Shown here piece by piece: positions 1 to 55,442 of a stretch of 55,442 nt of DNA (within the stretch, counting starts at the first letter, position 1; every line of letters begins with the position of its first letter). The stretch spans positions 1 through 55,442 of the forward strand of contig NZ_QWET01000026.1 of assembly GCF_003573545.1 (NCBI RefSeq), read 5' to 3'. Under the pieces are notes generated by a model. It did no database searches. It was given only the letters and a program-made list of their open reading frames with translations, and was not told where the DNA came from. Origin of the DNA: Mariniphaga sediminis. Its GTDB lineage: Bacteria > Bacteroidota > Bacteroidia > Bacteroidales > Prolixibacteraceae. A program made the translations under genes and the position numbers.

Positions 1-85
1 TGCACCTGTAAATCACATGATTTAATTTCTTAAAATTACTCATGTGACGAAGTTAATAAATTTAAGGCGTAGCCTATTAAACATG

Positions 86-327
86 ACCACCCCCGAAGGA
101 GGTGGTTTTAACGATTATAATAAAAAATATTAGTAATGCAAATCAAGAGTTGAACCCACTTCGGGGTTCTTTTCATACCCAATTCATTACCATGGGTTTT
201 ACCCGTGGCTATTATTGTTTAATCCCTTTCGGGATAAAAAAATGTCTGAAGGACATAAATAAAAATAGCCCCGTGCGAAGCTCGGGGTAGGCAATGCGGG
301 GTAAAAACGCAACCCCGGAGTGGGTTG
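86..327. repeat. Run of seven small GC-rich hairpins
   Basis: Seven separate short inverted repeats follow one another: 86-106 (loop gaa, then TTT), 152-169, 190-208 (CCATGGGT-ttt-ACCCGTGG), 222-235, 242-256, 269-287 and 310-327. Stems are 5-9 bp and loops 3-6 nt, with AT-rich spacers between. Each stem has a different sequence, so this is not a tandem repeat. A 62-codon open frame runs across it but is a by-product of the palindromes. The density recalls REP-like palindromic elements. No associated transposase lies in the window. Confidence 0.6.
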
Positions 328-667
328 AATTTTTGATAATCAGCGAATGTCAACTTTTGATTCCCATTATTCCTTCATCTTCTTATTCCACTAATATTTT
401 TAATGTGTTCTGCCTTTAGAAATTAAATAGGAATGTTAGAAATGTCACTTCCTTTCTGTTTAGGCAGCTAAAATTTTTGCCTAAAAAACTAAATCCACCG
501 GACTTTAAAGGTAATCCATAAAAACTTTGATTATCAAATATACCGGCAAGAAGGTTTTGGTGTAGCCAACGCAATGTTACTGGATGAATGCAGGGAATAT
601 TCAACTGAAGAAAAAAATGCCTACGTGTGAAAATTATGGTTGATAAAAAGTTTCACAGATTCTGTCA
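328..667. other. Intergenic stretch without a supported gene
   Basis: This AT-rich stretch holds no convincing reading frame. A leftward 62-codon frame at 416-604 has no recognisable family. No terminator or promoter could be assigned. Confidence 0.4.
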
Positions 668-889
668 CTATTCATTCGGTAATTCGCCGATTTCTTTCAG
701 AATCTGTATCACCCGTTCTAAATCTGATTCCAAAACCTGCAATTCAACAACAAACGATGGAATGTGACTCATCACCTGGGTTGTCAGTTCATTCTTTAAC
801 CGGCATTCAATTCCCTCCGATTCCAGTCTGCTTTTCAACACAGCAAGCTCCGCTGCATAGTGTGATTCTTTAATGGTTACAAATTTCAT
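668..889 (-). CDS. DUF2007 domain protein
   Basis: A 73-residue protein that fits the DUF2007 family (putative signal-transducing proteins) over nearly its whole length. It starts MKFVTIKES, has an alpha-beta pattern with the segment AELAVLKSRLESEGIEC, and ends in an amphipathic helix. Members are small soluble ferredoxin-like domains that often act alone or fused to membrane proteins, and their ligand is generally unknown. It is monocistronic here, about 110 bp downstream of the leftward sugar transporter. The family call rests on sequence pattern only. Confidence 0.7.
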   Translation of the reverse strand: MKFVTIKESHYAAELAVLKSRLESEGIECRLKNELTTQVMSHIPSFVVELQVLESDLERVIQILKEIGELPNE

Positions 890-997
890 TTTTTTATCAG
901 AATGATTCTCAAAGATAAAAAAATAATGAACGCTGCAGCCTGGCAGCTATCGGTTAAAATATACTACGCGCGCAGTTTTTTTCCTACTCTTTCCCTT

Positions 998-2320
998 TTA
1001 TCTGAATTCTAATTTAGGGTGGACCTTCAACGTACGGTAACCATAAATAGCAATCACTACAAAACTGATTAAAGGAAGAATAAATGAAAAATTGACTGCC
1101 GGCAACCAGCCAACTGTACCCTGGTCAATAATTGCTCCCTGCAGGGGTGGCATCAGCGCTCCTCCGACAATAGCCATTACCAGTCCGGCTGCACCAATAG
1201 TGGCATCGTCACCCAAACCTTCGAGGGCAATGCCATAGATGGTAGGAAACATCAGTGACATAAAAGCGGAAGTAGCTACCAGCAGATATAAACCGGCCAT
1301 TCCCTGAATGAGAATAACACCTGTTATGGTAACCATCCCCCCCATGGCAAAAACCATAAGAAGAAGACGCGAATTCAGGTATTTCATAAGCATGGTACTG
1401 ATAAAGCGGCTCGAAAGGAAAATGACCATTGCCACAATATTGTAGTTTTGGGCTGTAGCTTTGGGTATTCCAAGGTTATCGGCATAATGGATGATAAAAG
1501 TCCAGCACATAATTTGAGCCCCCACATAAAAAACCTGGGCAATTACACCTTCACGGTATCTCACGTTTTTGAAAAGTCGCCTGAAAGAATCACCTGCCCG
1601 GACGGTATGGTTTGCATCGGCCCGGGTGGGCATTTTAGCAAGCAAAATCACAACAAACATCACAATGACTACAAAACCCAGAATAATATATGGATCACGG
1701 ATAACCGACAGATCGTGCGTACGGATACCTGCTTTTTCGGCTTCGCTTAAAGCAGTAAAAATCAGGTTTCCATCCGCATCTCTTTTTTCGGATTCCAATG
1801 CAGAAAGGATAAAATTAGATGCCACAAACATCCCCATCAGCGATCCCAGGGGATTGAACGACTGGGCCAGGTTAAGCCTGCGGGTAGCAGTTTCAGGCGC
1901 CCCCATTGAAAGAATATAAGGATTGGCTGTTGTTTCTAAAAAAGCTAACCCGAATGTTAAAATGTAAAGTGAAACCAGAAAAAACTCAAAAATTTCGTAC
2001 TGGGCAGCAGGAAAAAACAACAAGGCGCCCACTGCGTACAAAGCCAAACCTACCAGGATTCCTTTTTTATAACTGAATCTTTTTACAAACAGCGCCGCGG
2101 GGATAGCCATGGTCGCATACCCGCCATAAAAAGCAAACTGCACAAGGGCCGCTCTCACATTGGAGATTTCCATTACGGTTTGGAAAGCAGCAACCATCGG
2201 GTTGGTAATATCGTTGGCAAACCCCCACAAGGCAAACAAACTGGTTATGAGGATAAACGGAACTAATAATTTCTTTGAAACAACAACTTTTTCAGGATCT
2301 TTCATTCTTTTAGTATTCAT
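998..2320 (-). CDS. FucP-type sugar:H+ symporter (MFS, FHS family)
   Basis: A 440-residue polytopic inner-membrane protein with the features of the fucose:proton symporter family. It has the N-terminal WGFANDITNPMVAAF segment, the LETTANPY motif in TM4 and RRLNLAQSFNPLGS after it. The acidic residue matching E. coli FucP Glu135 is present in LETTANPY. The position of FucP Asp46 (NLND in E. coli) appears as Asn in DITN, shared with the transporter at 33019-34302. It probably imports a monosaccharide with protons, but the substrate cannot be read from sequence. It lies 72 bp downstream of the leftward manC-like gene, with no functional link evident. Length matches the family. Confidence 0.85.
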   Translation of the reverse strand: MNTKRMKDPEKVVVSKKLLVPFILITSLFALWGFANDITNPMVAAFQTVMEISNVRAALVQFAFYGGYATMAIPAALFVKRFSYKKGILVGLALYAVGALLFFPAAQYEIFEFFLVSLYILTFGLAFLETTANPYILSMGAPETATRRLNLAQSFNPLGSLMGMFVASNFILSALESEKRDADGNLIFTALSEAEKAGIRTHDLSVIRDPYIILGFVVIVMFVVILLAKMPTRADANHTVRAGDSFRRLFKNVRYREGVIAQVFYVGAQIMCWTFIIHYADNLGIPKATAQNYNIVAMVIFLSSRFISTMLMKYLNSRLLLMVFAMGGMVTITGVILIQGMAGLYLLVATSAFMSLMFPTIYGIALEGLGDDATIGAAGLVMAIVGGALMPPLQGAIIDQGTVGWLPAVNFSFILPLISFVVIAIYGYRTLKVHPKLEFR

Positions 2321-2392
2321 CGGTTTTATTTATTCGCCAAAGATGTGAAATTTACCGGCAACCAGTAACCTGTACTTTCCAGTATCCTCAAA

Positions 2393-3472
2393 TTACAGAA
2401 ACCGATCCTTTCTTTCTGCCTTTAATTGTTCCACTATCTTTTTTACATCTTCGGCTTTATCACGCCTGCAAACCAGTGTAGCATTTCCATCCCTGACAAC
2501 AATTACGTCGTCGAGGCCGATAAGCGCCACCAACCCATCATCAGAAAAAACATACGAATTTTCGGAATCGAGAAATGTAGCCTCCCCCACTCCGGTATTT
2601 CCTTTTTTATCTTTTTCGCTGAATAAATAAACCGACTCCCAACTGCCCAAATCATTCCACTCAAAGTTGCCTTCCACAAGGAAAATATTTTGAGCATGTT
2701 CCATAATTCCATAATCAACGGAGATACTTTCCACTGCCCGGTAAATCGTATCCAGTGTTTGCTCATAGGAAGATTTTCCCAATTCTGCCTGTATCTTTTT
2801 CAGATCGTGGTAAAGCGAAGGGGCAAATTTTTTAACGGCATCGAGAAAAACTGAAACCTTAAAAATAAAAAGCCCGCTGTTCCAGAAGAAACCACCCTGC
2901 CCGAGGTATGATTTTGCCGTATCTAAATCTGGCTTTTCTACAAACTGTTTTACCTTAAACTGCCTGATTTTTTCCCCTCCGGACATTTCCTTTTCAACCT
3001 GAATGTACCCGTAACCGGTGGCAGGATAAGAAGGGGTAATTCCAATGGTAACAATCCCGTTTTGTTCACGGGCGGTTTTAGCGCCGGCCAGCACCGTATC
3101 GCGAAAAAGTTCTTCATTTCGTATCAAATGGTCTGAGGGCGAAACCACCATCACACCTTCCGGGTCCTCTTTCTCGGCAAACATGGCAGCCAACCCGATA
3201 CAGGGCAATGTATTTTTCCCTACCGGCTCATAAATCAGGTTCCTGCGTGGAATTCCAGGGGTCTGTTCCTCCAACACCTTCTTTTGGCTTTGACTCGAAA
3301 CAATGTAAATATGCTGCCTGTCCATGAAATTTTCAAACCGCCGGACTGTAGATTGCAATAATGATTCGTTTCCAAAAAGATTCAAATACTGCTTCGGTTT
3401 AGCCGTCCGGCTGCTCGGCCAAAAGCGGGTACCGGAACCTCCCGCCATAATCAGACAATACATTTTTCCCAT
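2393..3472 (-). CDS. manC: Mannose-1-phosphate guanylyltransferase
   Basis: A nucleotidyltransferase of about 359 residues that makes GDP-mannose from mannose-1-phosphate and GTP, for GDP-fucose/GDP-mannose and surface polysaccharide synthesis. It shows the signature GGSGTRFWPSSR with a following PKQYL, the VSPSDHLI segment, and FVEKPD and WNSGLF motifs of the family. It is the short form without the C-terminal mannose-6-phosphate isomerase domain, the usual length in this phylum. I prefer the ATG at 3472 (MGKMYCLIMAGG) because family members begin a few residues before MAGG. An upstream ATG at 3490 would add six residues. It acts in the cytoplasm. Confidence 0.9.
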   Translation of the reverse strand: MGKMYCLIMAGGSGTRFWPSSRTAKPKQYLNLFGNESLLQSTVRRFENFMDRQHIYIVSSQSQKKVLEEQTPGIPRRNLIYEPVGKNTLPCIGLAAMFAEKEDPEGVMVVSPSDHLIRNEELFRDTVLAGAKTAREQNGIVTIGITPSYPATGYGYIQVEKEMSGGEKIRQFKVKQFVEKPDLDTAKSYLGQGGFFWNSGLFIFKVSVFLDAVKKFAPSLYHDLKKIQAELGKSSYEQTLDTIYRAVESISVDYGIMEHAQNIFLVEGNFEWNDLGSWESVYLFSEKDKKGNTGVGEATFLDSENSYVFSDDGLVALIGLDDVIVVRDGNATLVCRRDKAEDVKKIVEQLKAERKDRFL

Positions 3473-3598
3473 TGTTTCATTCTTAAACATGAAAGGCTAA
3501 AATACTTTTTATTCCGATTATCGCAAAAATGAAAACGACAATACCCCATGTCAATTCTATATAACTGGCTATTTATCACTAAACTAAATTTCATTTGA

Positions 3599-3631
3599 TT
3601 TGTATTTTACAGAATTTTTTTTTTACCTTAG
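3599..3631 (+). promoter_or_regulatory. Candidate Bacteroidota promoter
   Basis: TTTG at 3599-3602 and TACCTTAG at 3624-3631 (consensus TAnnTTTG, one mismatch) are 21 bp apart, the spacing expected for the phylum's primary sigma factor. Transcription would begin near 3638, which favours the ATG at 3680 as the start of the next gene. Confidence 0.45.
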
Positions 3632-3679
3632 TGGCCCTTTTTGGAGAATGGAACGTGTTTATCATTTAAATGGAACATT

Positions 3680-4120
3680 ATGGAAGTTTTAGCCAAACTA
3701 ATCCACCAGACAAATATAACATATCTTCCAACGAAATTGCCGGTTCAATATTACGGATTACCGGACGGCAAAGTATACCTGATTTACGCCCGGTTTTATG
3801 AAGTCAAATTTGACCGGACATACCTGGAGTATGTATTTGCAGAGCATAAGGAGTTTTCCTACGATTTTGAAAATGAAAAACTTATTCCTCACAAGACTTC
3901 CAGAAACAACTCCCCTGTGATTTATAATGAAATGGTGGATAAACCGAATCCGAAAATTAAGATCTTAAAAATTTACAGAAACATTCATTCTTTTGCCGAG
4001 GCCCGGACCGAATTGTACCGAAAAGCAAAAGAAATAGACAAAAATCTTCGTTCGCAAAAAGAGAATGAAGCACACGAAATACCTTCTTCAAAAATAAAAA
4101 ACCTGGGGGCAACGGCTTAA
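3680..4120 (+). CDS. Hypothetical protein, 146 residues
   Basis: I do not recognise this family. The protein is soluble, with no signal peptide or membrane segment. It has a Tyr-rich N-terminal half (YLPTKLPVQYYGLPDGKVYLIYARFYEVKF), consistent with beta strands, and a basic helical C-terminal part (ELYRKAKEIDKNLRSQKENE). An in-frame TTG at 3641 would lengthen it by 13 residues. The ATG at 3680 is chosen because the candidate promoter places the transcript start between the two. It is monocistronic and faces the leftward membrane unit that follows. Confidence 0.6.
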   Translation: MEVLAKLIHQTNITYLPTKLPVQYYGLPDGKVYLIYARFYEVKFDRTYLEYVFAEHKEFSYDFENEKLIPHKTSRNNSPVIYNEMVDKPNPKIKILKIYRNIHSFAEARTELYRKAKEIDKNLRSQKENEAHEIPSSKIKNLGATA

Positions 4121-4199
4121 TCTCCCCTGTTATACAAATTCTCTTCTATCCGGAACAATATTGAAACGGATGCAAAAAAAACTTCATTCCTAAAACCTG

Positions 4200-5312
4200 T
4201 TAATTAAAGAAGAACAAACGCAAAACCCACATGGGAACCCACCAGTAAAAGAATACATAAAAAGCAACAACAAAAAGTATAACTCCCCAAACCAGACATA
4301 CCAGGGTTACGTAGAAAGCAATCATAAATATGACCACTGTAACCACAACATAAACAATCATTGTAACAAAAATGATAACTGCTACGACCACTGCCACTAA
4401 AATATACTCGACTACTTCCACCAAAGTATCCACATAATCCAAAACATAATTTCCGGCTTTCCTCAGCCAATTGGGAACCCAGGCCGGAACTACAGGAACA
4501 AGCTTCCGTACCAATCTCGTCACAGGCCTTTGAACAAAAATGGTCTTATACACCTGTTTGGGGATACTAAGTACCACCTTTTGGTAAAGGTTATACCACT
4601 CTTTCCATATCTTCACTGCAGTTTTCCAAACCCATTTAAGGCACCCCCAGAATGAATCCCAGAACACAACAAATGGAGAATGGTGATAGGGAACCAGTTT
4701 GGTACAAAAAAATACACGCATAGGCGTATTGGGAAAACTTGCCCATAACGACCAACCGGCAAACAGAATAAAGACCACAGAGGCAAGTAGCACAATGATT
4801 GCCGCCGGCCAGGTTGCAGGCAGTGTTGCAATTTCAACAGCAATTGTAAAAATTATGAAAAGTATAATTCCGATATCGAGCAGCCATTTGGGGACAGTAG
4901 GGACATCTGACTGTGCAAGCTGCAAAAAGCCCCCGGCAAAAGCAATTCCCAGATAAACTTCCGCCAGAATTAAAGATGACCCTACAATCAACCAGGGAGA
5001 TGAAAAGACATACTCCCAAAACATTCCCTCCCTTATCAGTTGGGAATAGCGGCCCACCGCATCGGGAACCGCTATCCAGGCCAGCCAGATAGCACCCAGC
5101 GCAAATAAATAAATAACCAGTGTGGGGAAAATCCCTTTTCGTACCCGGTTATACTCTTTCGGAATTTCATACTCATGCAGCCAATGAATGTCTTTCGGAA
5201 TCCGCGACATCAAGTGAATAATCCAGGCTAACACTACCCATGGAAAAACAGAGATGAATGTGTCAGAAAGAAGCCATGAAAATTTCTCAAATAAGATAGG
5301 TGTAGTTTCCAT
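4200..5312 (-). CDS. Polytopic membrane protein of unknown function
   Basis: A 370-residue protein I cannot assign to a family. There are hydrophobic segments around residues 15-35, 60-82, 105-130 and 145-185. A basic middle part with many Trp and Pro (about 205-285) follows, and then an extreme C-terminal hydrophobic stretch (about 290-370) made almost wholly of V, I, F, Y and W. The DIHWLHEYEIPKEYNRVRKG segment between the first two membrane helices looks cytoplasmic. It begins 10 bp after the stop of the upstream 137-residue membrane protein, so the two form one transcript and probably one complex. Confidence 0.65.
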   Translation of the reverse strand: METTPILFEKFSWLLSDTFISVFPWVVLAWIIHLMSRIPKDIHWLHEYEIPKEYNRVRKGIFPTLVIYLFALGAIWLAWIAVPDAVGRYSQLIREGMFWEYVFSSPWLIVGSSLILAEVYLGIAFAGGFLQLAQSDVPTVPKWLLDIGIILFIIFTIAVEIATLPATWPAAIIVLLASVVFILFAGWSLWASFPNTPMRVFFCTKLVPYHHSPFVVFWDSFWGCLKWVWKTAVKIWKEWYNLYQKVVLSIPKQVYKTIFVQRPVTRLVRKLVPVVPAWVPNWLRKAGNYVLDYVDTLVEVVEYILVAVVVAVIIFVTMIVYVVVTVVIFMIAFYVTLVCLVWGVILFVVAFYVFFYWWVPMWVLRLFFFN

Positions 5313-5322
5313 TTTTTCCTAT

Positions 5323-5736
5323 TTAGTTTGTATTATATAATTCAAACAATCCTCTGATAATCTGTTTAAAACGCCAGCGAGAATATAAAACACCTGATAA
5401 CTTTCCGCAGGCAGCAAACAGCGCCACCCCGGCAAAAGAAAAGTAGAATGCAGAAGATGAAAAAAAATCGGACCAGGAACCAAATTCAAAAACAGAAAAA
5501 CGAAAACTTAAAATAATTACAATTATTCCAAGCAAACTTCCCAGGGCACCTTCGCCGCATCCACATGTACAAGCATGGTAGTTTAACTTCTTTTGCCAAT
5601 AAAAATTATCTGTTGAGTTTAACAGCGAAAGATTGAGAACAATCTTTGTATTTGCCTTTTTAATCGATCTTCGGAAAGAGTGCAAATTTTTCAAATCATC
5701 TGCACGGGTAATGTGAATTATATTTTTAGTTCTCAT
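5323..5736 (-). CDS. Small membrane protein with a CTCGCGEG motif
   Basis: A 137-residue protein of no family I recognise. It has a hydrophilic N-terminus (1-50) and then a Cys/Gly cluster HACTCGCGEGALGS near residue 55. Two membrane segments follow (about 66-85 and 97-115), and the C-terminal tail is basic (SRWRFKQIIRG). Three Cys alternate with single residues (C-T-C-G-C), which could bind a metal or form disulphides; that is inference. It is the first gene of a two-gene leftward unit with the 370-residue membrane protein. Confidence 0.6.
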   Translation of the reverse strand: MRTKNIIHITRADDLKNLHSFRRSIKKANTKIVLNLSLLNSTDNFYWQKKLNYHACTCGCGEGALGSLLGIIVIILSFRFSVFEFGSWSDFFSSSAFYFSFAGVALFAACGKLSGVLYSRWRFKQIIRGLFELYNTN

Positions 5737-6085
5737 AAGTTTGAAAAGCTTTTGGGATTCAAAGCGTCAAAAACATCAACCGACCCAACTACCTCGCTCA
5801 ATATGAAGCCAATACAAGTTACAAAAATATTTCAGACAAACAAGTATTAAAATCAACAAAACCTTTACAAGGAAATAAAATCAAAACAATATTCCCTTTT
5901 CATTTTGCATGAAGCTCTAATAATTCCGGCAGAATACCGATGCATATTTCACAGCGAAAAATATCGAATCTACCAGTCGACCACTTTCCTTCTATAATCA
6001 TCTATACATATACACACCTACATAAAATGACATCTTTTCAGAGCAAATAAACACAAAGCAGACAACATGTCATTAAAAATATTGA
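5737..6085. other. AT-rich intergenic region
   Basis: This divergent spacer lies between the leftward membrane unit and the rightward hsp20 gene. No gene or repeat was seen. It should carry the promoter of the 137-residue protein near its left edge, but I could not place it. Confidence 0.4.
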
Positions 6086-6144
6086 TTTGACCCAAAACTT
6101 CGTCAGTATTTTTGGATTGGAACGGGAATTGACTAATTCCGTTC
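6086..6144 (+). promoter_or_regulatory. hsp20 promoter and start-site hairpin
   Basis: TATTTTTG at 6107-6114 is a perfect TAnnTTTG element, with TTTG at 6086-6089 (17 bp upstream, slightly short). An inverted repeat GAACGGGAATT-gact-AATTCCGTTC (6120-6144, one bulged G) lies just downstream, where transcription would start. It could be an operator or the first hairpin of the leader. It does not match the CIRCE heat-shock operator. Confidence 0.5.
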
Positions 6145-6192
6145 AGAAAATGAAAATAATAGTTTTACAATTAAATTTTAGGAGGAAAAGTC

Positions 6193-6645
6193 ATGAATTT
6201 AGTAAGATTTCACCATCATCCGTATCGCACTGTTAACCAAAACCTGGTAGACGAGTTATTTAACAACTTTTTGAAAAACGATTACGACGAAAATTATCTG
6301 AAGGGGTGCAACTGCAAACCCGCAACAAACATTTTTGAAACAGAAAAAGATTTCAAACTGGAATTGTACCTGCCAGGGTTCAAGAAAGAGAATGTTCAGT
6401 TGAACTTCCATGAAAACATTTTGACAGTAAAGGCAGAAGCTGCCGAAAAGGAAGAAAACAAAGAAGAATTCAAATATGAACACCGCGAGTTTGGAGTTTA
6501 CAATTTCGAACGGAAGTTTAAAGTTCCAAAAACAGTAGATGCTGAAAAAATAAATGCCCACTTTGAAAACGGAATTTTAGAACTGGTACTTCCCAAAAAA
6601 GAAGAAGCCGTTGAAAAACCGCCGGTAGATATTAAGATTGGGTAA
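6193..6645 (+). CDS. Small heat-shock protein Hsp20/alpha-crystallin
   Basis: A 150-residue ATP-independent holdase chaperone that binds unfolding proteins in the cytoplasm. The alpha-crystallin domain spans about residues 36-140, with FKLELYLPGFKKENVQLNF and the ENGILELVLPK strand near the end. A Val-Asp-Ile-Lys-Ile tail fits the C-terminal I/V-x-I/V anchoring motif. An unusually strong ribosome site (AGGAGG at 6180-6185, 7 nt before the ATG) fixes the start, and such sites are rare in this phylum. It is monocistronic, with its own promoter and a clear terminator. Confidence 0.92.
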   Translation: MNLVRFHHHPYRTVNQNLVDELFNNFLKNDYDENYLKGCNCKPATNIFETEKDFKLELYLPGFKKENVQLNFHENILTVKAEAAEKEENKEEFKYEHREFGVYNFERKFKVPKTVDAEKINAHFENGILELVLPKKEEAVEKPPVDIKIG

Positions 6646-6681
6646 TTACATATAGCAAATAAAAGGAGTGAAGGTTTAAAG

Positions 6682-6707
6682 CCCGGTAAGAATTTACCGG
6701 GTTTTTT
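6682..6707 (+). terminator. Rho-independent terminator of hsp20
   Basis: A perfect 8-bp stem CCCGGTAA-gaat-TTACCGGG (6682-6701) is followed directly by six T. It lies 37 bp after the hsp20 stop codon. Confidence 0.9.
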
Positions 6708-6954
6708 CGTTTCCGTCACCAAATCTACTCATTAACTAACTTTCAATACAAACGGTGAATAAAATTTCCACGGTCAGAAAATACGCATAACGCATTCCCA
6801 ATCAGAGCAGGAACGCCGCCCAGGCTTACGTTACCGATGAAAATAAACAATTCTGAACCCCTAAAAATTGAAGTTAAATGTTATTTTTACTTTTTTTAAA
6901 AATGGAAGGTATAATTATTCCAAACAATTGTCAACCAATAACTGAAAAAAGAAA

Positions 6955-7632
6955 ATGCTTGAACAACTCAAAGAACAAGTATTTCAGGCTAACATTGACC
7001 TTGTAAACCACGGGCTTGTTGTTTTAACACGGGGCACTGCAAGCGGTATTGACCGGGAAAGTGGTCTGGTAGTGATTAAACCAGACGGGATTCCTCATCA
7101 AAAAATAAAACCCAAAGACATGGTTGTTCTAAACCTTTACGGACAGGTAGAAGAAGGTAACCTGCAACCATCTGGTGATGCACCAACCCATCTGGTACTT
7201 TACCGCCAGTTTAAAAATATTGGAGGAGTGGTTCATACTTATTCGGAATGGGCTACCTGTTGGGCGCAGGCCGGTCGCGGGATTCCACCACTCGGAACAG
7301 CGCATACCGAATATTTTTATGGAGAAATTCCCTGTACTCGTAAAATGACCCGCAATGAAATGGAAAGTAACTTTGAACATGAAACCGGGAAAGTCATTGT
7401 AGAGCGTTTTAGGGAACTGAACCCCGACCAGATTCCTGGAGTACTGGTAAACAATCACGGTCCCTTCACCTGGGGAGCCGATGTCAACAATGCTGTTCAA
7501 AATGCCATAGCATTGGAAAAGGTGGCCCAAATGGCCTTTCGTACCTTGATAATCAACCCGGATGCCGAAATGGGAGCAGCACTATTGAACAAACACTTTT
7601 TCAAAAAAAATAAGAATTACGGACAAAAATAA
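6955..7632 (+). CDS. araD: L-ribulose-5-phosphate 4-epimerase homologue with altered active site
   Basis: A 225-residue class II aldolase/AraD-family protein that aligns end to end with E. coli AraD (231 residues). Shared features are VIKPDGI, GDAPTH, IPCTRKMT, NNHGPF and the C-terminal NYGQ tyrosine. Several key positions differ. Metal ligand His97 is Tyr96 (VVHTYS instead of VHTHS), catalytic Asp120 is Glu (HTEYFYG), and the phosphate-site residues Asn28, Ser44 and Ser75 are Thr, Asp and Gly. Asp76 and His95 are kept (here 75 and 94), as is the His171 equivalent. It lies 10 bp before araB, so an epimerase role in pentose catabolism is likely, but substrate or reaction may differ. Confidence 0.8.
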   Translation: MLEQLKEQVFQANIDLVNHGLVVLTRGTASGIDRESGLVVIKPDGIPHQKIKPKDMVVLNLYGQVEEGNLQPSGDAPTHLVLYRQFKNIGGVVHTYSEWATCWAQAGRGIPPLGTAHTEYFYGEIPCTRKMTRNEMESNFEHETGKVIVERFRELNPDQIPGVLVNNHGPFTWGADVNNAVQNAIALEKVAQMAFRTLIINPDAEMGAALLNKHFFKKNKNYGQK

Positions 7633-7642
7633 ATCTATATAA

Positions 7643-9310
7643 ATGAGTCAAAAATATACTATTGGATTGGACTACGGAACGGATTCTGTTCGTTCCCTTA
7701 TTGTGAATGTAGAAAACGGAGAGGAAATGGCTGGCGCTGTATACAATTACCGTCATTGGAAAGAGGGACTTTACTGCGATGCCCCGTCCAATCGCTTCCG
7801 CCAGCACCCGAAAGACTACCTCGAAGGACTGGAATTTACTATCGTGGAAGCGCTGAAAAAAGTCCCAAAAGAAGTAGCTGAAAATGTGGTCGGGATTTCA
7901 GTTGACACTACGGGTTCAACCCCGGTGGCGGTTGATGAAAAAGGAACACCGCTTTCTCTGACACCCGGATTTGAAGAAAATCCAAATGCCATGTTTGTTT
8001 TATGGAAAGACCACACGGCTGTAAAGGAAGCCGAAGAGATAAACGAACTGGCCCGGAAATGGGACATCGATTTCACCAAATATGAAGGTGGTATTTACTC
8101 TTCGGAATGGTTTTGGGCAAAGGTTTTACATATCATTCGGGAAGATGCAGGGGTTTTTCGCGCTGCCTATTCCTGGGTAGAGCATTGCGACTGGATTCCG
8201 GCGTTACTCACCGGCGACACCAATCCCAAAACCTTGAAACGGAGTCGTTGTGCGGCAGGGCACAAAGCCATGTGGCACGAGGCATTTAGCGGTCTCCCGT
8301 CCGAAGAATTTCTGATAGCCCTCGATCCGATGCTGGCCGGTCTTCGCGAGCGTCTGTACAAAGAGACGTTCACCTGCGATGTGGCCGCCGGAAAACTTTC
8401 TCCTGAATGGGCAGAAAAATTAGGATTATCTTCAAACGTTACAGTAGGCGTTGGAGCTTTCGACGCTCATCTGGGTGCTGTAGGAGCAGAAATCAAACCA
8501 TACTACGTTTCCAAAGTGATGGGCACATCTACCTGCGATATGCTTATTACCCCGATGGAGGAGGCTGGAGACAAACTGGTAAACGGTATTTGCGGACAGG
8601 TAGATGGTTCTATTGTTCCTGGAATGCTGGGACTCGAAGCAGGACAATCGGCCTTTGGGGATATTTATGCCTGGTTCAGGCGCATACTGGAATGGCCTTT
8701 AAAAAATATCCTGGCAGACACAAACCTGGTGGACGAGGAGACCCGGCAAAAACTAATCGAAGAAACTTCAGACAAGATAATTGCAAAACTGAGCGAAGAT
8801 GCCGAAAAGGTTGCACTGGAAGATAGCGGGATTGTGGCCCTTGACTGGATGAACGGACGCCGCACACCCGATGCAAACCAGGCACTAAAGGGAGCTATTA
8901 CAGGTCTGAACCTGGGATCGGATGCTCCGCGGATTTTCCGGGCGCTGGTAGAAGCCACCGCGTTTGGCTCCAAAGCAATTAACGAGCGTTTTGTGGAAGA
9001 AGGAGTTCGCATAGACGGGGTGATTGCCCTGGGCGGGGTAGCCAAAAAATCGCCATTTGTAATGCAGGTGGTAGCCGATGTACTGAATATGCCTATCAAA
9101 GTAGCCCGATCCGAACAGGCCTGCGCACTGGGATCAGCCATGATGGCCTCGGTAGCGGCCGGGGTGTACTCCACTACCCTCGAAGCCCAGGAGAAAATGG
9201 GCGGCGGCATTGAAAGCGAATACCATCCCATTCCTGAAAATGTAGAGAAATACCAAAAACTTTACGATAAGTATAAAAAACTAGGAAAATTTATTGAGTT
9301 CGATTACTGA
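7643..9310 (+). CDS. araB: Ribulokinase
   Basis: A 555-residue FGGY-family sugar kinase that matches AraB along its whole length. It has IGLDYGTDSVRSL at the N-terminal ATP fold, GISVDTTGSTP, NAMFVLWKDHTA, GGIYSSEWFWAK, GAFDAHLGAVGA with the catalytic Asp, and GTSTCDM. Known AraB enzymes phosphorylate L-ribulose and also D-ribulose at O5. It is co-transcribed with the araD-like gene upstream. No araA isomerase is in the window. It converges with the leftward transporter operon with only 28 bp between. The WKDHTA motif argues for ribulokinase over rhamnulokinase. Confidence 0.93.
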   Translation: MSQKYTIGLDYGTDSVRSLIVNVENGEEMAGAVYNYRHWKEGLYCDAPSNRFRQHPKDYLEGLEFTIVEALKKVPKEVAENVVGISVDTTGSTPVAVDEKGTPLSLTPGFEENPNAMFVLWKDHTAVKEAEEINELARKWDIDFTKYEGGIYSSEWFWAKVLHIIREDAGVFRAAYSWVEHCDWIPALLTGDTNPKTLKRSRCAAGHKAMWHEAFSGLPSEEFLIALDPMLAGLRERLYKETFTCDVAAGKLSPEWAEKLGLSSNVTVGVGAFDAHLGAVGAEIKPYYVSKVMGTSTCDMLITPMEEAGDKLVNGICGQVDGSIVPGMLGLEAGQSAFGDIYAWFRRILEWPLKNILADTNLVDEETRQKLIEETSDKIIAKLSEDAEKVALEDSGIVALDWMNGRRTPDANQALKGAITGLNLGSDAPRIFRALVEATAFGSKAINERFVEEGVRIDGVIALGGVAKKSPFVMQVVADVLNMPIKVARSEQACALGSAMMASVAAGVYSTTLEAQEKMGGGIESEYHPIPENVEKYQKLYDKYKKLGKFIEFDY

Positions 9311-9338
9311 AAGAATCATTTATTATTAAAATAGTTTC

Positions 9339-10775
9339 TTACCCCATTTCAGGTTTTGCCGGTTTTTTTCGACTAACCACTGCACCGTAATAGGCAATGA
9401 TTCCAAACGCAATGGCCGGCACCCAAAATGCGAGCTTAATACTGCCTGACTGGTCAGACACAATTCCCTGGATTTGGGTCAGAACCGCTGCACCGGCAAT
9501 AGCCATAATCATGCCGGCGCCACCTATTTTTGTGTCGCCACCGAGGCCGGCAATACCCAATCCGTAAATGGTCGGAAACATCAGTGACATGCAGCCGGAA
9601 ATCCCAACCAACGCATAAATTCCAATCCAGCCTCCCCCGTAAATGGTTACCAGTGTGCATAGAATAGCCAAAAAAGACAGGGTCGTCAACAAGATACGTG
9701 GTTTAAAAAACCGCATCAATCCGGTGAAGGTAAACCGGCCTACAACAAAAAGCACCAGGGAAAGAATATAATAAGTGGCCCCTGCCTGCTCCGCCGTTCG
9801 CGGTAAAAATGCCTTTATACCCAAAAACTCGGTAAAGTTGTAAAACCCTGCCGACAGTGGTTCAATACTTCTCAGACTGGCAATAATTTCATCCGGTGAA
9901 GCATCTTTTCCCAGTTGTGAAACAATGGCATCCAACTGCAACTGTTGCATCGCATATCTTATTATAAAGGACCACACCGCAATTTGCGCCCCCACATAAA
10001 AAAACTGCGCTGTAACTCCCCACACATAATTCCGGTTTTTTATCAACCGTCGGAATGTTCCCAAAAAATCCAGCTTTTTATCCTCTTCTTTGGCATAAGG
10101 CATCCGGGTCAGCCAAATAGCCAGCAGGATGAGCACCATAACCAGCCCGAGCCCCATATAGGTTGCCGTAACAGCATTTAGTTCTGTTCCCTGAATTTTT
10201 ATCAGTTCCGCAGCAGGCAGGGCCGCCCTTTCTTCGGCACACATTGTATTCAGTTGCGACAAAACAAAAATCTGACTCAGAACAACCCCTGTAATGGCCC
10301 CAAAAGGATTGAATGACTGGGCAAAATTGAGGCGTTGTGTTCCGGTTTGCTCAGGCCCGATTGCATACACATACGAGTTGGCAGAGGTTTCAAGAATAGA
10401 CAGGCCGGCAAAAAGGATTACCAAAGCCAGAAGAAACATTAAAAAACTGATGTTTACATTTACCCCGGCCATCAGCATCGCCGGATAAAACATAAACGCT
10501 CCCAGCGCGTACATACCCAGTCCCAGCATAACCCCCGACTTGTACGTATATTTTTTGATAAAAAGCGCAGCCGGTATGGCAAAACCACCGTAACCAAACA
10601 GGTAGCAGGCCAGTTGTATCCAGGCCGTTTTGGAATCGGTCAGGCTCATAATCCGCTTAAAAGCAGCCAGCATTGTATCTGTCAGGTTATTGGGGATAGC
10701 CCACGCAAAAAAGAGGGAAGTAAGCAGAATAAAAGGCCATACGATCCCTTTGGGAATAATTTGTTGCTTCTCCAT
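9339..10775 (-). CDS. FucP-type sugar:H+ symporter with a long central insertion
   Basis: A 478-residue MFS transporter of the FHS family. Its first helix reads AIPNNLTDTM, which keeps the Asp equivalent to FucP Asp46, and LETSANSY keeps the Glu135 equivalent. An extra segment of about 45 residues (around 285-330) separates two membrane helices of the C-terminal half compared with the two other FucP-type proteins here. E. coli FucP carries L-fucose, L-galactose and D-arabinose. It is the last gene of a leftward operon with GH172 and DUF6786 proteins (14-14 bp-scale spacing to DUF6786), suggesting import of the sugar they release. Confidence 0.85.
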   Translation of the reverse strand: MEKQQIIPKGIVWPFILLTSLFFAWAIPNNLTDTMLAAFKRIMSLTDSKTAWIQLACYLFGYGGFAIPAALFIKKYTYKSGVMLGLGMYALGAFMFYPAMLMAGVNVNISFLMFLLALVILFAGLSILETSANSYVYAIGPEQTGTQRLNFAQSFNPFGAITGVVLSQIFVLSQLNTMCAEERAALPAAELIKIQGTELNAVTATYMGLGLVMVLILLAIWLTRMPYAKEEDKKLDFLGTFRRLIKNRNYVWGVTAQFFYVGAQIAVWSFIIRYAMQQLQLDAIVSQLGKDASPDEIIASLRSIEPLSAGFYNFTEFLGIKAFLPRTAEQAGATYYILSLVLFVVGRFTFTGLMRFFKPRILLTTLSFLAILCTLVTIYGGGWIGIYALVGISGCMSLMFPTIYGLGIAGLGGDTKIGGAGMIMAIAGAAVLTQIQGIVSDQSGSIKLAFWVPAIAFGIIAYYGAVVSRKKPAKPEMG

Positions 10776-10788
10776 ATTACAGTATCAG

Positions 10789-12054
10789 TTACCGAAATTT
10801 TGTTGCAATCTCATTCAGGTTGAGGCCAAACAGATCTTTCACCAATTTGGCGAGTTCGGCTTCGCTTCCCTGCACATGAACCACTCTTTGGGAATGGGTA
10901 AGCGATTCGCCAGGTTTAAGATCGGCCCCCGGAGATGACGTTTCGATTTCATAAAATGGCCCCATAATGGAACCATCTTCCACCGGCCCGTCGTTGTATG
11001 CATTAATGGCATCCCCGGCAAAAGGATTGTCCTGGTCGCCCCACTTGGAGTTCACATAATCTTTTTTCCCGGAAGGCAGCGATCCCCAAAGCAGTGTAAG
11101 CATCTTACTGGCTGAATCGTAGCTTCCGCAAAGATCTTTGGCCCTTTCCGGTGGAATGCCAATCTTGCTTCGGTATTTCCCATCGATTTTAAAATAGGCT
11201 ACTCCCCCTTCAACTCTCAACCTGTCGGAAGGTACTTTCCCAAAATAATCGTCGTTTACAACGGCTCCGTCACCCGCCTCAAGGTAAGGAAGGAAAACGG
11301 TGGTTGTTGGCGACGGGCTGAACATGCATAGCATCCAGATTGACAGCAGTCCACCTTCCTTTGTCCAGGCCCGGTCACTTAAATTGGTTATCATATTATC
11401 AGACTGGTAAGCAACCACATCGAAAACATCTGCAGGAAACCGAACATTAAAAAGATCTCCCAGCGTGTCTTTTGGTAAAAGCCTTACCCTGCGTTCAATT
11501 CCAAGTTTAAACTCAGCCCCTGAAGCATTTTTCAGCGTGGTATTTTTAGCGAAGGTTACACTCCCTTCACCCTGTTCTTTTATATCAAACCTTTCCGTAT
11601 CAATTACGGCCGGCACATTCCAATTTTCGTAAACCTGTTCTTTCCCCTCTTCAAAATAGATGGAAAAAGGACCGCCTTCAGGCCCCATCCAGAAACGTTC
11701 CTCGCCGCCAACCGGATTAAACTGCTCACTTACCTTCCCCGACTCAATGAGCTCGTGGTTAATCCAGCCAAAACTCATTCCTTCGTTTCCATTGGCCGTA
11801 GAAGTCATCACTCTTCCCTGGTAACCCGGGGCAATTAATACACAGGCTTTTGAAACTTCATCTTTTAACTCAACTGTTTCAACCTTGTTCTTTTTCAAAA
11901 AGGCAACATCAAAACCATAAGTCCCTTTTTCAAATTCGTTTCTTCCTTCTTTCACTTTATTTGCATTTTTATTCCCTCCGGAAACACAGGCAACCAAAAC
12001 GATAAATGTAGTGGCAAAGGCTACGGCTATGTTTCCGGAAATGGTTGTTCTCAT
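10789..12054 (-). CDS. DUF6786 family lipoprotein
   Basis: A protein of about 421 residues of the DUF6786 family, common in Bacteroidota sugar-utilisation loci and of unproven function. It has a lipoprotein signal (FIVLVACVSGG), YGFDVAFLKK, SYQGR-like GYQGRVMTST, FGWINHELI, and GGEERFWMGPEGGPFSI. The mostly beta sequence resembles aldose-epimerase-like folds (inference). An ATG at 12078 would add eight residues; the ATG at 12054 gives a normal signal peptide. It sits between the GH172 gene (46 bp upstream) and the transporter, so it probably acts in the periplasm on the same carbohydrate. Confidence 0.75.
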   Translation of the reverse strand: MRTTISGNIAVAFATTFIVLVACVSGGNKNANKVKEGRNEFEKGTYGFDVAFLKKNKVETVELKDEVSKACVLIAPGYQGRVMTSTANGNEGMSFGWINHELIESGKVSEQFNPVGGEERFWMGPEGGPFSIYFEEGKEQVYENWNVPAVIDTERFDIKEQGEGSVTFAKNTTLKNASGAEFKLGIERRVRLLPKDTLGDLFNVRFPADVFDVVAYQSDNMITNLSDRAWTKEGGLLSIWMLCMFSPSPTTTVFLPYLEAGDGAVVNDDYFGKVPSDRLRVEGGVAYFKIDGKYRSKIGIPPERAKDLCGSYDSASKMLTLLWGSLPSGKKDYVNSKWGDQDNPFAGDAINAYNDGPVEDGSIMGPFYEIETSSPGADLKPGESLTHSQRVVHVQGSEAELAKLVKDLFGLNLNEIATKFR

Positions 12055-12100
12055 TCTATTCAGGCCTTTAATTTTCATCGAAATAAATCCTTTTATAAAT

Positions 12101-13258
12101 CTAATTCACCTCCAACGCTTCCCATTCCGGCAATTTAGGAAATTTCGCATGAGGTTCGGCCTGGTACCAGTAGGCGACCGAAGAGATGTCCGATTTCTGG
12201 GGCAGATATCTTCCTCCGTGCCTCCAGCCAAGATCCTGCATGGTAACCCTCAAATCTTTTCCAAAACGGACAGGATCCATGATATGCCAGCGATAAAGGC
12301 CAAAACGTTGTTGCGATTTATAAGTTCCATCAGGCCTGATAACCTGGTGAAATCCAGCATACGGAGTGCTGTACTCTTTATATTGACTATCCCTTATAAA
12401 ACCATAAGATCCACAGAAATAATCTTCAGTACCGGTGCCGCATATAGTCGGGAATTTCCCATCGCCGTCAATAAAAAATTTGATCTCTCCTTCTCCCCAC
12501 CAACCATTGTTGGTTACTCCCCAGGCCATGTAAAGCCCTACAAAATGTCCTTTCCCCTTTATATTGTCAACAACTGTATAGTCTGAAGTCTCATTGGAAT
12601 TGGCCCTTCTGAATTGAGCATGAAAGTAGGCAGCATCATCCGGAACATCTGACAGCGTATAATCTATCTGATAGTAGAGGCGCATATCATCTTTATCATT
12701 AATATTCTCCATGGTAATTTTGCATTTCTTCCGAAAAGGCATGGGCCAGTAACAATTAAAGGCGCTTCCCGGATTAACACAAACAGCCAGTGAATTTAGG
12801 GGAGCGTACTCACCCCATCCCATGCCGAAAAAATCGCCCACAGGCACTTCTACCGAGGGCGTTTCTTCATCATCCCAGTAGATACGGATAATAGAAAAGC
12901 GCCAGTTCCCGGTCGGGGTCATCCATATGTGCTGAATTGCTCCCGGCCCTTCAATTTCGGCCAGGGTGAATGTTTCCCCGGACTGAATCCGGATAAACGG
13001 ATTTACTTTCCAACCTTGCCCCAGATCACGGGCAGCATGGGAAGCATTTGCCGTATTTCGGGGAGCATCCGAATCAGGAACAGCCATGCCGCCTTTTCCT
13101 TTCTCTCCCGTAAAATTCTCAGGACTGATGGAGCGGGTTTTAGCATCAGACATCCGGTACAAGTTGCCCATGTTCATATCAAGACCATTAAAACCCGACT
13201 GAGAATATCCTGCGTACATTGTTAAAGAAATCGATAAAAGTAAAATAATCCTTTTCAT
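12101..13258 (-). CDS. GH172 (DUF2961) glycoside hydrolase
   Basis: A 385-residue exported protein with a Sec signal peptide (residues 1-19, ending YAGYSQS). It belongs to the DUF2961 family, now GH172, whose characterised members are difructose-dianhydride/alpha-D-fructofuranosidases and exo-alpha-D-arabinofuranosidases. Typical motifs are GPGAIQHIWMT, VEVPVGDFFG, WWGEGEIKFFIDGD and GTGTEDYFCGSYGF. The Glu residues of the last two are the expected catalytic pair. It heads the leftward operon GH172 - DUF6786 - sugar transporter, which faces araD-araB, so a pentofuranoside substrate is plausible. Confidence 0.85.
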   Translation of the reverse strand: MKRIILLLSISLTMYAGYSQSGFNGLDMNMGNLYRMSDAKTRSISPENFTGEKGKGGMAVPDSDAPRNTANASHAARDLGQGWKVNPFIRIQSGETFTLAEIEGPGAIQHIWMTPTGNWRFSIIRIYWDDEETPSVEVPVGDFFGMGWGEYAPLNSLAVCVNPGSAFNCYWPMPFRKKCKITMENINDKDDMRLYYQIDYTLSDVPDDAAYFHAQFRRANSNETSDYTVVDNIKGKGHFVGLYMAWGVTNNGWWGEGEIKFFIDGDGKFPTICGTGTEDYFCGSYGFIRDSQYKEYSTPYAGFHQVIRPDGTYKSQQRFGLYRWHIMDPVRFGKDLRVTMQDLGWRHGGRYLPQKSDISSVAYWYQAEPHAKFPKLPEWEALEVN

Positions 13259-13623
13259 AATATCTGATTTTAAACAGTTAGTATTTCGTCAAAAAACCGA
13301 TCCTCTTAAAGTCATCTATCATTGATATTTTGGAAACCATTCCCAGTTAAAAACGGTTGATCCAAAATCATTTCTTCACGACCTATCTCCTTCGCACGCC
13401 TCCTTCCGGAAGGGCAATCGTCTGTCATTTTTCCCAAAAGAGATGAAATGAAATGTGAGATACATACATCATTTTATGTATTACATGGCCAACTTACACA
13501 ACTGACCTTCTCACTTCTTCCACACAAATATATGCTTAAACAATAAAATATTAATGCTTTAAAACAGTGGAATATCTTACAGAAGTATGAAAAATTAGAA
13601 AAATGGGCTTTCGTATAAATTTT
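13259..13623. other. Intergenic region with candidate GH172-operon promoter
   Basis: No gene is visible in these 365 bp. On the minus strand, TATATTTG (13532-13525) is a perfect TAnnTTTG element that could drive the GH172 operon with a leader of about 260 nt. No good -33 element accompanies it. A weak dyad ATACAT/ATGTAT lies around 13460-13480. Confidence 0.3.
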
Positions 13624-14199
13624 TCAAATCTGGTGAGTCTGAAAAATAATGTATCCGTAAACAGCAAAACGGACGAGACGAAACAGGGCATAACGCAGAA
13701 ACCGGAAAGACGGGTAGCCTGCGGAACCCACCAGTAGACAAACCGCCGACCAGGGCAGCGGTGTGAGAGCAGCCACAATAATCAGAAAAATACCGTATTT
13801 TTTCAACTGGGGCCATAACTGTTTCAGAAATTTAATCCTTATATAGCGGAACGTAACCCGCTTATACAAAAACCGGCCGATAAGAAAAGTTACGTAGCCA
13901 AGTCCGTAAGAAGCAACAGCAAAAAAACTGAGATTCAAAAAGTAGTGGGTAATATTGGCTTTATTAACGGCCCAAATCATAAAAAGCTCGGGAGGGATAA
14001 TTCCAAAGAAAAACTCAGAACAAATGTAAATAAGATAAATAATCTCAGGACGAGTATAAAATTGTGCGACCCATTCATCGGGAGCATTTGAAATAACAAC
14101 TTTATTAAAAAAGAAATAAGCAATCAGCAATATAGCCATCCAGGCTAATCCCCGCAACCCGTTTTTTAAAAGAAATCTCATTCTCGAACTGAGTCTCAT
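13624..14199 (-). CDS. VTT (DedA/SNARE-associated type) membrane protein
   Basis: A 191-residue inner-membrane protein with four or five hydrophobic segments. The conserved core is LTPLPWSAVCLLVGSAGYPSFRFLRYALFRLVRF, where the Pro-containing re-entrant loop and the following Arg-rich helix fit the VTT/YqaA-like family. EFFFGIIPPELFMIWA earlier matches the first re-entrant loop. Members are linked to lipid scrambling or flipping and membrane homeostasis; the ligand here is unknown. It is monocistronic and leftward, about 120 bp upstream of the histidine kinase's stop, and unrelated to the sugar genes as far as can be seen. Confidence 0.7.
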   Translation of the reverse strand: MRLSSRMRFLLKNGLRGLAWMAILLIAYFFFNKVVISNAPDEWVAQFYTRPEIIYLIYICSEFFFGIIPPELFMIWAVNKANITHYFLNLSFFAVASYGLGYVTFLIGRFLYKRVTFRYIRIKFLKQLWPQLKKYGIFLIIVAALTPLPWSAVCLLVGSAGYPSFRFLRYALFRLVRFAVYGYIIFQTHQI

Positions 14200-14322
14200 G
14201 GCTTTTTAATCGGTTTTTAAATAAGCGCGAAAAATACAACAAATTTTGTTCCTTTAGGGGATACGAAAGCCCTTTTTGTCTGTTCAGGCTCAGTTAAATT
14301 TTACGGGTGCAATTTTCTCTGT

Positions 14323-16128
14323 TTAGGATTTAGCGGGACTTTCAGGTAGCTCAAACCAGAATCTTGCCCCTTCCCCTTCTCTCCCAGTGCTTTCCACGCC
14401 AACCCTTCCATCTAATTTTTCAACAATACGCTTAACAATGGAAAGTCCCAGTCCGTACCCTTCTGCTTTTTCAGGAGCAAGCCGGATGTACTTTTGAAAA
14501 AGTTTATGCTGATTCTCCAATGAAATTCCATTTCCATTATCCTGAATCCAGAACCTAACCACACCGTTTTGTAAAGTATCTGCACCCACTTCGATTACCG
14601 GGGGAGTCCCTCCGTATTTCATTGCATTTGTAAGATAATTTGCCCACACCTCTTCAATCCACGGGGCATACCCCATGGCAACAGGCCAGGTATCGGGGGT
14701 ATGAATCTGAGCATTACTTTTTGAAATCAGGTTTTTTAGCTGATTCTTTGCATCTGAAAAAATACGGGCCATTTCCAACGGGGTTCCTTCAATCTCCTGA
14801 TGACTAACCGTAGCAAGAATCAGTAACTCCTGCGTAATATTCATGGCCTTTTGGGCTGCTTCCCTAACGAGGCCTGCCATTTCTTTCAGCTGTTCCGTAT
14901 CGCCATCCTCGGCACTCAGTTGCATAACTTCACTGGAAGCATAAACAGAACCGAGCGAATTGCGGAGATCGTGAGCTACTGCATGTGCAAACGCATCAAG
15001 GTCCTCTATCAACCGGCCACGTTCTTCCACCTCATTTTGCAACTGCTCATTGGTTTCTTTTATCCTGTTTTGTGTCTGTTTAAGTGAGGTAATATCATTC
15101 AACTGCACAAGATAACCGGAAAACTGCTGGTTCCGGTTAAACACAGGAGATATCTGAGTCTGATAAAAACGCAGTAACCCGGTATTGTATACCTCCAGTT
15201 CAATCACCTTTATTTTCTCTCCTTCCAAAGAAGCTACCAAATCCTGGTACCTGGCAAAAATGCGCGAAAAATGCTTGCGGATAATGGATTTGCCATTCAG
15301 ACTAAAAATCCGGTAAAGGGCCGGGTTGCAATCCTCAATGAACCCTTCAGAATTGATTACAATTACTCCGTCGCTCATCGTGTCAATGAGTTTATTCCGG
15401 GCAAATGGAACTAAATCAAACATCCGGTACCTGACAACACCGAAGGTAATAATCAGGCCGGGAAACACGAAAAACAGGGGTGTCCAGTCGAGACCAGGAA
15501 TTGGATTTATCCCGGTAACGTACATTACATTTCCCAAAAACGGAAACAATGTGGCAACAAGCAAGGTATTTGCCTGCGACTTGTAATAAGCCGTGAACTC
15601 GTGCATAGCATGGAGCAGATTATACAATCCGGCAAAAATCAAGGTAATGGAATAGCCCCAGAAAACCCAAAACCAGATACCATGTTTATAAAGAAGCATG
15701 TTCGCCCCATTTGCAAGCCACACTTTAGACCAAACCAAAAGATGGTAGTCATTTGTAAAAATCAGCAGCAGGGTAAAAAATGGGATAATGGACAAAAGTC
15801 CGATGTTCAGCGGCGTAATAACATGATACTTCTGACTGAAGGCGGTGGTAAACAGAAAATAGCATACGGGTAAAAAAGATATCCCTAAATAGGATAGCTG
15901 CGACCAATGCTTTTTTGTTTCGAGATCGGGGGAAGAAAATTCCATTCCGTAAGTAAACGCCCAGATTGCTGCAAAAAATTCAATAAACAACATATATTTC
16001 ACTTCCGGGGACTTCCTGTATCTCCAAAGTATAACAATGGTGCAAACAGCCATAACCACAGCCAGAAATTCAATAATACTTTCCTGTGGCAATGTGTCTA
16101 AAATAGTATGAACAAGCGTTCCTGCCAT
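14323..16128 (-). CDS. 7TM sensor histidine kinase
   Basis: A 601-residue hybrid-free sensor kinase. Residues 1-235 hold seven hydrophobic segments of the histidine-kinase 7TM type. A PAS domain follows (about 245-350, IDTMSDGVIVINSEG), then a short coiled coil (350-375). The HisKA dimerisation domain has phosphoacceptor His386 in AHDLRNSLGS. The HATPase domain has the N box WANYLTNAMKYGG, the D/G1 box DNGNGIS and the G2 box GYGLGLSIV. It autophosphorylates in response to an unknown, probably membrane-sensed signal. No response regulator is adjacent, so it is an orphan. A candidate minus-strand TACTTTTG element lies at 16150-16143. Confidence 0.9.
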   Translation of the reverse strand: MAGTLVHTILDTLPQESIIEFLAVVMAVCTIVILWRYRKSPEVKYMLFIEFFAAIWAFTYGMEFSSPDLETKKHWSQLSYLGISFLPVCYFLFTTAFSQKYHVITPLNIGLLSIIPFFTLLLIFTNDYHLLVWSKVWLANGANMLLYKHGIWFWVFWGYSITLIFAGLYNLLHAMHEFTAYYKSQANTLLVATLFPFLGNVMYVTGINPIPGLDWTPLFFVFPGLIITFGVVRYRMFDLVPFARNKLIDTMSDGVIVINSEGFIEDCNPALYRIFSLNGKSIIRKHFSRIFARYQDLVASLEGEKIKVIELEVYNTGLLRFYQTQISPVFNRNQQFSGYLVQLNDITSLKQTQNRIKETNEQLQNEVEERGRLIEDLDAFAHAVAHDLRNSLGSVYASSEVMQLSAEDGDTEQLKEMAGLVREAAQKAMNITQELLILATVSHQEIEGTPLEMARIFSDAKNQLKNLISKSNAQIHTPDTWPVAMGYAPWIEEVWANYLTNAMKYGGTPPVIEVGADTLQNGVVRFWIQDNGNGISLENQHKLFQKYIRLAPEKAEGYGLGLSIVKRIVEKLDGRVGVESTGREGEGARFWFELPESPAKS

Positions 16129-16518
16129 TGAATTTTCGAGCGCAAAAGTAATTTATTTTTACTAAAAACAGGCGAACGACATACTAATTTCTCACTAACT
16201 TTTTTGAATAATAACAAAGAAAATTTATTAAAAAAGACCAGATCACCAGTGAATTATTCCTCTTAGCTAGCCAGGAAACAAAGGAGCTCTTTATTTTCAT
16301 AAGTTCATTATCTTTTAAAAAAGTAAACAAAACAAAAAATAATCTCCTTCGATACTATTTTGAGAGAAATGCCAGTCTCTGATTATTCCCGTAATGAAAT
16401 AAATATATATTTTGCCAACTGTTTTTGTTGTCATCTCTTTAGGTCGGGAAGACGGTCAACGAAGATATTTCACAAATCACCGAAACAAAATCTATCCACC
16501 GTCAGGCAAAACATTTAT
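16129..16518. other. Intergenic region, no gene seen
   Basis: This AT-rich 390-bp spacer separates the leftward GH106 gene (its 3' side) from the histidine kinase start. Apart from a possible kinase promoter at 16143-16150, I see no hairpin, repeat or coding signal. Confidence 0.4.
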
Positions 16519-19140
16519 TTACTGCCCTGTCAGCAGAACCGGTCCCTGCAAACCCGCTTCCTTTACTTCCCAGGCCGCAGCATCAAATGGTTTATAATCG
16601 ATATTCACAAAATTAATGTCGTAGAATTTTTTCCAATCTACCCCTCTTTTGTCCAAATCACGAATGCGGTTGGCAGCCACATTTGTGACCTCTACCTCCA
16701 GCAGGTTTTTGCCTTGTTGCAGGTTGTCTACATCTATTTTAAAAGAAGGGCCCAACAGGGTACCATAATCATTCCCGTTTAACCGAACCCGGGCACAATT
16801 CTTTACGTTGCCAAGATCCAGGAGGCCTGAAGTTGCTGATTCATTCCACTCAAACTCCACGGAATAATTTGCCGTTCCGGCAAACCGGCTGGTTTCACTA
16901 TCTCCCAGCTCAGTCCATGAAACCAGTTCTTCCATAGAAATATCACCCGGAAAAACTGGCCCACCTTCCACAAAGGTAATTTTCCACATTCCCTTTATTT
17001 CCCGGCTCTCTTTGTTCCTGTCAAAGTAATTATAGGCTGGTACATTTACCTTCTTTGCAGTACAACGGACAAAAACGGCCCTTTCCGGCTCCAATTGAAG
17101 GTGTACCGAGTTGCCCTCATTTTCAGCCTGTGCCATTTCACCGGTTTCAGGGAAATATAACAGGTACGATTTTGCCCGGGCATTCAACTCCACCCATTCA
17201 TCCAACTCATTCATTCCGGCATTCAAAATCCAATACCATTCTTCACCGTCCTTTTCCACTTTCAAAAAATGAAACCCTTTTTCAACAAGCGACTTTTCTC
17301 CCGGAACATTTGCCTTTGCAAGTAACCCGGTAACATTACCTACCTGTTTTACAGACTCAATTCCTGCTTTTATTTCATTGAGTTGTTTTTCCCTTTCCTC
17401 AAAATGCAGCATTCCCGGAACACTTTCGGGTAGACTCTCATCGAAAAAAACCTTCCCGCCGCCGGCCATAAAATCGACCAGTTTTTTCATGGTTCCCGTC
17501 GGAATGTACTTTACCGGGGGTACAACCACTACTTTATATTCAGCTTTTCCTTCCGTAACAATTCTTCCATTGAGCATCTGGCAATTACCCAACTGCTTAT
17601 CCGAAATATAATCAAAGGTATAGCCAAAATCGCTCAAGCTTTTAACCGTTTTTGCAAAAGGGGTATCGCTGAACCAACCGGCATTATCCCCTTTGTCGAT
17701 ATTCAGATTATTGAAAAGCCGGCCCTCACTTGCCGTTACATCATAGTAGGGCCAGTAAACCAGCAAATCACTTTTCGGGTTTGTTTGCTGCAATATGGAC
17801 TGGGAGCGTTCGATGTATTTAAACAGCGCCGGCATTTCGCGCCACAGCGGATTACGATTATTCATCTGCGTGGAGGCGTAAAAAAGCCAGCCGGGCCATT
17901 CTGCATCATCCGGAGAGTAACAGGTTCCATGAAAAAAGATGTGGTTAACACCAGCCAGAAAAAACCGGTTGGTAGCGCGCATCATTTCACTGGTTGTTAC
18001 GGTCCAGTGATCATTAAGCCAGGTAAAACTTTCTGATGAAACCAGCTTTTGACCGGTTACGTGTGCTGATGATGAAGCAAATTTATTTACAAAAATGTTT
18101 GCTGTTCCCGGCTCCACTGTTCTGAAAATTTCGGTTTCAGGAATATCACAGGCCGCATACAAATCGAGAATATTGCCTGGCGAACCATGTGCCTGGTTCC
18201 GGTTTAAACTTCGGTGACTGTGCGTCCAATCCGTCATTGGCTGAATAAAAGACTCCAGCACCAAATCCGAAAGCGTTTGCCTGTAATCCGATTTCACGCG
18301 GGCAATCAAATCTGAATCTTCGCAATCACCGGCCAGTATGTGCAGATATTTTGCCAGATTATAGCCACGCCGTTTTTCGAATTCCTCCGTAAAGTGGGTG
18401 GTAAAATCGCCCGAGTATTCAAATGAGTCGTGAAAGAAACAACGAAGCAGGCCTTCATCTATTCCCAGTCTTTTCCAGAACTCATTCAGATACCAGCCGG
18501 TTATTTCTTCATTAAACGTATCGATTGCCCAGCCTTTTCCCCCGTCGGAAGCCCGTTTAACCTTATCGTGATTTTTTATCCTTTCGGCAACATAAATTCT
18601 TCCGGCCTCGGGCACGGCAAAAGACTCTTCAGGGGCCAAAACAGTGGCCTCCCCCCTTTCATTTACAAACGATAACGCAGCTGCATTTTCAATTCCTTCG
18701 GGCATTTCCCATGTTTCCCCGGCTTTCAAATCAAAGCGGTGCATCTTCAACGACCAAAGCCCTTTTTCTTCGGGCACAAAAGGCCCTCCACACCGCCAGC
18801 CACTACCAGGAGGCAAATCGACACCCATTCCCAGTTTGTGTGCTTCTTCAATGGTAAACTGCACCATGTCAGAAAATTCAGGCGTCAGGTATTCAATAAA
18901 CCGATCTTCCTCCCCTTTTACCCCATAAATAGAAGTGATTTCCACACCGCCAATGCCGGCTTTTGCCATCTCTTTTAACTCACGTCGAATATTTTCTCGG
19001 TCAACGGCATTGCCAGGCCACCACCAGCGGGTCCAGGGTTTTACCTCAGAAGTGGGTTCGGGCCAGGAAACAGATTCCGTCTGGCAACAGGTAAAAAAAA
19101 GAAAAAACACTGGGAGTAAAAGAAATGGTTTGATATTCAT
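16519..19140 (-). CDS. GH106 alpha-L-rhamnosidase lipoprotein
   Basis: An 873-residue exported lipoprotein (signal ending FLFFTCCQTES) of the GH106 family, which removes L-rhamnose from pectic rhamnogalacturonan and related glycans. The N-terminus has the typical WTRWWWPGNAVDRENIRREL and GIGGVEITSIYG. The catalytic region includes FFHDSFEYSGDF and SSESFTWLNDHW, with acidic residues at the expected places. The C-terminal 150 residues form a beta-sandwich of the galactose-binding type (LDLGNVKNCARVRLNGNDYG). It is somewhat shorter than characterised members (about 1000 residues or more). It is divergent from the 2-hydroxyacid dehydrogenase (56 bp apart) and near the rhamnose operon. Confidence 0.85.
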   Translation of the reverse strand: MNIKPFLLLPVFFLFFTCCQTESVSWPEPTSEVKPWTRWWWPGNAVDRENIRRELKEMAKAGIGGVEITSIYGVKGEEDRFIEYLTPEFSDMVQFTIEEAHKLGMGVDLPPGSGWRCGGPFVPEEKGLWSLKMHRFDLKAGETWEMPEGIENAAALSFVNERGEATVLAPEESFAVPEAGRIYVAERIKNHDKVKRASDGGKGWAIDTFNEEITGWYLNEFWKRLGIDEGLLRCFFHDSFEYSGDFTTHFTEEFEKRRGYNLAKYLHILAGDCEDSDLIARVKSDYRQTLSDLVLESFIQPMTDWTHSHRSLNRNQAHGSPGNILDLYAACDIPETEIFRTVEPGTANIFVNKFASSSAHVTGQKLVSSESFTWLNDHWTVTTSEMMRATNRFFLAGVNHIFFHGTCYSPDDAEWPGWLFYASTQMNNRNPLWREMPALFKYIERSQSILQQTNPKSDLLVYWPYYDVTASEGRLFNNLNIDKGDNAGWFSDTPFAKTVKSLSDFGYTFDYISDKQLGNCQMLNGRIVTEGKAEYKVVVVPPVKYIPTGTMKKLVDFMAGGGKVFFDESLPESVPGMLHFEEREKQLNEIKAGIESVKQVGNVTGLLAKANVPGEKSLVEKGFHFLKVEKDGEEWYWILNAGMNELDEWVELNARAKSYLLYFPETGEMAQAENEGNSVHLQLEPERAVFVRCTAKKVNVPAYNYFDRNKESREIKGMWKITFVEGGPVFPGDISMEELVSWTELGDSETSRFAGTANYSVEFEWNESATSGLLDLGNVKNCARVRLNGNDYGTLLGPSFKIDVDNLQQGKNLLEVEVTNVAANRIRDLDKRGVDWKKFYDINFVNIDYKPFDAAAWEVKEAGLQGPVLLTGQ

Positions 19141-19196
19141 CTTTCAGGATTCATTTAATTCTGTTATTTTGTCCTAAAAATAAGTAATAATTTAAA

Positions 19197-20153
19197 ATGA
19201 ACATTGTCATTCTCGATTCAGGTTATTCATCTTATCATTTTGAAAAATCTCTTTTTGAAAAAAATGGTTTTACCCTGAAGATACATCCTTCGTACAAAGG
19301 CGAAAAATCCGAAAAAATGTTGTTTGCCAGGGAAGCGGATGGCATTTTGGTACGCCACACCCCAATTGATGAAGACTTTCTTTCGGAAATGAAAAACCTG
19401 AAAGCCCTTGTACGTTACGGTGTGGGATACGACAATGTGGACGTTGATGCCTGCACCCGTCACGGAGTGAAGGTAGCCAACGTTCAGGGATATGCCAACC
19501 ATGCTGTTTCTGAACATGCTCTGGCCCTTCTATTGGCATGCAGCAGAGGAATGTGGGATACCCGTTCGCAAATTGCCAATCGGTTTGTAGCGCCTCCGGT
19601 AAAAGATATTTTCGAGCTGCACGATAAAACCCTTGGCATCATCGGACTGGGTCGGATTGGCAGTACCTTTGGCAAAAAAGCCGTTCCGCTTTTCCGGGAA
19701 ACCATTGCCAGTGACCCTTACAAGCCACCAAACTATTTTGACTCTTTCGGGATAAAAAAAGTATCACTGGACAAAGTGTTAAAAGAATCTGACATCATCA
19801 GCATTCACTGTAATTTGACATCTGAAACAACACATTTATTGAATAAAGACACCTTCAGTAAAATGAAAAAAAAGCCGGTAATCATAAACACAGCACGTGG
19901 TGAAGTTGTGGATGAAAAAGCATTATTGAAGGCGTTGGAGGCAGGGCAAATTCATAGCGCAGGGCTGGATGTTTACGAAAACGAGCCTGTTACCAAAGCA
20001 CAGGAAACACTGATTCATCATCCGCGCACCATCTGCACCGGGCATTATGCCTGGTATTCCGACTATGCTGCCGAAGAATTACAGAAAAGAGCAGCACGAA
20101 ACCTACTCCACCTGTTAAAAGGGGAAAATGTAGAAGATTGCCTGAATCCATAA
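19197..20153 (+). CDS. D-isomer-specific 2-hydroxyacid dehydrogenase
   Basis: A 318-residue NAD-dependent oxidoreductase of the D-2-hydroxyacid dehydrogenase/phosphoglycerate-dehydrogenase-like family. The Rossmann motif is LGIIGLGRIGSTFG (about residues 142-155). The catalytic Arg is in NTARGEVVD, Glu in GLDVYENEP and His in TGHYAWYS. The C-terminal His motif is closest to the CtBP-like subgroup. It lacks the ACT domain of SerA. It probably interconverts a 2-oxoacid and a D-2-hydroxyacid in the cytoplasm. It starts 56 bp from the divergent GH106 gene and 200 bp before a TonB receptor, so the substrate may derive from the same catabolism (inference). Confidence 0.85.
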   Translation: MNIVILDSGYSSYHFEKSLFEKNGFTLKIHPSYKGEKSEKMLFAREADGILVRHTPIDEDFLSEMKNLKALVRYGVGYDNVDVDACTRHGVKVANVQGYANHAVSEHALALLLACSRGMWDTRSQIANRFVAPPVKDIFELHDKTLGIIGLGRIGSTFGKKAVPLFRETIASDPYKPPNYFDSFGIKKVSLDKVLKESDIISIHCNLTSETTHLLNKDTFSKMKKKPVIINTARGEVVDEKALLKALEAGQIHSAGLDVYENEPVTKAQETLIHHPRTICTGHYAWYSDYAAEELQKRAARNLLHLLKGENVEDCLNP

Positions 20154-20354
20154 AACGAAGAAATCCATCCTTTTAAAGAATTCCCCATAAAGCTCGTGGC
20201 TCCGGCTTTGGTCATTCCGGCTTTTGAAGTTTTCGGGCAAAAGTCTGAAATGTTAAAAAAAAATTCGAACAAAACAGTTGCTTTATTCATTGTATTAACT
20301 TTAAGATTTCAAATTTCGTAAAAAACAAAAAATAACTATCTTTTAAACAGGGCC

Positions 20355-22466
20355 ATGCTGAAAATGAGATTACAAAGTTCACTCCTTCTGTTTCTGTGCT
20401 TTTCAGGAATTTGTTTTCCTTTTTCCGGGAAAACCCAGGAAATATTGACTCCGAAGCCGAACGCCAATACGGTACGGGACACGACCTCCCTTTCGGGAAG
20501 AATTGACGAGATTACGGTTACGGCATTCCACTCCCCTTACAATCTTTTCAACACACCGGGTCCGGTCAATCTAATTAGCTCGGCTGGGCTTGAAGCAGGC
20601 AGTGCGTTCACGCCGGTTGAAGCCTTAAACCAGGTTCCCGGAATTTTTATGCACCACGGAACGCTGAATACCAACCGCCTGACCATCCGCGGCATTGGTT
20701 CCCGCACCCCCTACGCTACCAACAAAATAAAAGCCTACTTTGGAGAGATACCCCTCACCAGTGGCGATGGTGAGACGACCCTCGAAGATCTTGAAAACCC
20801 TGCCATTCAGCGGGTAGAAATCATTAAAGGCCCTTCATCGAGCCTATATGGCGCAGGACTGGGCGGCACCATTCTTTTTCACCCCAAAAGAGTCCAACGG
20901 GATTTTGTGCAACACCAACTAACCGCTGCTTCGTTCGACGCCTGGAAAAACACTTTATCGGCAGGCATTAACCACAAAAACCTGAATATGTTTGTACTGG
21001 GATCGGTACTGAACAGCCAGGGTTTCAGGGAAAACAATGCTACCAACAGGGCCAACATCCTTCTTCGCTCGGAATATACAATTTCTGATATAGCCAATCT
21101 CTCGGCATTGATTCAGGTGACTAAAATGAAAGGGTTTATTCCCAGTTCCCTCGATTTTCCCACCTTTCAGGACACCCCTCAAAAAGCGGCAGCCAACTGG
21201 AAAGGTATTGAAGGTTACGAGGCATATACAAAAGGACAGATGGGCCTTTCGCTGGATGTATTTCCCGGTGAACTTAACAAAATTTCAATTGCCGCCTTTG
21301 GAAGTTTCCGCAATGCGGATGAACTGAGACCGTTTAACCTGCTTGAAGAACATTCAGACTATATGGGCTGGAGGGGCTACTATCAGAAAACAATGGGCGG
21401 TAAAAGAACAAAAATCACGCTAACCTCCGGCATCGAATTCTTCAGAGAAAAGTACAACTGGTCTACCTGGTCAAACAAAATCCCGGACAATGCCCTTTCA
21501 GACAACCGGGAAAGGCGCTCGTACGAAAATCTATTTATCCAAATGGAATCGGATTTTAACAAACAGCTTTTCCTTTCAGCCGGAATCAACGGAAACCTGA
21601 CGCGTTTTTATTACACTGACAACTTTCCTGAAGACGGCGACCAATCAGGAAACCGCTTTTACCAGCCAGTGCTTTCTCCCCGCATCGGCTTCAGCTACAA
21701 GGCCTCCAATGCCCTTTCGCTTTTCGGAAATGCGAGCCACGGCTTTTCTACTCCTTCATTTGAAGAAACACTTTTACCTGAAGGACAGATCAATACGAAC
21801 ATAAAACCTGAAAGCGGCTGGAGTGTGGAAGCAGGAATAAGGGCCGACTGGAACGAACGCATCCGCGCCACAATCAGTTACTACCGCATTTACATTAAAA
21901 ACCTGCTGGTGGCACGCCGTACAGGGGAAGACGCCTATGTGGGTGTGAATGCCGGCAAGTCGCTTCACCCGGGACTCGAATCGGAAATTCGCTGGTCTGT
22001 TTTGCCCGCTGGTGTTTTCCCTTCACTGATTTTTAGTGGAAATGCGACCCTTGCCAACTACCGTTTTCTGGATTTTACAGATGACGGCAACGACTATTCC
22101 GGCAATCTGCTGCCCGGAACTACCCGCACAACCTGGCTGCTGACAGGTGATTTTTCTCCGGTAAAAAACTTTGGCATCAGAGCCTGGCACCGCTTTACAG
22201 GGAAAATGCCCGTGAACGATGCCAACGCAGATTTCACAGATCCTTACGGGCTCACCAACCTGGAACTGAAATACGCCGGTACAACCGACGCCTTTAGCAT
22301 TAAAATAAAAGCAGGCGTGCAAAACATTTTCGATGTTCAGCACGCCGCCATGCTGGCAGTTAATGCACCGGCATTTGGCACTGCCCTGCCACGATATTAT
22401 TACCCGGGAAATCCACGAAATTATTTTGTTTCCATCCTGATCGGATGGCGTGGTTTGTCCCACTAA
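20355..22466 (+). CDS. TonB-dependent outer-membrane receptor
   Basis: A 703-residue outer-membrane active transporter with a signal peptide (residues 1-28). There is a TonB-box-like segment IDEITVTAF near residue 52, a plug domain (about 70-180, with VEIIKGPSSSLYGAGLGG) and a 22-strand-type barrel to the C-terminus. It lacks the carboxypeptidase-like N-terminal domain of SusC proteins and has no SusD neighbour. It therefore resembles siderophore/vitamin-type receptors more than polysaccharide SusC. It is rightward and converges with rhaA (58 bp apart). The substrate is unknown. Confidence 0.88.
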   Translation: MLKMRLQSSLLLFLCFSGICFPFSGKTQEILTPKPNANTVRDTTSLSGRIDEITVTAFHSPYNLFNTPGPVNLISSAGLEAGSAFTPVEALNQVPGIFMHHGTLNTNRLTIRGIGSRTPYATNKIKAYFGEIPLTSGDGETTLEDLENPAIQRVEIIKGPSSSLYGAGLGGTILFHPKRVQRDFVQHQLTAASFDAWKNTLSAGINHKNLNMFVLGSVLNSQGFRENNATNRANILLRSEYTISDIANLSALIQVTKMKGFIPSSLDFPTFQDTPQKAAANWKGIEGYEAYTKGQMGLSLDVFPGELNKISIAAFGSFRNADELRPFNLLEEHSDYMGWRGYYQKTMGGKRTKITLTSGIEFFREKYNWSTWSNKIPDNALSDNRERRSYENLFIQMESDFNKQLFLSAGINGNLTRFYYTDNFPEDGDQSGNRFYQPVLSPRIGFSYKASNALSLFGNASHGFSTPSFEETLLPEGQINTNIKPESGWSVEAGIRADWNERIRATISYYRIYIKNLLVARRTGEDAYVGVNAGKSLHPGLESEIRWSVLPAGVFPSLIFSGNATLANYRFLDFTDDGNDYSGNLLPGTTRTTWLLTGDFSPVKNFGIRAWHRFTGKMPVNDANADFTDPYGLTNLELKYAGTTDAFSIKIKAGVQNIFDVQHAAMLAVNAPAFGTALPRYYYPGNPRNYFVSILIGWRGLSH

Positions 22467-22524
22467 AAATCATGCCTGAGCAGCCCTGCAGTTCATTTCC
22501 GCCAACCATACGTATCCGGAAAAA

Positions 22525-23790
22525 CTATCGCTTGCTCAGTACCTCCTTTTCATACTGCACCACTTCGGCAATATAGTCTTCGCCGGCAGGCACATCATTT
22601 TGCAGGCAATAATAATCCCACACAGCACCAAAAGGTTTAGTCTTCAATTCTTCAAGCAGGGCCAACCGCTCAAAATACCGTTCCTCTTCTTCCAGTTGAA
22701 CCAATTGGGCAGAGGGCTCCAGCAATGCCACTAAAAAAGCTTTTTGTGCCGCGCGTGTTCCAATCACATAAGCCCCTATCCTGTTAATGGAAGCATCAAA
22801 AAAGTCGAGGCCGGTGTTTACCCGGTTAAAAAAGTTATTGCGCACAATCTCCGAAGCAATAAGCTGTACCTCTTCGTTGAGTGTTACCACATGGTCAGAG
22901 TCCCAGCGAACCGGACGTGTAACATGCAGTAACACCTCATCCACAAATTGTAGGCACGACGACACTTTATCGCCAACCTGCTCGGTAGGGTGAAAGTGGC
23001 CGTTATCGAGGCAAATTAGTTTGTTATTGGCAACGGCATAACCCAGGTAAAAATCGTGCGAACCCACGGTCATCGACTCTGCCCCGATTCCAAACAGCTT
23101 ACTTTCCACTGCGTCTTTCAAATATTCTTTTGAGAACTCCTTTTCAAAACCTTCATCCAGGGACTTTTTTAGAAGGGAGCGGTAGCCGTTCCGGTCAACC
23201 GGAACATCTTTCGAACCATCCGGAATCCAGGTGTTATGCACACAAGGGGTTCCGAGTTGTTTTCCCATTTCGGCTCCGATTTCGCGGCACCTTTTCATGT
23301 GTTCTACCCAAAATTGCCGGATTCCTTCATCTTTGGAAGAAAGCGTGAAGCCGCTGTCGGCTTTGGGATGAGAGAAAAAAGTTCCATTAAAATCGAGGCC
23401 TATTCCCTGCGCCCGTGCCCAGTCAATCCATCCCTGAAAATGCTCCACGCCAATCTCGTCGCGATCCACCAGTTTTCCGCCAAACTCACCGTAAATGGCG
23501 TGCAGGTTCAACCGTTGTTTGCCCGGCAAAAGCTGCATCACTTTTTCCAGGTCAGTCCGCATTTGCTCAATAGTGGTTGCTTTGCCGGGATAGTTTCCTG
23601 TCGTCTGGATCCCTCCTCCCGACAAGGCAGCGTCCGGCTTTTCAAAGCCCCCCACATCATCGGTTTGCCAGCAGTGTAAACTAATCACCACTTCTTTCAT
23701 TTTTTCAACGGCCTTTTCAGTATCTACTCCCAACGCAGCATACTGTTCTTTGGCCAGTTGATAAGCTTTTTCAATGTTATGTGTATTCAT
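22525..23790 (-). CDS. rhaA: L-rhamnose isomerase
   Basis: A 421-residue TIM-barrel isomerase that converts L-rhamnose to L-rhamnulose in the cytoplasm. It matches RhaA throughout: SLHCWQTDDVGGFE, GGGIQTTGNYPGKA, LNLHAIYGEFGGK, LDFNGTFFSHPKADSG, and the metal/substrate-binding segment GAESMT...CLDNGHFHPTE...RPVRWDSDHVV (about residues 236-300). Length matches the family. It is the last gene of the leftward operon rhaT-rhaM-GH78-rhaA and starts 18 bp after the GH78 stop on the operon's map. The rhamnulokinase and aldolase that should follow are not nearby. Confidence 0.96.
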   Translation of the reverse strand: MNTHNIEKAYQLAKEQYAALGVDTEKAVEKMKEVVISLHCWQTDDVGGFEKPDAALSGGGIQTTGNYPGKATTIEQMRTDLEKVMQLLPGKQRLNLHAIYGEFGGKLVDRDEIGVEHFQGWIDWARAQGIGLDFNGTFFSHPKADSGFTLSSKDEGIRQFWVEHMKRCREIGAEMGKQLGTPCVHNTWIPDGSKDVPVDRNGYRSLLKKSLDEGFEKEFSKEYLKDAVESKLFGIGAESMTVGSHDFYLGYAVANNKLICLDNGHFHPTEQVGDKVSSCLQFVDEVLLHVTRPVRWDSDHVVTLNEEVQLIASEIVRNNFFNRVNTGLDFFDASINRIGAYVIGTRAAQKAFLVALLEPSAQLVQLEEEERYFERLALLEELKTKPFGAVWDYYCLQNDVPAGEDYIAEVVQYEKEVLSKR

Positions 23791-23808
23791 TCTTTTACCA
23801 TTTTTATT

Positions 23809-26544
23809 TTACAAAGTGTAGCTGAACCGGTAATTCCCGGATCCCAATTGAAGGGTAACGCCATTCTTGTTCTGACTGGCTTTTCCGGATGCAGCATTTT
23901 TTAAAGGCGCATCATTCATTGATACATTATCAAGAGAAGCAGCAGGAAGCGTAACCGTTGCCGTGGTGTTTGCAGGGATACTTACATCGTACACCATTTT
24001 ATTTCCTTCTGTTTTCCAGGCTGATTTTATTTCTCCGTATAGCGATTTATATACTGCTTTCGCCTGTGTAAGGCCTCCTCCCGGATGCGGGAAAAGCATA
24101 AAGTGTTTATACCCGGGAGCTTTGGGGTCAATCTGAATCCCGGCCACGTAGTTATACAACCACTCGCCAATCGCGCCGTAAGCATAATGGTTAAAACTGT
24201 TCATCCCTTTGCTCTGGAATGTTCCATCCGGTTTTTGCCCATCCCAGCGTTCCCAGATGGTAGTTGCCCCCTGTGTAACGGGATAAAGCCAGGAAGGATA
24301 CTCTTTCCGGAATAAAAGCATAAAGGCAAGATCCTCATATCCATGGTCCGACAATGCTTTGCAAAGCAACGGAGTTCCTACAAAGCCTGTGGTAAGGTGT
24401 TTAAATTTTTGCACATCCTCAGCCAGGAAACGGGCCGCATTGGGCACCAACTTTTCAGGAAGTAAATCAAATGCCAGCGCCAGTGAATAAGCAGTTTGCG
24501 TATGTGAAACCAACCGACCTGACGGCGTAACAAATTCATTTACAAAAGCACGTTTGATGTTCTCAGAAAGTTTTGCATATTTTGCTGCATCTTCATTTTT
24601 CCCCAGTATTTGGGCAATTTTTGCCAGCAAAGCACTTGAGTAAGAATAATATGCTGTAGCGATGAGATCTTTTTCCGTCGTAGCTCCGGGATAGTCCGAG
24701 CGTGTGGTTGCAAAAGCCAGCCAATCGCCAAAATGGTTATCTCCGGTCCACAGATAATCATCTCCTGCCCTGCTTTTCATAAAGTCAACCCATTTTTTCA
24801 TACTCGGGTACTGCACTTCCAAAATTCGCTGGTCGCCATAGGCAAGGTAGGTATTCCACGGAACAATAAGCGCCGCATCAGCCCATGCGGTTGAACCTCC
24901 GCTTCCGTTCAACACATCCGGGATTACATGCGGAACATTCCCGTCAGGAAGTTGGTCGGCAGACAAATCCAGCATCCACTTTGTATAAAACGCCGCCACA
25001 TCGAAATTGAAAGCTGCGGTAGGGCTGAATACCTGGGCATCGCCTGTCCATCCAAGCCGTTCATCCCGCTGCGGGCAGTCCGTTGGCACATCGAGGAAAT
25101 TGCCTTTTTGTCCCCACTGAATATTATGCTGCAACTGGTTTATCAACGAGTCAGAACAGACAAAAGTCCCGGTTGGTTCCATTGCTGAATGAATCACCAC
25201 CCCGGTAATATTATCCAACCCGGGTGTTCCGGGAAATCCTTCGATTTTCACAAACCTGAACCCGTGAAATGTAAACCGGGGTTCATAAATTTCTTCTCCA
25301 CCTCCCTTTAATATGTATGTATCGGTAACCTTGGCTGCGCGGAGGTTCTCGGTATAAAAGTTGCCGTCCTTGTCAAGCACTTCGGCAAACTTAAGTGTTA
25401 CGGCGTCGCCCTTTTTCCCGTTTACCTTCAGCCTTACCCAGCCCACCATGTTCTGGCCCATATCCAAAACCATTTCGCCAGAAGGAGTTTTGATGAGTTC
25501 AATGGGATGAATTTCTTCTATCGCTTTAACGGCAACTCCTTGTGGTGCAACCAGAATATCTTTGGGATGCTCCATCTTTGCTACGCTCCCCCAACGGCTG
25601 TCATCAAATCCGGCAGTAGCCCATCCCGGTATTTCCTTCCGTGCATCGTAGGTTTCTCCGTTATAAATATCAGAAAAAACAATAGGCCCGGTTGTCGCTT
25701 TCCAACTGTCATCTGTATTTATTGTTTCGCTTGTACCGTCGGTGTAAACAATATGAAGCTGCGCAATCAACGCCAGCTTATCGCCATAATAACTGTGTTG
25801 GTTGCGGAATCCAATATTTCCACGAAACCAACCGTCTCCGAGAATGGCGCCCACTGAATTCCGGGACCGGAGCATTGAGGTAACATCGTAGGTCTGATAC
25901 TGAATACGGTTTTTATAGCTGGTCCAGCCGGGAGTAAACAACTCATCGCCCACCTTTTCCCCGTTCAGATAAAACTCATATAATCCTAATGCAGAAACAT
26001 AAGCCCTTGCAGACTTTATTTTTTTGGAAGCGGAAAACTCTTTACGCAAATAATGGCATGGCTTTGAACCTTCCATTTCCTTTTCATTTTCCATTGTAAT
26101 CCACGAAGCTGTCCACGATCCGGGATTTGTAAGTCCCATTTCCCAGTATGCAGGCTCGCTCCACTTTGTTGCTTTGTTTTGATTGTCCCACACCCGAACC
26201 TGCCAGTAAACACGCTGCATCGGCTCCGGCACCGGCCCTTCATATTCCACATTTACAGACTGGTCGCTCATCACTTTTCCTGAACTCCAAATCAGCTTAC
26301 TTTTTTTATTCAGGTTTGAAGGAGAATCAGCTACCCTGATTTCGTAGGCAGCCTGCAATACATTTTCTTCTTCAGAAAAAATCTTCCAGCTTAACCGTGG
26401 ATTTTTAACATCAATACCAACCGGATTGGTATGGTATTCACAAATCAGTCCTTCTACCCCGGTGTTTCCGGCAGCAAAAACATTTAAACTACTGCACAAA
26501 AACACAACAGCAAAAAAATTCATCCAACGAACTATTGATTTCAT
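23809..26544 (-). CDS. GH78 alpha-L-rhamnosidase
   Basis: A 911-residue exported enzyme with a Sec signal (ending NVFAAG) that hydrolyses terminal alpha-L-rhamnose. The N-terminal beta-sandwich domains (Bac_rhamnosid_N type) contain LICEYHTNPVGIDVKNPRLSW. The (alpha/alpha)6 catalytic domain has DCPQRDERLGWTGD near residue 488, in which Asp, Glu and Asp align with D630/E636/D643 of the Streptomyces avermitilis enzyme. The second catalytic Glu is in TTIWERWDG. A C-terminal beta domain ends the protein. It lies within the rhamnose operon, 28 bp after rhaM, supplying rhamnose to RhaT. Confidence 0.95.
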   Translation of the reverse strand: MKSIVRWMNFFAVVFLCSSLNVFAAGNTGVEGLICEYHTNPVGIDVKNPRLSWKIFSEEENVLQAAYEIRVADSPSNLNKKSKLIWSSGKVMSDQSVNVEYEGPVPEPMQRVYWQVRVWDNQNKATKWSEPAYWEMGLTNPGSWTASWITMENEKEMEGSKPCHYLRKEFSASKKIKSARAYVSALGLYEFYLNGEKVGDELFTPGWTSYKNRIQYQTYDVTSMLRSRNSVGAILGDGWFRGNIGFRNQHSYYGDKLALIAQLHIVYTDGTSETINTDDSWKATTGPIVFSDIYNGETYDARKEIPGWATAGFDDSRWGSVAKMEHPKDILVAPQGVAVKAIEEIHPIELIKTPSGEMVLDMGQNMVGWVRLKVNGKKGDAVTLKFAEVLDKDGNFYTENLRAAKVTDTYILKGGGEEIYEPRFTFHGFRFVKIEGFPGTPGLDNITGVVIHSAMEPTGTFVCSDSLINQLQHNIQWGQKGNFLDVPTDCPQRDERLGWTGDAQVFSPTAAFNFDVAAFYTKWMLDLSADQLPDGNVPHVIPDVLNGSGGSTAWADAALIVPWNTYLAYGDQRILEVQYPSMKKWVDFMKSRAGDDYLWTGDNHFGDWLAFATTRSDYPGATTEKDLIATAYYSYSSALLAKIAQILGKNEDAAKYAKLSENIKRAFVNEFVTPSGRLVSHTQTAYSLALAFDLLPEKLVPNAARFLAEDVQKFKHLTTGFVGTPLLCKALSDHGYEDLAFMLLFRKEYPSWLYPVTQGATTIWERWDGQKPDGTFQSKGMNSFNHYAYGAIGEWLYNYVAGIQIDPKAPGYKHFMLFPHPGGGLTQAKAVYKSLYGEIKSAWKTEGNKMVYDVSIPANTTATVTLPAASLDNVSMNDAPLKNAASGKASQNKNGVTLQLGSGNYRFSYTL

Positions 26545-26572
26545 AATTAAATTGTTTTAGTTACTATCCTTT

Positions 26573-26887
26573 TTATTCCATATAAAATACCTCTTCCAAC
26601 GGAATGGTTACCGGCGAATTGTCGGGGTTTGTTTCCATGATATCCGCCATAAACTTCCACCATTTTTTCACCACTTCGGTTTGTCCCAAATCCTGGGAAC
26701 TCCCCTCGCCACTTACCTTCTGAAAAGCAAACAGCGTATGGGTTGCTTCATCAAAAAAGATGGAGTACTCGCTGATACCGGCCTCTTTCAGCAAGGTTTT
26801 CAATGCGGGCCAGATTTCATTGTGCCTCCTTTTGTATTCTTCCTTTTGCCCCTCGTTCAGGTGCATTTTAAATGCCATTCGTTTCAT
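26573..26887 (-). CDS. rhaM: L-rhamnose mutarotase
   Basis: A 104-residue cytoplasmic enzyme that interconverts alpha and beta anomers of L-rhamnose. It aligns with E. coli RhaM (104 residues): RRHNEIWPAL carries the His equivalent to catalytic His22, with YSIFFD, KKWWKFMADIM and TNPDNSPVTIPLEEVFY. It is the second gene of the leftward rhamnose operon, 12 bp after rhaT. Confidence 0.95.
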   Translation of the reverse strand: MKRMAFKMHLNEGQKEEYKRRHNEIWPALKTLLKEAGISEYSIFFDEATHTLFAFQKVSGEGSSQDLGQTEVVKKWWKFMADIMETNPDNSPVTIPLEEVFYME

Positions 26888-26899
26888 TGTACCAACAAT

Positions 26900-27952
26900 T
26901 TACATCGCATTTCCTATTCCCACAAGAAAAACAGACAGGATTATCACGCCAATTCCAGTGGTAATGGTCCATTTGGTTTTTTTCGAAACTCCGTTCCACT
27001 CTTTCCGGTAAATGCCCCACATATTCGCTGTTAAAATGATGGTAGACATGTGAAGTATCCAGCTGCTGGCGCCGTTACCCAGTTTACTTTCTCCCATACC
27101 GTAAAAGAAAAACTGGAGAAACCAGGTAGTTCCGGCCAACGCCGAGAACAGAATATTTTTTGCAATAGGCGACGATTTATCCACAAAATCGCCGTAACTC
27201 TTGTTTTTGATACTCAGAATAGTGGTCCATATTAAGTTAGTGGTTAAACCACCCCACATAATAATTACATAGGATACATTATTCGCAAACAACGGATTGT
27301 ATCCAGCTTTAATGGCTGCATCTGCCATGGGCTTTCCCGATTCAATCCCGAAGTTCATAAAGGCGCTTAAAATTCCGGAGATAACGGCAATTATCAGTCC
27401 CTTCACCAAACTAAACTCAGCCACACTTTTTTTGCTTTCCTCTTCGGAAATCTCATTTTCTTTCATCATTCCGGCCTTCCCCGAAATGGCAATGCCAATA
27501 ATACAAACCAATACCCCAATTAACACCATTTGCCCACCGGGGGAAACCATCATATCGGTAAAAGAAACCCTTCCTTCCATTGGGTTAATGCTGTAATAAA
27601 CCGATGGAACGATGGCGCCAAAAGCGGCACAGAAACCCAGTGTTACAGAATTTCCGAGCGACATGCCAAGATAACGGACCCCCAGTCCGTAGGTTAATCC
27701 GCCAATCCCCCATAAAAGTCCCATCAGGTATGTAAAATTGAGTACGCTTCCTGAGGTGGATTGGATGATACCGACAAACCCCGGAGCGGTTAAATAGGCG
27801 GCTATGGGCGGAACAATCAGCCAGGAAAATAGGCCTCCAACAATCCAGTAACTTTCCCATGCCCATTTTCGAACCTTATTAAAAGGCATATAAAAACTCC
27901 CTGAAGCAAATCCGCCAAGGGAATGATAAAGAATACCAAGTATTACCTGCAT
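26900..27952 (-). CDS. rhaT: L-rhamnose:H+ symporter
   Basis: A 350-residue inner-membrane transporter with ten hydrophobic segments that matches RhaT. Key matches are LYHSLGGFASGSFYMPFNKVRKWAWESYWIVGG at the N-terminus, LLWGIGGLTYGLGVRYLGMSLG, and WFLQFFFYGMGESKLG near the C-terminus. It imports L-rhamnose with a proton. It is the first gene of the operon rhaT-rhaM-GH78-rhaA and is divergent from the AraC-type regulator, with 130 bp of shared control region. Confidence 0.95.
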   Translation of the reverse strand: MQVILGILYHSLGGFASGSFYMPFNKVRKWAWESYWIVGGLFSWLIVPPIAAYLTAPGFVGIIQSTSGSVLNFTYLMGLLWGIGGLTYGLGVRYLGMSLGNSVTLGFCAAFGAIVPSVYYSINPMEGRVSFTDMMVSPGGQMVLIGVLVCIIGIAISGKAGMMKENEISEEESKKSVAEFSLVKGLIIAVISGILSAFMNFGIESGKPMADAAIKAGYNPLFANNVSYVIIMWGGLTTNLIWTTILSIKNKSYGDFVDKSSPIAKNILFSALAGTTWFLQFFFYGMGESKLGNGASSWILHMSTIILTANMWGIYRKEWNGVSKKTKWTITTGIGVIILSVFLVGIGNAM

Positions 27953-28003
27953 TTTTAATTCTTTTTAAAGCTTATAAAATTTGATTTATTATTTTTGATT
28001 TTT

Positions 28004-28043
28004 CATACTGGTAAAAGTATTCTATACAGCAGGGATTTACAAT
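28004..28043 (-). promoter_or_regulatory. Candidate rhaT promoter and operator
   Basis: The dyad ATACT-N6-AGTAT (28005-28020) overlaps a possible minus-strand -7 element TACTTTTA (28019-28012; one mismatch to TAnnTTTG). An ATTG -33 element lies 20 bp upstream (28043-28040). A plus-strand TATTTTTG at 27990-27997 could serve the regulator. The arrangement suits AraC-type control of both units, but it is inferred from spacing alone. Confidence 0.3.
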
Positions 28044-28082
28044 GCACATTCTGATCAACGATTTGCATTTTATGACACAAAA

Positions 28083-28946
28083 ATGAGACAGTTTACAAAA
28101 TACCTTACAACCGGGAAAGAGGATGTTGACTGGGGCATATACCTTAATTCCGCCGGTTCGCAAACCATACCGCCACAAAGCGAATACCCGCCCAAATCGC
28201 ATCCAAGCGGCTACTATTTTACCTGGGAGCAGGGTCGCGAGTTGCAGGAGTATCAGCTCAACTTTATTACAGAGGGCGGCGGCGTGCTCGAAAACAAACA
28301 CGGCAGTTTCCCGGTCAAAGCCGGCAGTATCCTTGTTACGCTCCCCGGAGTATGGCACCGCTATAAGCCCCTCTACCAAACCGGTTGGACCGAAAACTAT
28401 ATTGGGTTTAGTGGTAAAGCCATTGATAAATTCATGCGGCACAAGCAGTTTAGTTCCAGACAACCGGTTATCTACGCAGGTGTAAGAGAAGAAATACTCG
28501 ACACTTATCTGAAAATTTTTGATTTGGTTGAAGAAGAGTCCCCCGGGTTTCAACACATTGCCTCAGGATTGGTTATCAAACTACTGGGATACCTGGTGGC
28601 TTTTGAAAAACAAAAGGAGTTTTCAGGGAAAAAAATTGCGGAAGTAATTGAAAAGGCACGGTTCCAGATGCGAAGTAATGTGGGCAAAAATTTCGATTTG
28701 GAAAAGTTTGCCGTAACACACAACATAGGATACTCCTGGTTTCGCCGGATGTTTAAAAATTACACCGGCCTTTCGCCCCGGCAGTATTGCCTTCAGCTAA
28801 AAATTATGCGGGCCAAAGAACTGCTGTTGAACACCGACCATTCCGTAAAAGAAATTAGCTACCAACTCGGATTTGAATCCATTCACTACTTCAGTCGTTT
28901 ATTTAAAAAGAAAACCGGAATGAGCCCCAGTGAATTCAGAAATTAA
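28083..28946 (+). CDS. AraC-family regulator of the rhamnose operon
   Basis: A 287-residue transcription factor with an N-terminal cupin sensor domain (about 1-150; VKAGSILVTLPGVWHRYKP) and a C-terminal double helix-turn-helix (about 190-287; NIGYSWFRRMFKNYTGLSPRQY and VKEISYQLGFESIHYFSRLFKKKTGMSPSEFR). The cupin probably binds L-rhamnose or a relative, by analogy with RhaR/RhaS. It is transcribed divergently from rhaT and followed by a strong terminator, so it is a single-gene unit. Confidence 0.88.
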   Translation: MRQFTKYLTTGKEDVDWGIYLNSAGSQTIPPQSEYPPKSHPSGYYFTWEQGRELQEYQLNFITEGGGVLENKHGSFPVKAGSILVTLPGVWHRYKPLYQTGWTENYIGFSGKAIDKFMRHKQFSSRQPVIYAGVREEILDTYLKIFDLVEEESPGFQHIASGLVIKLLGYLVAFEKQKEFSGKKIAEVIEKARFQMRSNVGKNFDLEKFAVTHNIGYSWFRRMFKNYTGLSPRQYCLQLKIMRAKELLLNTDHSVKEISYQLGFESIHYFSRLFKKKTGMSPSEFRN

Positions 28947-29023
28947 AAGGATTTTAAAAGATAATTGATATTTTTGCCAACAGCTTAAGCAAGGTATCGC
29001 AATAAACGTTTTGCGCGAACCCT

Positions 29024-29056
29024 AGCCCTGCCATTAGCTTGGCGGGGCTTTTTTTT
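29024..29056 (+). terminator. Terminator after the AraC-type regulator
   Basis: A 10-bp stem AGCCCTGCCA-ttagct-TGGCGGGGCT (29024-29049, one G-T pair) is followed by a run of eight T. Confidence 0.88.
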
Positions 29057-29110
29057 GATCTTTTTATCAAAATGAGTTGGCTCAAATTCCCCGGAAACTT
29101 CAAAACGATA

Positions 29111-29310
29111 CAATAATCAATATCCAATACAAAATTTGGAAATTGAATGTTGGGTATTTTACATTGGGTATTTCCTAAAAGAAAACAAATTATCCATCCT
29201 CTCTTCATCCTCTTTGTGGTTATTTGTGGTTAACTTTTTTATTTAACCACAGAGAGCACAGAGAAGACACAGAGAACCGCAGAGTAGTTTTGCCAACCCA
29301 AATGTTTTTT
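29111..29310. repeat. CACAGAG-type dispersed repeat, copy 1
   Basis: This about 200-bp unit runs from CAATAATCAATATCCAATAC through CTCTTCATCCTCTTTGTGG to AACCGCAGAG and TTGCCAA, and is repeated at 29348-29549. Inside it GTGGTTAA (29226-29233) and TTAACCAC (29243-29250) form an 8-bp hairpin. A CACAGAG-rich segment follows (29249-29285). No open frame is conserved between copies. Confidence 0.8.
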
Positions 29311-29347
29311 CTGTATTGGAGATTTCTGAAAAGAAAAAGAAAATTTC

Positions 29348-29549
29348 CAATAATCAACAACTAATAGCCAATACCCAAAATTTGGAAATTGAGGGCTGGT
29401 TATTCTGCATTGGATATTTCTGAAAAGAAAAACAAACTTCCCATCCTCTCTTCATCCCCTTTGTGGTACATAATTAACTTTTTTATTTAACCACAGAGGG
29501 CGCAGAGAAGACACAGAGAACCGCAGAGGTTCTATTGCCAATCCAAAAA
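29348..29549. repeat. CACAGAG-type dispersed repeat, copy 2
   Basis: The second, diverged copy of the 29111-29310 unit keeps the same order of blocks: the AATTTGGAAATTGA block, ATTTCTGAAAAGAAAA, CCATCCTCTCTTCATCC, TTTTTTATTTAACCACAGAG and ACACAGAGAACCGCAGAG. The left arm of the internal hairpin is lost here (GTACATAATTAAC instead of GTGGTTAAC). Confidence 0.8.
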
Positions 29550-29605
29550 GTGTCCTTTCCTGAAATAACTTGACACAAATAGTGTTCTGCTTTAATACGG
29601 GGCGC

Positions 29606-29801
29606 CCTGTTGGTTTCTGACCCTTCCTGTTACACAATTACCTTTCCTGTAATGTTTTGGGCTCTTCCTGTTAAACAGGACAGGAAAAAAGTGAACAGGA
29701 TTCTGCAAAAATGGAACAGGGCGGCAAAGAATCCTACAGGAGAACAAAAAAGGCAACAGGAAGACAAAAAAGCTTACAGGAGAACCCAAAAATGCAGCAG
29801 G
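29606..29801. repeat. Inverted array of CCTGTT/AACAGG at 20-21 bp steps
   Basis: CCTGTT-type motifs start at 29606, 29626, 29646 (CCTGTA) and 29667. The reverse-complement type AACAGG/TACAGG starts at 29674, 29694, 29715, 29735, 29755, 29775 and 29796 (AGCAGG). Steps are 20 or 21 bp on each side of a perfect dyad TCCTGTT-A-AACAGGA centred on 29673. Spacers are mostly unrelated, except that right-hand units carry A-tracts at 29685, 29707, 29726, 29746, 29766 and 29788. It lies between two convergent genes. Confidence 0.85.
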
Positions 29802-29817
29802 AAGGGACTGTCAGTTT

Positions 29818-30678
29818 TTATTCCACCACTTCCCAGCCGTAATCAATATACTCCCATTTGAAATCACCTTTATTTACCGTAACATGTATAAATCCTTCTT
29901 CCATTCCAGACTTTGCACCCTTCCACCAGTTGGCACAAACTGCACCTCCTGTAATATAATGGATATTGTTATAGAAAATATCTTCAAGGATATGAAGGTG
30001 ACCCTGTAATACACTTTTAACGTTATAATCTTCCAGAATCTTTCTAATTTTCGGTGCATTGGTAATCAATGAACTTCCTCTAATACTTAATAACGGTATA
30101 TGTGTACTAATCACGACCGGTTTCTCTTTACCGATTGCTGCCAATTCCTTTTCCAGCCATCTTACCTGTAAAGAATCAATATAACCATAATATTGCCGGT
30201 CGTTAGTGTAACCTATCCCATCCAGCGAAATAAAATGCCAGCCTTTATGTTCAAACGAACTGAACCTTTCTGCCAAACGGTTTTCAAACATCTTTTTCCC
30301 ATATTCCTGATGCGTTGAGTCGACTCCACTCTTTTCGTACAAACCAAAAATATCGTGATTGCCAATTGTATTATATACTGGCATTTTAAAATGAGCTGAC
30401 ATTTCCTCATACAGCTTATACAGACTATCACTTCTGGAATAAGCCTGCCCCAAAGCATCCATTATCAGATCTCCCCCTGTGATAACAAAATCAGGTTTTA
30501 ATTCATTCACTTTCTCAATTGCCTTCAGGAAACCTTCAGTTGCATTTTTTTCAGGTTGCAAATGAATGTCAGTCATAAACACAAATGAAAATGACTTATT
30601 CTTAGGAAACTTTGCTGCATCAACCTGACTAGAAAATACAAAAACACAAAAAAATAGTATCGTAATAATCTTTCTCAT
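29818..30678 (-). CDS. Exported calcineurin-like metallophosphoesterase
   Basis: A 286-residue protein with a Sec signal (residues 1-21, SSQVDAA) and the full set of metallophosphoesterase motifs: FMTDIHL, VITGGDLIMD, YNTIGNHD, VVISTHIPLL and VLQGHLH. It probably binds a dinuclear metal centre and hydrolyses a phosphate ester or diester in the periplasm. It follows the leftward polysaccharide locus but is separated from the amidohydrolase by 375 bp, so its membership is uncertain. Its stop codon lies 17 bp from the last motif of the inverted array. A second, unrelated-length phosphoesterase ends the other locus at 54086-55093. Confidence 0.88.
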   Translation of the reverse strand: MRKIITILFFCVFVFSSQVDAAKFPKNKSFSFVFMTDIHLQPEKNATEGFLKAIEKVNELKPDFVITGGDLIMDALGQAYSRSDSLYKLYEEMSAHFKMPVYNTIGNHDIFGLYEKSGVDSTHQEYGKKMFENRLAERFSSFEHKGWHFISLDGIGYTNDRQYYGYIDSLQVRWLEKELAAIGKEKPVVISTHIPLLSIRGSSLITNAPKIRKILEDYNVKSVLQGHLHILEDIFYNNIHYITGGAVCANWWKGAKSGMEEGFIHVTVNKGDFKWEYIDYGWEVVE

Positions 30679-31053
30679 CCTATCTGTCTTTTAATTTAAA
30701 GTCTAATTTGTTTTTTTGATCCGGATACATTCCGGTTTTTGGGCAAAAACGGGTCGATTACGACCAAATTAATTTAACTCTGTAGCATGAACCATTGACA
30801 GGTCTTTTTCCCCAAAAGGCATATCCATCTTTTATCTGACTATCAATTTATTAAAACATACCTTTCCCTTACACTCTTGCGTTGAGCCCTTTGTTTTCCT
30901 CCCTCCTTTTTAAGTAGCTTCTATGAGCCTTTCCAGCTCTCCCTCATTTGTGTTTATAAAAATGGGATATATATTTTGCTACTATGTAAAGCCCTGAATA
31001 CTTGGCTATGTTACTTCCCGTAAAAGATGCATTCACAACTCTTGATTGGTTAT
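30679..31053. other. Intergenic region, no gene seen
   Basis: This AT-rich spacer lies between two leftward genes. It holds a short hairpin GGTCG-atta-CGACC (30752-30765) of doubtful meaning, and should contain the phosphoesterase promoter. No reading frame or repeat stands out. Confidence 0.4.
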
Positions 31054-31854
31054 TCAACGAAAATCTTTACCTATTAATTTGGCTGCATTACCATAAAGAA
31101 TCTTATTTTTTTCGGAATCAGAAACAGGCAAGTTTTTAATTATCTCAATAGCAAATTTCATCTGCATATGCCCCTGTAACGGACAATCTGTTCCGTAAAC
31201 GATGTGGTCAGTTCCAATCAATTCCACCATCCTTTCCATTACCCCAGGGTAAACATACATTAAATGGTGAGCTGTATCGACAAAAATATTGTCGCAGGCA
31301 TAGTCACTAACCTTTTCGAGCCCCTGAAAATTAGGGAAATATGGATACAGACTATTTTGGAATATACCTGCAATATGTGCCATTATCACATTTGTATCCG
31401 GATGTTCTGAAGCAAACCTGGCAACATCCCCGGCATCGGAAAAACCGGTTCCCGGCATACACGATACATGAAATAACATAAGGTCTGTTTTATCGGCCAC
31501 TTTATGTAAAAATTCCTGTGCCAAAGCAGATGACAGATTATACCCATGGTAATCCGGATGAACTTTTACTCCTATAAATTTCGGATTATCAAGATACTTT
31601 AAATCATCAAAACTTTCCGGAAACATCGGGTTTACCGTAACATAGCCAAGAAGCTTATCTGTTTTTTCCAGGGCTCTGGCAAGTTCTGCATTTCCTTCCC
31701 TCACATCATACATAATTGACCTGGATGCAGTAATACAAAGAAAATCAACTCCTGCCTTTTCCAGGTGTTCTTCGAGTTTCTTTTCATCTGCCTGCCAGAA
31801 TGGGGCCTGGTTAATATTTCCCAAATGTCCGTGAACATCAATAATCATACTCAT
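31054..31854 (-). CDS. Amidohydrolase-2 family metal-dependent hydrolase
   Basis: A 266-residue TIM-barrel hydrolase of the amidohydrolase-related family. It shows the HxH motif in IIDVHGHLG (His8, His10), GVKVHPDYHG, LFHVSCMPG, NVIMAHIAG and the terminal Asp in YGTDCPLQGH, so the metal site looks intact. Family members hydrolyse amides, lactones or esters, or decarboxylate, and the substrate cannot be read. No signal peptide is present, so it is cytoplasmic. Its ATG overlaps the stop of the upstream M24-fold gene by 4 bp (translational coupling), implying consecutive steps on one imported compound. Confidence 0.85.
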   Translation of the reverse strand: MSMIIDVHGHLGNINQAPFWQADEKKLEEHLEKAGVDFLCITASRSIMYDVREGNAELARALEKTDKLLGYVTVNPMFPESFDDLKYLDNPKFIGVKVHPDYHGYNLSSALAQEFLHKVADKTDLMLFHVSCMPGTGFSDAGDVARFASEHPDTNVIMAHIAGIFQNSLYPYFPNFQGLEKVSDYACDNIFVDTAHHLMYVYPGVMERMVELIGTDHIVYGTDCPLQGHMQMKFAIEIIKNLPVSDSEKNKILYGNAAKLIGKDFR

Positions 31855-33005
31855 AATATATTTATTTTACGTTTAAAATTTGACAATTCTTCTGCTTTGC
31901 CATCAGTTATTATAACCCCGTCTTCCCAACGAAATCCCATATTTTGTTTAGCCAGAAATATATCAACCATAAAGACCATCCCCTGGTCAAGTACAAAATC
32001 CGAGCTTGTCTCAATAAAAGGATATTCGCATTCCATCTGGCCACATCCGTGTGCCGGGCCATAAAGAATGGTATCTCCATATCCTCTGTCACTTATAAAT
32101 GAATGGACCTTTTGGGCAACTACATCTGCTTTTGTGCCGGCACGCATCAGGTCAATTGTCATATTTTCAGCATCCAAACCAACTTGCATAAATTCCCGGG
32201 TCTCATCTGGACAATGTCCCAATACCACAGGCCTTCCAATACTGGCACTGTAACCATCCACTTTGGCTCCCACACTAAAATGAATGATTTCCCCTTTCTG
32301 CACTTTACGATGCGAAGGACGACTTATTGCCTGGGTAGAATTAGGCCCGCTGCAACACCAAATAGGGTAGCCGGTAGCTTCAGCGCCGCTTCCCATCATT
32401 GCCCCTGCAGCTATCCCTGCAAGCTGTGCTTCCGTCATGCCTGGTTTTATATTTTGCAAAACGGCTTTAAAACCTAATTCTGAAATACGGGCAGCTTCTC
32501 TCAGGCAATTTAATTCTGCCACACTCTTTTTTAGGGTTACTTCTCTTACAAATTCATCTGCTTCCAAAATATTATCCCGGCCAATAACACGGACGATATT
32601 TTCAAAAATGACATAGGGAAACATATACCATCCTGAAACCCCCATTTTTTTAATTCTCAAATCATTCAACAACTCCTTCCACGTCATCAGGGTAGTACCG
32701 GGGTAATTGGGCTGTGATGATTCCCTGAAATCTTTCATTTTTATGATTCTCTCTATTTTAGAGCGCCCGGAAGCAAAAGTCATACTTTCCGGGCCAATCA
32801 ACAAAATGGGTTCTCCGGTTTTGGGTACCAGCACTGCAGATGTCTCAAAGCTGGGCCAATAATCAGAGAAATATCTTACCCCGGCTGGTTCACTTTCGGT
32901 AGAAAAAACAAGTACTGCATCTATGTCTTTATTCGCAATTACACCTTGTAATCGCTCTATTCTCTCTGCAAATTCTTCTTTTGGAATAAAAAACTTTGTT
33001 TTCAT
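31851..33005 (-). CDS. M24-fold (creatinase/prolidase-like) protein lacking metal ligands
   Basis: A 384-residue two-domain protein of the creatinase/aminopeptidase P family. The N-terminal domain spans about 1-155 and the pita-bread domain about 160-375. Of the five usual metal ligands (Asp, Asp, His, Glu, Glu), both Asp are Ser (Ser244 in HFSVGAK, Ser255 in GYSASIGRP) and one Glu is Asp (Asp348 in FMVDIF). His319 (PAHGCG) and Glu361 (RWED) remain. It is thus not a normal metallo-aminopeptidase. Creatinase also lacks metal, but its catalytic His232 aligns with Ile227 here. No signal peptide is present. It is coupled by overlap to the amidohydrolase and 13 bp after a sugar-type transporter. 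Confidence 0.82.
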   Translation of the reverse strand: MKTKFFIPKEEFAERIERLQGVIANKDIDAVLVFSTESEPAGVRYFSDYWPSFETSAVLVPKTGEPILLIGPESMTFASGRSKIERIIKMKDFRESSQPNYPGTTLMTWKELLNDLRIKKMGVSGWYMFPYVIFENIVRVIGRDNILEADEFVREVTLKKSVAELNCLREAARISELGFKAVLQNIKPGMTEAQLAGIAAGAMMGSGAEATGYPIWCCSGPNSTQAISRPSHRKVQKGEIIHFSVGAKVDGYSASIGRPVVLGHCPDETREFMQVGLDAENMTIDLMRAGTKADVVAQKVHSFISDRGYGDTILYGPAHGCGQMECEYPFIETSSDFVLDQGMVFMVDIFLAKQNMGFRWEDGVIITDGKAEELSNFKRKINIL

Positions 33006-33018
33006 TTTACATTAAATA

Positions 33019-34302
33019 TTAATCGTGAAAAACCTTATAACCTCTGTATCCAAAAACAGCCACAACAACAAAACAGATAAAAGGGAGGAAAAATGAAAAG
33101 CGGATTGCTGAAAAAGAAAATACTGTTTCCAAATCAATTACAGCCCCCATAACCGGTGGCATAACCGAGCCTCCCAATATGGCCATAATCAGCCCAGCTG
33201 CCCCTATTTTCGCATCTTCTCCAATTCCCCGAAGGGCAATTCCATAGATGGTTGGAAACATTAAGGACATACAGGCAGAAATGGCAATTAAAGAGTACAG
33301 GCCTAAAACGCCATGAAGAAAAATGGCACCTAATGTAAACAGCATACCTCCCATTGCCAGATACAGCAATAATTTACTGGGAGAAATATACTTAAGGAAA
33401 AAAGTGCATATAAACCGGCTAAACACAAAAACTACCATCGCGGCTATATTATAGCTTTGGGCCTTTGCTTCTGAAAAGCCCAATTCTGACACAGCATAAT
33501 GGATAATAAATGTCCATACCATTATTTGAGCGCCCACATAGAAAAACTGGGCAATTATTCCTTCATAATATCTCTTTTTCTTAAACAAACGCTTTACTGT
33601 TGGAATAAAATCCAACCCCTTACCATAATCACGGTGACTTGGTAATTTAGCCACTGCAATTATTATAAACAGAATAACTAATACCCCTGCAATCGCAACA
33701 TACGGCAATCTTATATACGACAAATCATTCATCGTTAATGATCTATACGCATCAGGACTCATCAGCATCCGTTCTTCCGCAGTAGCAGTACTTAAATTTT
33801 TAAGGATTACCTGTTGCGCCGTAAACATACCGACTAACGATCCCATGGGACCAAATGCCTGGGACAGGTTTAAGCGTCTGGTTGCTGTTTCTTCCGGCCC
33901 CAGTGAAAGCACATACGGGTTTGCACTCGTTTCCAGGAATGAAAGGCCGCAGGTTAGCACAAAATATGCCAGCAGAAAGGGCCCGAACATCATTGTTGTA
34001 CTGGCAGGTATAAAAAGAAGGGCTCCTGTAGCATAAAGAAACAGCCCCATAAGGATACCTGATTTATACGAAAACCTTTTTATAAATAATGCGGCGGGAA
34101 GGGCCATCGCAAAATATCCACCGTAAAAGGCAAACTGGATAAGTGACCCTTCAAAATGGCTTATGTTCAAAATACGGGGAAAAGCATGTACCAAAGGATT
34201 TGTTACATTCTCTCCAAAGCCCCAAAAAGGGAAACAGATGGTAGTTAATATATATGGTAAAAGGAAACTCCCGGGTATTAATATTCTCTTTTTCTGATTC
34301 AT
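33019..34302 (-). CDS. FucP-type sugar:H+ symporter (MFS, FHS family)
   Basis: A 427-residue inner-membrane transporter closely related to the one at 998-2320 (shared FYGGY, LPAALFIKRFSYKSGILMG, LETSANPYVLSLGPEETATRRLNLSQAFGPMGS). FucP Glu135 is kept in LETSANPY, but Asp46 aligns with Asn in GENVTN. It lies in a tight leftward operon: 11 bp after the ASRT-family gene and 13 bp before the M24-fold gene. It probably imports the compound that the two cytoplasmic enzymes process, a sugar or sugar conjugate (inference). Confidence 0.85.
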   Translation of the reverse strand: MNQKKRILIPGSFLLPYILTTICFPFWGFGENVTNPLVHAFPRILNISHFEGSLIQFAFYGGYFAMALPAALFIKRFSYKSGILMGLFLYATGALLFIPASTTMMFGPFLLAYFVLTCGLSFLETSANPYVLSLGPEETATRRLNLSQAFGPMGSLVGMFTAQQVILKNLSTATAEERMLMSPDAYRSLTMNDLSYIRLPYVAIAGVLVILFIIIAVAKLPSHRDYGKGLDFIPTVKRLFKKKRYYEGIIAQFFYVGAQIMVWTFIIHYAVSELGFSEAKAQSYNIAAMVVFVFSRFICTFFLKYISPSKLLLYLAMGGMLFTLGAIFLHGVLGLYSLIAISACMSLMFPTIYGIALRGIGEDAKIGAAGLIMAILGGSVMPPVMGAVIDLETVFSFSAIRFSFFLPFICFVVVAVFGYRGYKVFHD

Positions 34303-34313
34303 ATAAAACTATA

Positions 34314-34703
34314 TCAAGTGTTTTCAAAAAAACCCATAGTTGTATAGTACGCCATATTGGTTTGTGTGGTATCTAGCCGGCCCAGTTGTGCAATGATTGT
34401 CACATCAGAGCGAACACGAATCGAATATTGGCATAAGGGGGGAATAACAACTCCTCCAATTTCTTCAGGATGATCAAGCCTGATGCATAAAACTCTTTCC
34501 GGGTGAACATGTATCTCAATACCTTTTACTGGGGGTTTATCTTCAAAATAAAAATCCACAAAAACATGTGCGATGGTTTCATGTGTATTTAATAATACCA
34601 GTGCTTCATGGCCTTCCATTTTCCCTGAATTCACTTTTTGAGGAAGATAACCATCAGGAAAATACCAAACTGTGGCTCCTCTTTTTATATTAATTCTACT
34701 CAT
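34314..34703 (-). CDS. Sensory rhodopsin transducer (ASRT) family protein
   Basis: A protein of about 129 residues that matches the Anabaena sensory rhodopsin transducer family (PF07100). Matching segments are GATVWYFPDGYLP, the KMEGHEALVLLNTHETIAHVFVDFYFEDKPPV strand pair, HPERVLCIRLD, RSDVTIIAQLGRLDT and a C-terminal MAYYTTMGF. No rhodopsin gene is near. Family members without rhodopsin are proposed to be small-molecule, probably carbohydrate, binding beta-sandwich proteins. I start at MSRINIKRG (34703); an ATG at 34721 adds six residues. No signal peptide. It sits between the TIM-barrel-like exported protein and the transporter in the operon. Confidence 0.75.
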   Translation of the reverse strand: MSRINIKRGATVWYFPDGYLPQKVNSGKMEGHEALVLLNTHETIAHVFVDFYFEDKPPVKGIEIHVHPERVLCIRLDHPEEIGGVVIPPLCQYSIRVRSDVTIIAQLGRLDTTQTNMAYYTTMGFFENT

Positions 34704-34797
34704 ACTACTACTTATCAACACATTATATTTTTTTCAGCACAAGTGCATTGGTCAGGAAACGTTCCCCGAAATGCCCAGACATCTCGGGGATATCTCC

Positions 34798-35733
34798 CTA
34801 ACATCTTTCATCACCGTGTTTGGCAATCCATTCCCTGGCGTAATCAACCGCTTTTAGATTTTTATTGACAAGCGGTGTGCAATGAAAAATCATCCCCTCG
34901 ATTTGACCTTCTTTATACAACCGGAGAGCAAAATCGAGCTGTTTAACCATAAAATCTTGGCTCAGCTCTTTTTTACCTCCAAAATCCCACATATAAATAC
35001 CAAGTAGTGTCCGTTTGTCCGGAACCAGTGACCGGTATTTTTTAAAATTTTCCTCGATCTTTTGAATGTCGGCTCCGGTCCATATCCAGAGTGAAACAAC
35101 ATCAACATATTTCATGGACCATTGAATTGATGGGTGCAATTGATGCGTATATAAAACCATTGCAAGATCCAGACGCCGTTTATAGGCTAGCGTTTCTCCA
35201 TACAGTTGATTCATCTCTTCCATAGACAGAGCCGCTGGAGCGACGTCAATCACAGAACTATTATCAGACGCGCGTTCTCCACTAAAGCGGAAAAAATCGT
35301 CCAGAAAATAGCCGGTAAGGTTAGGCATCCTGTCGCGCAGGCTAAAAACATAATTTTTCAATGTCTGATAAGATTCGTTAGTGCCCATGGAAAGGGTCCA
35401 GGCAATACGTTTGACATCTTTAAACTGTGTCAGGTAGTCATCGTCAGGAACTCCGTGCCTTATTACACAAACATTTGGTATCCCCATATCCTTAATACCA
35501 TCAGCCATGCTAATGGGAGGACTCAGCGGAATATTATAAAGTCCGTCGGGCCCGTCATAAACCCCGGAGTCATGTCCCCACATCCACAGGCGATCCCGTA
35601 AATTGTTCTCGTACGCAGGAAAATTATTTTCTTTGGAACTGATACACCCCATTGGTAAGGACCCCAATGCAGGGAATGCACTTACTCCAGCCAGGAATGA
35701 GGCCTTCTTCAAGAATACTCTTCGATTAACCAT
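34798..35733 (-). CDS. Exported TIM-barrel-like protein, putative hydrolase
   Basis: A 311-residue protein with an Arg-rich start and hydrophobic signal (MVNRRVFLKKASFLAGVSAFPALGSL); the Cys in PMGCISSK suggests a lipoprotein. I do not recognise a named family. The order of segments suggests a (beta/alpha)8 barrel: LWMWGHDSG, IPNVCVIRHG, RIAWTLSMG, LTGYFLDDFFRF, LDLAMVLYTHQL, VDVVSLWIWTG, LLGIYMWDFGG and IEGMIFHCTPL. The paired Asp in YFLDDFF and the Asp in YMWDFGG lie at strand ends, where catalytic acids of glycosidases sit. It is the first gene after susD, where loci usually place their surface hydrolase. Confidence 0.6.
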   Translation of the reverse strand: MVNRRVFLKKASFLAGVSAFPALGSLPMGCISSKENNFPAYENNLRDRLWMWGHDSGVYDGPDGLYNIPLSPPISMADGIKDMGIPNVCVIRHGVPDDDYLTQFKDVKRIAWTLSMGTNESYQTLKNYVFSLRDRMPNLTGYFLDDFFRFSGERASDNSSVIDVAPAALSMEEMNQLYGETLAYKRRLDLAMVLYTHQLHPSIQWSMKYVDVVSLWIWTGADIQKIEENFKKYRSLVPDKRTLLGIYMWDFGGKKELSQDFMVKQLDFALRLYKEGQIEGMIFHCTPLVNKNLKAVDYAREWIAKHGDERC

Positions 35734-35795
35734 TGATCTTTCTTATTTTAATTGTTTATTGTAAAACATTATGTTTTGTAAGAAAAACAAAATTC

Positions 35796-35836
35796 TATCT
35801 TAGACTTACATAAACAAGTCATGTAAGTCTAAGATA
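35796..35836 (-). terminator. Long perfect hairpin after susD (leftward locus)
   Basis: A 16-bp perfect stem TATCTTAGACTTACAT/ATGTAAGTCTAAGATA has a 9-nt loop. Downstream on the minus strand the sequence is T-rich (GAATTTTGTTTTTC) rather than a clean T run. It lies between susD and the genes for the cytoplasmic steps, so it may reduce read-through or stabilise the susCD message. Confidence 0.65.
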
Positions 35837-35853
35837 AAGAGATAAATAATTAT

Positions 35854-37563
35854 TTACTTATCGTATCCGGGATTTTGAGACAGATTAGAATTCAGGGTAA
35901 ATTCTATCGAAGGAATGGGATACAAATAGTCCCGGTCTTCGTTAAATTCATAGCCGGAAAGGAGTGATTTTTGATATGGATCAATATACCCATTTTCATC
36001 AAGATATACATTTGTTCCAATAACCATTTCCGGAAAATCAGCTTGTGAAAACTTCATACCTAATGGCCTTTTATTAACAAATACTTGGTGAGAACGCCAT
36101 CTAAGCATATCCATCAATCTTAAACCTTCACATGCCAGTTCCACTCTCCTTTCTCTTCTGATTTCATTAATAAGGGGAGATAAAGAAGGAAAATCCCAGT
36201 CAGAATCAAATGCTATATTATCCATATTCAAATGCGGCATTCCTACCCGATCTCTCAATTTATTTATGGTTAAATCTATATCTGCCTGAGTCACCTGTCC
36301 TAATTCCGCTTTAGCTTCAATATAATTCAGCAGGGCTTCAGCGTACCTAAAAATTATTGAGCCAATCTGGCATTGATAATAACTTTCCTTCAAATGGTCT
36401 CCCCACCTGTTGGAATACTTCTTTAACTGGTAACCGGTAACACACAAATAAGAACCACTTTTATCTATATCGGGTTTTTCAAAAAAAGTAATATCCGATC
36501 CAATAATATTCACCGGGTCTGTAGGTAAATATATCGTCTGGGCTAATCTGGGATCCCGGTTTACAACAATATCGTTCAGGCTATTGTCACCCTGATAAAG
36601 AGAACTTTGGCTTATTGGCAATCCATCTGTACATAAATAATCATCCACCAAAGATTTGGTAATACCACGTCCCATCCCCCAAATACTGGGCTGCCAGCGG
36701 AACAATCCCAAATCGATATCCCACTTTTTCCAGAGCATAACCTCTGAGTTATTACTATAATCATCCTGTCCGAAAAACTGGTAGTAATCTATCTCCGGAT
36801 TATCTCCACCATATATACTATACAATTCTCCATCGATAAGCTGTTTTGCTGCATCCTGGGCAAGAGTCAAATACTTGGTCCCGTCTGAACCGGCAACACC
36901 AAAGGAAGTATTGGCATGATACTTTTCCCATGTGCCTTCAAACAGGCATACCCTTGATTTATATAATAATGCGATCTGACTATTCAATCGGGAAGCTGAA
37001 ACTTCTCCTTTATTTTTCATATATAAAATAGCTTTATCCAGATCAGCCACAATCGAATCCATTACTATATTGCGGGGAGTTCTCTCCATATATAATTCTT
37101 CTGAATCATTGTGCAATGGTTCACTTATCCATGGAATATCCCCAAAGTTCCGAAGTAAATTAAAATAGAAATATGCCCGAAAAAAATAGGCTTCTCCAAC
37201 ATACTGCCTTACACTCCCCCATGGAGATTCAACAGTATTATAATGGGTAAGAAAATAATTGACATTTCTGATATCGCTCCAGGACCAGCCACCGCCCGAG
37301 GCAGGAACAACTCTGGTACCGGCCAGGATAGAGCTGAATTCAGTCTCGACCAAATTATCACTGTTATTATCCAGTATCGAACCATCACCTCTGGTATCAT
37401 TAGGAAACCGGGTATAATACTGATTCACATACAATTCTAAATCCTGGGCTGTAGTCCAGTACTGATTGCTTGAGATTGAATCTAAAGGATATTTGTCGAG
37501 ATAATCTTCACATGCCGTAAAAACAAATGAAAAAAAGATAAATATGTATATATACGTTTTCAT
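35854..37563 (-). CDS. SusD/RagB-type glycan-binding lipoprotein
   Basis: A 569-residue surface lipoprotein (FIFFSFVFTACEDYLDKYP; lipid on Cys17) of the SusD/RagB family. It caps the SusC barrel and captures the glycan. The N-terminal SusD-like domain shows YYTRFPNDT, QYVGEAYFFRAYFYFNLLRNFGDIPWI and the TPR-like helices. The C-terminal part has RYAEALLNYIEAKAELGQ, RRERRVELACEGLRLMDMLRW and ends QNPGYDK, all typical. It starts 11 bp after susC. A long hairpin follows its stop codon. Confidence 0.95.
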   Translation of the reverse strand: MKTYIYIFIFFSFVFTACEDYLDKYPLDSISSNQYWTTAQDLELYVNQYYTRFPNDTRGDGSILDNNSDNLVETEFSSILAGTRVVPASGGGWSWSDIRNVNYFLTHYNTVESPWGSVRQYVGEAYFFRAYFYFNLLRNFGDIPWISEPLHNDSEELYMERTPRNIVMDSIVADLDKAILYMKNKGEVSASRLNSQIALLYKSRVCLFEGTWEKYHANTSFGVAGSDGTKYLTLAQDAAKQLIDGELYSIYGGDNPEIDYYQFFGQDDYSNNSEVMLWKKWDIDLGLFRWQPSIWGMGRGITKSLVDDYLCTDGLPISQSSLYQGDNSLNDIVVNRDPRLAQTIYLPTDPVNIIGSDITFFEKPDIDKSGSYLCVTGYQLKKYSNRWGDHLKESYYQCQIGSIIFRYAEALLNYIEAKAELGQVTQADIDLTINKLRDRVGMPHLNMDNIAFDSDWDFPSLSPLINEIRRERRVELACEGLRLMDMLRWRSHQVFVNKRPLGMKFSQADFPEMVIGTNVYLDENGYIDPYQKSLLSGYEFNEDRDYLYPIPSIEFTLNSNLSQNPGYDK

Positions 37564-37574
37564 AATGTGCTTTA

Positions 37575-40500
37575 TTAAAATGTTACATTTATTCCAACAT
37601 AAAATCCCTTGGATAGTGGATAAACCAATCCGTTAGACAAACCAAAATTTGCCTCTGGATCAAAGGATTCCATAATTTTTGAGAATGTGAGCATATTCTC
37701 AGCATTACAATAGATTCTGATATTCTCAGTTTTTACCTTTGATGATATACTGCCAGGAAGTGTATATCCGATTTGTACATTTTTCAACCTGATATACGAT
37801 CCATCCTGGATATACCTTGTTGACGGTTCATGATTTTTTGAATTTTCGCTTGTTAAATATGGTTTCGGAAAGTAAGAATCCGTATTGTCAAGGCTCCAGA
37901 AATCCAGATTATGCCCTTGCAGGGAAGAATTCCAGAATGCAGTTTGAAATCCCCAAAAACTTGGGTTATTTCCCATCCAGACATCTTTTTTACCAACCCC
38001 CTGCCAAAACATGGTAAAATCAAATCTCTTGTAGTTCCCATTCAAATTTATACCATAAAGATATCTTGGAGAGCTATTCCCGATCACTTTCAAATCACCC
38101 GGATTATCAACAGTTTGGGTTCCTCTTGTTATTTTTTCATCCCCATCTAAATCTTTGTATTTAACATCTCCGGCACTCCATTTACTATATAACACTGACT
38201 GATCCCACCATTCTGAGGCTTCCTGATCTGTTTGAAATAAACCTTCTGTTTCAAATCCCCAAATTTCACCAAATGTCTTCCCTTCATAATAATTATGAAT
38301 ATACTTTGTAGGATTATTATATTTTGTAACAACAGACTTATTATCAGAAAAAACCAGGTTAATATTGTATTTAAAATCGTTGCTTACTGTCTGCTTCCAG
38401 TTTAAAGCCAATTCAAAACCATTGGTTTTTAACACCGCATTATTTTTCAAAGGGACATTCGCACCAAATACAGCTGGCAAAGTTTCTCCCGGCCCAAACA
38501 TATTTTCTGTTTTCCTGTTGAACCAGTCAAAAGACAGATTTAGCCTGTTATTTAAAAATCCGGCATCCATACCCAGATTTACAGTTTTTGATTCTTCCCA
38601 CGTCAATCCAAGACTTCTATTATTTGGTACGGTTGTATAATTAGGTCTTCTGCCGTCCATTATCCATGCTAAGTTTGTATTTTTTGGCAATACCTCAACA
38701 TGTAAATAATTTTCTACATTTTGGTTACCTAATGCGCCGTAAGAAGTTCGCAATTTTAAGGTATTGATAACATTACTTAAAGACTCCCAAAAATTTTCCT
38801 TCCAGATATTATACCCTACTGATGCTGAAGGGAAAAACCCCCACCGGCGCCCACTCTGAAATCTGGAAGATCCGTCATACCGGCCGTTTAATTCAAGCAG
38901 ATACTTTTCATCAAAATTATAAGTAAGTCTGGCAAATGCCCCTAACGTTGACCAATGAGACATTGAATCCCCGACATCTTTATCTCCTGTAGCGGTGCTA
39001 ATTGCAGGTACCGCTTCTGTGATAAGATCTCTGCGCCATCCGTTGATTGAGAAGTTATTTGAAGATTCTGATTGTCCTCCGACTATAACAGCAAATGCAT
39101 GTTTGTTGATATCCTTTGTAAAATCGATAAAGATATTTGATGTATAATATTCATAAAATGATGAAGTTTGCTCTATCCTGTTATAATTTTGGGCATAATG
39201 CCGTACCGGAGTCACCCCATCAACTGCAAATCCCTGAATAATTGCCCTGAAATTATTTCTTTTCGACCCAATGGCATTATAACTAAAGTCTGCATTAACC
39301 TTCAAATCCTTTGTTAATTCTAATACAACTGATGGGCTTATCCATAAATCTGTTGAATACTGCCTATCACTTCCACCATTGGCCAAAGCAGGAACCTGAT
39401 TTAAATCCATCGCATAATCCCCGTTCGGGGTATATATCGGATAATTCGGCCAATTTCTGGCTAACATTCCAAAAATAGCTTCCCTGTTGGTAGAACTTTC
39501 ACTAGATTGCGGATACTTCTTGTAGCTCCTCGAAAATTTACTTTTCAATGAGATGAGCATCCAGTCAGTAACGTTTAGTGAAAAATTAGAGGTCAGATTA
39601 TATCTTTGATATTTTTCATTGGCATAATTAAGTTTTCCACCATCATCATTCCAACCTAATCCCACATAGTAAGTCGAATTCGTTCCTCCTCCCGTAATAC
39701 TTAAATTATGCTTTTGGGAAAAAGTCCTGTCTTTGAAATAAACATCATACCAATCAGTATTTCCATTGGCTAAAGTCCAATATCCCCAACCGTTAGGATC
39801 ATTTGGATCGGGTATCATAGATGGAAAATTATCAGGATCGGCCTGGTACTTTTTCATTCTTTCGATGGTTTCATCCGAGAACAATTTATTTTGACCGGAA
39901 TTTATTGCCGCTTCATTCATTTTTGCGGCAAAAACCAAAGAATTAACCCCTTCAGGTAATACAGCAGGTGCCAGCCAGGAGAAACTATTTGAATAGGAGG
40001 TGTTCATTTTCATGTCAACGCCACCGGATTTTGTTGTAATAAGAATTACCCCATAAGTTGCCCGCGATCCGTAAATAGCAGAAGCAGCAGCATCTTTAAG
40101 AACTGAGATTGACTTTACATCATCCGGATTGACATTATCTATATTCATCGGCATCCCATCTACCAAAACATATGGCGCTCCTCCGGAAAGCGACCCTACA
40201 CCCCTGATATTAAAATCCATGGATGCGCCGGGTTCTCCTCCATAACGACTGTTAGGAGTAATATTCAGTCCGGGTGTAATGCCCTGAAGGGCATTTGTTA
40301 TATTAGCGACAGGCCTTTTTTCCAACTGTTCCGAATCAACAACACCAACGGCACCAGTAAGATTAATTTTTTTCTGCGTCCCATATCCAACGGCTACTAC
40401 CTCTTCCAAACCAATGGTTTCTTCTTCCATCGTAACATTGATGACAGTTTGGTTACTAACAACCAATTCCTGCGTTTTCATCCCCACAAAAGAAAACACC

Positions 40501-41045
40501 AACGTGGCATCAACAGGAACACTTGAAAGAAAATATTCCCCATCGGCATTGGTAACCGTACCTTGCGTAGTCCCTTTAACCACAACGGTTACACCGGGCA
40601 GGGGTTGACCTCCGAAGTCGGTTACTTTACCGGAAACGTTTTTTTGTTGCTGCGATAATTTCGTTTCACCTGATTTTTTCGACAATACAATTTGCTTGTC
40701 TCCTATAATTGTATAGGTTACATCGGTTCTTTCGAATAACTCGTCTAAAACCTCCGTTACCGACTTATTGGTCAAATTAAGCGAAACGACCTTTTCCAGG
40801 TTAATGACCTTGTTGTTGTAAAACAAAAAATAGCCACTTTCCCGCTCAATCAGCTTTAATGCATTTGAAAGGGATTCGTTTTCAATATTTACATTGAACT
40901 TCAGCCGTTGCGGAAAACTGTCCAATGCGATGGATTGTAAACTTGTCAGAATAATTAGGAAAACACTTAGTCTCATAATCTTAACAATTTTTCGACAGCT
41001 ATTAAATAAATAACTGTAATCCTTTAAGAACCACTTTTTTTTCAT
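37575..41045 (-). CDS. SusC/RagA TonB-dependent transporter with STN domain
   Basis: A 1156-residue outer-membrane transporter. An extended N-terminus and signal (about 22-45) precede an STN domain (about 50-115; LKFNVNIENESLSNALKLIE), which contacts FecR for transmembrane signalling. A carboxypeptidase-like domain follows (about 138-210; VSGKVTDFGGQPLPGV), then the TonB-box region EEVVAVGYGTQKK, the plug (PYVLVDGMPM, VLKDAAASAIYGSRA) and the barrel. The STN domain plus the neighbouring sigma/FecR pair means that substrate binding should induce its own locus. A hairpin lies 44 bp upstream, between it and fecR. Confidence 0.95.
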   Translation of the reverse strand: MKKKWFLKDYSYLFNSCRKIVKIMRLSVFLIILTSLQSIALDSFPQRLKFNVNIENESLSNALKLIERESGYFLFYNNKVINLEKVVSLNLTNKSVTEVLDELFERTDVTYTIIGDKQIVLSKKSGETKLSQQQKNVSGKVTDFGGQPLPGVTVVVKGTTQGTVTNADGEYFLSSVPVDATLVFSFVGMKTQELVVSNQTVINVTMEEETIGLEEVVAVGYGTQKKINLTGAVGVVDSEQLEKRPVANITNALQGITPGLNITPNSRYGGEPGASMDFNIRGVGSLSGGAPYVLVDGMPMNIDNVNPDDVKSISVLKDAAASAIYGSRATYGVILITTKSGGVDMKMNTSYSNSFSWLAPAVLPEGVNSLVFAAKMNEAAINSGQNKLFSDETIERMKKYQADPDNFPSMIPDPNDPNGWGYWTLANGNTDWYDVYFKDRTFSQKHNLSITGGGTNSTYYVGLGWNDDGGKLNYANEKYQRYNLTSNFSLNVTDWMLISLKSKFSRSYKKYPQSSESSTNREAIFGMLARNWPNYPIYTPNGDYAMDLNQVPALANGGSDRQYSTDLWISPSVVLELTKDLKVNADFSYNAIGSKRNNFRAIIQGFAVDGVTPVRHYAQNYNRIEQTSSFYEYYTSNIFIDFTKDINKHAFAVIVGGQSESSNNFSINGWRRDLITEAVPAISTATGDKDVGDSMSHWSTLGAFARLTYNFDEKYLLELNGRYDGSSRFQSGRRWGFFPSASVGYNIWKENFWESLSNVINTLKLRTSYGALGNQNVENYLHVEVLPKNTNLAWIMDGRRPNYTTVPNNRSLGLTWEESKTVNLGMDAGFLNNRLNLSFDWFNRKTENMFGPGETLPAVFGANVPLKNNAVLKTNGFELALNWKQTVSNDFKYNINLVFSDNKSVVTKYNNPTKYIHNYYEGKTFGEIWGFETEGLFQTDQEASEWWDQSVLYSKWSAGDVKYKDLDGDEKITRGTQTVDNPGDLKVIGNSSPRYLYGINLNGNYKRFDFTMFWQGVGKKDVWMGNNPSFWGFQTAFWNSSLQGHNLDFWSLDNTDSYFPKPYLTSENSKNHEPSTRYIQDGSYIRLKNVQIGYTLPGSISSKVKTENIRIYCNAENMLTFSKIMESFDPEANFGLSNGLVYPLSKGFYVGINVTF

Positions 41046-41088
41046 AAATTTGTTTTTTTCTGGATTAATAATTTTGATTAATTCACAA

Positions 41089-41118
41089 GGGACAGTGGTA
41101 ACGACACTGTCCTTTTTT
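41089..41118. promoter_or_regulatory. Hairpin between fecR and susC (leftward locus)
   Basis: An 8-bp stem GGACAGTG/CACTGTCC (41090-41112) has a 7-nt loop. On the plus strand it is followed by TTTTTT. In gene orientation it reads AAAAAAGGACAGTG-tcgttac-CACTGTCCCTT, which parallels the hairpin at the same place in the rightward locus. It could be an attenuator, a processing site or a bidirectional terminator. Confidence 0.65.
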
Positions 41119-41126
41119 ATTTCTTT

Positions 41127-42161
41127 TTACTCAGCCCATATACGTACCTCCCTTTTTTCAATATTTGTTTTTACATTGGTCGATATCTCCACCATCTTTA
41201 ATACTTCCCCAATTGTTTCATCCTGAATGGTTGCCGTGTATTTAATATCGGATTTCAATAAAGATGGGGCGACTTCAAAAGTGCAGTTAAACCATCGTCC
41301 CAGTACTCTTACCACTTCATGTAGCGGGGTATCCTGAAAGACAAGGTAACCATCTTTCCAGGAGGTCATTTGTTCTATATCAACCTCTTTAATTAGCAGC
41401 TTTTTGGAACTTTTATCAAAAACCGCCTGTTCTCCCGGAACCAACTGTACTATTTCTTTTCCCTGTTTGTTGAGCAGGGCAATCTTCCCTTCTTCCAGGG
41501 TTGAAATAAGCTGCTGGTCATCTGCATAGTCATACACATCAAATGAGGTTCCCATCACTTTCACTTTCATCTCATTGACTTCAACAAAAAATGGGTGGTC
41601 AGCACTATGGGCAACTTTAAAATATCCCTGTCCTTTCAGTTTTACCGTTCGCTGCTTTTGCTTGTCAATATCCAGCGGATATTCGAGAGAACTTCCGGAG
41701 TTTAACCAGACCTCCGTCTGATCAGCCAGGGTAAAATGCAACCGGGACCCCGGATTTGCAAAAACCTCCTGCATTACTAATTCAGGTTCTTCGGGGCGGT
41801 TTTCTACACGACTAAGAAGAAACCCGGTATACACCAGCAGGGGAATAAATAAGATTGCAGCAATTCTTACAAAATAGGTTTGCCAACTAATTCTGCGCTT
41901 TACTTCGGGTTGCATTTGCTTTTTTTCTTCTTCATATATCAGCGTCAGCAACTTCATCTTAATATCGTCCAAAGAAGGTTCTTCTGTAAAACCGGATTTA
42001 TCCAGACTTTCCCAATGCCTGTGCATTAACATATCCAGTTGTTCGTCCTTATAACATGCAATAACGTAAGCTCTCAGCCTGTCTTTTTCGTTGTTGCTTA
42101 GTCCCCCACTTTGCAACTTACTAAATAGCTCTTTTATATTATTATTACTATCGGATACCAT
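41127..42161 (-). CDS. FecR-family anti-sigma factor
   Basis: A 344-residue inner-membrane regulator. The cytoplasmic N-terminal region (1-90) should hold the cognate ECF sigma factor. A single membrane segment (about 93-113; FVRIAAILFIPLLVYTGFLL) leads to a periplasmic FecR domain (about 120-225; GSRLHFTLADQTEVWLNSGSSLEYP, VMGTSFDVYDYADD, LVPGEQAVF) and a DUF4974 C-terminal domain (about 270-344; TPLHEVVRVLGRWFNCTFEV). It passes the SusC signal to the sigma factor. It lies 214 bp downstream of the sigma gene and 81 bp before susC. Confidence 0.95.
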   Translation of the reverse strand: MVSDSNNNIKELFSKLQSGGLSNNEKDRLRAYVIACYKDEQLDMLMHRHWESLDKSGFTEEPSLDDIKMKLLTLIYEEEKKQMQPEVKRRISWQTYFVRIAAILFIPLLVYTGFLLSRVENRPEEPELVMQEVFANPGSRLHFTLADQTEVWLNSGSSLEYPLDIDKQKQRTVKLKGQGYFKVAHSADHPFFVEVNEMKVKVMGTSFDVYDYADDQQLISTLEEGKIALLNKQGKEIVQLVPGEQAVFDKSSKKLLIKEVDIEQMTSWKDGYLVFQDTPLHEVVRVLGRWFNCTFEVAPSLLKSDIKYTATIQDETIGEVLKMVEISTNVKTNIEKREVRIWAE

Positions 42162-42267
42162 CTACTTATTTACGACTTATATTAAGGTATACACACAGGG
42201 AATAAAAAACCCCTATTGGTTTATAAAAAAAAGAAGAATACACACCTAAAATAAAACCGGAAGAATG

Positions 42268-42291
42268 CTACCTGCAAAGCAATTCAGGTAG
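42268..42291 (-). other. Short hairpin between sigma and fecR genes
   Basis: A 7-bp perfect stem CTACCTG/CAGGTAG with a 10-nt loop lies in the otherwise AT-rich 214-bp spacer 42162-42375. Its role is unknown, and no T run follows. Confidence 0.35.
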
Positions 42292-42375
42292 AAAAGTCAT
42301 TAAAAACAATCTCATTAAAACACTACCATTCAAAACACTATCTCTTTTACAACAAATAAATGCCTTTTGGATTAC

Positions 42376-42960
42376 TCAAATAAATAACTCGAAAAAAATG
42401 ATTCCGGAAAAACCTAAAGAACGCAGATTCTTTTTTATTTCTGCAAGGGCGGCGGTCATCTGATTTTCCACTGTTTTTACGGAGATATCCATCTTTTTGG
42501 CAATCTCAGCATTCGAAAGGTTTTTTTCCTTGCTTAAGCAATATATTTCTCTACGCCTTGGCGAAAGCCCCTCAACTGATTTTTGATAAGCCCTGTTTAA
42601 TTCATTAAAATCCAGTTCTTCATCCAATAATACATTTTTTCCCGGGTGGAGTTTGGAATACTCCAGATATGCCTGGTGGTATTTTGATTTTCGGAGGGTA
42701 TTTAAAATCGCATTTTTAGCCATGGTGAACAGGAAGGATTCAAAGGAAGTATGGTCAACCAGTTCATTACGCGAACTCCAGATTTTCATAAAAACTTCCT
42801 GCACAATTTCTTCGGCTTCAGCCTTATCTTTTAAGTAGCTTAAAGAAAAACGGTATATTTTCTGACTGTATTTATCAAACAGGACCTGAAAGGCAAAAGG
42901 TGAACTTTTTTTCAGTTGTTGAAGAAGGTCTGTGTTTTGATATTTCTCCAGGTCAGTCAA
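42376..42960 (-). CDS. ECF RNA polymerase sigma factor
   Basis: A 194-residue sigma-70 family factor of the ECF type found with FecR in Bacteroidota. Region 2 is at about 20-90 (FDKYSQKIYRFSLSYLKDKAEAEEIVQEVFMKIW) and region 4 at about 125-185 (LSPRRREIYCLSKEKNLSNAEIAKKMDISVKTVENQM). It should direct transcription of its own locus when FecR releases it. It is divergent from a second ECF gene (43375), with 414 bp between. Confidence 0.95.
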   Translation of the reverse strand: MTDLEKYQNTDLLQQLKKSSPFAFQVLFDKYSQKIYRFSLSYLKDKAEAEEIVQEVFMKIWSSRNELVDHTSFESFLFTMAKNAILNTLRKSKYHQAYLEYSKLHPGKNVLLDEELDFNELNRAYQKSVEGLSPRRREIYCLSKEKNLSNAEIAKKMDISVKTVENQMTAALAEIKKNLRSLGFSGIIFFELFI

Positions 42961-43149
42961 TTTTTATCTGTGATTCTTTTAAAATTAAAACACAGCAAAA
43001 TAAATCAAATTGAACGAAAGCAACAAGCGCGCAAAAAAAAGAGGCTGAGAAAAGAAGAGGAGAAGTTGGGAGCGCGCGATAGCTGCTGAACAAAATAAAG
43101 TCTCAATAAACATAACCCGTGAAAAATACCCCTACCACTGACGAAGATT

Positions 43150-43320
43150 TTATTTGCAGAGAACCAGCAAAGTAGCCATTTTATCCGGCATTTCAAACCC
43201 ATTCTCTGCCACATAGCAGGAATCATCGAATGAAGTATGGCATGTAATCTCTACTGAAAAATATTGAAAGAAATAAAAGATGAGCCAGGCACCAGGCACA
43301 CTTGGTATCCGTAAAAACAT
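43150..43320 (-). CDS. Possible 56-residue ORF in the divergent sigma spacer
   Basis: This frame starts MFLRIPSVPGAWLIFYFFQY, has a short hydrophobic segment, and continues into a Cys-containing tail (EITCHTSFDDSC, YVAENGFEMPDKMATLLVLCK). I do not recognise it. The DNA under its start (CCAGGCACCAGGCAC) is repeat-like, so it may be a fragment of a dispersed element rather than a gene. The rest of the spacer 42961-43374 is AT-rich and must hold the two sigma-gene promoters, which I could not place. Confidence 0.25.
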   Translation of the reverse strand: MFLRIPSVPGAWLIFYFFQYFSVEITCHTSFDDSCYVAENGFEMPDKMATLLVLCK

Positions 43321-43374
43321 TCATTAAAAAATAATTTCTACATTTGCTCTTGTTCACTTGAATTATCATTGTAC

Positions 43375-43959
43375 ATGATAACAGATAAGACCAATAAGAT
43401 AATCAGATTCGAAGACGGTTCCGAAATATATCTGGAAGATTTTTTCAACTCCAATTACCTCAAATTTAATTCGTTTGCTTTTAATTATTTAGCTGATAAA
43501 AATGAATGCGAAGACATCGTTCAGGATGTTTTTATGTCCTTTTGGGAACAGAAAAAGACGTTTCCCAACCTTATTTCTATAAAGGCCTATTTCTATACTT
43601 CCATAAGAAATATGTGCCTGAACAGCATAAAGCATGATTTAGTAAAACAAAAATATTTTCAGGAAAGTAAGTATAAAATAGAATCAACTGAATTTTTTCT
43701 GGAAGGGATTCTTCGAAAAGAGGCAAACGGGATAATTTACGATGCAATTAATAAACTTCCTTTAATGGAAAAAAAAGTATTATTACTATCCTTAAAGGAA
43801 TGTTCCAATGAGCAGATTGCCAATGAGCTGAACATAAAAATAAACACGGTTAAAACACATAAATCCAGAGCTTACCAGGTTCTCCGAAAAAAATTAGGGA
43901 ACCTTATTCTTACCATGATAACCTTAAACAAAAGCTTCTTTTACAATTCAGCCAATTAA
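43375..43959 (+). CDS. ECF RNA polymerase sigma factor
   Basis: A 194-residue FecR-associated ECF sigma factor. Region 2 has FNYLADKNECEDIVQDVFMSFWEQKKTF, and region 4 has LPLMEKKVLLLSLKECSNEQIANELNIKINTVKTHKSRAYQVL. The ATG at 43375 is preferred over an in-frame TTG two codons upstream. It begins the rightward locus and faces the leftward sigma gene, and the two proteins are only distantly alike. It should activate its own susCD and GH78 genes. Confidence 0.93.
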   Translation: MITDKTNKIIRFEDGSEIYLEDFFNSNYLKFNSFAFNYLADKNECEDIVQDVFMSFWEQKKTFPNLISIKAYFYTSIRNMCLNSIKHDLVKQKYFQESKYKIESTEFFLEGILRKEANGIIYDAINKLPLMEKKVLLLSLKECSNEQIANELNIKINTVKTHKSRAYQVLRKKLGNLILTMITLNKSFFYNSAN

Positions 43960-44096
43960 TACCTGCAGAATTTCTTTTAGGGCCGGCCTTTCGTTTCTTC
44001 ATATTTAATGAACAAATTACATTTTTTTTTGAATGGATGTAGTCCTGTTTTAATGTGAAGTTGTTTTCAATAATAAGTAAAAATTTTTCCGTATTG

Positions 44097-45149
44097 ATGA
44101 AAAATAACATACAAAAGTCCATAATACTTGGACAACTTATTGGGAAGTATTTAACACATTCTGAATCTGCAAAAGAGAAAGAAGTTCTTGATGACTGGCT
44201 GAATGAAATTGCTGAAAACAAGGAATTACTGCATTCAATTCATTCCGATAAAAACCTGGCGCAGGAATATGAAACAATGGGTTTATTCAACAAAGATCAG
44301 GCTTTGAACAGATTTAAAGACAGAATCCTTCTGAAATCAAAAACACGCGCTCTGGTTCGGTGGAAAATGGCAGCTTCCATTTTAGTTCTGGTGGGAATCT
44401 CAAGTGTTTTATACTTTATGCCTCCTAACTTCTTCAAAACACCCCCTGATTTTTCTACCCAACATGAAGAAACGATACGGTACACCTCATTTTCTACAGA
44501 AAACGGACAAAGCGCCAAAGTGGTTTTACCTGATAGTTCCATCGTTTGGTTGAATTCGGGCACGACACTTTCTTATCCTGGTGGTTTTTCCGGTCAAAAC
44601 AGGAAAGTTATTCTCAGCGGGCAGGCATTTTTTCAGGTTACCCGCCATAATAATTATCCGTTTTTAGTCCATGCGAACGATCTTATTGTTACGGTACGGG
44701 GGACAAAATTTGATGTGTATGCTTACCCGGAAGAAGATGAAACTGCCATTGCGCTTGAATCAGGCAAGGTGGAACTTACTCACCAAAAAATTAGTTCATT
44801 CTCCTATGCCATGAATCCGGGAGAAAAGGCTACACTCGATTTAACCGACAATACCATGAACATAGATTTGATTGATGTTGCGGTTTATTCATCATGGAAA
44901 GATGGAAAACTTATATTCCGCAATTCAACAATGGGAAATGTGGTTGAGAAACTAAAAAGGTGGTACGATGTAGACATTGAAATTGTTGATTCCGAGGTAT
45001 ACAACTCAATTTTTACCGGTACCATAAGAAACGAAAGTTATGAAGAAATTTTCAGACTGATTGGAATCGCATGTCATGTGAACTGTAAAATAGTGCACAA
45101 CTATGAGCAAGAAGCTAAACCTCATATTATTATTTCGAAAAAACAATGA
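44097..45149 (+). CDS. FecR-family anti-sigma factor
   Basis: A 350-residue inner-membrane regulator with a cytoplasmic sigma-binding part (1-85) and one membrane segment (about 87-105; MAASILVLVGISSVLYF). The FecR domain includes GQSAKVVLPDSSIVWLNSGTTLSYPGG, VRGTKFDVYAYPEEDE and MNPGEKATLDL. A DUF4974-type C-terminus follows (STMGNVVEKLKRWYDVDIEI). I use the ATG at 44097 rather than an upstream GTG at 44055, which would put hydrophobic residues before the normal start. It lies 137 bp after the sigma gene. Confidence 0.94.
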   Translation: MKNNIQKSIILGQLIGKYLTHSESAKEKEVLDDWLNEIAENKELLHSIHSDKNLAQEYETMGLFNKDQALNRFKDRILLKSKTRALVRWKMAASILVLVGISSVLYFMPPNFFKTPPDFSTQHEETIRYTSFSTENGQSAKVVLPDSSIVWLNSGTTLSYPGGFSGQNRKVILSGQAFFQVTRHNNYPFLVHANDLIVTVRGTKFDVYAYPEEDETAIALESGKVELTHQKISSFSYAMNPGEKATLDLTDNTMNIDLIDVAVYSSWKDGKLIFRNSTMGNVVEKLKRWYDVDIEIVDSEVYNSIFTGTIRNESYEEIFRLIGIACHVNCKIVHNYEQEAKPHIIISKKQ

Positions 45150-45202
45150 ATTATTAATCTATAAATCATATGCTTATGACATAAACCTAAATGAACAAAA
45201 AA

Positions 45203-45223
45203 GGAGATGCTGGTAACATCTCC
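45203..45223 (+). promoter_or_regulatory. Hairpin between fecR and susC (rightward locus)
   Basis: A 7-bp stem GGAGATG-ctggtaa-CATCTCC is preceded by AAAAAA and followed by CTCTTAATTTTTT. It sits 82 bp before the susC ATG. Flanks (AAAAAAGGA and TCCCT) match the hairpin at 41089-41118 read in gene orientation, while the stem bases differ but still pair. Confidence 0.65.
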
Positions 45224-45304
45224 CTCTTAATTTTTTGCCTCACGGTATCCAACGCGGGAGGCGTAATCAACTTGAATTTTAATAATCCAAATCAAAACAA
45301 AATT

Positions 45305-48300
45305 ATGGAAAAAATTTATTATGACTTGATTTTCGGAGGATATAATATCTGGAAATCCAAATATTTAAAAAAAATGAGGACTGTTGCGTTATTGTTACTG
45401 ATTAGCATTACCCAGACATTTGCATTGGAAAGTTATGCGCAAACCCAAAAGTTAAGTATTAACTGTCAGGATGAAACAATCCACAGCATTTTGCAGAAAA
45501 TAGAGAATTTATCTGAGTTTAATTTTATGTTCGACGCTACTGTTATTGATATAAATCAAAGAAAAAGTATCGTTTGTAAAAATAAGCAGATAACAACAAT
45601 TCTCGATCAATTGCTGGAGGATACAGAAATCGTATATGTAATCAGTGATCGCCAGATTGTGCTTTCCAGGGCTAAAATTAAAGATGCCGTGCAAGGACTG
45701 ACAATTTCCGGGAAAGTTACCGACACTTCCGGCAATCCGCTTCCCGGCGTAACCGTTGTAATGAAAGGGACTGCCCAGGGAACAGTTACCGATGCCAATG
45801 GGGAGTACTCAATAACGAACATTCCCAAAGAAGCGACACTGGTATTTTCCTTTGTAGGGATGAAAACCCGGGAAGTAGCTGTGGCAGGCAAAACTTCAAT
45901 AAGTGTTGTAATGGCAGAAGAGTCCATTGGCCTTGAAGAAGTTGTAGCGATTGGATACGGAAGTCTTTCACGAAACAAAGTTTCATCATCCATCGCAAAA
46001 ATAAATCAGGACAAGATTCAGGACCAACTGCCCAGTTCAATCGACAGGACACTGGAAGGCAGAATCGCCGGGATGGAGATTAAAACCGACGGCGGCTCTC
46101 CCGGAGGAGGTGCCTTAATAAGAATTAGAGGGGTTAGTTCTATTGGTGGAGGAAATGAACCATTGATAGTAATTGACGGAATCCCGCTTCAAAGCAGCTA
46201 CGATAAACTTTACAGTCCTTTGAGCCTGATAGATCCGGACAACATTGAAACAATTGATATACTAAAAGATGTATCAGCCACAGCAATATATGGTTCAAGG
46301 GGGTCAAGCGGCGTTATACTCATTACTACAAAATCGGGAAAAGTAGGCGCCACAAAAGTATCGTTTTCGGCACAAACAGGAGTGGCAGAAATGCTGGCCT
46401 GCGAGAAACTGGATTTAATGAACGCCCGGGAATTTGCAACATGGCGAAAAGAGAATGCCTTTGAAAGGGCCAGCTATTACGGGTATGATATATCATTAGA
46501 CGATATACCGGAAGAATACCGCGATCCTGAAAAACTAGGAGAGGGAACTGACTGGCAGGATTACCTTACCCGTTTAGCCCCGCAACAAAAATACAATTTG
46601 AGTGTAACACACGGTACGGAAAAATTTAACGGCTTCTATTCCCTTGGATATATTGACGAACAAGGAGTTATTAAAGAAACAGGATTTACACGTTTTAATA
46701 TACGTGCAAACATGGAGTATACCCCCAATGAAGTCGTGAAAGTGGCATTAAACCTGCACCCATCGTTCAGGTGGTGGAACAATTACAATCAAAATTTATG
46801 GTTGAATACAATCAGGAATACTCCTGTTGACGGGCCGGGATTGGATGACGGGGCCTTTGAAGATCCACGGTATTTTGACGGGGATATAGATACGGATATT
46901 TATTCTTCCGGAACTTTTAACGGGATGAACCCACTTTATGCGTTACAGGTATCAACAGATGAAAAAACAAGTGTAGATGTTCATGTTCAACCTTATATTG
47001 AAATTATCCCTTTAAAAGGACTCATCCTAAAATCGCAGTTTAATATGCAAATGGGGTTTAACACAGATGAAAAATTCTCTCCTTCTTCCATTGGAGGTCT
47101 TAATCAGGTTCCCCCATCACAGGCCGTAGGTTACTACGGTACAAATAAAAACGTTATGTGGCAATTCGAGAATACAATAAATTATACAAAAACAGTAGGA
47201 GATCATGATTTCTCTGCTCTTTTAGGCCATTCCATGGAACGTTATCATTTGTATTCAAGCAATTTAACAGGTTCGGGATTTCCATCCGATTATGTAAAAA
47301 CATTAAATGCAGCCACCGTATTAAGTGGGGGTACTGAAGAAACCAATTGGTCCATGATATCCTATATCTCCCGACTGAATTATAGTTATAAGTCGAAATA
47401 TCTGTTTACCGGTACTGTCCGCCGGGATGGAAGTTCCCGTTTTGGACCGGATAGCAGATGGGGGATATTTCCATCAGCTTCAGTAGGGTGGAATGTTTCA
47501 AAAGAAAACTTTTTCCCGGAAGTTGACTGGCTGTCTAATTTTAAACTCCGCGCCAGTTACGGAACCAGTGGGAACAATGCCATTGGAAACTACACATGGA
47601 TACCAGGCCTCGCGATAGAAAACTATACTTTTGGAGGGAGCATAGCGAGCGGACAAAAACTGAATGCCATTGAAAATACCAGGCTCAGTTGGCAGGAATC
47701 GTCCGAATTTGATCTGGGCTCCGACCTGATACTGCTTGGCGGGAAAATTAATCTTGTATTCGATTATTATTCAAAAATTACTGAAAACATGCTATGGCCT
47801 GTTACCATGCCCATTTCATCAGGGTTTAATTCTATGACGCAGAACATTGGCAAAATGCGTAACAGGGGAGTTGAATTTGCCATTAGCTCGATAAATATCT
47901 CAAAGCCAGATTTTTCATGGAGTACCGACTTTAATATGTCATTTAACCGCAACCTGGTGCTTGATCTGGGAGATGTTAGTGAAATTACAGGTTCAGGGGC
48001 CACCACAATCGTCGGACAACCTGTTGCGATGCTCTATGGATATGTTAGTCTGGGCGTATGGAAAGATCAGGCAGAAATAGACAATAATCCGCATATTCCT
48101 AACCAGTTGCCGGGAACAGCCCGGTTTGCGGATGTGGATAATAGTGGCTCCATCGACTCAAGGGATCAAACCATAATTGGGAACCCTCACCCAAAATTCA
48201 GAGGGGGTATGAACAACAGCTTCAGGTATAAAAACTGGGATATGAACGTTTCAATGAGTTTTGCCCATGATTATGATGTTATGTCAAAATTCGAACAATT

Positions 48301-48685
48301 CAGCCTTAACCTTGATGGTGTTTTTAATGTTTTGAAGGAGGCGAAAAACCGTTGGAGATCGCCGGAAGATCCGGGAGACGGACGTGTTGCAACATCCATA
48401 CATCAAACGGCATATGACAGAGATAAGAGAAATACCGATTTTATTAATAACGTCTCTTTCCTGAAAGTACAAAACATATCCCTGGGATATAGTTTAAAAA
48501 ACATTAGTTCTATAGACAGGCTAAGATTATATTGTACTTTACAGAATGCATTCCTCTTTACAAACTACAAATACGGGAATCCGGATGTCAATGATAAAGG
48601 GAATAGCCCCGTAGCGATGAATATGGATGTATCAGACTATCCATTACAAAGAACTGTTGTTTTTGGAGTGAATGTTGAATTTTAA
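45305..48685 (+). CDS. SusC/RagA TonB-dependent transporter with STN domain
   Basis: A protein of about 1126 residues. After an N-terminal extension and signal (MRTVALLLLISITQTFALESYA) come the STN domain (LSINCQDETIHSILQKIE), the carboxypeptidase-like domain (ISGKVTDTSGNPLPGVTVVM), the TonB-box region EEVVAIGYGSLSRNK, the plug (EPLIVIDGIPLQ, ILKDVSATAIYGSRG) and the barrel, ending VVFGVNVEF. I choose the ATG at 45305 (MEKIYYDLIFGG) because the upstream ATG at 45191 would put the coding start before the leader hairpin. It is followed 12 bp later by its SusD partner. Confidence 0.94.
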   Translation: MEKIYYDLIFGGYNIWKSKYLKKMRTVALLLLISITQTFALESYAQTQKLSINCQDETIHSILQKIENLSEFNFMFDATVIDINQRKSIVCKNKQITTILDQLLEDTEIVYVISDRQIVLSRAKIKDAVQGLTISGKVTDTSGNPLPGVTVVMKGTAQGTVTDANGEYSITNIPKEATLVFSFVGMKTREVAVAGKTSISVVMAEESIGLEEVVAIGYGSLSRNKVSSSIAKINQDKIQDQLPSSIDRTLEGRIAGMEIKTDGGSPGGGALIRIRGVSSIGGGNEPLIVIDGIPLQSSYDKLYSPLSLIDPDNIETIDILKDVSATAIYGSRGSSGVILITTKSGKVGATKVSFSAQTGVAEMLACEKLDLMNAREFATWRKENAFERASYYGYDISLDDIPEEYRDPEKLGEGTDWQDYLTRLAPQQKYNLSVTHGTEKFNGFYSLGYIDEQGVIKETGFTRFNIRANMEYTPNEVVKVALNLHPSFRWWNNYNQNLWLNTIRNTPVDGPGLDDGAFEDPRYFDGDIDTDIYSSGTFNGMNPLYALQVSTDEKTSVDVHVQPYIEIIPLKGLILKSQFNMQMGFNTDEKFSPSSIGGLNQVPPSQAVGYYGTNKNVMWQFENTINYTKTVGDHDFSALLGHSMERYHLYSSNLTGSGFPSDYVKTLNAATVLSGGTEETNWSMISYISRLNYSYKSKYLFTGTVRRDGSSRFGPDSRWGIFPSASVGWNVSKENFFPEVDWLSNFKLRASYGTSGNNAIGNYTWIPGLAIENYTFGGSIASGQKLNAIENTRLSWQESSEFDLGSDLILLGGKINLVFDYYSKITENMLWPVTMPISSGFNSMTQNIGKMRNRGVEFAISSINISKPDFSWSTDFNMSFNRNLVLDLGDVSEITGSGATTIVGQPVAMLYGYVSLGVWKDQAEIDNNPHIPNQLPGTARFADVDNSGSIDSRDQTIIGNPHPKFRGGMNNSFRYKNWDMNVSMSFAHDYDVMSKFEQFSLNLDGVFNVLKEAKNRWRSPEDPGDGRVATSIHQTAYDRDKRNTDFINNVSFLKVQNISLGYSLKNISSIDRLRLYCTLQNAFLFTNYKYGNPDVNDKGNSPVAMNMDVSDYPLQRTVVFGVNVEF

Positions 48686-48697
48686 AAGGTAGAAATT

Positions 48698-50173
48698 ATG
48701 AAAAAGATTATATGGTTATTTATTTTAATTGTATTCGCTTTTGGGTGTAATGAAACTGATTTCCTAAATGAAACACCTGTTAGCTATATAAATTCAATGA
48801 ATTTTTATAACACATCTGACGAATTTGAACAGGCAATAAACAGTGCTTATACAAGTTTACAGCCCCTGCACGGAGGACGCGGAGTTGGGGCGAATGAATC
48901 AGGATGGGCATTTGGCGAATTGCGTTCAGACAATACAACTTTTCAGTATAACGAATCGAACCGGGCCGCTATGGCTTTCGAACAATTAGATGAATTTACG
49001 ATGGACAGCGGTAATGGAATAATTGCCAGTGCCTGGGACAATTCATATATCGGTATTTCCAAATGCAATACCGTATTAAGCTATATCGAAAACACAGAGG
49101 TTGAGAACAAAGAAAGATACATTGCCGAAGCAAAATTCTTACGTGCTTATTACTATTTCCACCTTGTCCGACATTTTGGAGACGTTCCCCTTATTACAGA
49201 TGTAATAAAGGGGTATAATCAGGCTTTTGAGTTGAACAAACGGGTTTCTGCCACCCTGATTTACGAACTAATTATTACGGATTTAGAGGAGGCAAAAGGT
49301 AATCTTCCCGCAAGTTATGATGCACCTGACGCAGGAAGAGCGACTGCCGGGGCAGCAAAAACACTGTTGGCAAAAGTACTGATGTGGAACGGACGTTACA
49401 GCGATGCGGCCAAAGAGTTAAAAGAGGTTTATACCAGCGGTCAATATTCGTTGTTAGATGATTACTCTTCATTGTTCGATATCAATAATGAAAACAATGA
49501 AGAAATAGTATTTTCGGTACAGTATATTACTGGTCCTCATAATTTATACCATACGCTTATGTACCGGTTTTTACCCCATGACTCAGGGACTGAATACCTC
49601 CCTCTCGGGCAAATAGAACAAACGGGATTTAACATTCCTACGGCAGATTTGATTGATTCTTTTGAAGAGGGTGACGACCGGCTTTCAACGATTGATTTTT
49701 CGTGGGTTACCGATAAAGACCCTGTATATCAGAATTCAATAGTCCCATTTACAAAGAAGTACATGGACAACGGGCATACGATCCGCACGCAGACTGGCAA
49801 CAACGTAAAAATATTCCGCTATCCACATGTGCTACTTATGCTTGCAGAGTGTTATTTACGGGAAGGAGGAGGAGATCCCCTACCCCTTGTTAATGCTGTC
49901 AGGCTAAGAGCAAAACTCCAACCCCTCTCCAGCGTCTCGTTAGATGATATTATTCACGAGCGCAGGGTAGAATTCCACTGCGAGTTGGATCGTTGGGATG
50001 TTTTGGTTAGAACAGGGAAAGCGGTAGAAGTAATGACGGCTCATGGGAACCAGCAAAGAGAGAGAAAATTTGTGGGGGAAAACTCCTATAAAAAGATCAA
50101 GTTACTTTTTCCTATTCCTGACAAAGCATTGGATTTAGATCCAACGATGGAACAAAATCCGGAATACAAATAG
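48698..50173 (+). CDS. SusD/RagB-type glycan-binding lipoprotein
   Basis: A 491-residue surface lipoprotein (LIVFAFGCNETDFLNETP). The SusD family features are IAEAKFLRAYYYFHLVRHFGDVPLIT, AGAAKTLLAKVLMWNGRYSDAAKEL, FRYPHVLLMLAECYLREG, HERRVEFHCELDRWDVLVRTG and the terminal MEQNPEYK. It partners the SusC directly upstream. A 14-bp hairpin follows the stop, separating it from the GH78 gene. Confidence 0.95.
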   Translation: MKKIIWLFILIVFAFGCNETDFLNETPVSYINSMNFYNTSDEFEQAINSAYTSLQPLHGGRGVGANESGWAFGELRSDNTTFQYNESNRAAMAFEQLDEFTMDSGNGIIASAWDNSYIGISKCNTVLSYIENTEVENKERYIAEAKFLRAYYYFHLVRHFGDVPLITDVIKGYNQAFELNKRVSATLIYELIITDLEEAKGNLPASYDAPDAGRATAGAAKTLLAKVLMWNGRYSDAAKELKEVYTSGQYSLLDDYSSLFDINNENNEEIVFSVQYITGPHNLYHTLMYRFLPHDSGTEYLPLGQIEQTGFNIPTADLIDSFEEGDDRLSTIDFSWVTDKDPVYQNSIVPFTKKYMDNGHTIRTQTGNNVKIFRYPHVLLMLAECYLREGGGDPLPLVNAVRLRAKLQPLSSVSLDDIIHERRVEFHCELDRWDVLVRTGKAVEVMTAHGNQQRERKFVGENSYKKIKLLFPIPDKALDLDPTMEQNPEYK

Positions 50174-50190
50174 ATTTGCTCAAGTGAAAG

Positions 50191-50235
50191 AATTCCCTGT
50201 TAGAAATATGATTCACGTCTAACAGGGAATTTTAT
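50191..50235 (+). terminator. Perfect hairpin after susD (rightward locus)
   Basis: A 14-bp perfect stem AATTCCCTGTTAGA/TCTAACAGGGAATT (50191-50231) has a 13-nt loop and is followed by TTTA. It ends the susCD message or limits read-through into the GH78 gene 170 bp later. The rest of the spacer to 50400 holds no visible gene. Confidence 0.75.
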
Positions 50236-50400
50236 TGAAAAATAACAGATTCTCATAAAAAAATATGAAATGGCCTGGCACAAGCTTATATATTCAAAAC
50301 ATTCTTTAAACAACAAGTTGAAATTGAGCAGGCTGAAAAAAATAAAAGTGGTTAATTTGTCTGAAGAGGAAATCGTTTAAAAATTAAAATCCGTTACATT

Positions 50401-53400
50401 ATGGGTTCACTCATAAAAATAAATGCCGTATCCCTTTGTGTGGTTGTATTGCTTGCTACTATACTTTTTTCATGTTCTAAAAAAGAGGAAGCAGTGGAGG
50501 TGGTTGACCTGACATGCGAATATTTAACAAACCCGACAGGAATTGATGAAGTTTCCCCGCGTTTAAACTGGAAAATCCATGCGCGCAAAAATAACGTTAA
50601 GCAACAAGCTTACAGGATAATAGTATCAAGCACACCTCAAAAGCTGGAAGCGGATGAAGGTGATGTCTGGGATAGCGGAAAAATCATTTCCGACAAATCA
50701 TCTCATATTGCCTATGCAGGAGCCGGGTTAAAATCGAGACAAAAAGTGTTTTGGAAAGTTGGCATTTGGGAAAGTGAAACTGAACTGCCAATCTGGAGCG
50801 ATATATCCACTTGGGAAATGGCTTTTCTGGAAGATTCAGACTGGACGGCCAAATGGATTGGGCATGATGAAAATCGTCTGCCGGTTGTTGGACAGAAAAA
50901 TCCGGCGCCCTATTTTCGAAAACAATTTATACTTGATGATGACATCCAAAATGCACGGGCATACATTAGCGGGTTAGGATATTATGAATTGTTCATAAAT
51001 GGCAAAAAAGTCGGAGATCGGGTACTTGCTCCCAACCAAACCAATTATGACAAAAGGCAACAGAAAAGCTATTATAACGGAAAAATTACGAATATGTCAA
51101 CAAGGGTATTGTATGAAACCCATGACATCACTTCCTATCTGCGCAAAGGCAAAAATGTTGTTTCCGTAATCCTGGGAAATGGTTGGTATTTTCAAAACGA
51201 ACGGGATGAGTACGTCCCCCTGTGTTATGATACTCCGCGTTTTATAGCCCAATTGGAAATGAATGGTTCTGATAATAAAACGACCACAATAATAAGCGAC
51301 GAATCCTGGAAAGTAAGCTACGGGCCGATACTGGACAACAACATATATTTTGGTGAAATTTACGATGCCCGAAAGGAAATTCCGGGTTGGGACCTGGCAG
51401 ATTTTGACGACAACTCCTGCGACAATGCAAGTATTGTAAGAGCGCCGGAAGGAAGTTTGCATGCCCAAATGTCTCCTCCTGATAAAATTATCCAAACGAT
51501 TAAACCTGTCACTATTTCCATTTCAAAGGATAGTGTGTACCGGTATGATTTTGGAACCATGTTTTCCGGTTGGGTCAAACTAAAAGTTAAAGGAAAAAGG
51601 GGAAACAGGTTAACATTACATTTCCTTGAAGACAATGATAGGGCATACGGTCAGTCTGACACATATATACTTAAAGGAGAAGAAATTGAAGAATGGGAAC
51701 CGCGGTTTACCTGGCATGCATTTCGGTACGTGGAGGTAAACAGCTCAGAAATCGAATTAACCCTTGAAAACCTGGAAGGCCGGGTTGTACATACCGATGT
51801 CGGGCAGGCGGGTACTTTCGAGAGTTCGAATCCGCTCTTCAACAGAATTATGACAGATTTCGAAAAAACCCAGTTAGATAATATGCACGGGGGAGTTACA
51901 ACCGATTGCCCGCACCGGGAGCGTCGCGGTTATACCGGGGATGGGCAAATCGCCGCCCAGGCTGCCATTTTCTCTCTTGATATGAGGAGCTTTTATACCA
52001 AATGGCTGAATGACATTGCAGACTCCCAAAACAGCGAAACAGGACTTATCCCCAATACAGCGCCGTTTCATAATGGCGGGCAGGGATCAGTGGCCTGGGC
52101 TTCAGCGATAATAATAATCCCTTATTATATGTACCTGTATTACGGCGACGTGAGGATACTGAAAAAACATTATCCTGCTATGATAAAATATTTGGGATAC
52201 TTAAATACGCTCAAAGATAATGATGGACTTATTGTTGAAGAAGAACTTGGCGAATGGGTACCGCCGGATACAAGAGTTATTGATCCGTCATTTGTCAGTT
52301 CGGCATTTTATTACTACGTTCTGAAACAGATGGCAGTGATTGCCGGAGTACTTGAAAAAACAGATGATTCAAGCTCATTTATTGAAGAAGCAAAAAACGT
52401 AAAACAGGCATTCAACAAAAGATACCTCATCCCTGAAAAATATAGCTATTCGATAGGAAGACAAGGGGCCAATATATTTCCACTTGCTTTTGAGCTGGTT
52501 CCGGAAAACATAACCGAGCAGGTATTTGGTACCCTGGTCCGTCATATTGAATCCGGCACCAAAGGACATTTCGACACAGGGATGATGGGAACCCCCTATG
52601 TGCTTGAAGTACTTACAAAATATGGTCGCCCGGATTTGGCATACACCCTGATGAACCAGCGGGATTATCCCAGTTTCGGCTATAATATTGAAAAGGGGGC
52701 TACCACGTTGTGGGAAACCTGGACAGGGAAGGATTCGCACAGTCACCCTATGTTCGGAAGTGTTTGCGCCTGGTTTTTCAAAGGATTGGCAGGCATCAAC
52801 CCTGACCCGGATAATCCCGGATTCAAACACGTAATTATAAAACCGAATGTAGTTGATGAACTTGATTTTTCAAAAGCAAAATATGAATCCATGTATGGTG
52901 AAATTTCATCATTCTGGGAATATAATGACGGCCTTTTTAGCCTTGAGGTGAAGATTCCTGCAAATACAACGGCAACTGTTTATATCCCGGGGAATAATGT
53001 AAATAATGTCACTTTAGATAAAGCGGGTGCCCGATTTATTGGAGTTGAAGGAGATTTTTTAAGGTATGAAATCCACTCAGGACAGTACCGTTTTATTGCC
53101 AAAAACATGAATGCTTTTGTAAAAACCCCCATGCTCTCTATTCCGGTAATTACACCTGAGGATACTATCCTCTCTTATCCCGGGCCGGTTCAGGTTAAAA
53201 TGTGCCAGTATTCAAAAAATGCAGACATCAGATATACGCTGGATGGCCAACAACCCGATGAACTTTCAGAGTTATATACAAAACCCATTGTTATAAATGA
53301 TAGCAGGACAATAAAAGCAAGGGTTTTTAGGGAAGGGGCAACGCCAGGATTTACAAAAGATGCCAGGATTGTTTTTGTGGACTCCCTGAAGAATGGGCTG

Positions 53401-53835
53401 CACTACAATTATTATAACTATTTTGGGGATTACAGTACCATGAAAATACCTGATTTTTCAAAATTAACGCCTCAAAAAACAGGAAAATTATATGAAATAT
53501 CCCTGGAAAAACATGCGTATATGCGCGAGTATTTTGCCTTATTAATCTGGGGTAAAATTGAAATCGCCACTAAAGACATCTATACATTCACTTTAAGTTC
53601 CAATGATGGAAGCAGATTATATATCGATGACAAATTGGTTATTGATGCTGATAAAAGCGAGAGTAAACAAGGGATTTCGGGAGATATTGAACTGAATAAA
53701 GGCAGGCATAAAATTAGCGTAGAGTATTACCAGGCCGGGGGAGCAAGATGGCTGGAATTATTCTTTAAAAGCGCTAACATTGAACTGCAACAAATACCTG
53801 GAAATATGCTTTTTTCGGATGAACTAAAACAATAA
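50401..53835 (+). CDS. GH78 alpha-L-rhamnosidase with chitobiase-C-like and PA14 domains
   Basis: A 1144-residue lipoprotein (TILFSCSKKEE). The N-terminal rhamnosidase beta domains begin at LTCEYLTNPTGIDEVSPRLNW. The catalytic (alpha/alpha)6 domain has DCPHRERRGYTGD near residue 502; its Asp, Glu and Asp spacing fits D567/E572/D579 of Bacillus RhaB. The second Glu is in TTLWETWTG near 772. A chitobiase/hexosaminidase C-terminal-like beta domain follows (about 915-990; ADIRYTLDGQQPDE), then a PA14 domain (about 1010-1135; SSNDGSRLYIDDKLVID), probably for carbohydrate binding. It is the locus's main exo-enzyme and points to a rhamnose-bearing substrate. Confidence 0.93.
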   Translation: MGSLIKINAVSLCVVVLLATILFSCSKKEEAVEVVDLTCEYLTNPTGIDEVSPRLNWKIHARKNNVKQQAYRIIVSSTPQKLEADEGDVWDSGKIISDKSSHIAYAGAGLKSRQKVFWKVGIWESETELPIWSDISTWEMAFLEDSDWTAKWIGHDENRLPVVGQKNPAPYFRKQFILDDDIQNARAYISGLGYYELFINGKKVGDRVLAPNQTNYDKRQQKSYYNGKITNMSTRVLYETHDITSYLRKGKNVVSVILGNGWYFQNERDEYVPLCYDTPRFIAQLEMNGSDNKTTTIISDESWKVSYGPILDNNIYFGEIYDARKEIPGWDLADFDDNSCDNASIVRAPEGSLHAQMSPPDKIIQTIKPVTISISKDSVYRYDFGTMFSGWVKLKVKGKRGNRLTLHFLEDNDRAYGQSDTYILKGEEIEEWEPRFTWHAFRYVEVNSSEIELTLENLEGRVVHTDVGQAGTFESSNPLFNRIMTDFEKTQLDNMHGGVTTDCPHRERRGYTGDGQIAAQAAIFSLDMRSFYTKWLNDIADSQNSETGLIPNTAPFHNGGQGSVAWASAIIIIPYYMYLYYGDVRILKKHYPAMIKYLGYLNTLKDNDGLIVEEELGEWVPPDTRVIDPSFVSSAFYYYVLKQMAVIAGVLEKTDDSSSFIEEAKNVKQAFNKRYLIPEKYSYSIGRQGANIFPLAFELVPENITEQVFGTLVRHIESGTKGHFDTGMMGTPYVLEVLTKYGRPDLAYTLMNQRDYPSFGYNIEKGATTLWETWTGKDSHSHPMFGSVCAWFFKGLAGINPDPDNPGFKHVIIKPNVVDELDFSKAKYESMYGEISSFWEYNDGLFSLEVKIPANTTATVYIPGNNVNNVTLDKAGARFIGVEGDFLRYEIHSGQYRFIAKNMNAFVKTPMLSIPVITPEDTILSYPGPVQVKMCQYSKNADIRYTLDGQQPDELSELYTKPIVINDSRTIKARVFREGATPGFTKDARIVFVDSLKNGLHYNYYNYFGDYSTMKIPDFSKLTPQKTGKLYEISLEKHAYMREYFALLIWGKIEIATKDIYTFTLSSNDGSRLYIDDKLVIDADKSESKQGISGDIELNKGRHKISVEYYQAGGARWLELFFKSANIELQQIPGNMLFSDELKQ

Positions 53836-54085
53836 TTATCTAAAAATCAGACGAATTTATTGACAAAACCGACATTTTACAGTAAGCAAAATTCCATCAG
53901 ATTGAAGCAACATAACTTAATTATACGCTGAAAATATTATTTATATTCACCCGGTTATGACAAAGTGAAATAATCGAGAAAACGATACATCGCATTAAAC
54001 AGCTTAGAGTTACAGAACTTCAATGGTTCCTCTAACCGCTTTTACAGGATAATTGAATAAACTAACATTTTAAATAAGTAATAGC

Positions 54086-55093
54086 ATGTTGAAAATAAGC
54101 CACAGTCTACCATTAATGGTTTTGTTTTTAGTCGGAACCTTTTTGGTTAAGGCCCAAAACGCAGAAACATTACGCTTTAACTCGTCCGGTGAATATAAGA
54201 TACTCCAACTTACGGACATACATATCAACCTGGATGAAGGGATTCGTGTTGAAGGGATTGAAACGGCCGGCAAAGTAATAGACATTGAAAAGCCCGACCT
54301 TGTGGTTTTAACAGGGGATATTGCCACGGATGGAAATCCGGCTTCTACCTACGATGCCTTTGAAAAACTATTTGAAGAAAAAAAACTTCCCTGGGTAGTT
54401 ACCTTTGGCAACCACGATTCTTCTGCTGATATGAAAAGGAAAGAGGTGGCGGCCTATTTGGCCAGGCTTAAAAACTGTTTGAACGTGAAAGAGGATGATA
54501 CCGACGGAGAAAATAATTTCGCAATGCCTGTTTATGGGAAAGACAATGAACAGAAGGCCTTACTTTACTTTATGGATTCTCAGGAGTACAGTACTTTAAA
54601 ACCTCTGGTTGGGGGTTGGGGTTGGTTTACTCATAATCAGGTAGAATGGTACCGGCAAAAGGCTGCCGAATTAAAAAAGGAGCATAACGGGAAAGTACTT
54701 CCTGCATTGGCATTTTTCCATATTCCGCTTCCTGAATATTATGCTGCATGGTCCAATAAAAAAATCAAAGCCATTGGCACCCGTAAAGAAAAGGAATGTG
54801 CTCCGGAAATCAATACCGGCATGTTTGCTGCCATGTTAGAATGTGGCGATGTGATGGGAACTTTCGTTGGCCACGACCATTACAACGATTATATTGGTGT
54901 GCATTATGGTATTGCTTTGGCATACGGGCGTACGACGAAATATGGAAAAGGGCGTAAACATCCGCTTCCCGGAGGCCGTGTAATTGTGCTGAAAGAAGGG
55001 CAGCGCGGGTTCACTACCTGGATTCGCGAAGTTACAGGGAAAAAGTTGCAGGAGAGTCAATATCCTGAATCGTTTTTACCCAAAAATGAATAA
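54086..55093 (+). CDS. Exported calcineurin-like metallophosphoesterase
   Basis: A 335-residue protein with a Sec signal (LPLMVLFLVGTFLVKAQ) and the motif set LQLTDIHI, VVLTGDIATDG, VTFGNHDSS, FFHIPLPEYY and GTFVGHDHYND. The arrangement, with a GIRVEGIETAGKVIDIEKPDLV insert and a long C-terminus, resembles the Dcr2/purple-acid-phosphatase-like branch. It is longer than, and not closely similar to, the phosphoesterase at 29818-30678. It lies 250 bp after the GH78 gene; the spacer shows no terminator, so co-transcription is possible. It may remove phosphate groups from the glycan (inference). Confidence 0.9.
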   Translation: MLKISHSLPLMVLFLVGTFLVKAQNAETLRFNSSGEYKILQLTDIHINLDEGIRVEGIETAGKVIDIEKPDLVVLTGDIATDGNPASTYDAFEKLFEEKKLPWVVTFGNHDSSADMKRKEVAAYLARLKNCLNVKEDDTDGENNFAMPVYGKDNEQKALLYFMDSQEYSTLKPLVGGWGWFTHNQVEWYRQKAAELKKEHNGKVLPALAFFHIPLPEYYAAWSNKKIKAIGTRKEKECAPEINTGMFAAMLECGDVMGTFVGHDHYNDYIGVHYGIALAYGRTTKYGKGRKHPLPGGRVIVLKEGQRGFTTWIREVTGKKLQESQYPESFLPKNE

Positions 55094-55302
55094 AAGAAAA
55101 GTCGTAAATGACGGATACCCAGCCATAATTCCTTTCTCAGGTAAAAATCGTCCATGAAAAGCGGTAACCTTTCGTGAAAAATGAGTACTGTTTTGCAGAA
55201 TTTATTCTTCAATTTTTGTTCTCGATAAAGTCTCCCTTTTAGGTTTTTACATCAATTTAAAGATATAGCCCAAGAATGAATATATTTCAGCTTTGTAATC
55301 TA
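55094..55302. other. Intergenic region before the insertion sequence
   Basis: About 200 bp of AT-rich sequence follow the phosphoesterase gene. I see no gene, hairpin or repeat in it. Confidence 0.4.
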
Positions 55303-55442
55303 ACGTCAGTTCGATGATGTAAGAAACCTAAGAAATTGCTAGCAAAAAAGCAAAGTTTTGTTTATATTTAAGTGTCTTATATTTAAATATTTAACAAACA
55401 AAACCTTGCTCTGATATGGACTCTAAAATTACCGAAATTTTC
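55303..55442 (+). mobile_element. Probable left end of an insertion sequence (IS982-like)
   Basis: ACGTCAGTTCGATGATGTAA from 55303 resembles an IS terminus. An imperfect inverted repeat GCAAAGTTTTGTTT/AAACAAAACCTTGC (55350-55363 with 55396-55409, 13 of 14 pairs) lies just before a reading frame. The element runs off the window, so neither the right end nor target duplication can be seen. The family call rests on the nine-residue protein start and recollection of similar elements. Confidence 0.45.
55416..55442 (+). CDS. Start of a truncated ORF, probable transposase
   Basis: The ATG at 55416 opens a frame reading MDSKITEIF that is cut by the window edge. IS982-family transposases of this phylum often begin in this style (a short Lys/Asp start before a DDF/DDY segment). 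The fragment is too short for a firm call, and the inverted repeat directly upstream supports a mobile element. Confidence 0.4.

Follow-up and report, generated by a model that had tools for sequence, protein, structure and literature searches.

A two-turn phased motif array in Mariniphaga sediminis and its relation to genes for an uncharacterised helical protein

In ParR/parC centromeres and in iterons, a protein gene lies beside ~20-bp repeats that are spaced at two helical turns and carry a plasmid-specific motif. RAYT genes lie beside their own REP repeats, which are also dispersed without the gene, and gene and repeats coevolve (PMC2817692). TIGR-Tas systems combine a small helical-protein gene with an adjacent array of locus-specific, sometimes alternating repeats; the protein has a Nop domain, and the array, which works through RNA, is made of 36-nt units of edge and loop repeats with 9-nt variable spacers (PMC12045711). 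Among Bacteroidota, the BrickBuilt and MITE464/PgRS elements of Porphyromonas gingivalis are intergenic MITEs bounded by IS5-type terminal inverted repeats, within which units of 23 or 41 nt are repeated in tandem, head to tail (PMC4596501).

RAYT/REP is the nearest analogue of the system described here in behaviour (PMC2817692), yet its protein, type of repeat and layout are different. REPs are palindromes on both sides of the gene, whereas here a phased row of short sites lies mostly on one side; RAYTs carry Transposase_17 (PF01797), an HUH/Y1 domain, whereas no transposase family was found in the gene product by a Pfam scan of 58 members. Motifs differ from locus to locus and change in concert, presumably with the gene product as partner. 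Phased repeats and an adjacent gene also recall ParR/parC and iterons, with protein binding putative here; in contrast to those systems, our loci are on chromosomal contigs, show no fold match, have inverted arms in the window's clade and are patchily spread. Compared with TIGR-Tas, the units measure 20-21 bp, a Nop match is lacking, some arrays have no variable spacers and there is no common RNA fold; membership in TIGR-Tas was rejected, since neither a Nop domain nor a 36-nt unit was found. A CRISPR array was likewise rejected: the motifs are 5-8 bp long and the spacers are homologous between copies, not long repeats with unrelated spacers.

The array lies in a 55,442-nt stretch of Mariniphaga sediminis DNA (contig NZ_QWET01000026.1; the window, by which we mean the whole stretch), where the following features are needed:

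28083..28946, plus strand: left neighbour, an ORF that we take to encode an AraC-type regulator
29559..29575, plus strand: CCTGAAATAACTTGACA (CCTRAAATARCTTGACA-like), in the place expected for the gene and the remainder of arm A
29586..29672, minus strand: arm A, CCTGTT orientation, sites at 29606, 29626, 29646 and 29667 plus a decayed unit at 29586; steps 20, 20, 20, 21
29673..29673, no strand: dyad centre, CCTGTT-A-AACAGG, by direct reading
29674..29801, plus strand: arm B, seven RCAGG units, most with an A-tract, by reading and script
29818..30678, minus strand: right neighbour, an ORF presumably metallophosphoesterase-like, whose stop codon and the last unit are 17 bp apart

Direct reading and a script both recovered what the initial annotation had reported, four CCTGTT-type and seven ACAGG-type sites with all steps of 20 or 21 bp around a dyad at 29673. 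The four left-hand sites are 20, 20 and 21 bp apart, and the right-hand sites start at 29675, 29695, 29716, 29736, 29756, 29776 and 29797 (steps 20, 21, 20, 20, 20, 21), the last of them reading GCAGG. Two features absent from that list are an extra, off-phase ACAGG at 29680 and the decayed fifth left unit, TTCTGC at 29586. The array is indeed 3' of both neighbouring genes, and its phasing withstands shuffling: between 29590 and 29810, with any 5-mer, both arms and steps of 20 or 21 allowed, the best chain has 10 units, against a mean of 1.63 and a maximum of 4 in 2000 dinucleotide shuffles. Further arrays, whose absence had been named beforehand as counter-evidence, exist in the host genome. 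The pattern RCAGR-N14-16-RCAGR-N14-16-RCAGR has 54 matches there and its reversed control 2; on reading, most of the 54 fall in six dyad arrays, on contigs C1, C18, C19 (the window), C29, C56 and C69, and the rest are scattered singles. The A-tracts that had been pointed out are present in the units of the window's clade but are not common to all arrays.

The sequence CCTGAAATAACTTGACA at 29559 is a probable insertion-sequence end. Sequences like CCTGAAATAACTTGACA/CCTRAAATARCTTGACA lie near other arrays (L034 at 5162, L035 at 7317, L069 at 4082, L071 at 4833, L085 at 2355, L104 at 3995, L161 at 2111), and the arrays may be insertion hot spots; the tally of 11 rows represents nine places, since L095 duplicates L034 and L180 duplicates the window, and L177 is a loose match. 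Upstream, at 29130-29535, the window holds on reading two diverged copies of a CACAGAG repeat with steps of ~10-11 bp (one turn), preceded by an inverted TTTGTGGTTA arm; relatives of this repeat occur in G000 at C7, C12, C29, C56 and C69, those on C29 and C56 close to array copies.

The own-genome copies, four arrays of G002 (same genus) and one of G011 (another genus) show 69-94% identity over aligned parts. By reading, most steps in the own genus are 20 and 21 in turn, whereas those of the G016 arrays are 20. The dyad centre CCTGTTAAACAGGA is identical in L073 and L208, and some stretches of the window and C69 arrays are shared blocks. Across 34 pairs from 11 CAGG arrays the motif is better kept than the spacers (204/1444 versus 880/3446 mismatches), in a count that favours the motif side somewhat, as motif columns were picked by presence in either sequence. 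In the fuller copies L106, L107 and L101, arm A begins directly 3' of the cognate gene's stop codon and carries a GGGCGTCCTG..CAGGGCGCCC hairpin, which is retained in most of seven aligned copies and, placed directly after the stop codon, may be the terminator of the gene; the window's arm A is truncated.

Other array copies adjoin a gene, or its remnants, for an uncharacterised all-helical protein, and in several of them the 3' end of one gene family abuts arm A. The gene is intact in G002 (L074:4547-5290, 247 aa), broken in L034 and L036 by search, and broken in L037 and L208 by eye. Gene searches of the own genome match C1, C7, C16 and C29 and find no trace on C19, where the gene's place is taken by CCTGAAATAACTTGACA and CACAGAG-type repeats. 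The own genome, 99.67% complete in 70 contigs, yielded only fragments of a CAGG-type gene, at C1 and C29, and no intact one, so the gene-less copy in the window is possibly a relic.

The protein is all-helical in its AlphaFold model, with one 56-residue helix (pLDDT 89.9, pTM 0.68), and in the alignment the C-terminal helix is rich in K and R in some members. The gene is under purifying selection, with dN/dS of 0.065-0.16 in 16 chosen pairs. In Pfam, the type protein has two sub-cut-off matches at E<=1 and no family at cut-off, and the scan of 58 members at E<=0.01 found neither a transposase nor a Nop family. Sequence searches of the PDB gave no relative (best E 0.42), and solved folds gave no convincing match to the model (best E 0.21 in the PDB and 0.15 among viral models); none of the 50 Foldseek matches listed has a Nop-like title. 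Neither sequence nor fold searches recognised a transposase, nuclease or DNA-binding domain. The one named family with a weak similarity is NCBIfam NF052641, 'PQLLE family protein', which 43 of the 58 members match (best E 2.7e-8) at scores that are far below its 80-bit cut-off for both the type protein (30.8) and L107 (20.5).

A scan with one genome per species gave 179 relatives, the best 80 of which were retained. They come from Bacteroidota (Prolixibacteraceae, Aquimarina, Cytophagales and others) and from MAGs named KSB1, Aminicenantes, Neomarinimicrobiota, Gammaproteobacteria/Pseudomonadales and Rickettsiales, some of them possibly mis-binned. In the 450 bp 3' of the stop codons of these 80 genes, repeated 5-mers number 695 and 1406 at lags 20 and 21 and 866 and 1202 at lags 41 and 42; lags 22, 40 and 43 give 174-230, lags 14, 28 and 35 (multiples of 7) 142-190, and other lags 28-85. 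Upstream of the same genes the counts are 76 and 147 at lags 20 and 21 and 48 and 113 at lags 41 and 42, and gene bodies have 97 at lag 21 and 205 at lag 42. An array of ~20.8-bp pitch directly 3' of the stop codon beats all 200 dinucleotide shuffles in 83 of 95 loci, and an upstream one does so in 6 of 95. The 95 loci are the best 80 and 15 further copies from relatives, excluding L080 (a copy of L100), and about 93 of them are independent, because L082 and L110 are one locus and L172 and L174 are 99.7% identical. Twelve fail (L085, L097, L108, L131, L136, L138, L140, L143, L145, L147, L152 and L157), three of which (L108, L140 and L152) tie with the shuffle maximum.

In 80 arrays the median distance from the stop codon to the repeated part is 52 bp, and the repeats extend over ~230 bp. 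Their pitch, measured in 78 arrays with an estimator confined to 20-21.5 bp, is 20.76 +/- 0.24 bp, or 10.38 bp per turn, independent of A+T content (Spearman 0.09, p 0.41). In 11 of the 80 arrays there is a terminator-like hairpin with a perfect stem, located after the stop codon and ahead of the array or, in L107, L128 and L161, overlapping its called start. By eye, a GCCGGC-rich inverted repeat precedes the start codon in several genera (L087, L089, L092, L096); Rfam gave nothing at gathering in ten loci that include these four, and sub-threshold matches only in the window region.

Motifs differ by locus (GCAGGA, AACAGG, CCCGGGA, TACTACAGGG, TATCCG, GTAGGAA, GTTAATC, CCCACGGG), and related loci may share one. 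Two unit types alternate, on reading, in several arrays (L146, L129, L155, L179), and ACAGG and GCAGG are mixed in others (L104, C69). Within one clade the motif differs in concert. ACAGG occurs there in 8 of 8 units of L128, though only 5 of 8 in L125, and CCGGG in 8 units of L134, 7 of L135 and 6 of L153, the first unit being ACAGG in L135 and TCAGG in L153; the three cross pairs listed have ~79.5% DNA identity. In the last seven units, the A/G series at unit position 6 is GAGAAGA in both L128 and L135, and L134 agrees in six. L128 and L135 also have a homologous last unit (GGCGAG...) and agree in the spacers of the last two units, their spacers further in being only weakly alike. This common series and the homologous last unit make re-amplification of the units improbable, even though almost every unit has a different motif. 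With unit identity seemingly kept while the motif changed in nearly all units, a trans-acting reader is needed, and from the sequences this is most likely the product of the adjacent gene. A/G variants of CAGG match in both inverted arms (L101 and L106 versus L107), so the reader most likely sees duplex DNA. A family-wide unit consensus drawn up by eye, xxxGGRANGGGTNAAA, was weakened, as the purine-rich words are gene-sense in 46 and on the other strand in 30 of 80 arrays.

Near-identical genes occur in unrelated surroundings, as expected of MITE- or IS-like elements. Sixty pairs of loci have a gene identity of 78% or higher and flanks of no less than 1.4 kb on every side; 48 of them have no common same-side flanking ORF and 12 do (blastp E 1e-8). 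The clearer cases are L086/L088 (93%), L131/L140 (91%), L145/L160 (94%) and L100/L101/L117; the 48 pairs are not independent, as many involve one Aquimarina group and L139, L141, L142 and L150 lie in one broad region. Between L086 and L088 the main alignment reaches from -67 to +154 relative to the gene, and weaker matches lie beyond it. In G011, of another genus, the L086 element has 91% identity, and in G002, of the same genus, 87%, versus 68% and 72% for the window's AraC gene, the one gene that served as yardstick of core-gene divergence (63-75% DNA identity over longer matches in relatives). The Aquimarina loci L139, L141, L142 and L150 match over about -145 to +260; lying in one broad region, they may owe their borders to local rearrangement and not to movement, and we dropped L139, L141 and L142 as proof of sharp element ends. 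Presence is patchy: the gene occurs in 9 of 60 relatives, a figure that includes the own genome, and over the phylum in 1 of 247 genomes, which is again the own genome.

Gene-less derivatives accompany the complete copies. At G000:C21 a leader piece is joined to an array, and all that is left of the gene is its last 12 bp. Seven of eight gene-less Aquimarina arrays start where the gene-bearing ones start after the stop codon, L240 being the exception; L235-L239 stand at one orthologous place (flanks 86-97% identical) and L240-L242 elsewhere, and tblastn found no gene remnant at these arrays (best E 0.17). In the five orthologous ones the motif is kept only slightly better than the spacers (110/770 versus 274/1479 mismatches). 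Gene-less arrays may partly result from gene deletion, and several neighbours keep gene remnants. A 220-bp 5' leader is 91% identical in L091 and L100, Mariniphaga elements of one genome whose genes are 41% identical and whose arrays differ, as if parts had been exchanged, and leader parts are also common to L086 and L154, and to L088 with L100, L108 and L117. In G308, G306 and G309 the Aquimarina 5' leader stands alone, apart from the listed gene matches. The relatives and Aquimarina comparisons yielded no clean empty site, and no target-site duplication was recognised by eye. An origin from plasmids was dropped after a DNA search of plasmids with the window array and tblastn of L107 on 72,556 plasmid records found nothing, and one from phages after tblastn of L107 on phages found nothing and a viral-contig scan gave 78 pattern matches, none of them a relative.

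A second, far-diverged family shows the same two-turn arrangement on the other side of its gene. A search for NF052641 in 295 genomes of the class matched ten, one of them above cut-off; for that sole member, L243, the surrounding 500 bp are free of 21-bp arrays. A lag of 21 or 42 is the strongest one upstream in all 11 second-family loci counted (L244-L249, L252-L256), L251 being outside the count as it could not be framed. Both second-family proteins scanned have a C-terminal carboxypeptidase-regulatory-like domain. When eight of those genomes were searched with L248, each had at most ten matches, a part of which covered nothing but the C-terminal domain. Thirty loci were fetched and ten with C-terminal matches only excluded; several of the remaining 20 are identical to places among the earlier loci. 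A 21-bp array immediately upstream exceeds all 200 shuffles in 16 of these 20, and one locus has its array downstream, shared with a neighbour gene; L267, L276 (frame wrongly called) and L282 fail, as does L273 upstream. Profile comparison of the two families gave a probability of 54% (E 1.3e-4) with one profile (A4) of only three sequences, so homology is likely, not secure, and the common two-turn array is a stronger link between the families than that comparison. Upstream of L249, a row of 7-bp ACAGCCA tandem repeats lies beside the 21-bp array.

We consider it somewhat probable that the array in the window derives from an element made of a gene and an array, of which it is the array module without the gene, with binding by a reader and mobility as the presumed properties of the element. 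A complete element would measure ~1.0-1.2 kb and consist of a short 5' leader, a gene for an all-helical protein of ~230-250 aa, and an array directly after the stop codon, with short motifs every 20-21 bp and, in the window's clade, two inverted arms. The protein would bind its own array as double-stranded DNA, touching the same face of the helix once every two turns, and lineage-specific motifs would prevent cross-talk between paralogues in one genome. Such binding would move, copy or maintain the element. Near-identical genes in unrelated surroundings, together with gene-less derivatives, suggest that the element is mobile and favour mobility over partition or regulation. A mobile-element end thus comes nearest among the options of the initial annotation, and no result here speaks for the nucleoid, partition or termination protein that it also named. 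The upstream array of the second family is left unexplained by a single end-of-element model.

The array might instead be transcribed and act as RNA, as a guide-RNA array of the TIGR-Tas kind or as a protein-bound RNA, which we regard as quite unlikely. It adjoins a small helical-protein gene, has a motif per locus and in some cases alternates two unit types, much as TIGR arrays do (PMC12045711), and several arrays fold better than shuffles (z -2.18 for the window, -2.94 for L128, -2.77 for L155 and -2.05 for L146). Others fold no better or worse (L118 +2.01, L159 +2.06, L179 +1.07, the arms of L107 +0.90 and L106 +1.08), however, and although 7 of 37 pairs in the consensus fold of the motif-difference group still pair with both sides changed, its covariation term is unfavourable (+5.92) and many pairs break in the two ACAGG sequences. 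The units of L118 and L179 are near identical, which would leave hardly any variable spacers to guide with, and the lack of a Nop match in Pfam, the Rfam results and the terminator-like hairpins ahead of 11 of 80 arrays tell against RNA as well. Plain minisatellite expansion by slippage, with the gene matching by descent only, would suit the near-identical units of L118 and L179 and the shared blocks of the window and C69, but we hold it to be highly improbable: motifs are better kept than spacers in CAGG arrays, the two-turn step recurs with unrelated motifs across phyla, and a motif that differs in nearly all units while unit order is kept is hard to reconcile with slippage. The preference for repeated protein contacts over a minisatellite or an RNA hairpin, voiced before these comparisons, gains from the concerted motif difference with unit order retained, from the lack of a common RNA fold, and from the recurrence of related arrays in relatives.

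By analogy with ParR and iterons, the arrays might also be cis sites of a chromosomal DNA-architecture or partition-type system, in which a protein wraps or clusters the array and the spread is incidental. The two-turn pitch, the alternating 20/21 steps, the gene beside the array, the per-locus motif and the retention of gene-less arrays at one place in five Aquimarina genomes would all fit such a system, but patchy presence, several copies per genome, the lack of a fold match and the absence of L107 from the plasmid records searched by tblastn make it unlikely. A role in autoregulation of the adjacent gene, or in blocking transcription of that gene or its neighbours, is very unlikely. The second-family array does lie directly upstream of its gene, in promoter position, and the first-family array lies in 3' space; the latter, however, follows the stop codon, sometimes beyond a terminator-like hairpin, and gene-less copies and spread would go unexplained. 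The convergent setting, thought meaningful in the initial annotation, is not preferred either: across 93 gene-bearing loci the next ORF beyond the array points back in 45 and away in 38, while the other 10 have no called ORF there.

Taking the gene-plus-array element as the favoured reading, we give an even chance to a broader proposal, that these loci represent an undescribed class in which helical proteins of at least two far-diverged families, in several phyla, each read their own phased duplex-DNA motifs, motif and protein diversifying together. Such elements would probably be selfish and mobile, with a novel, non-transposase way of movement that leaves gene-less arrays behind. If this is true, it adds a protein-DNA array partnership named in none of the libraries searched, present in Bacteroidota as well as in several further phyla represented by MAGs, and provides dozens of natural protein/motif pairs from which the recognition rule of a new DNA-reading protein could be worked out. 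It would also account for a group of intergenic repeats that have been puzzling, and might bring to light a new route by which small elements spread. The system has no match in Pfam, the PDB or Rfam, and no description of it was found in the open-access literature as judged by titles and the beginnings of abstracts, with most subscription papers outside that scope.

Other periodic repeats were seen in related genomes. The 21-bp arrays GCAGGGTTTNAAAAACATCGG of G033 (L076-L079) were rejected as members and kept outside all counts, since their arm order is opposite and the gene family was not found there; in L078 two arms point inward, the reverse of the window. G001, G003, G006 and G010 contain 7-bp GGGCAGA/GAGCAGA repeats that look intergenic and form another purine-rich periodic class.
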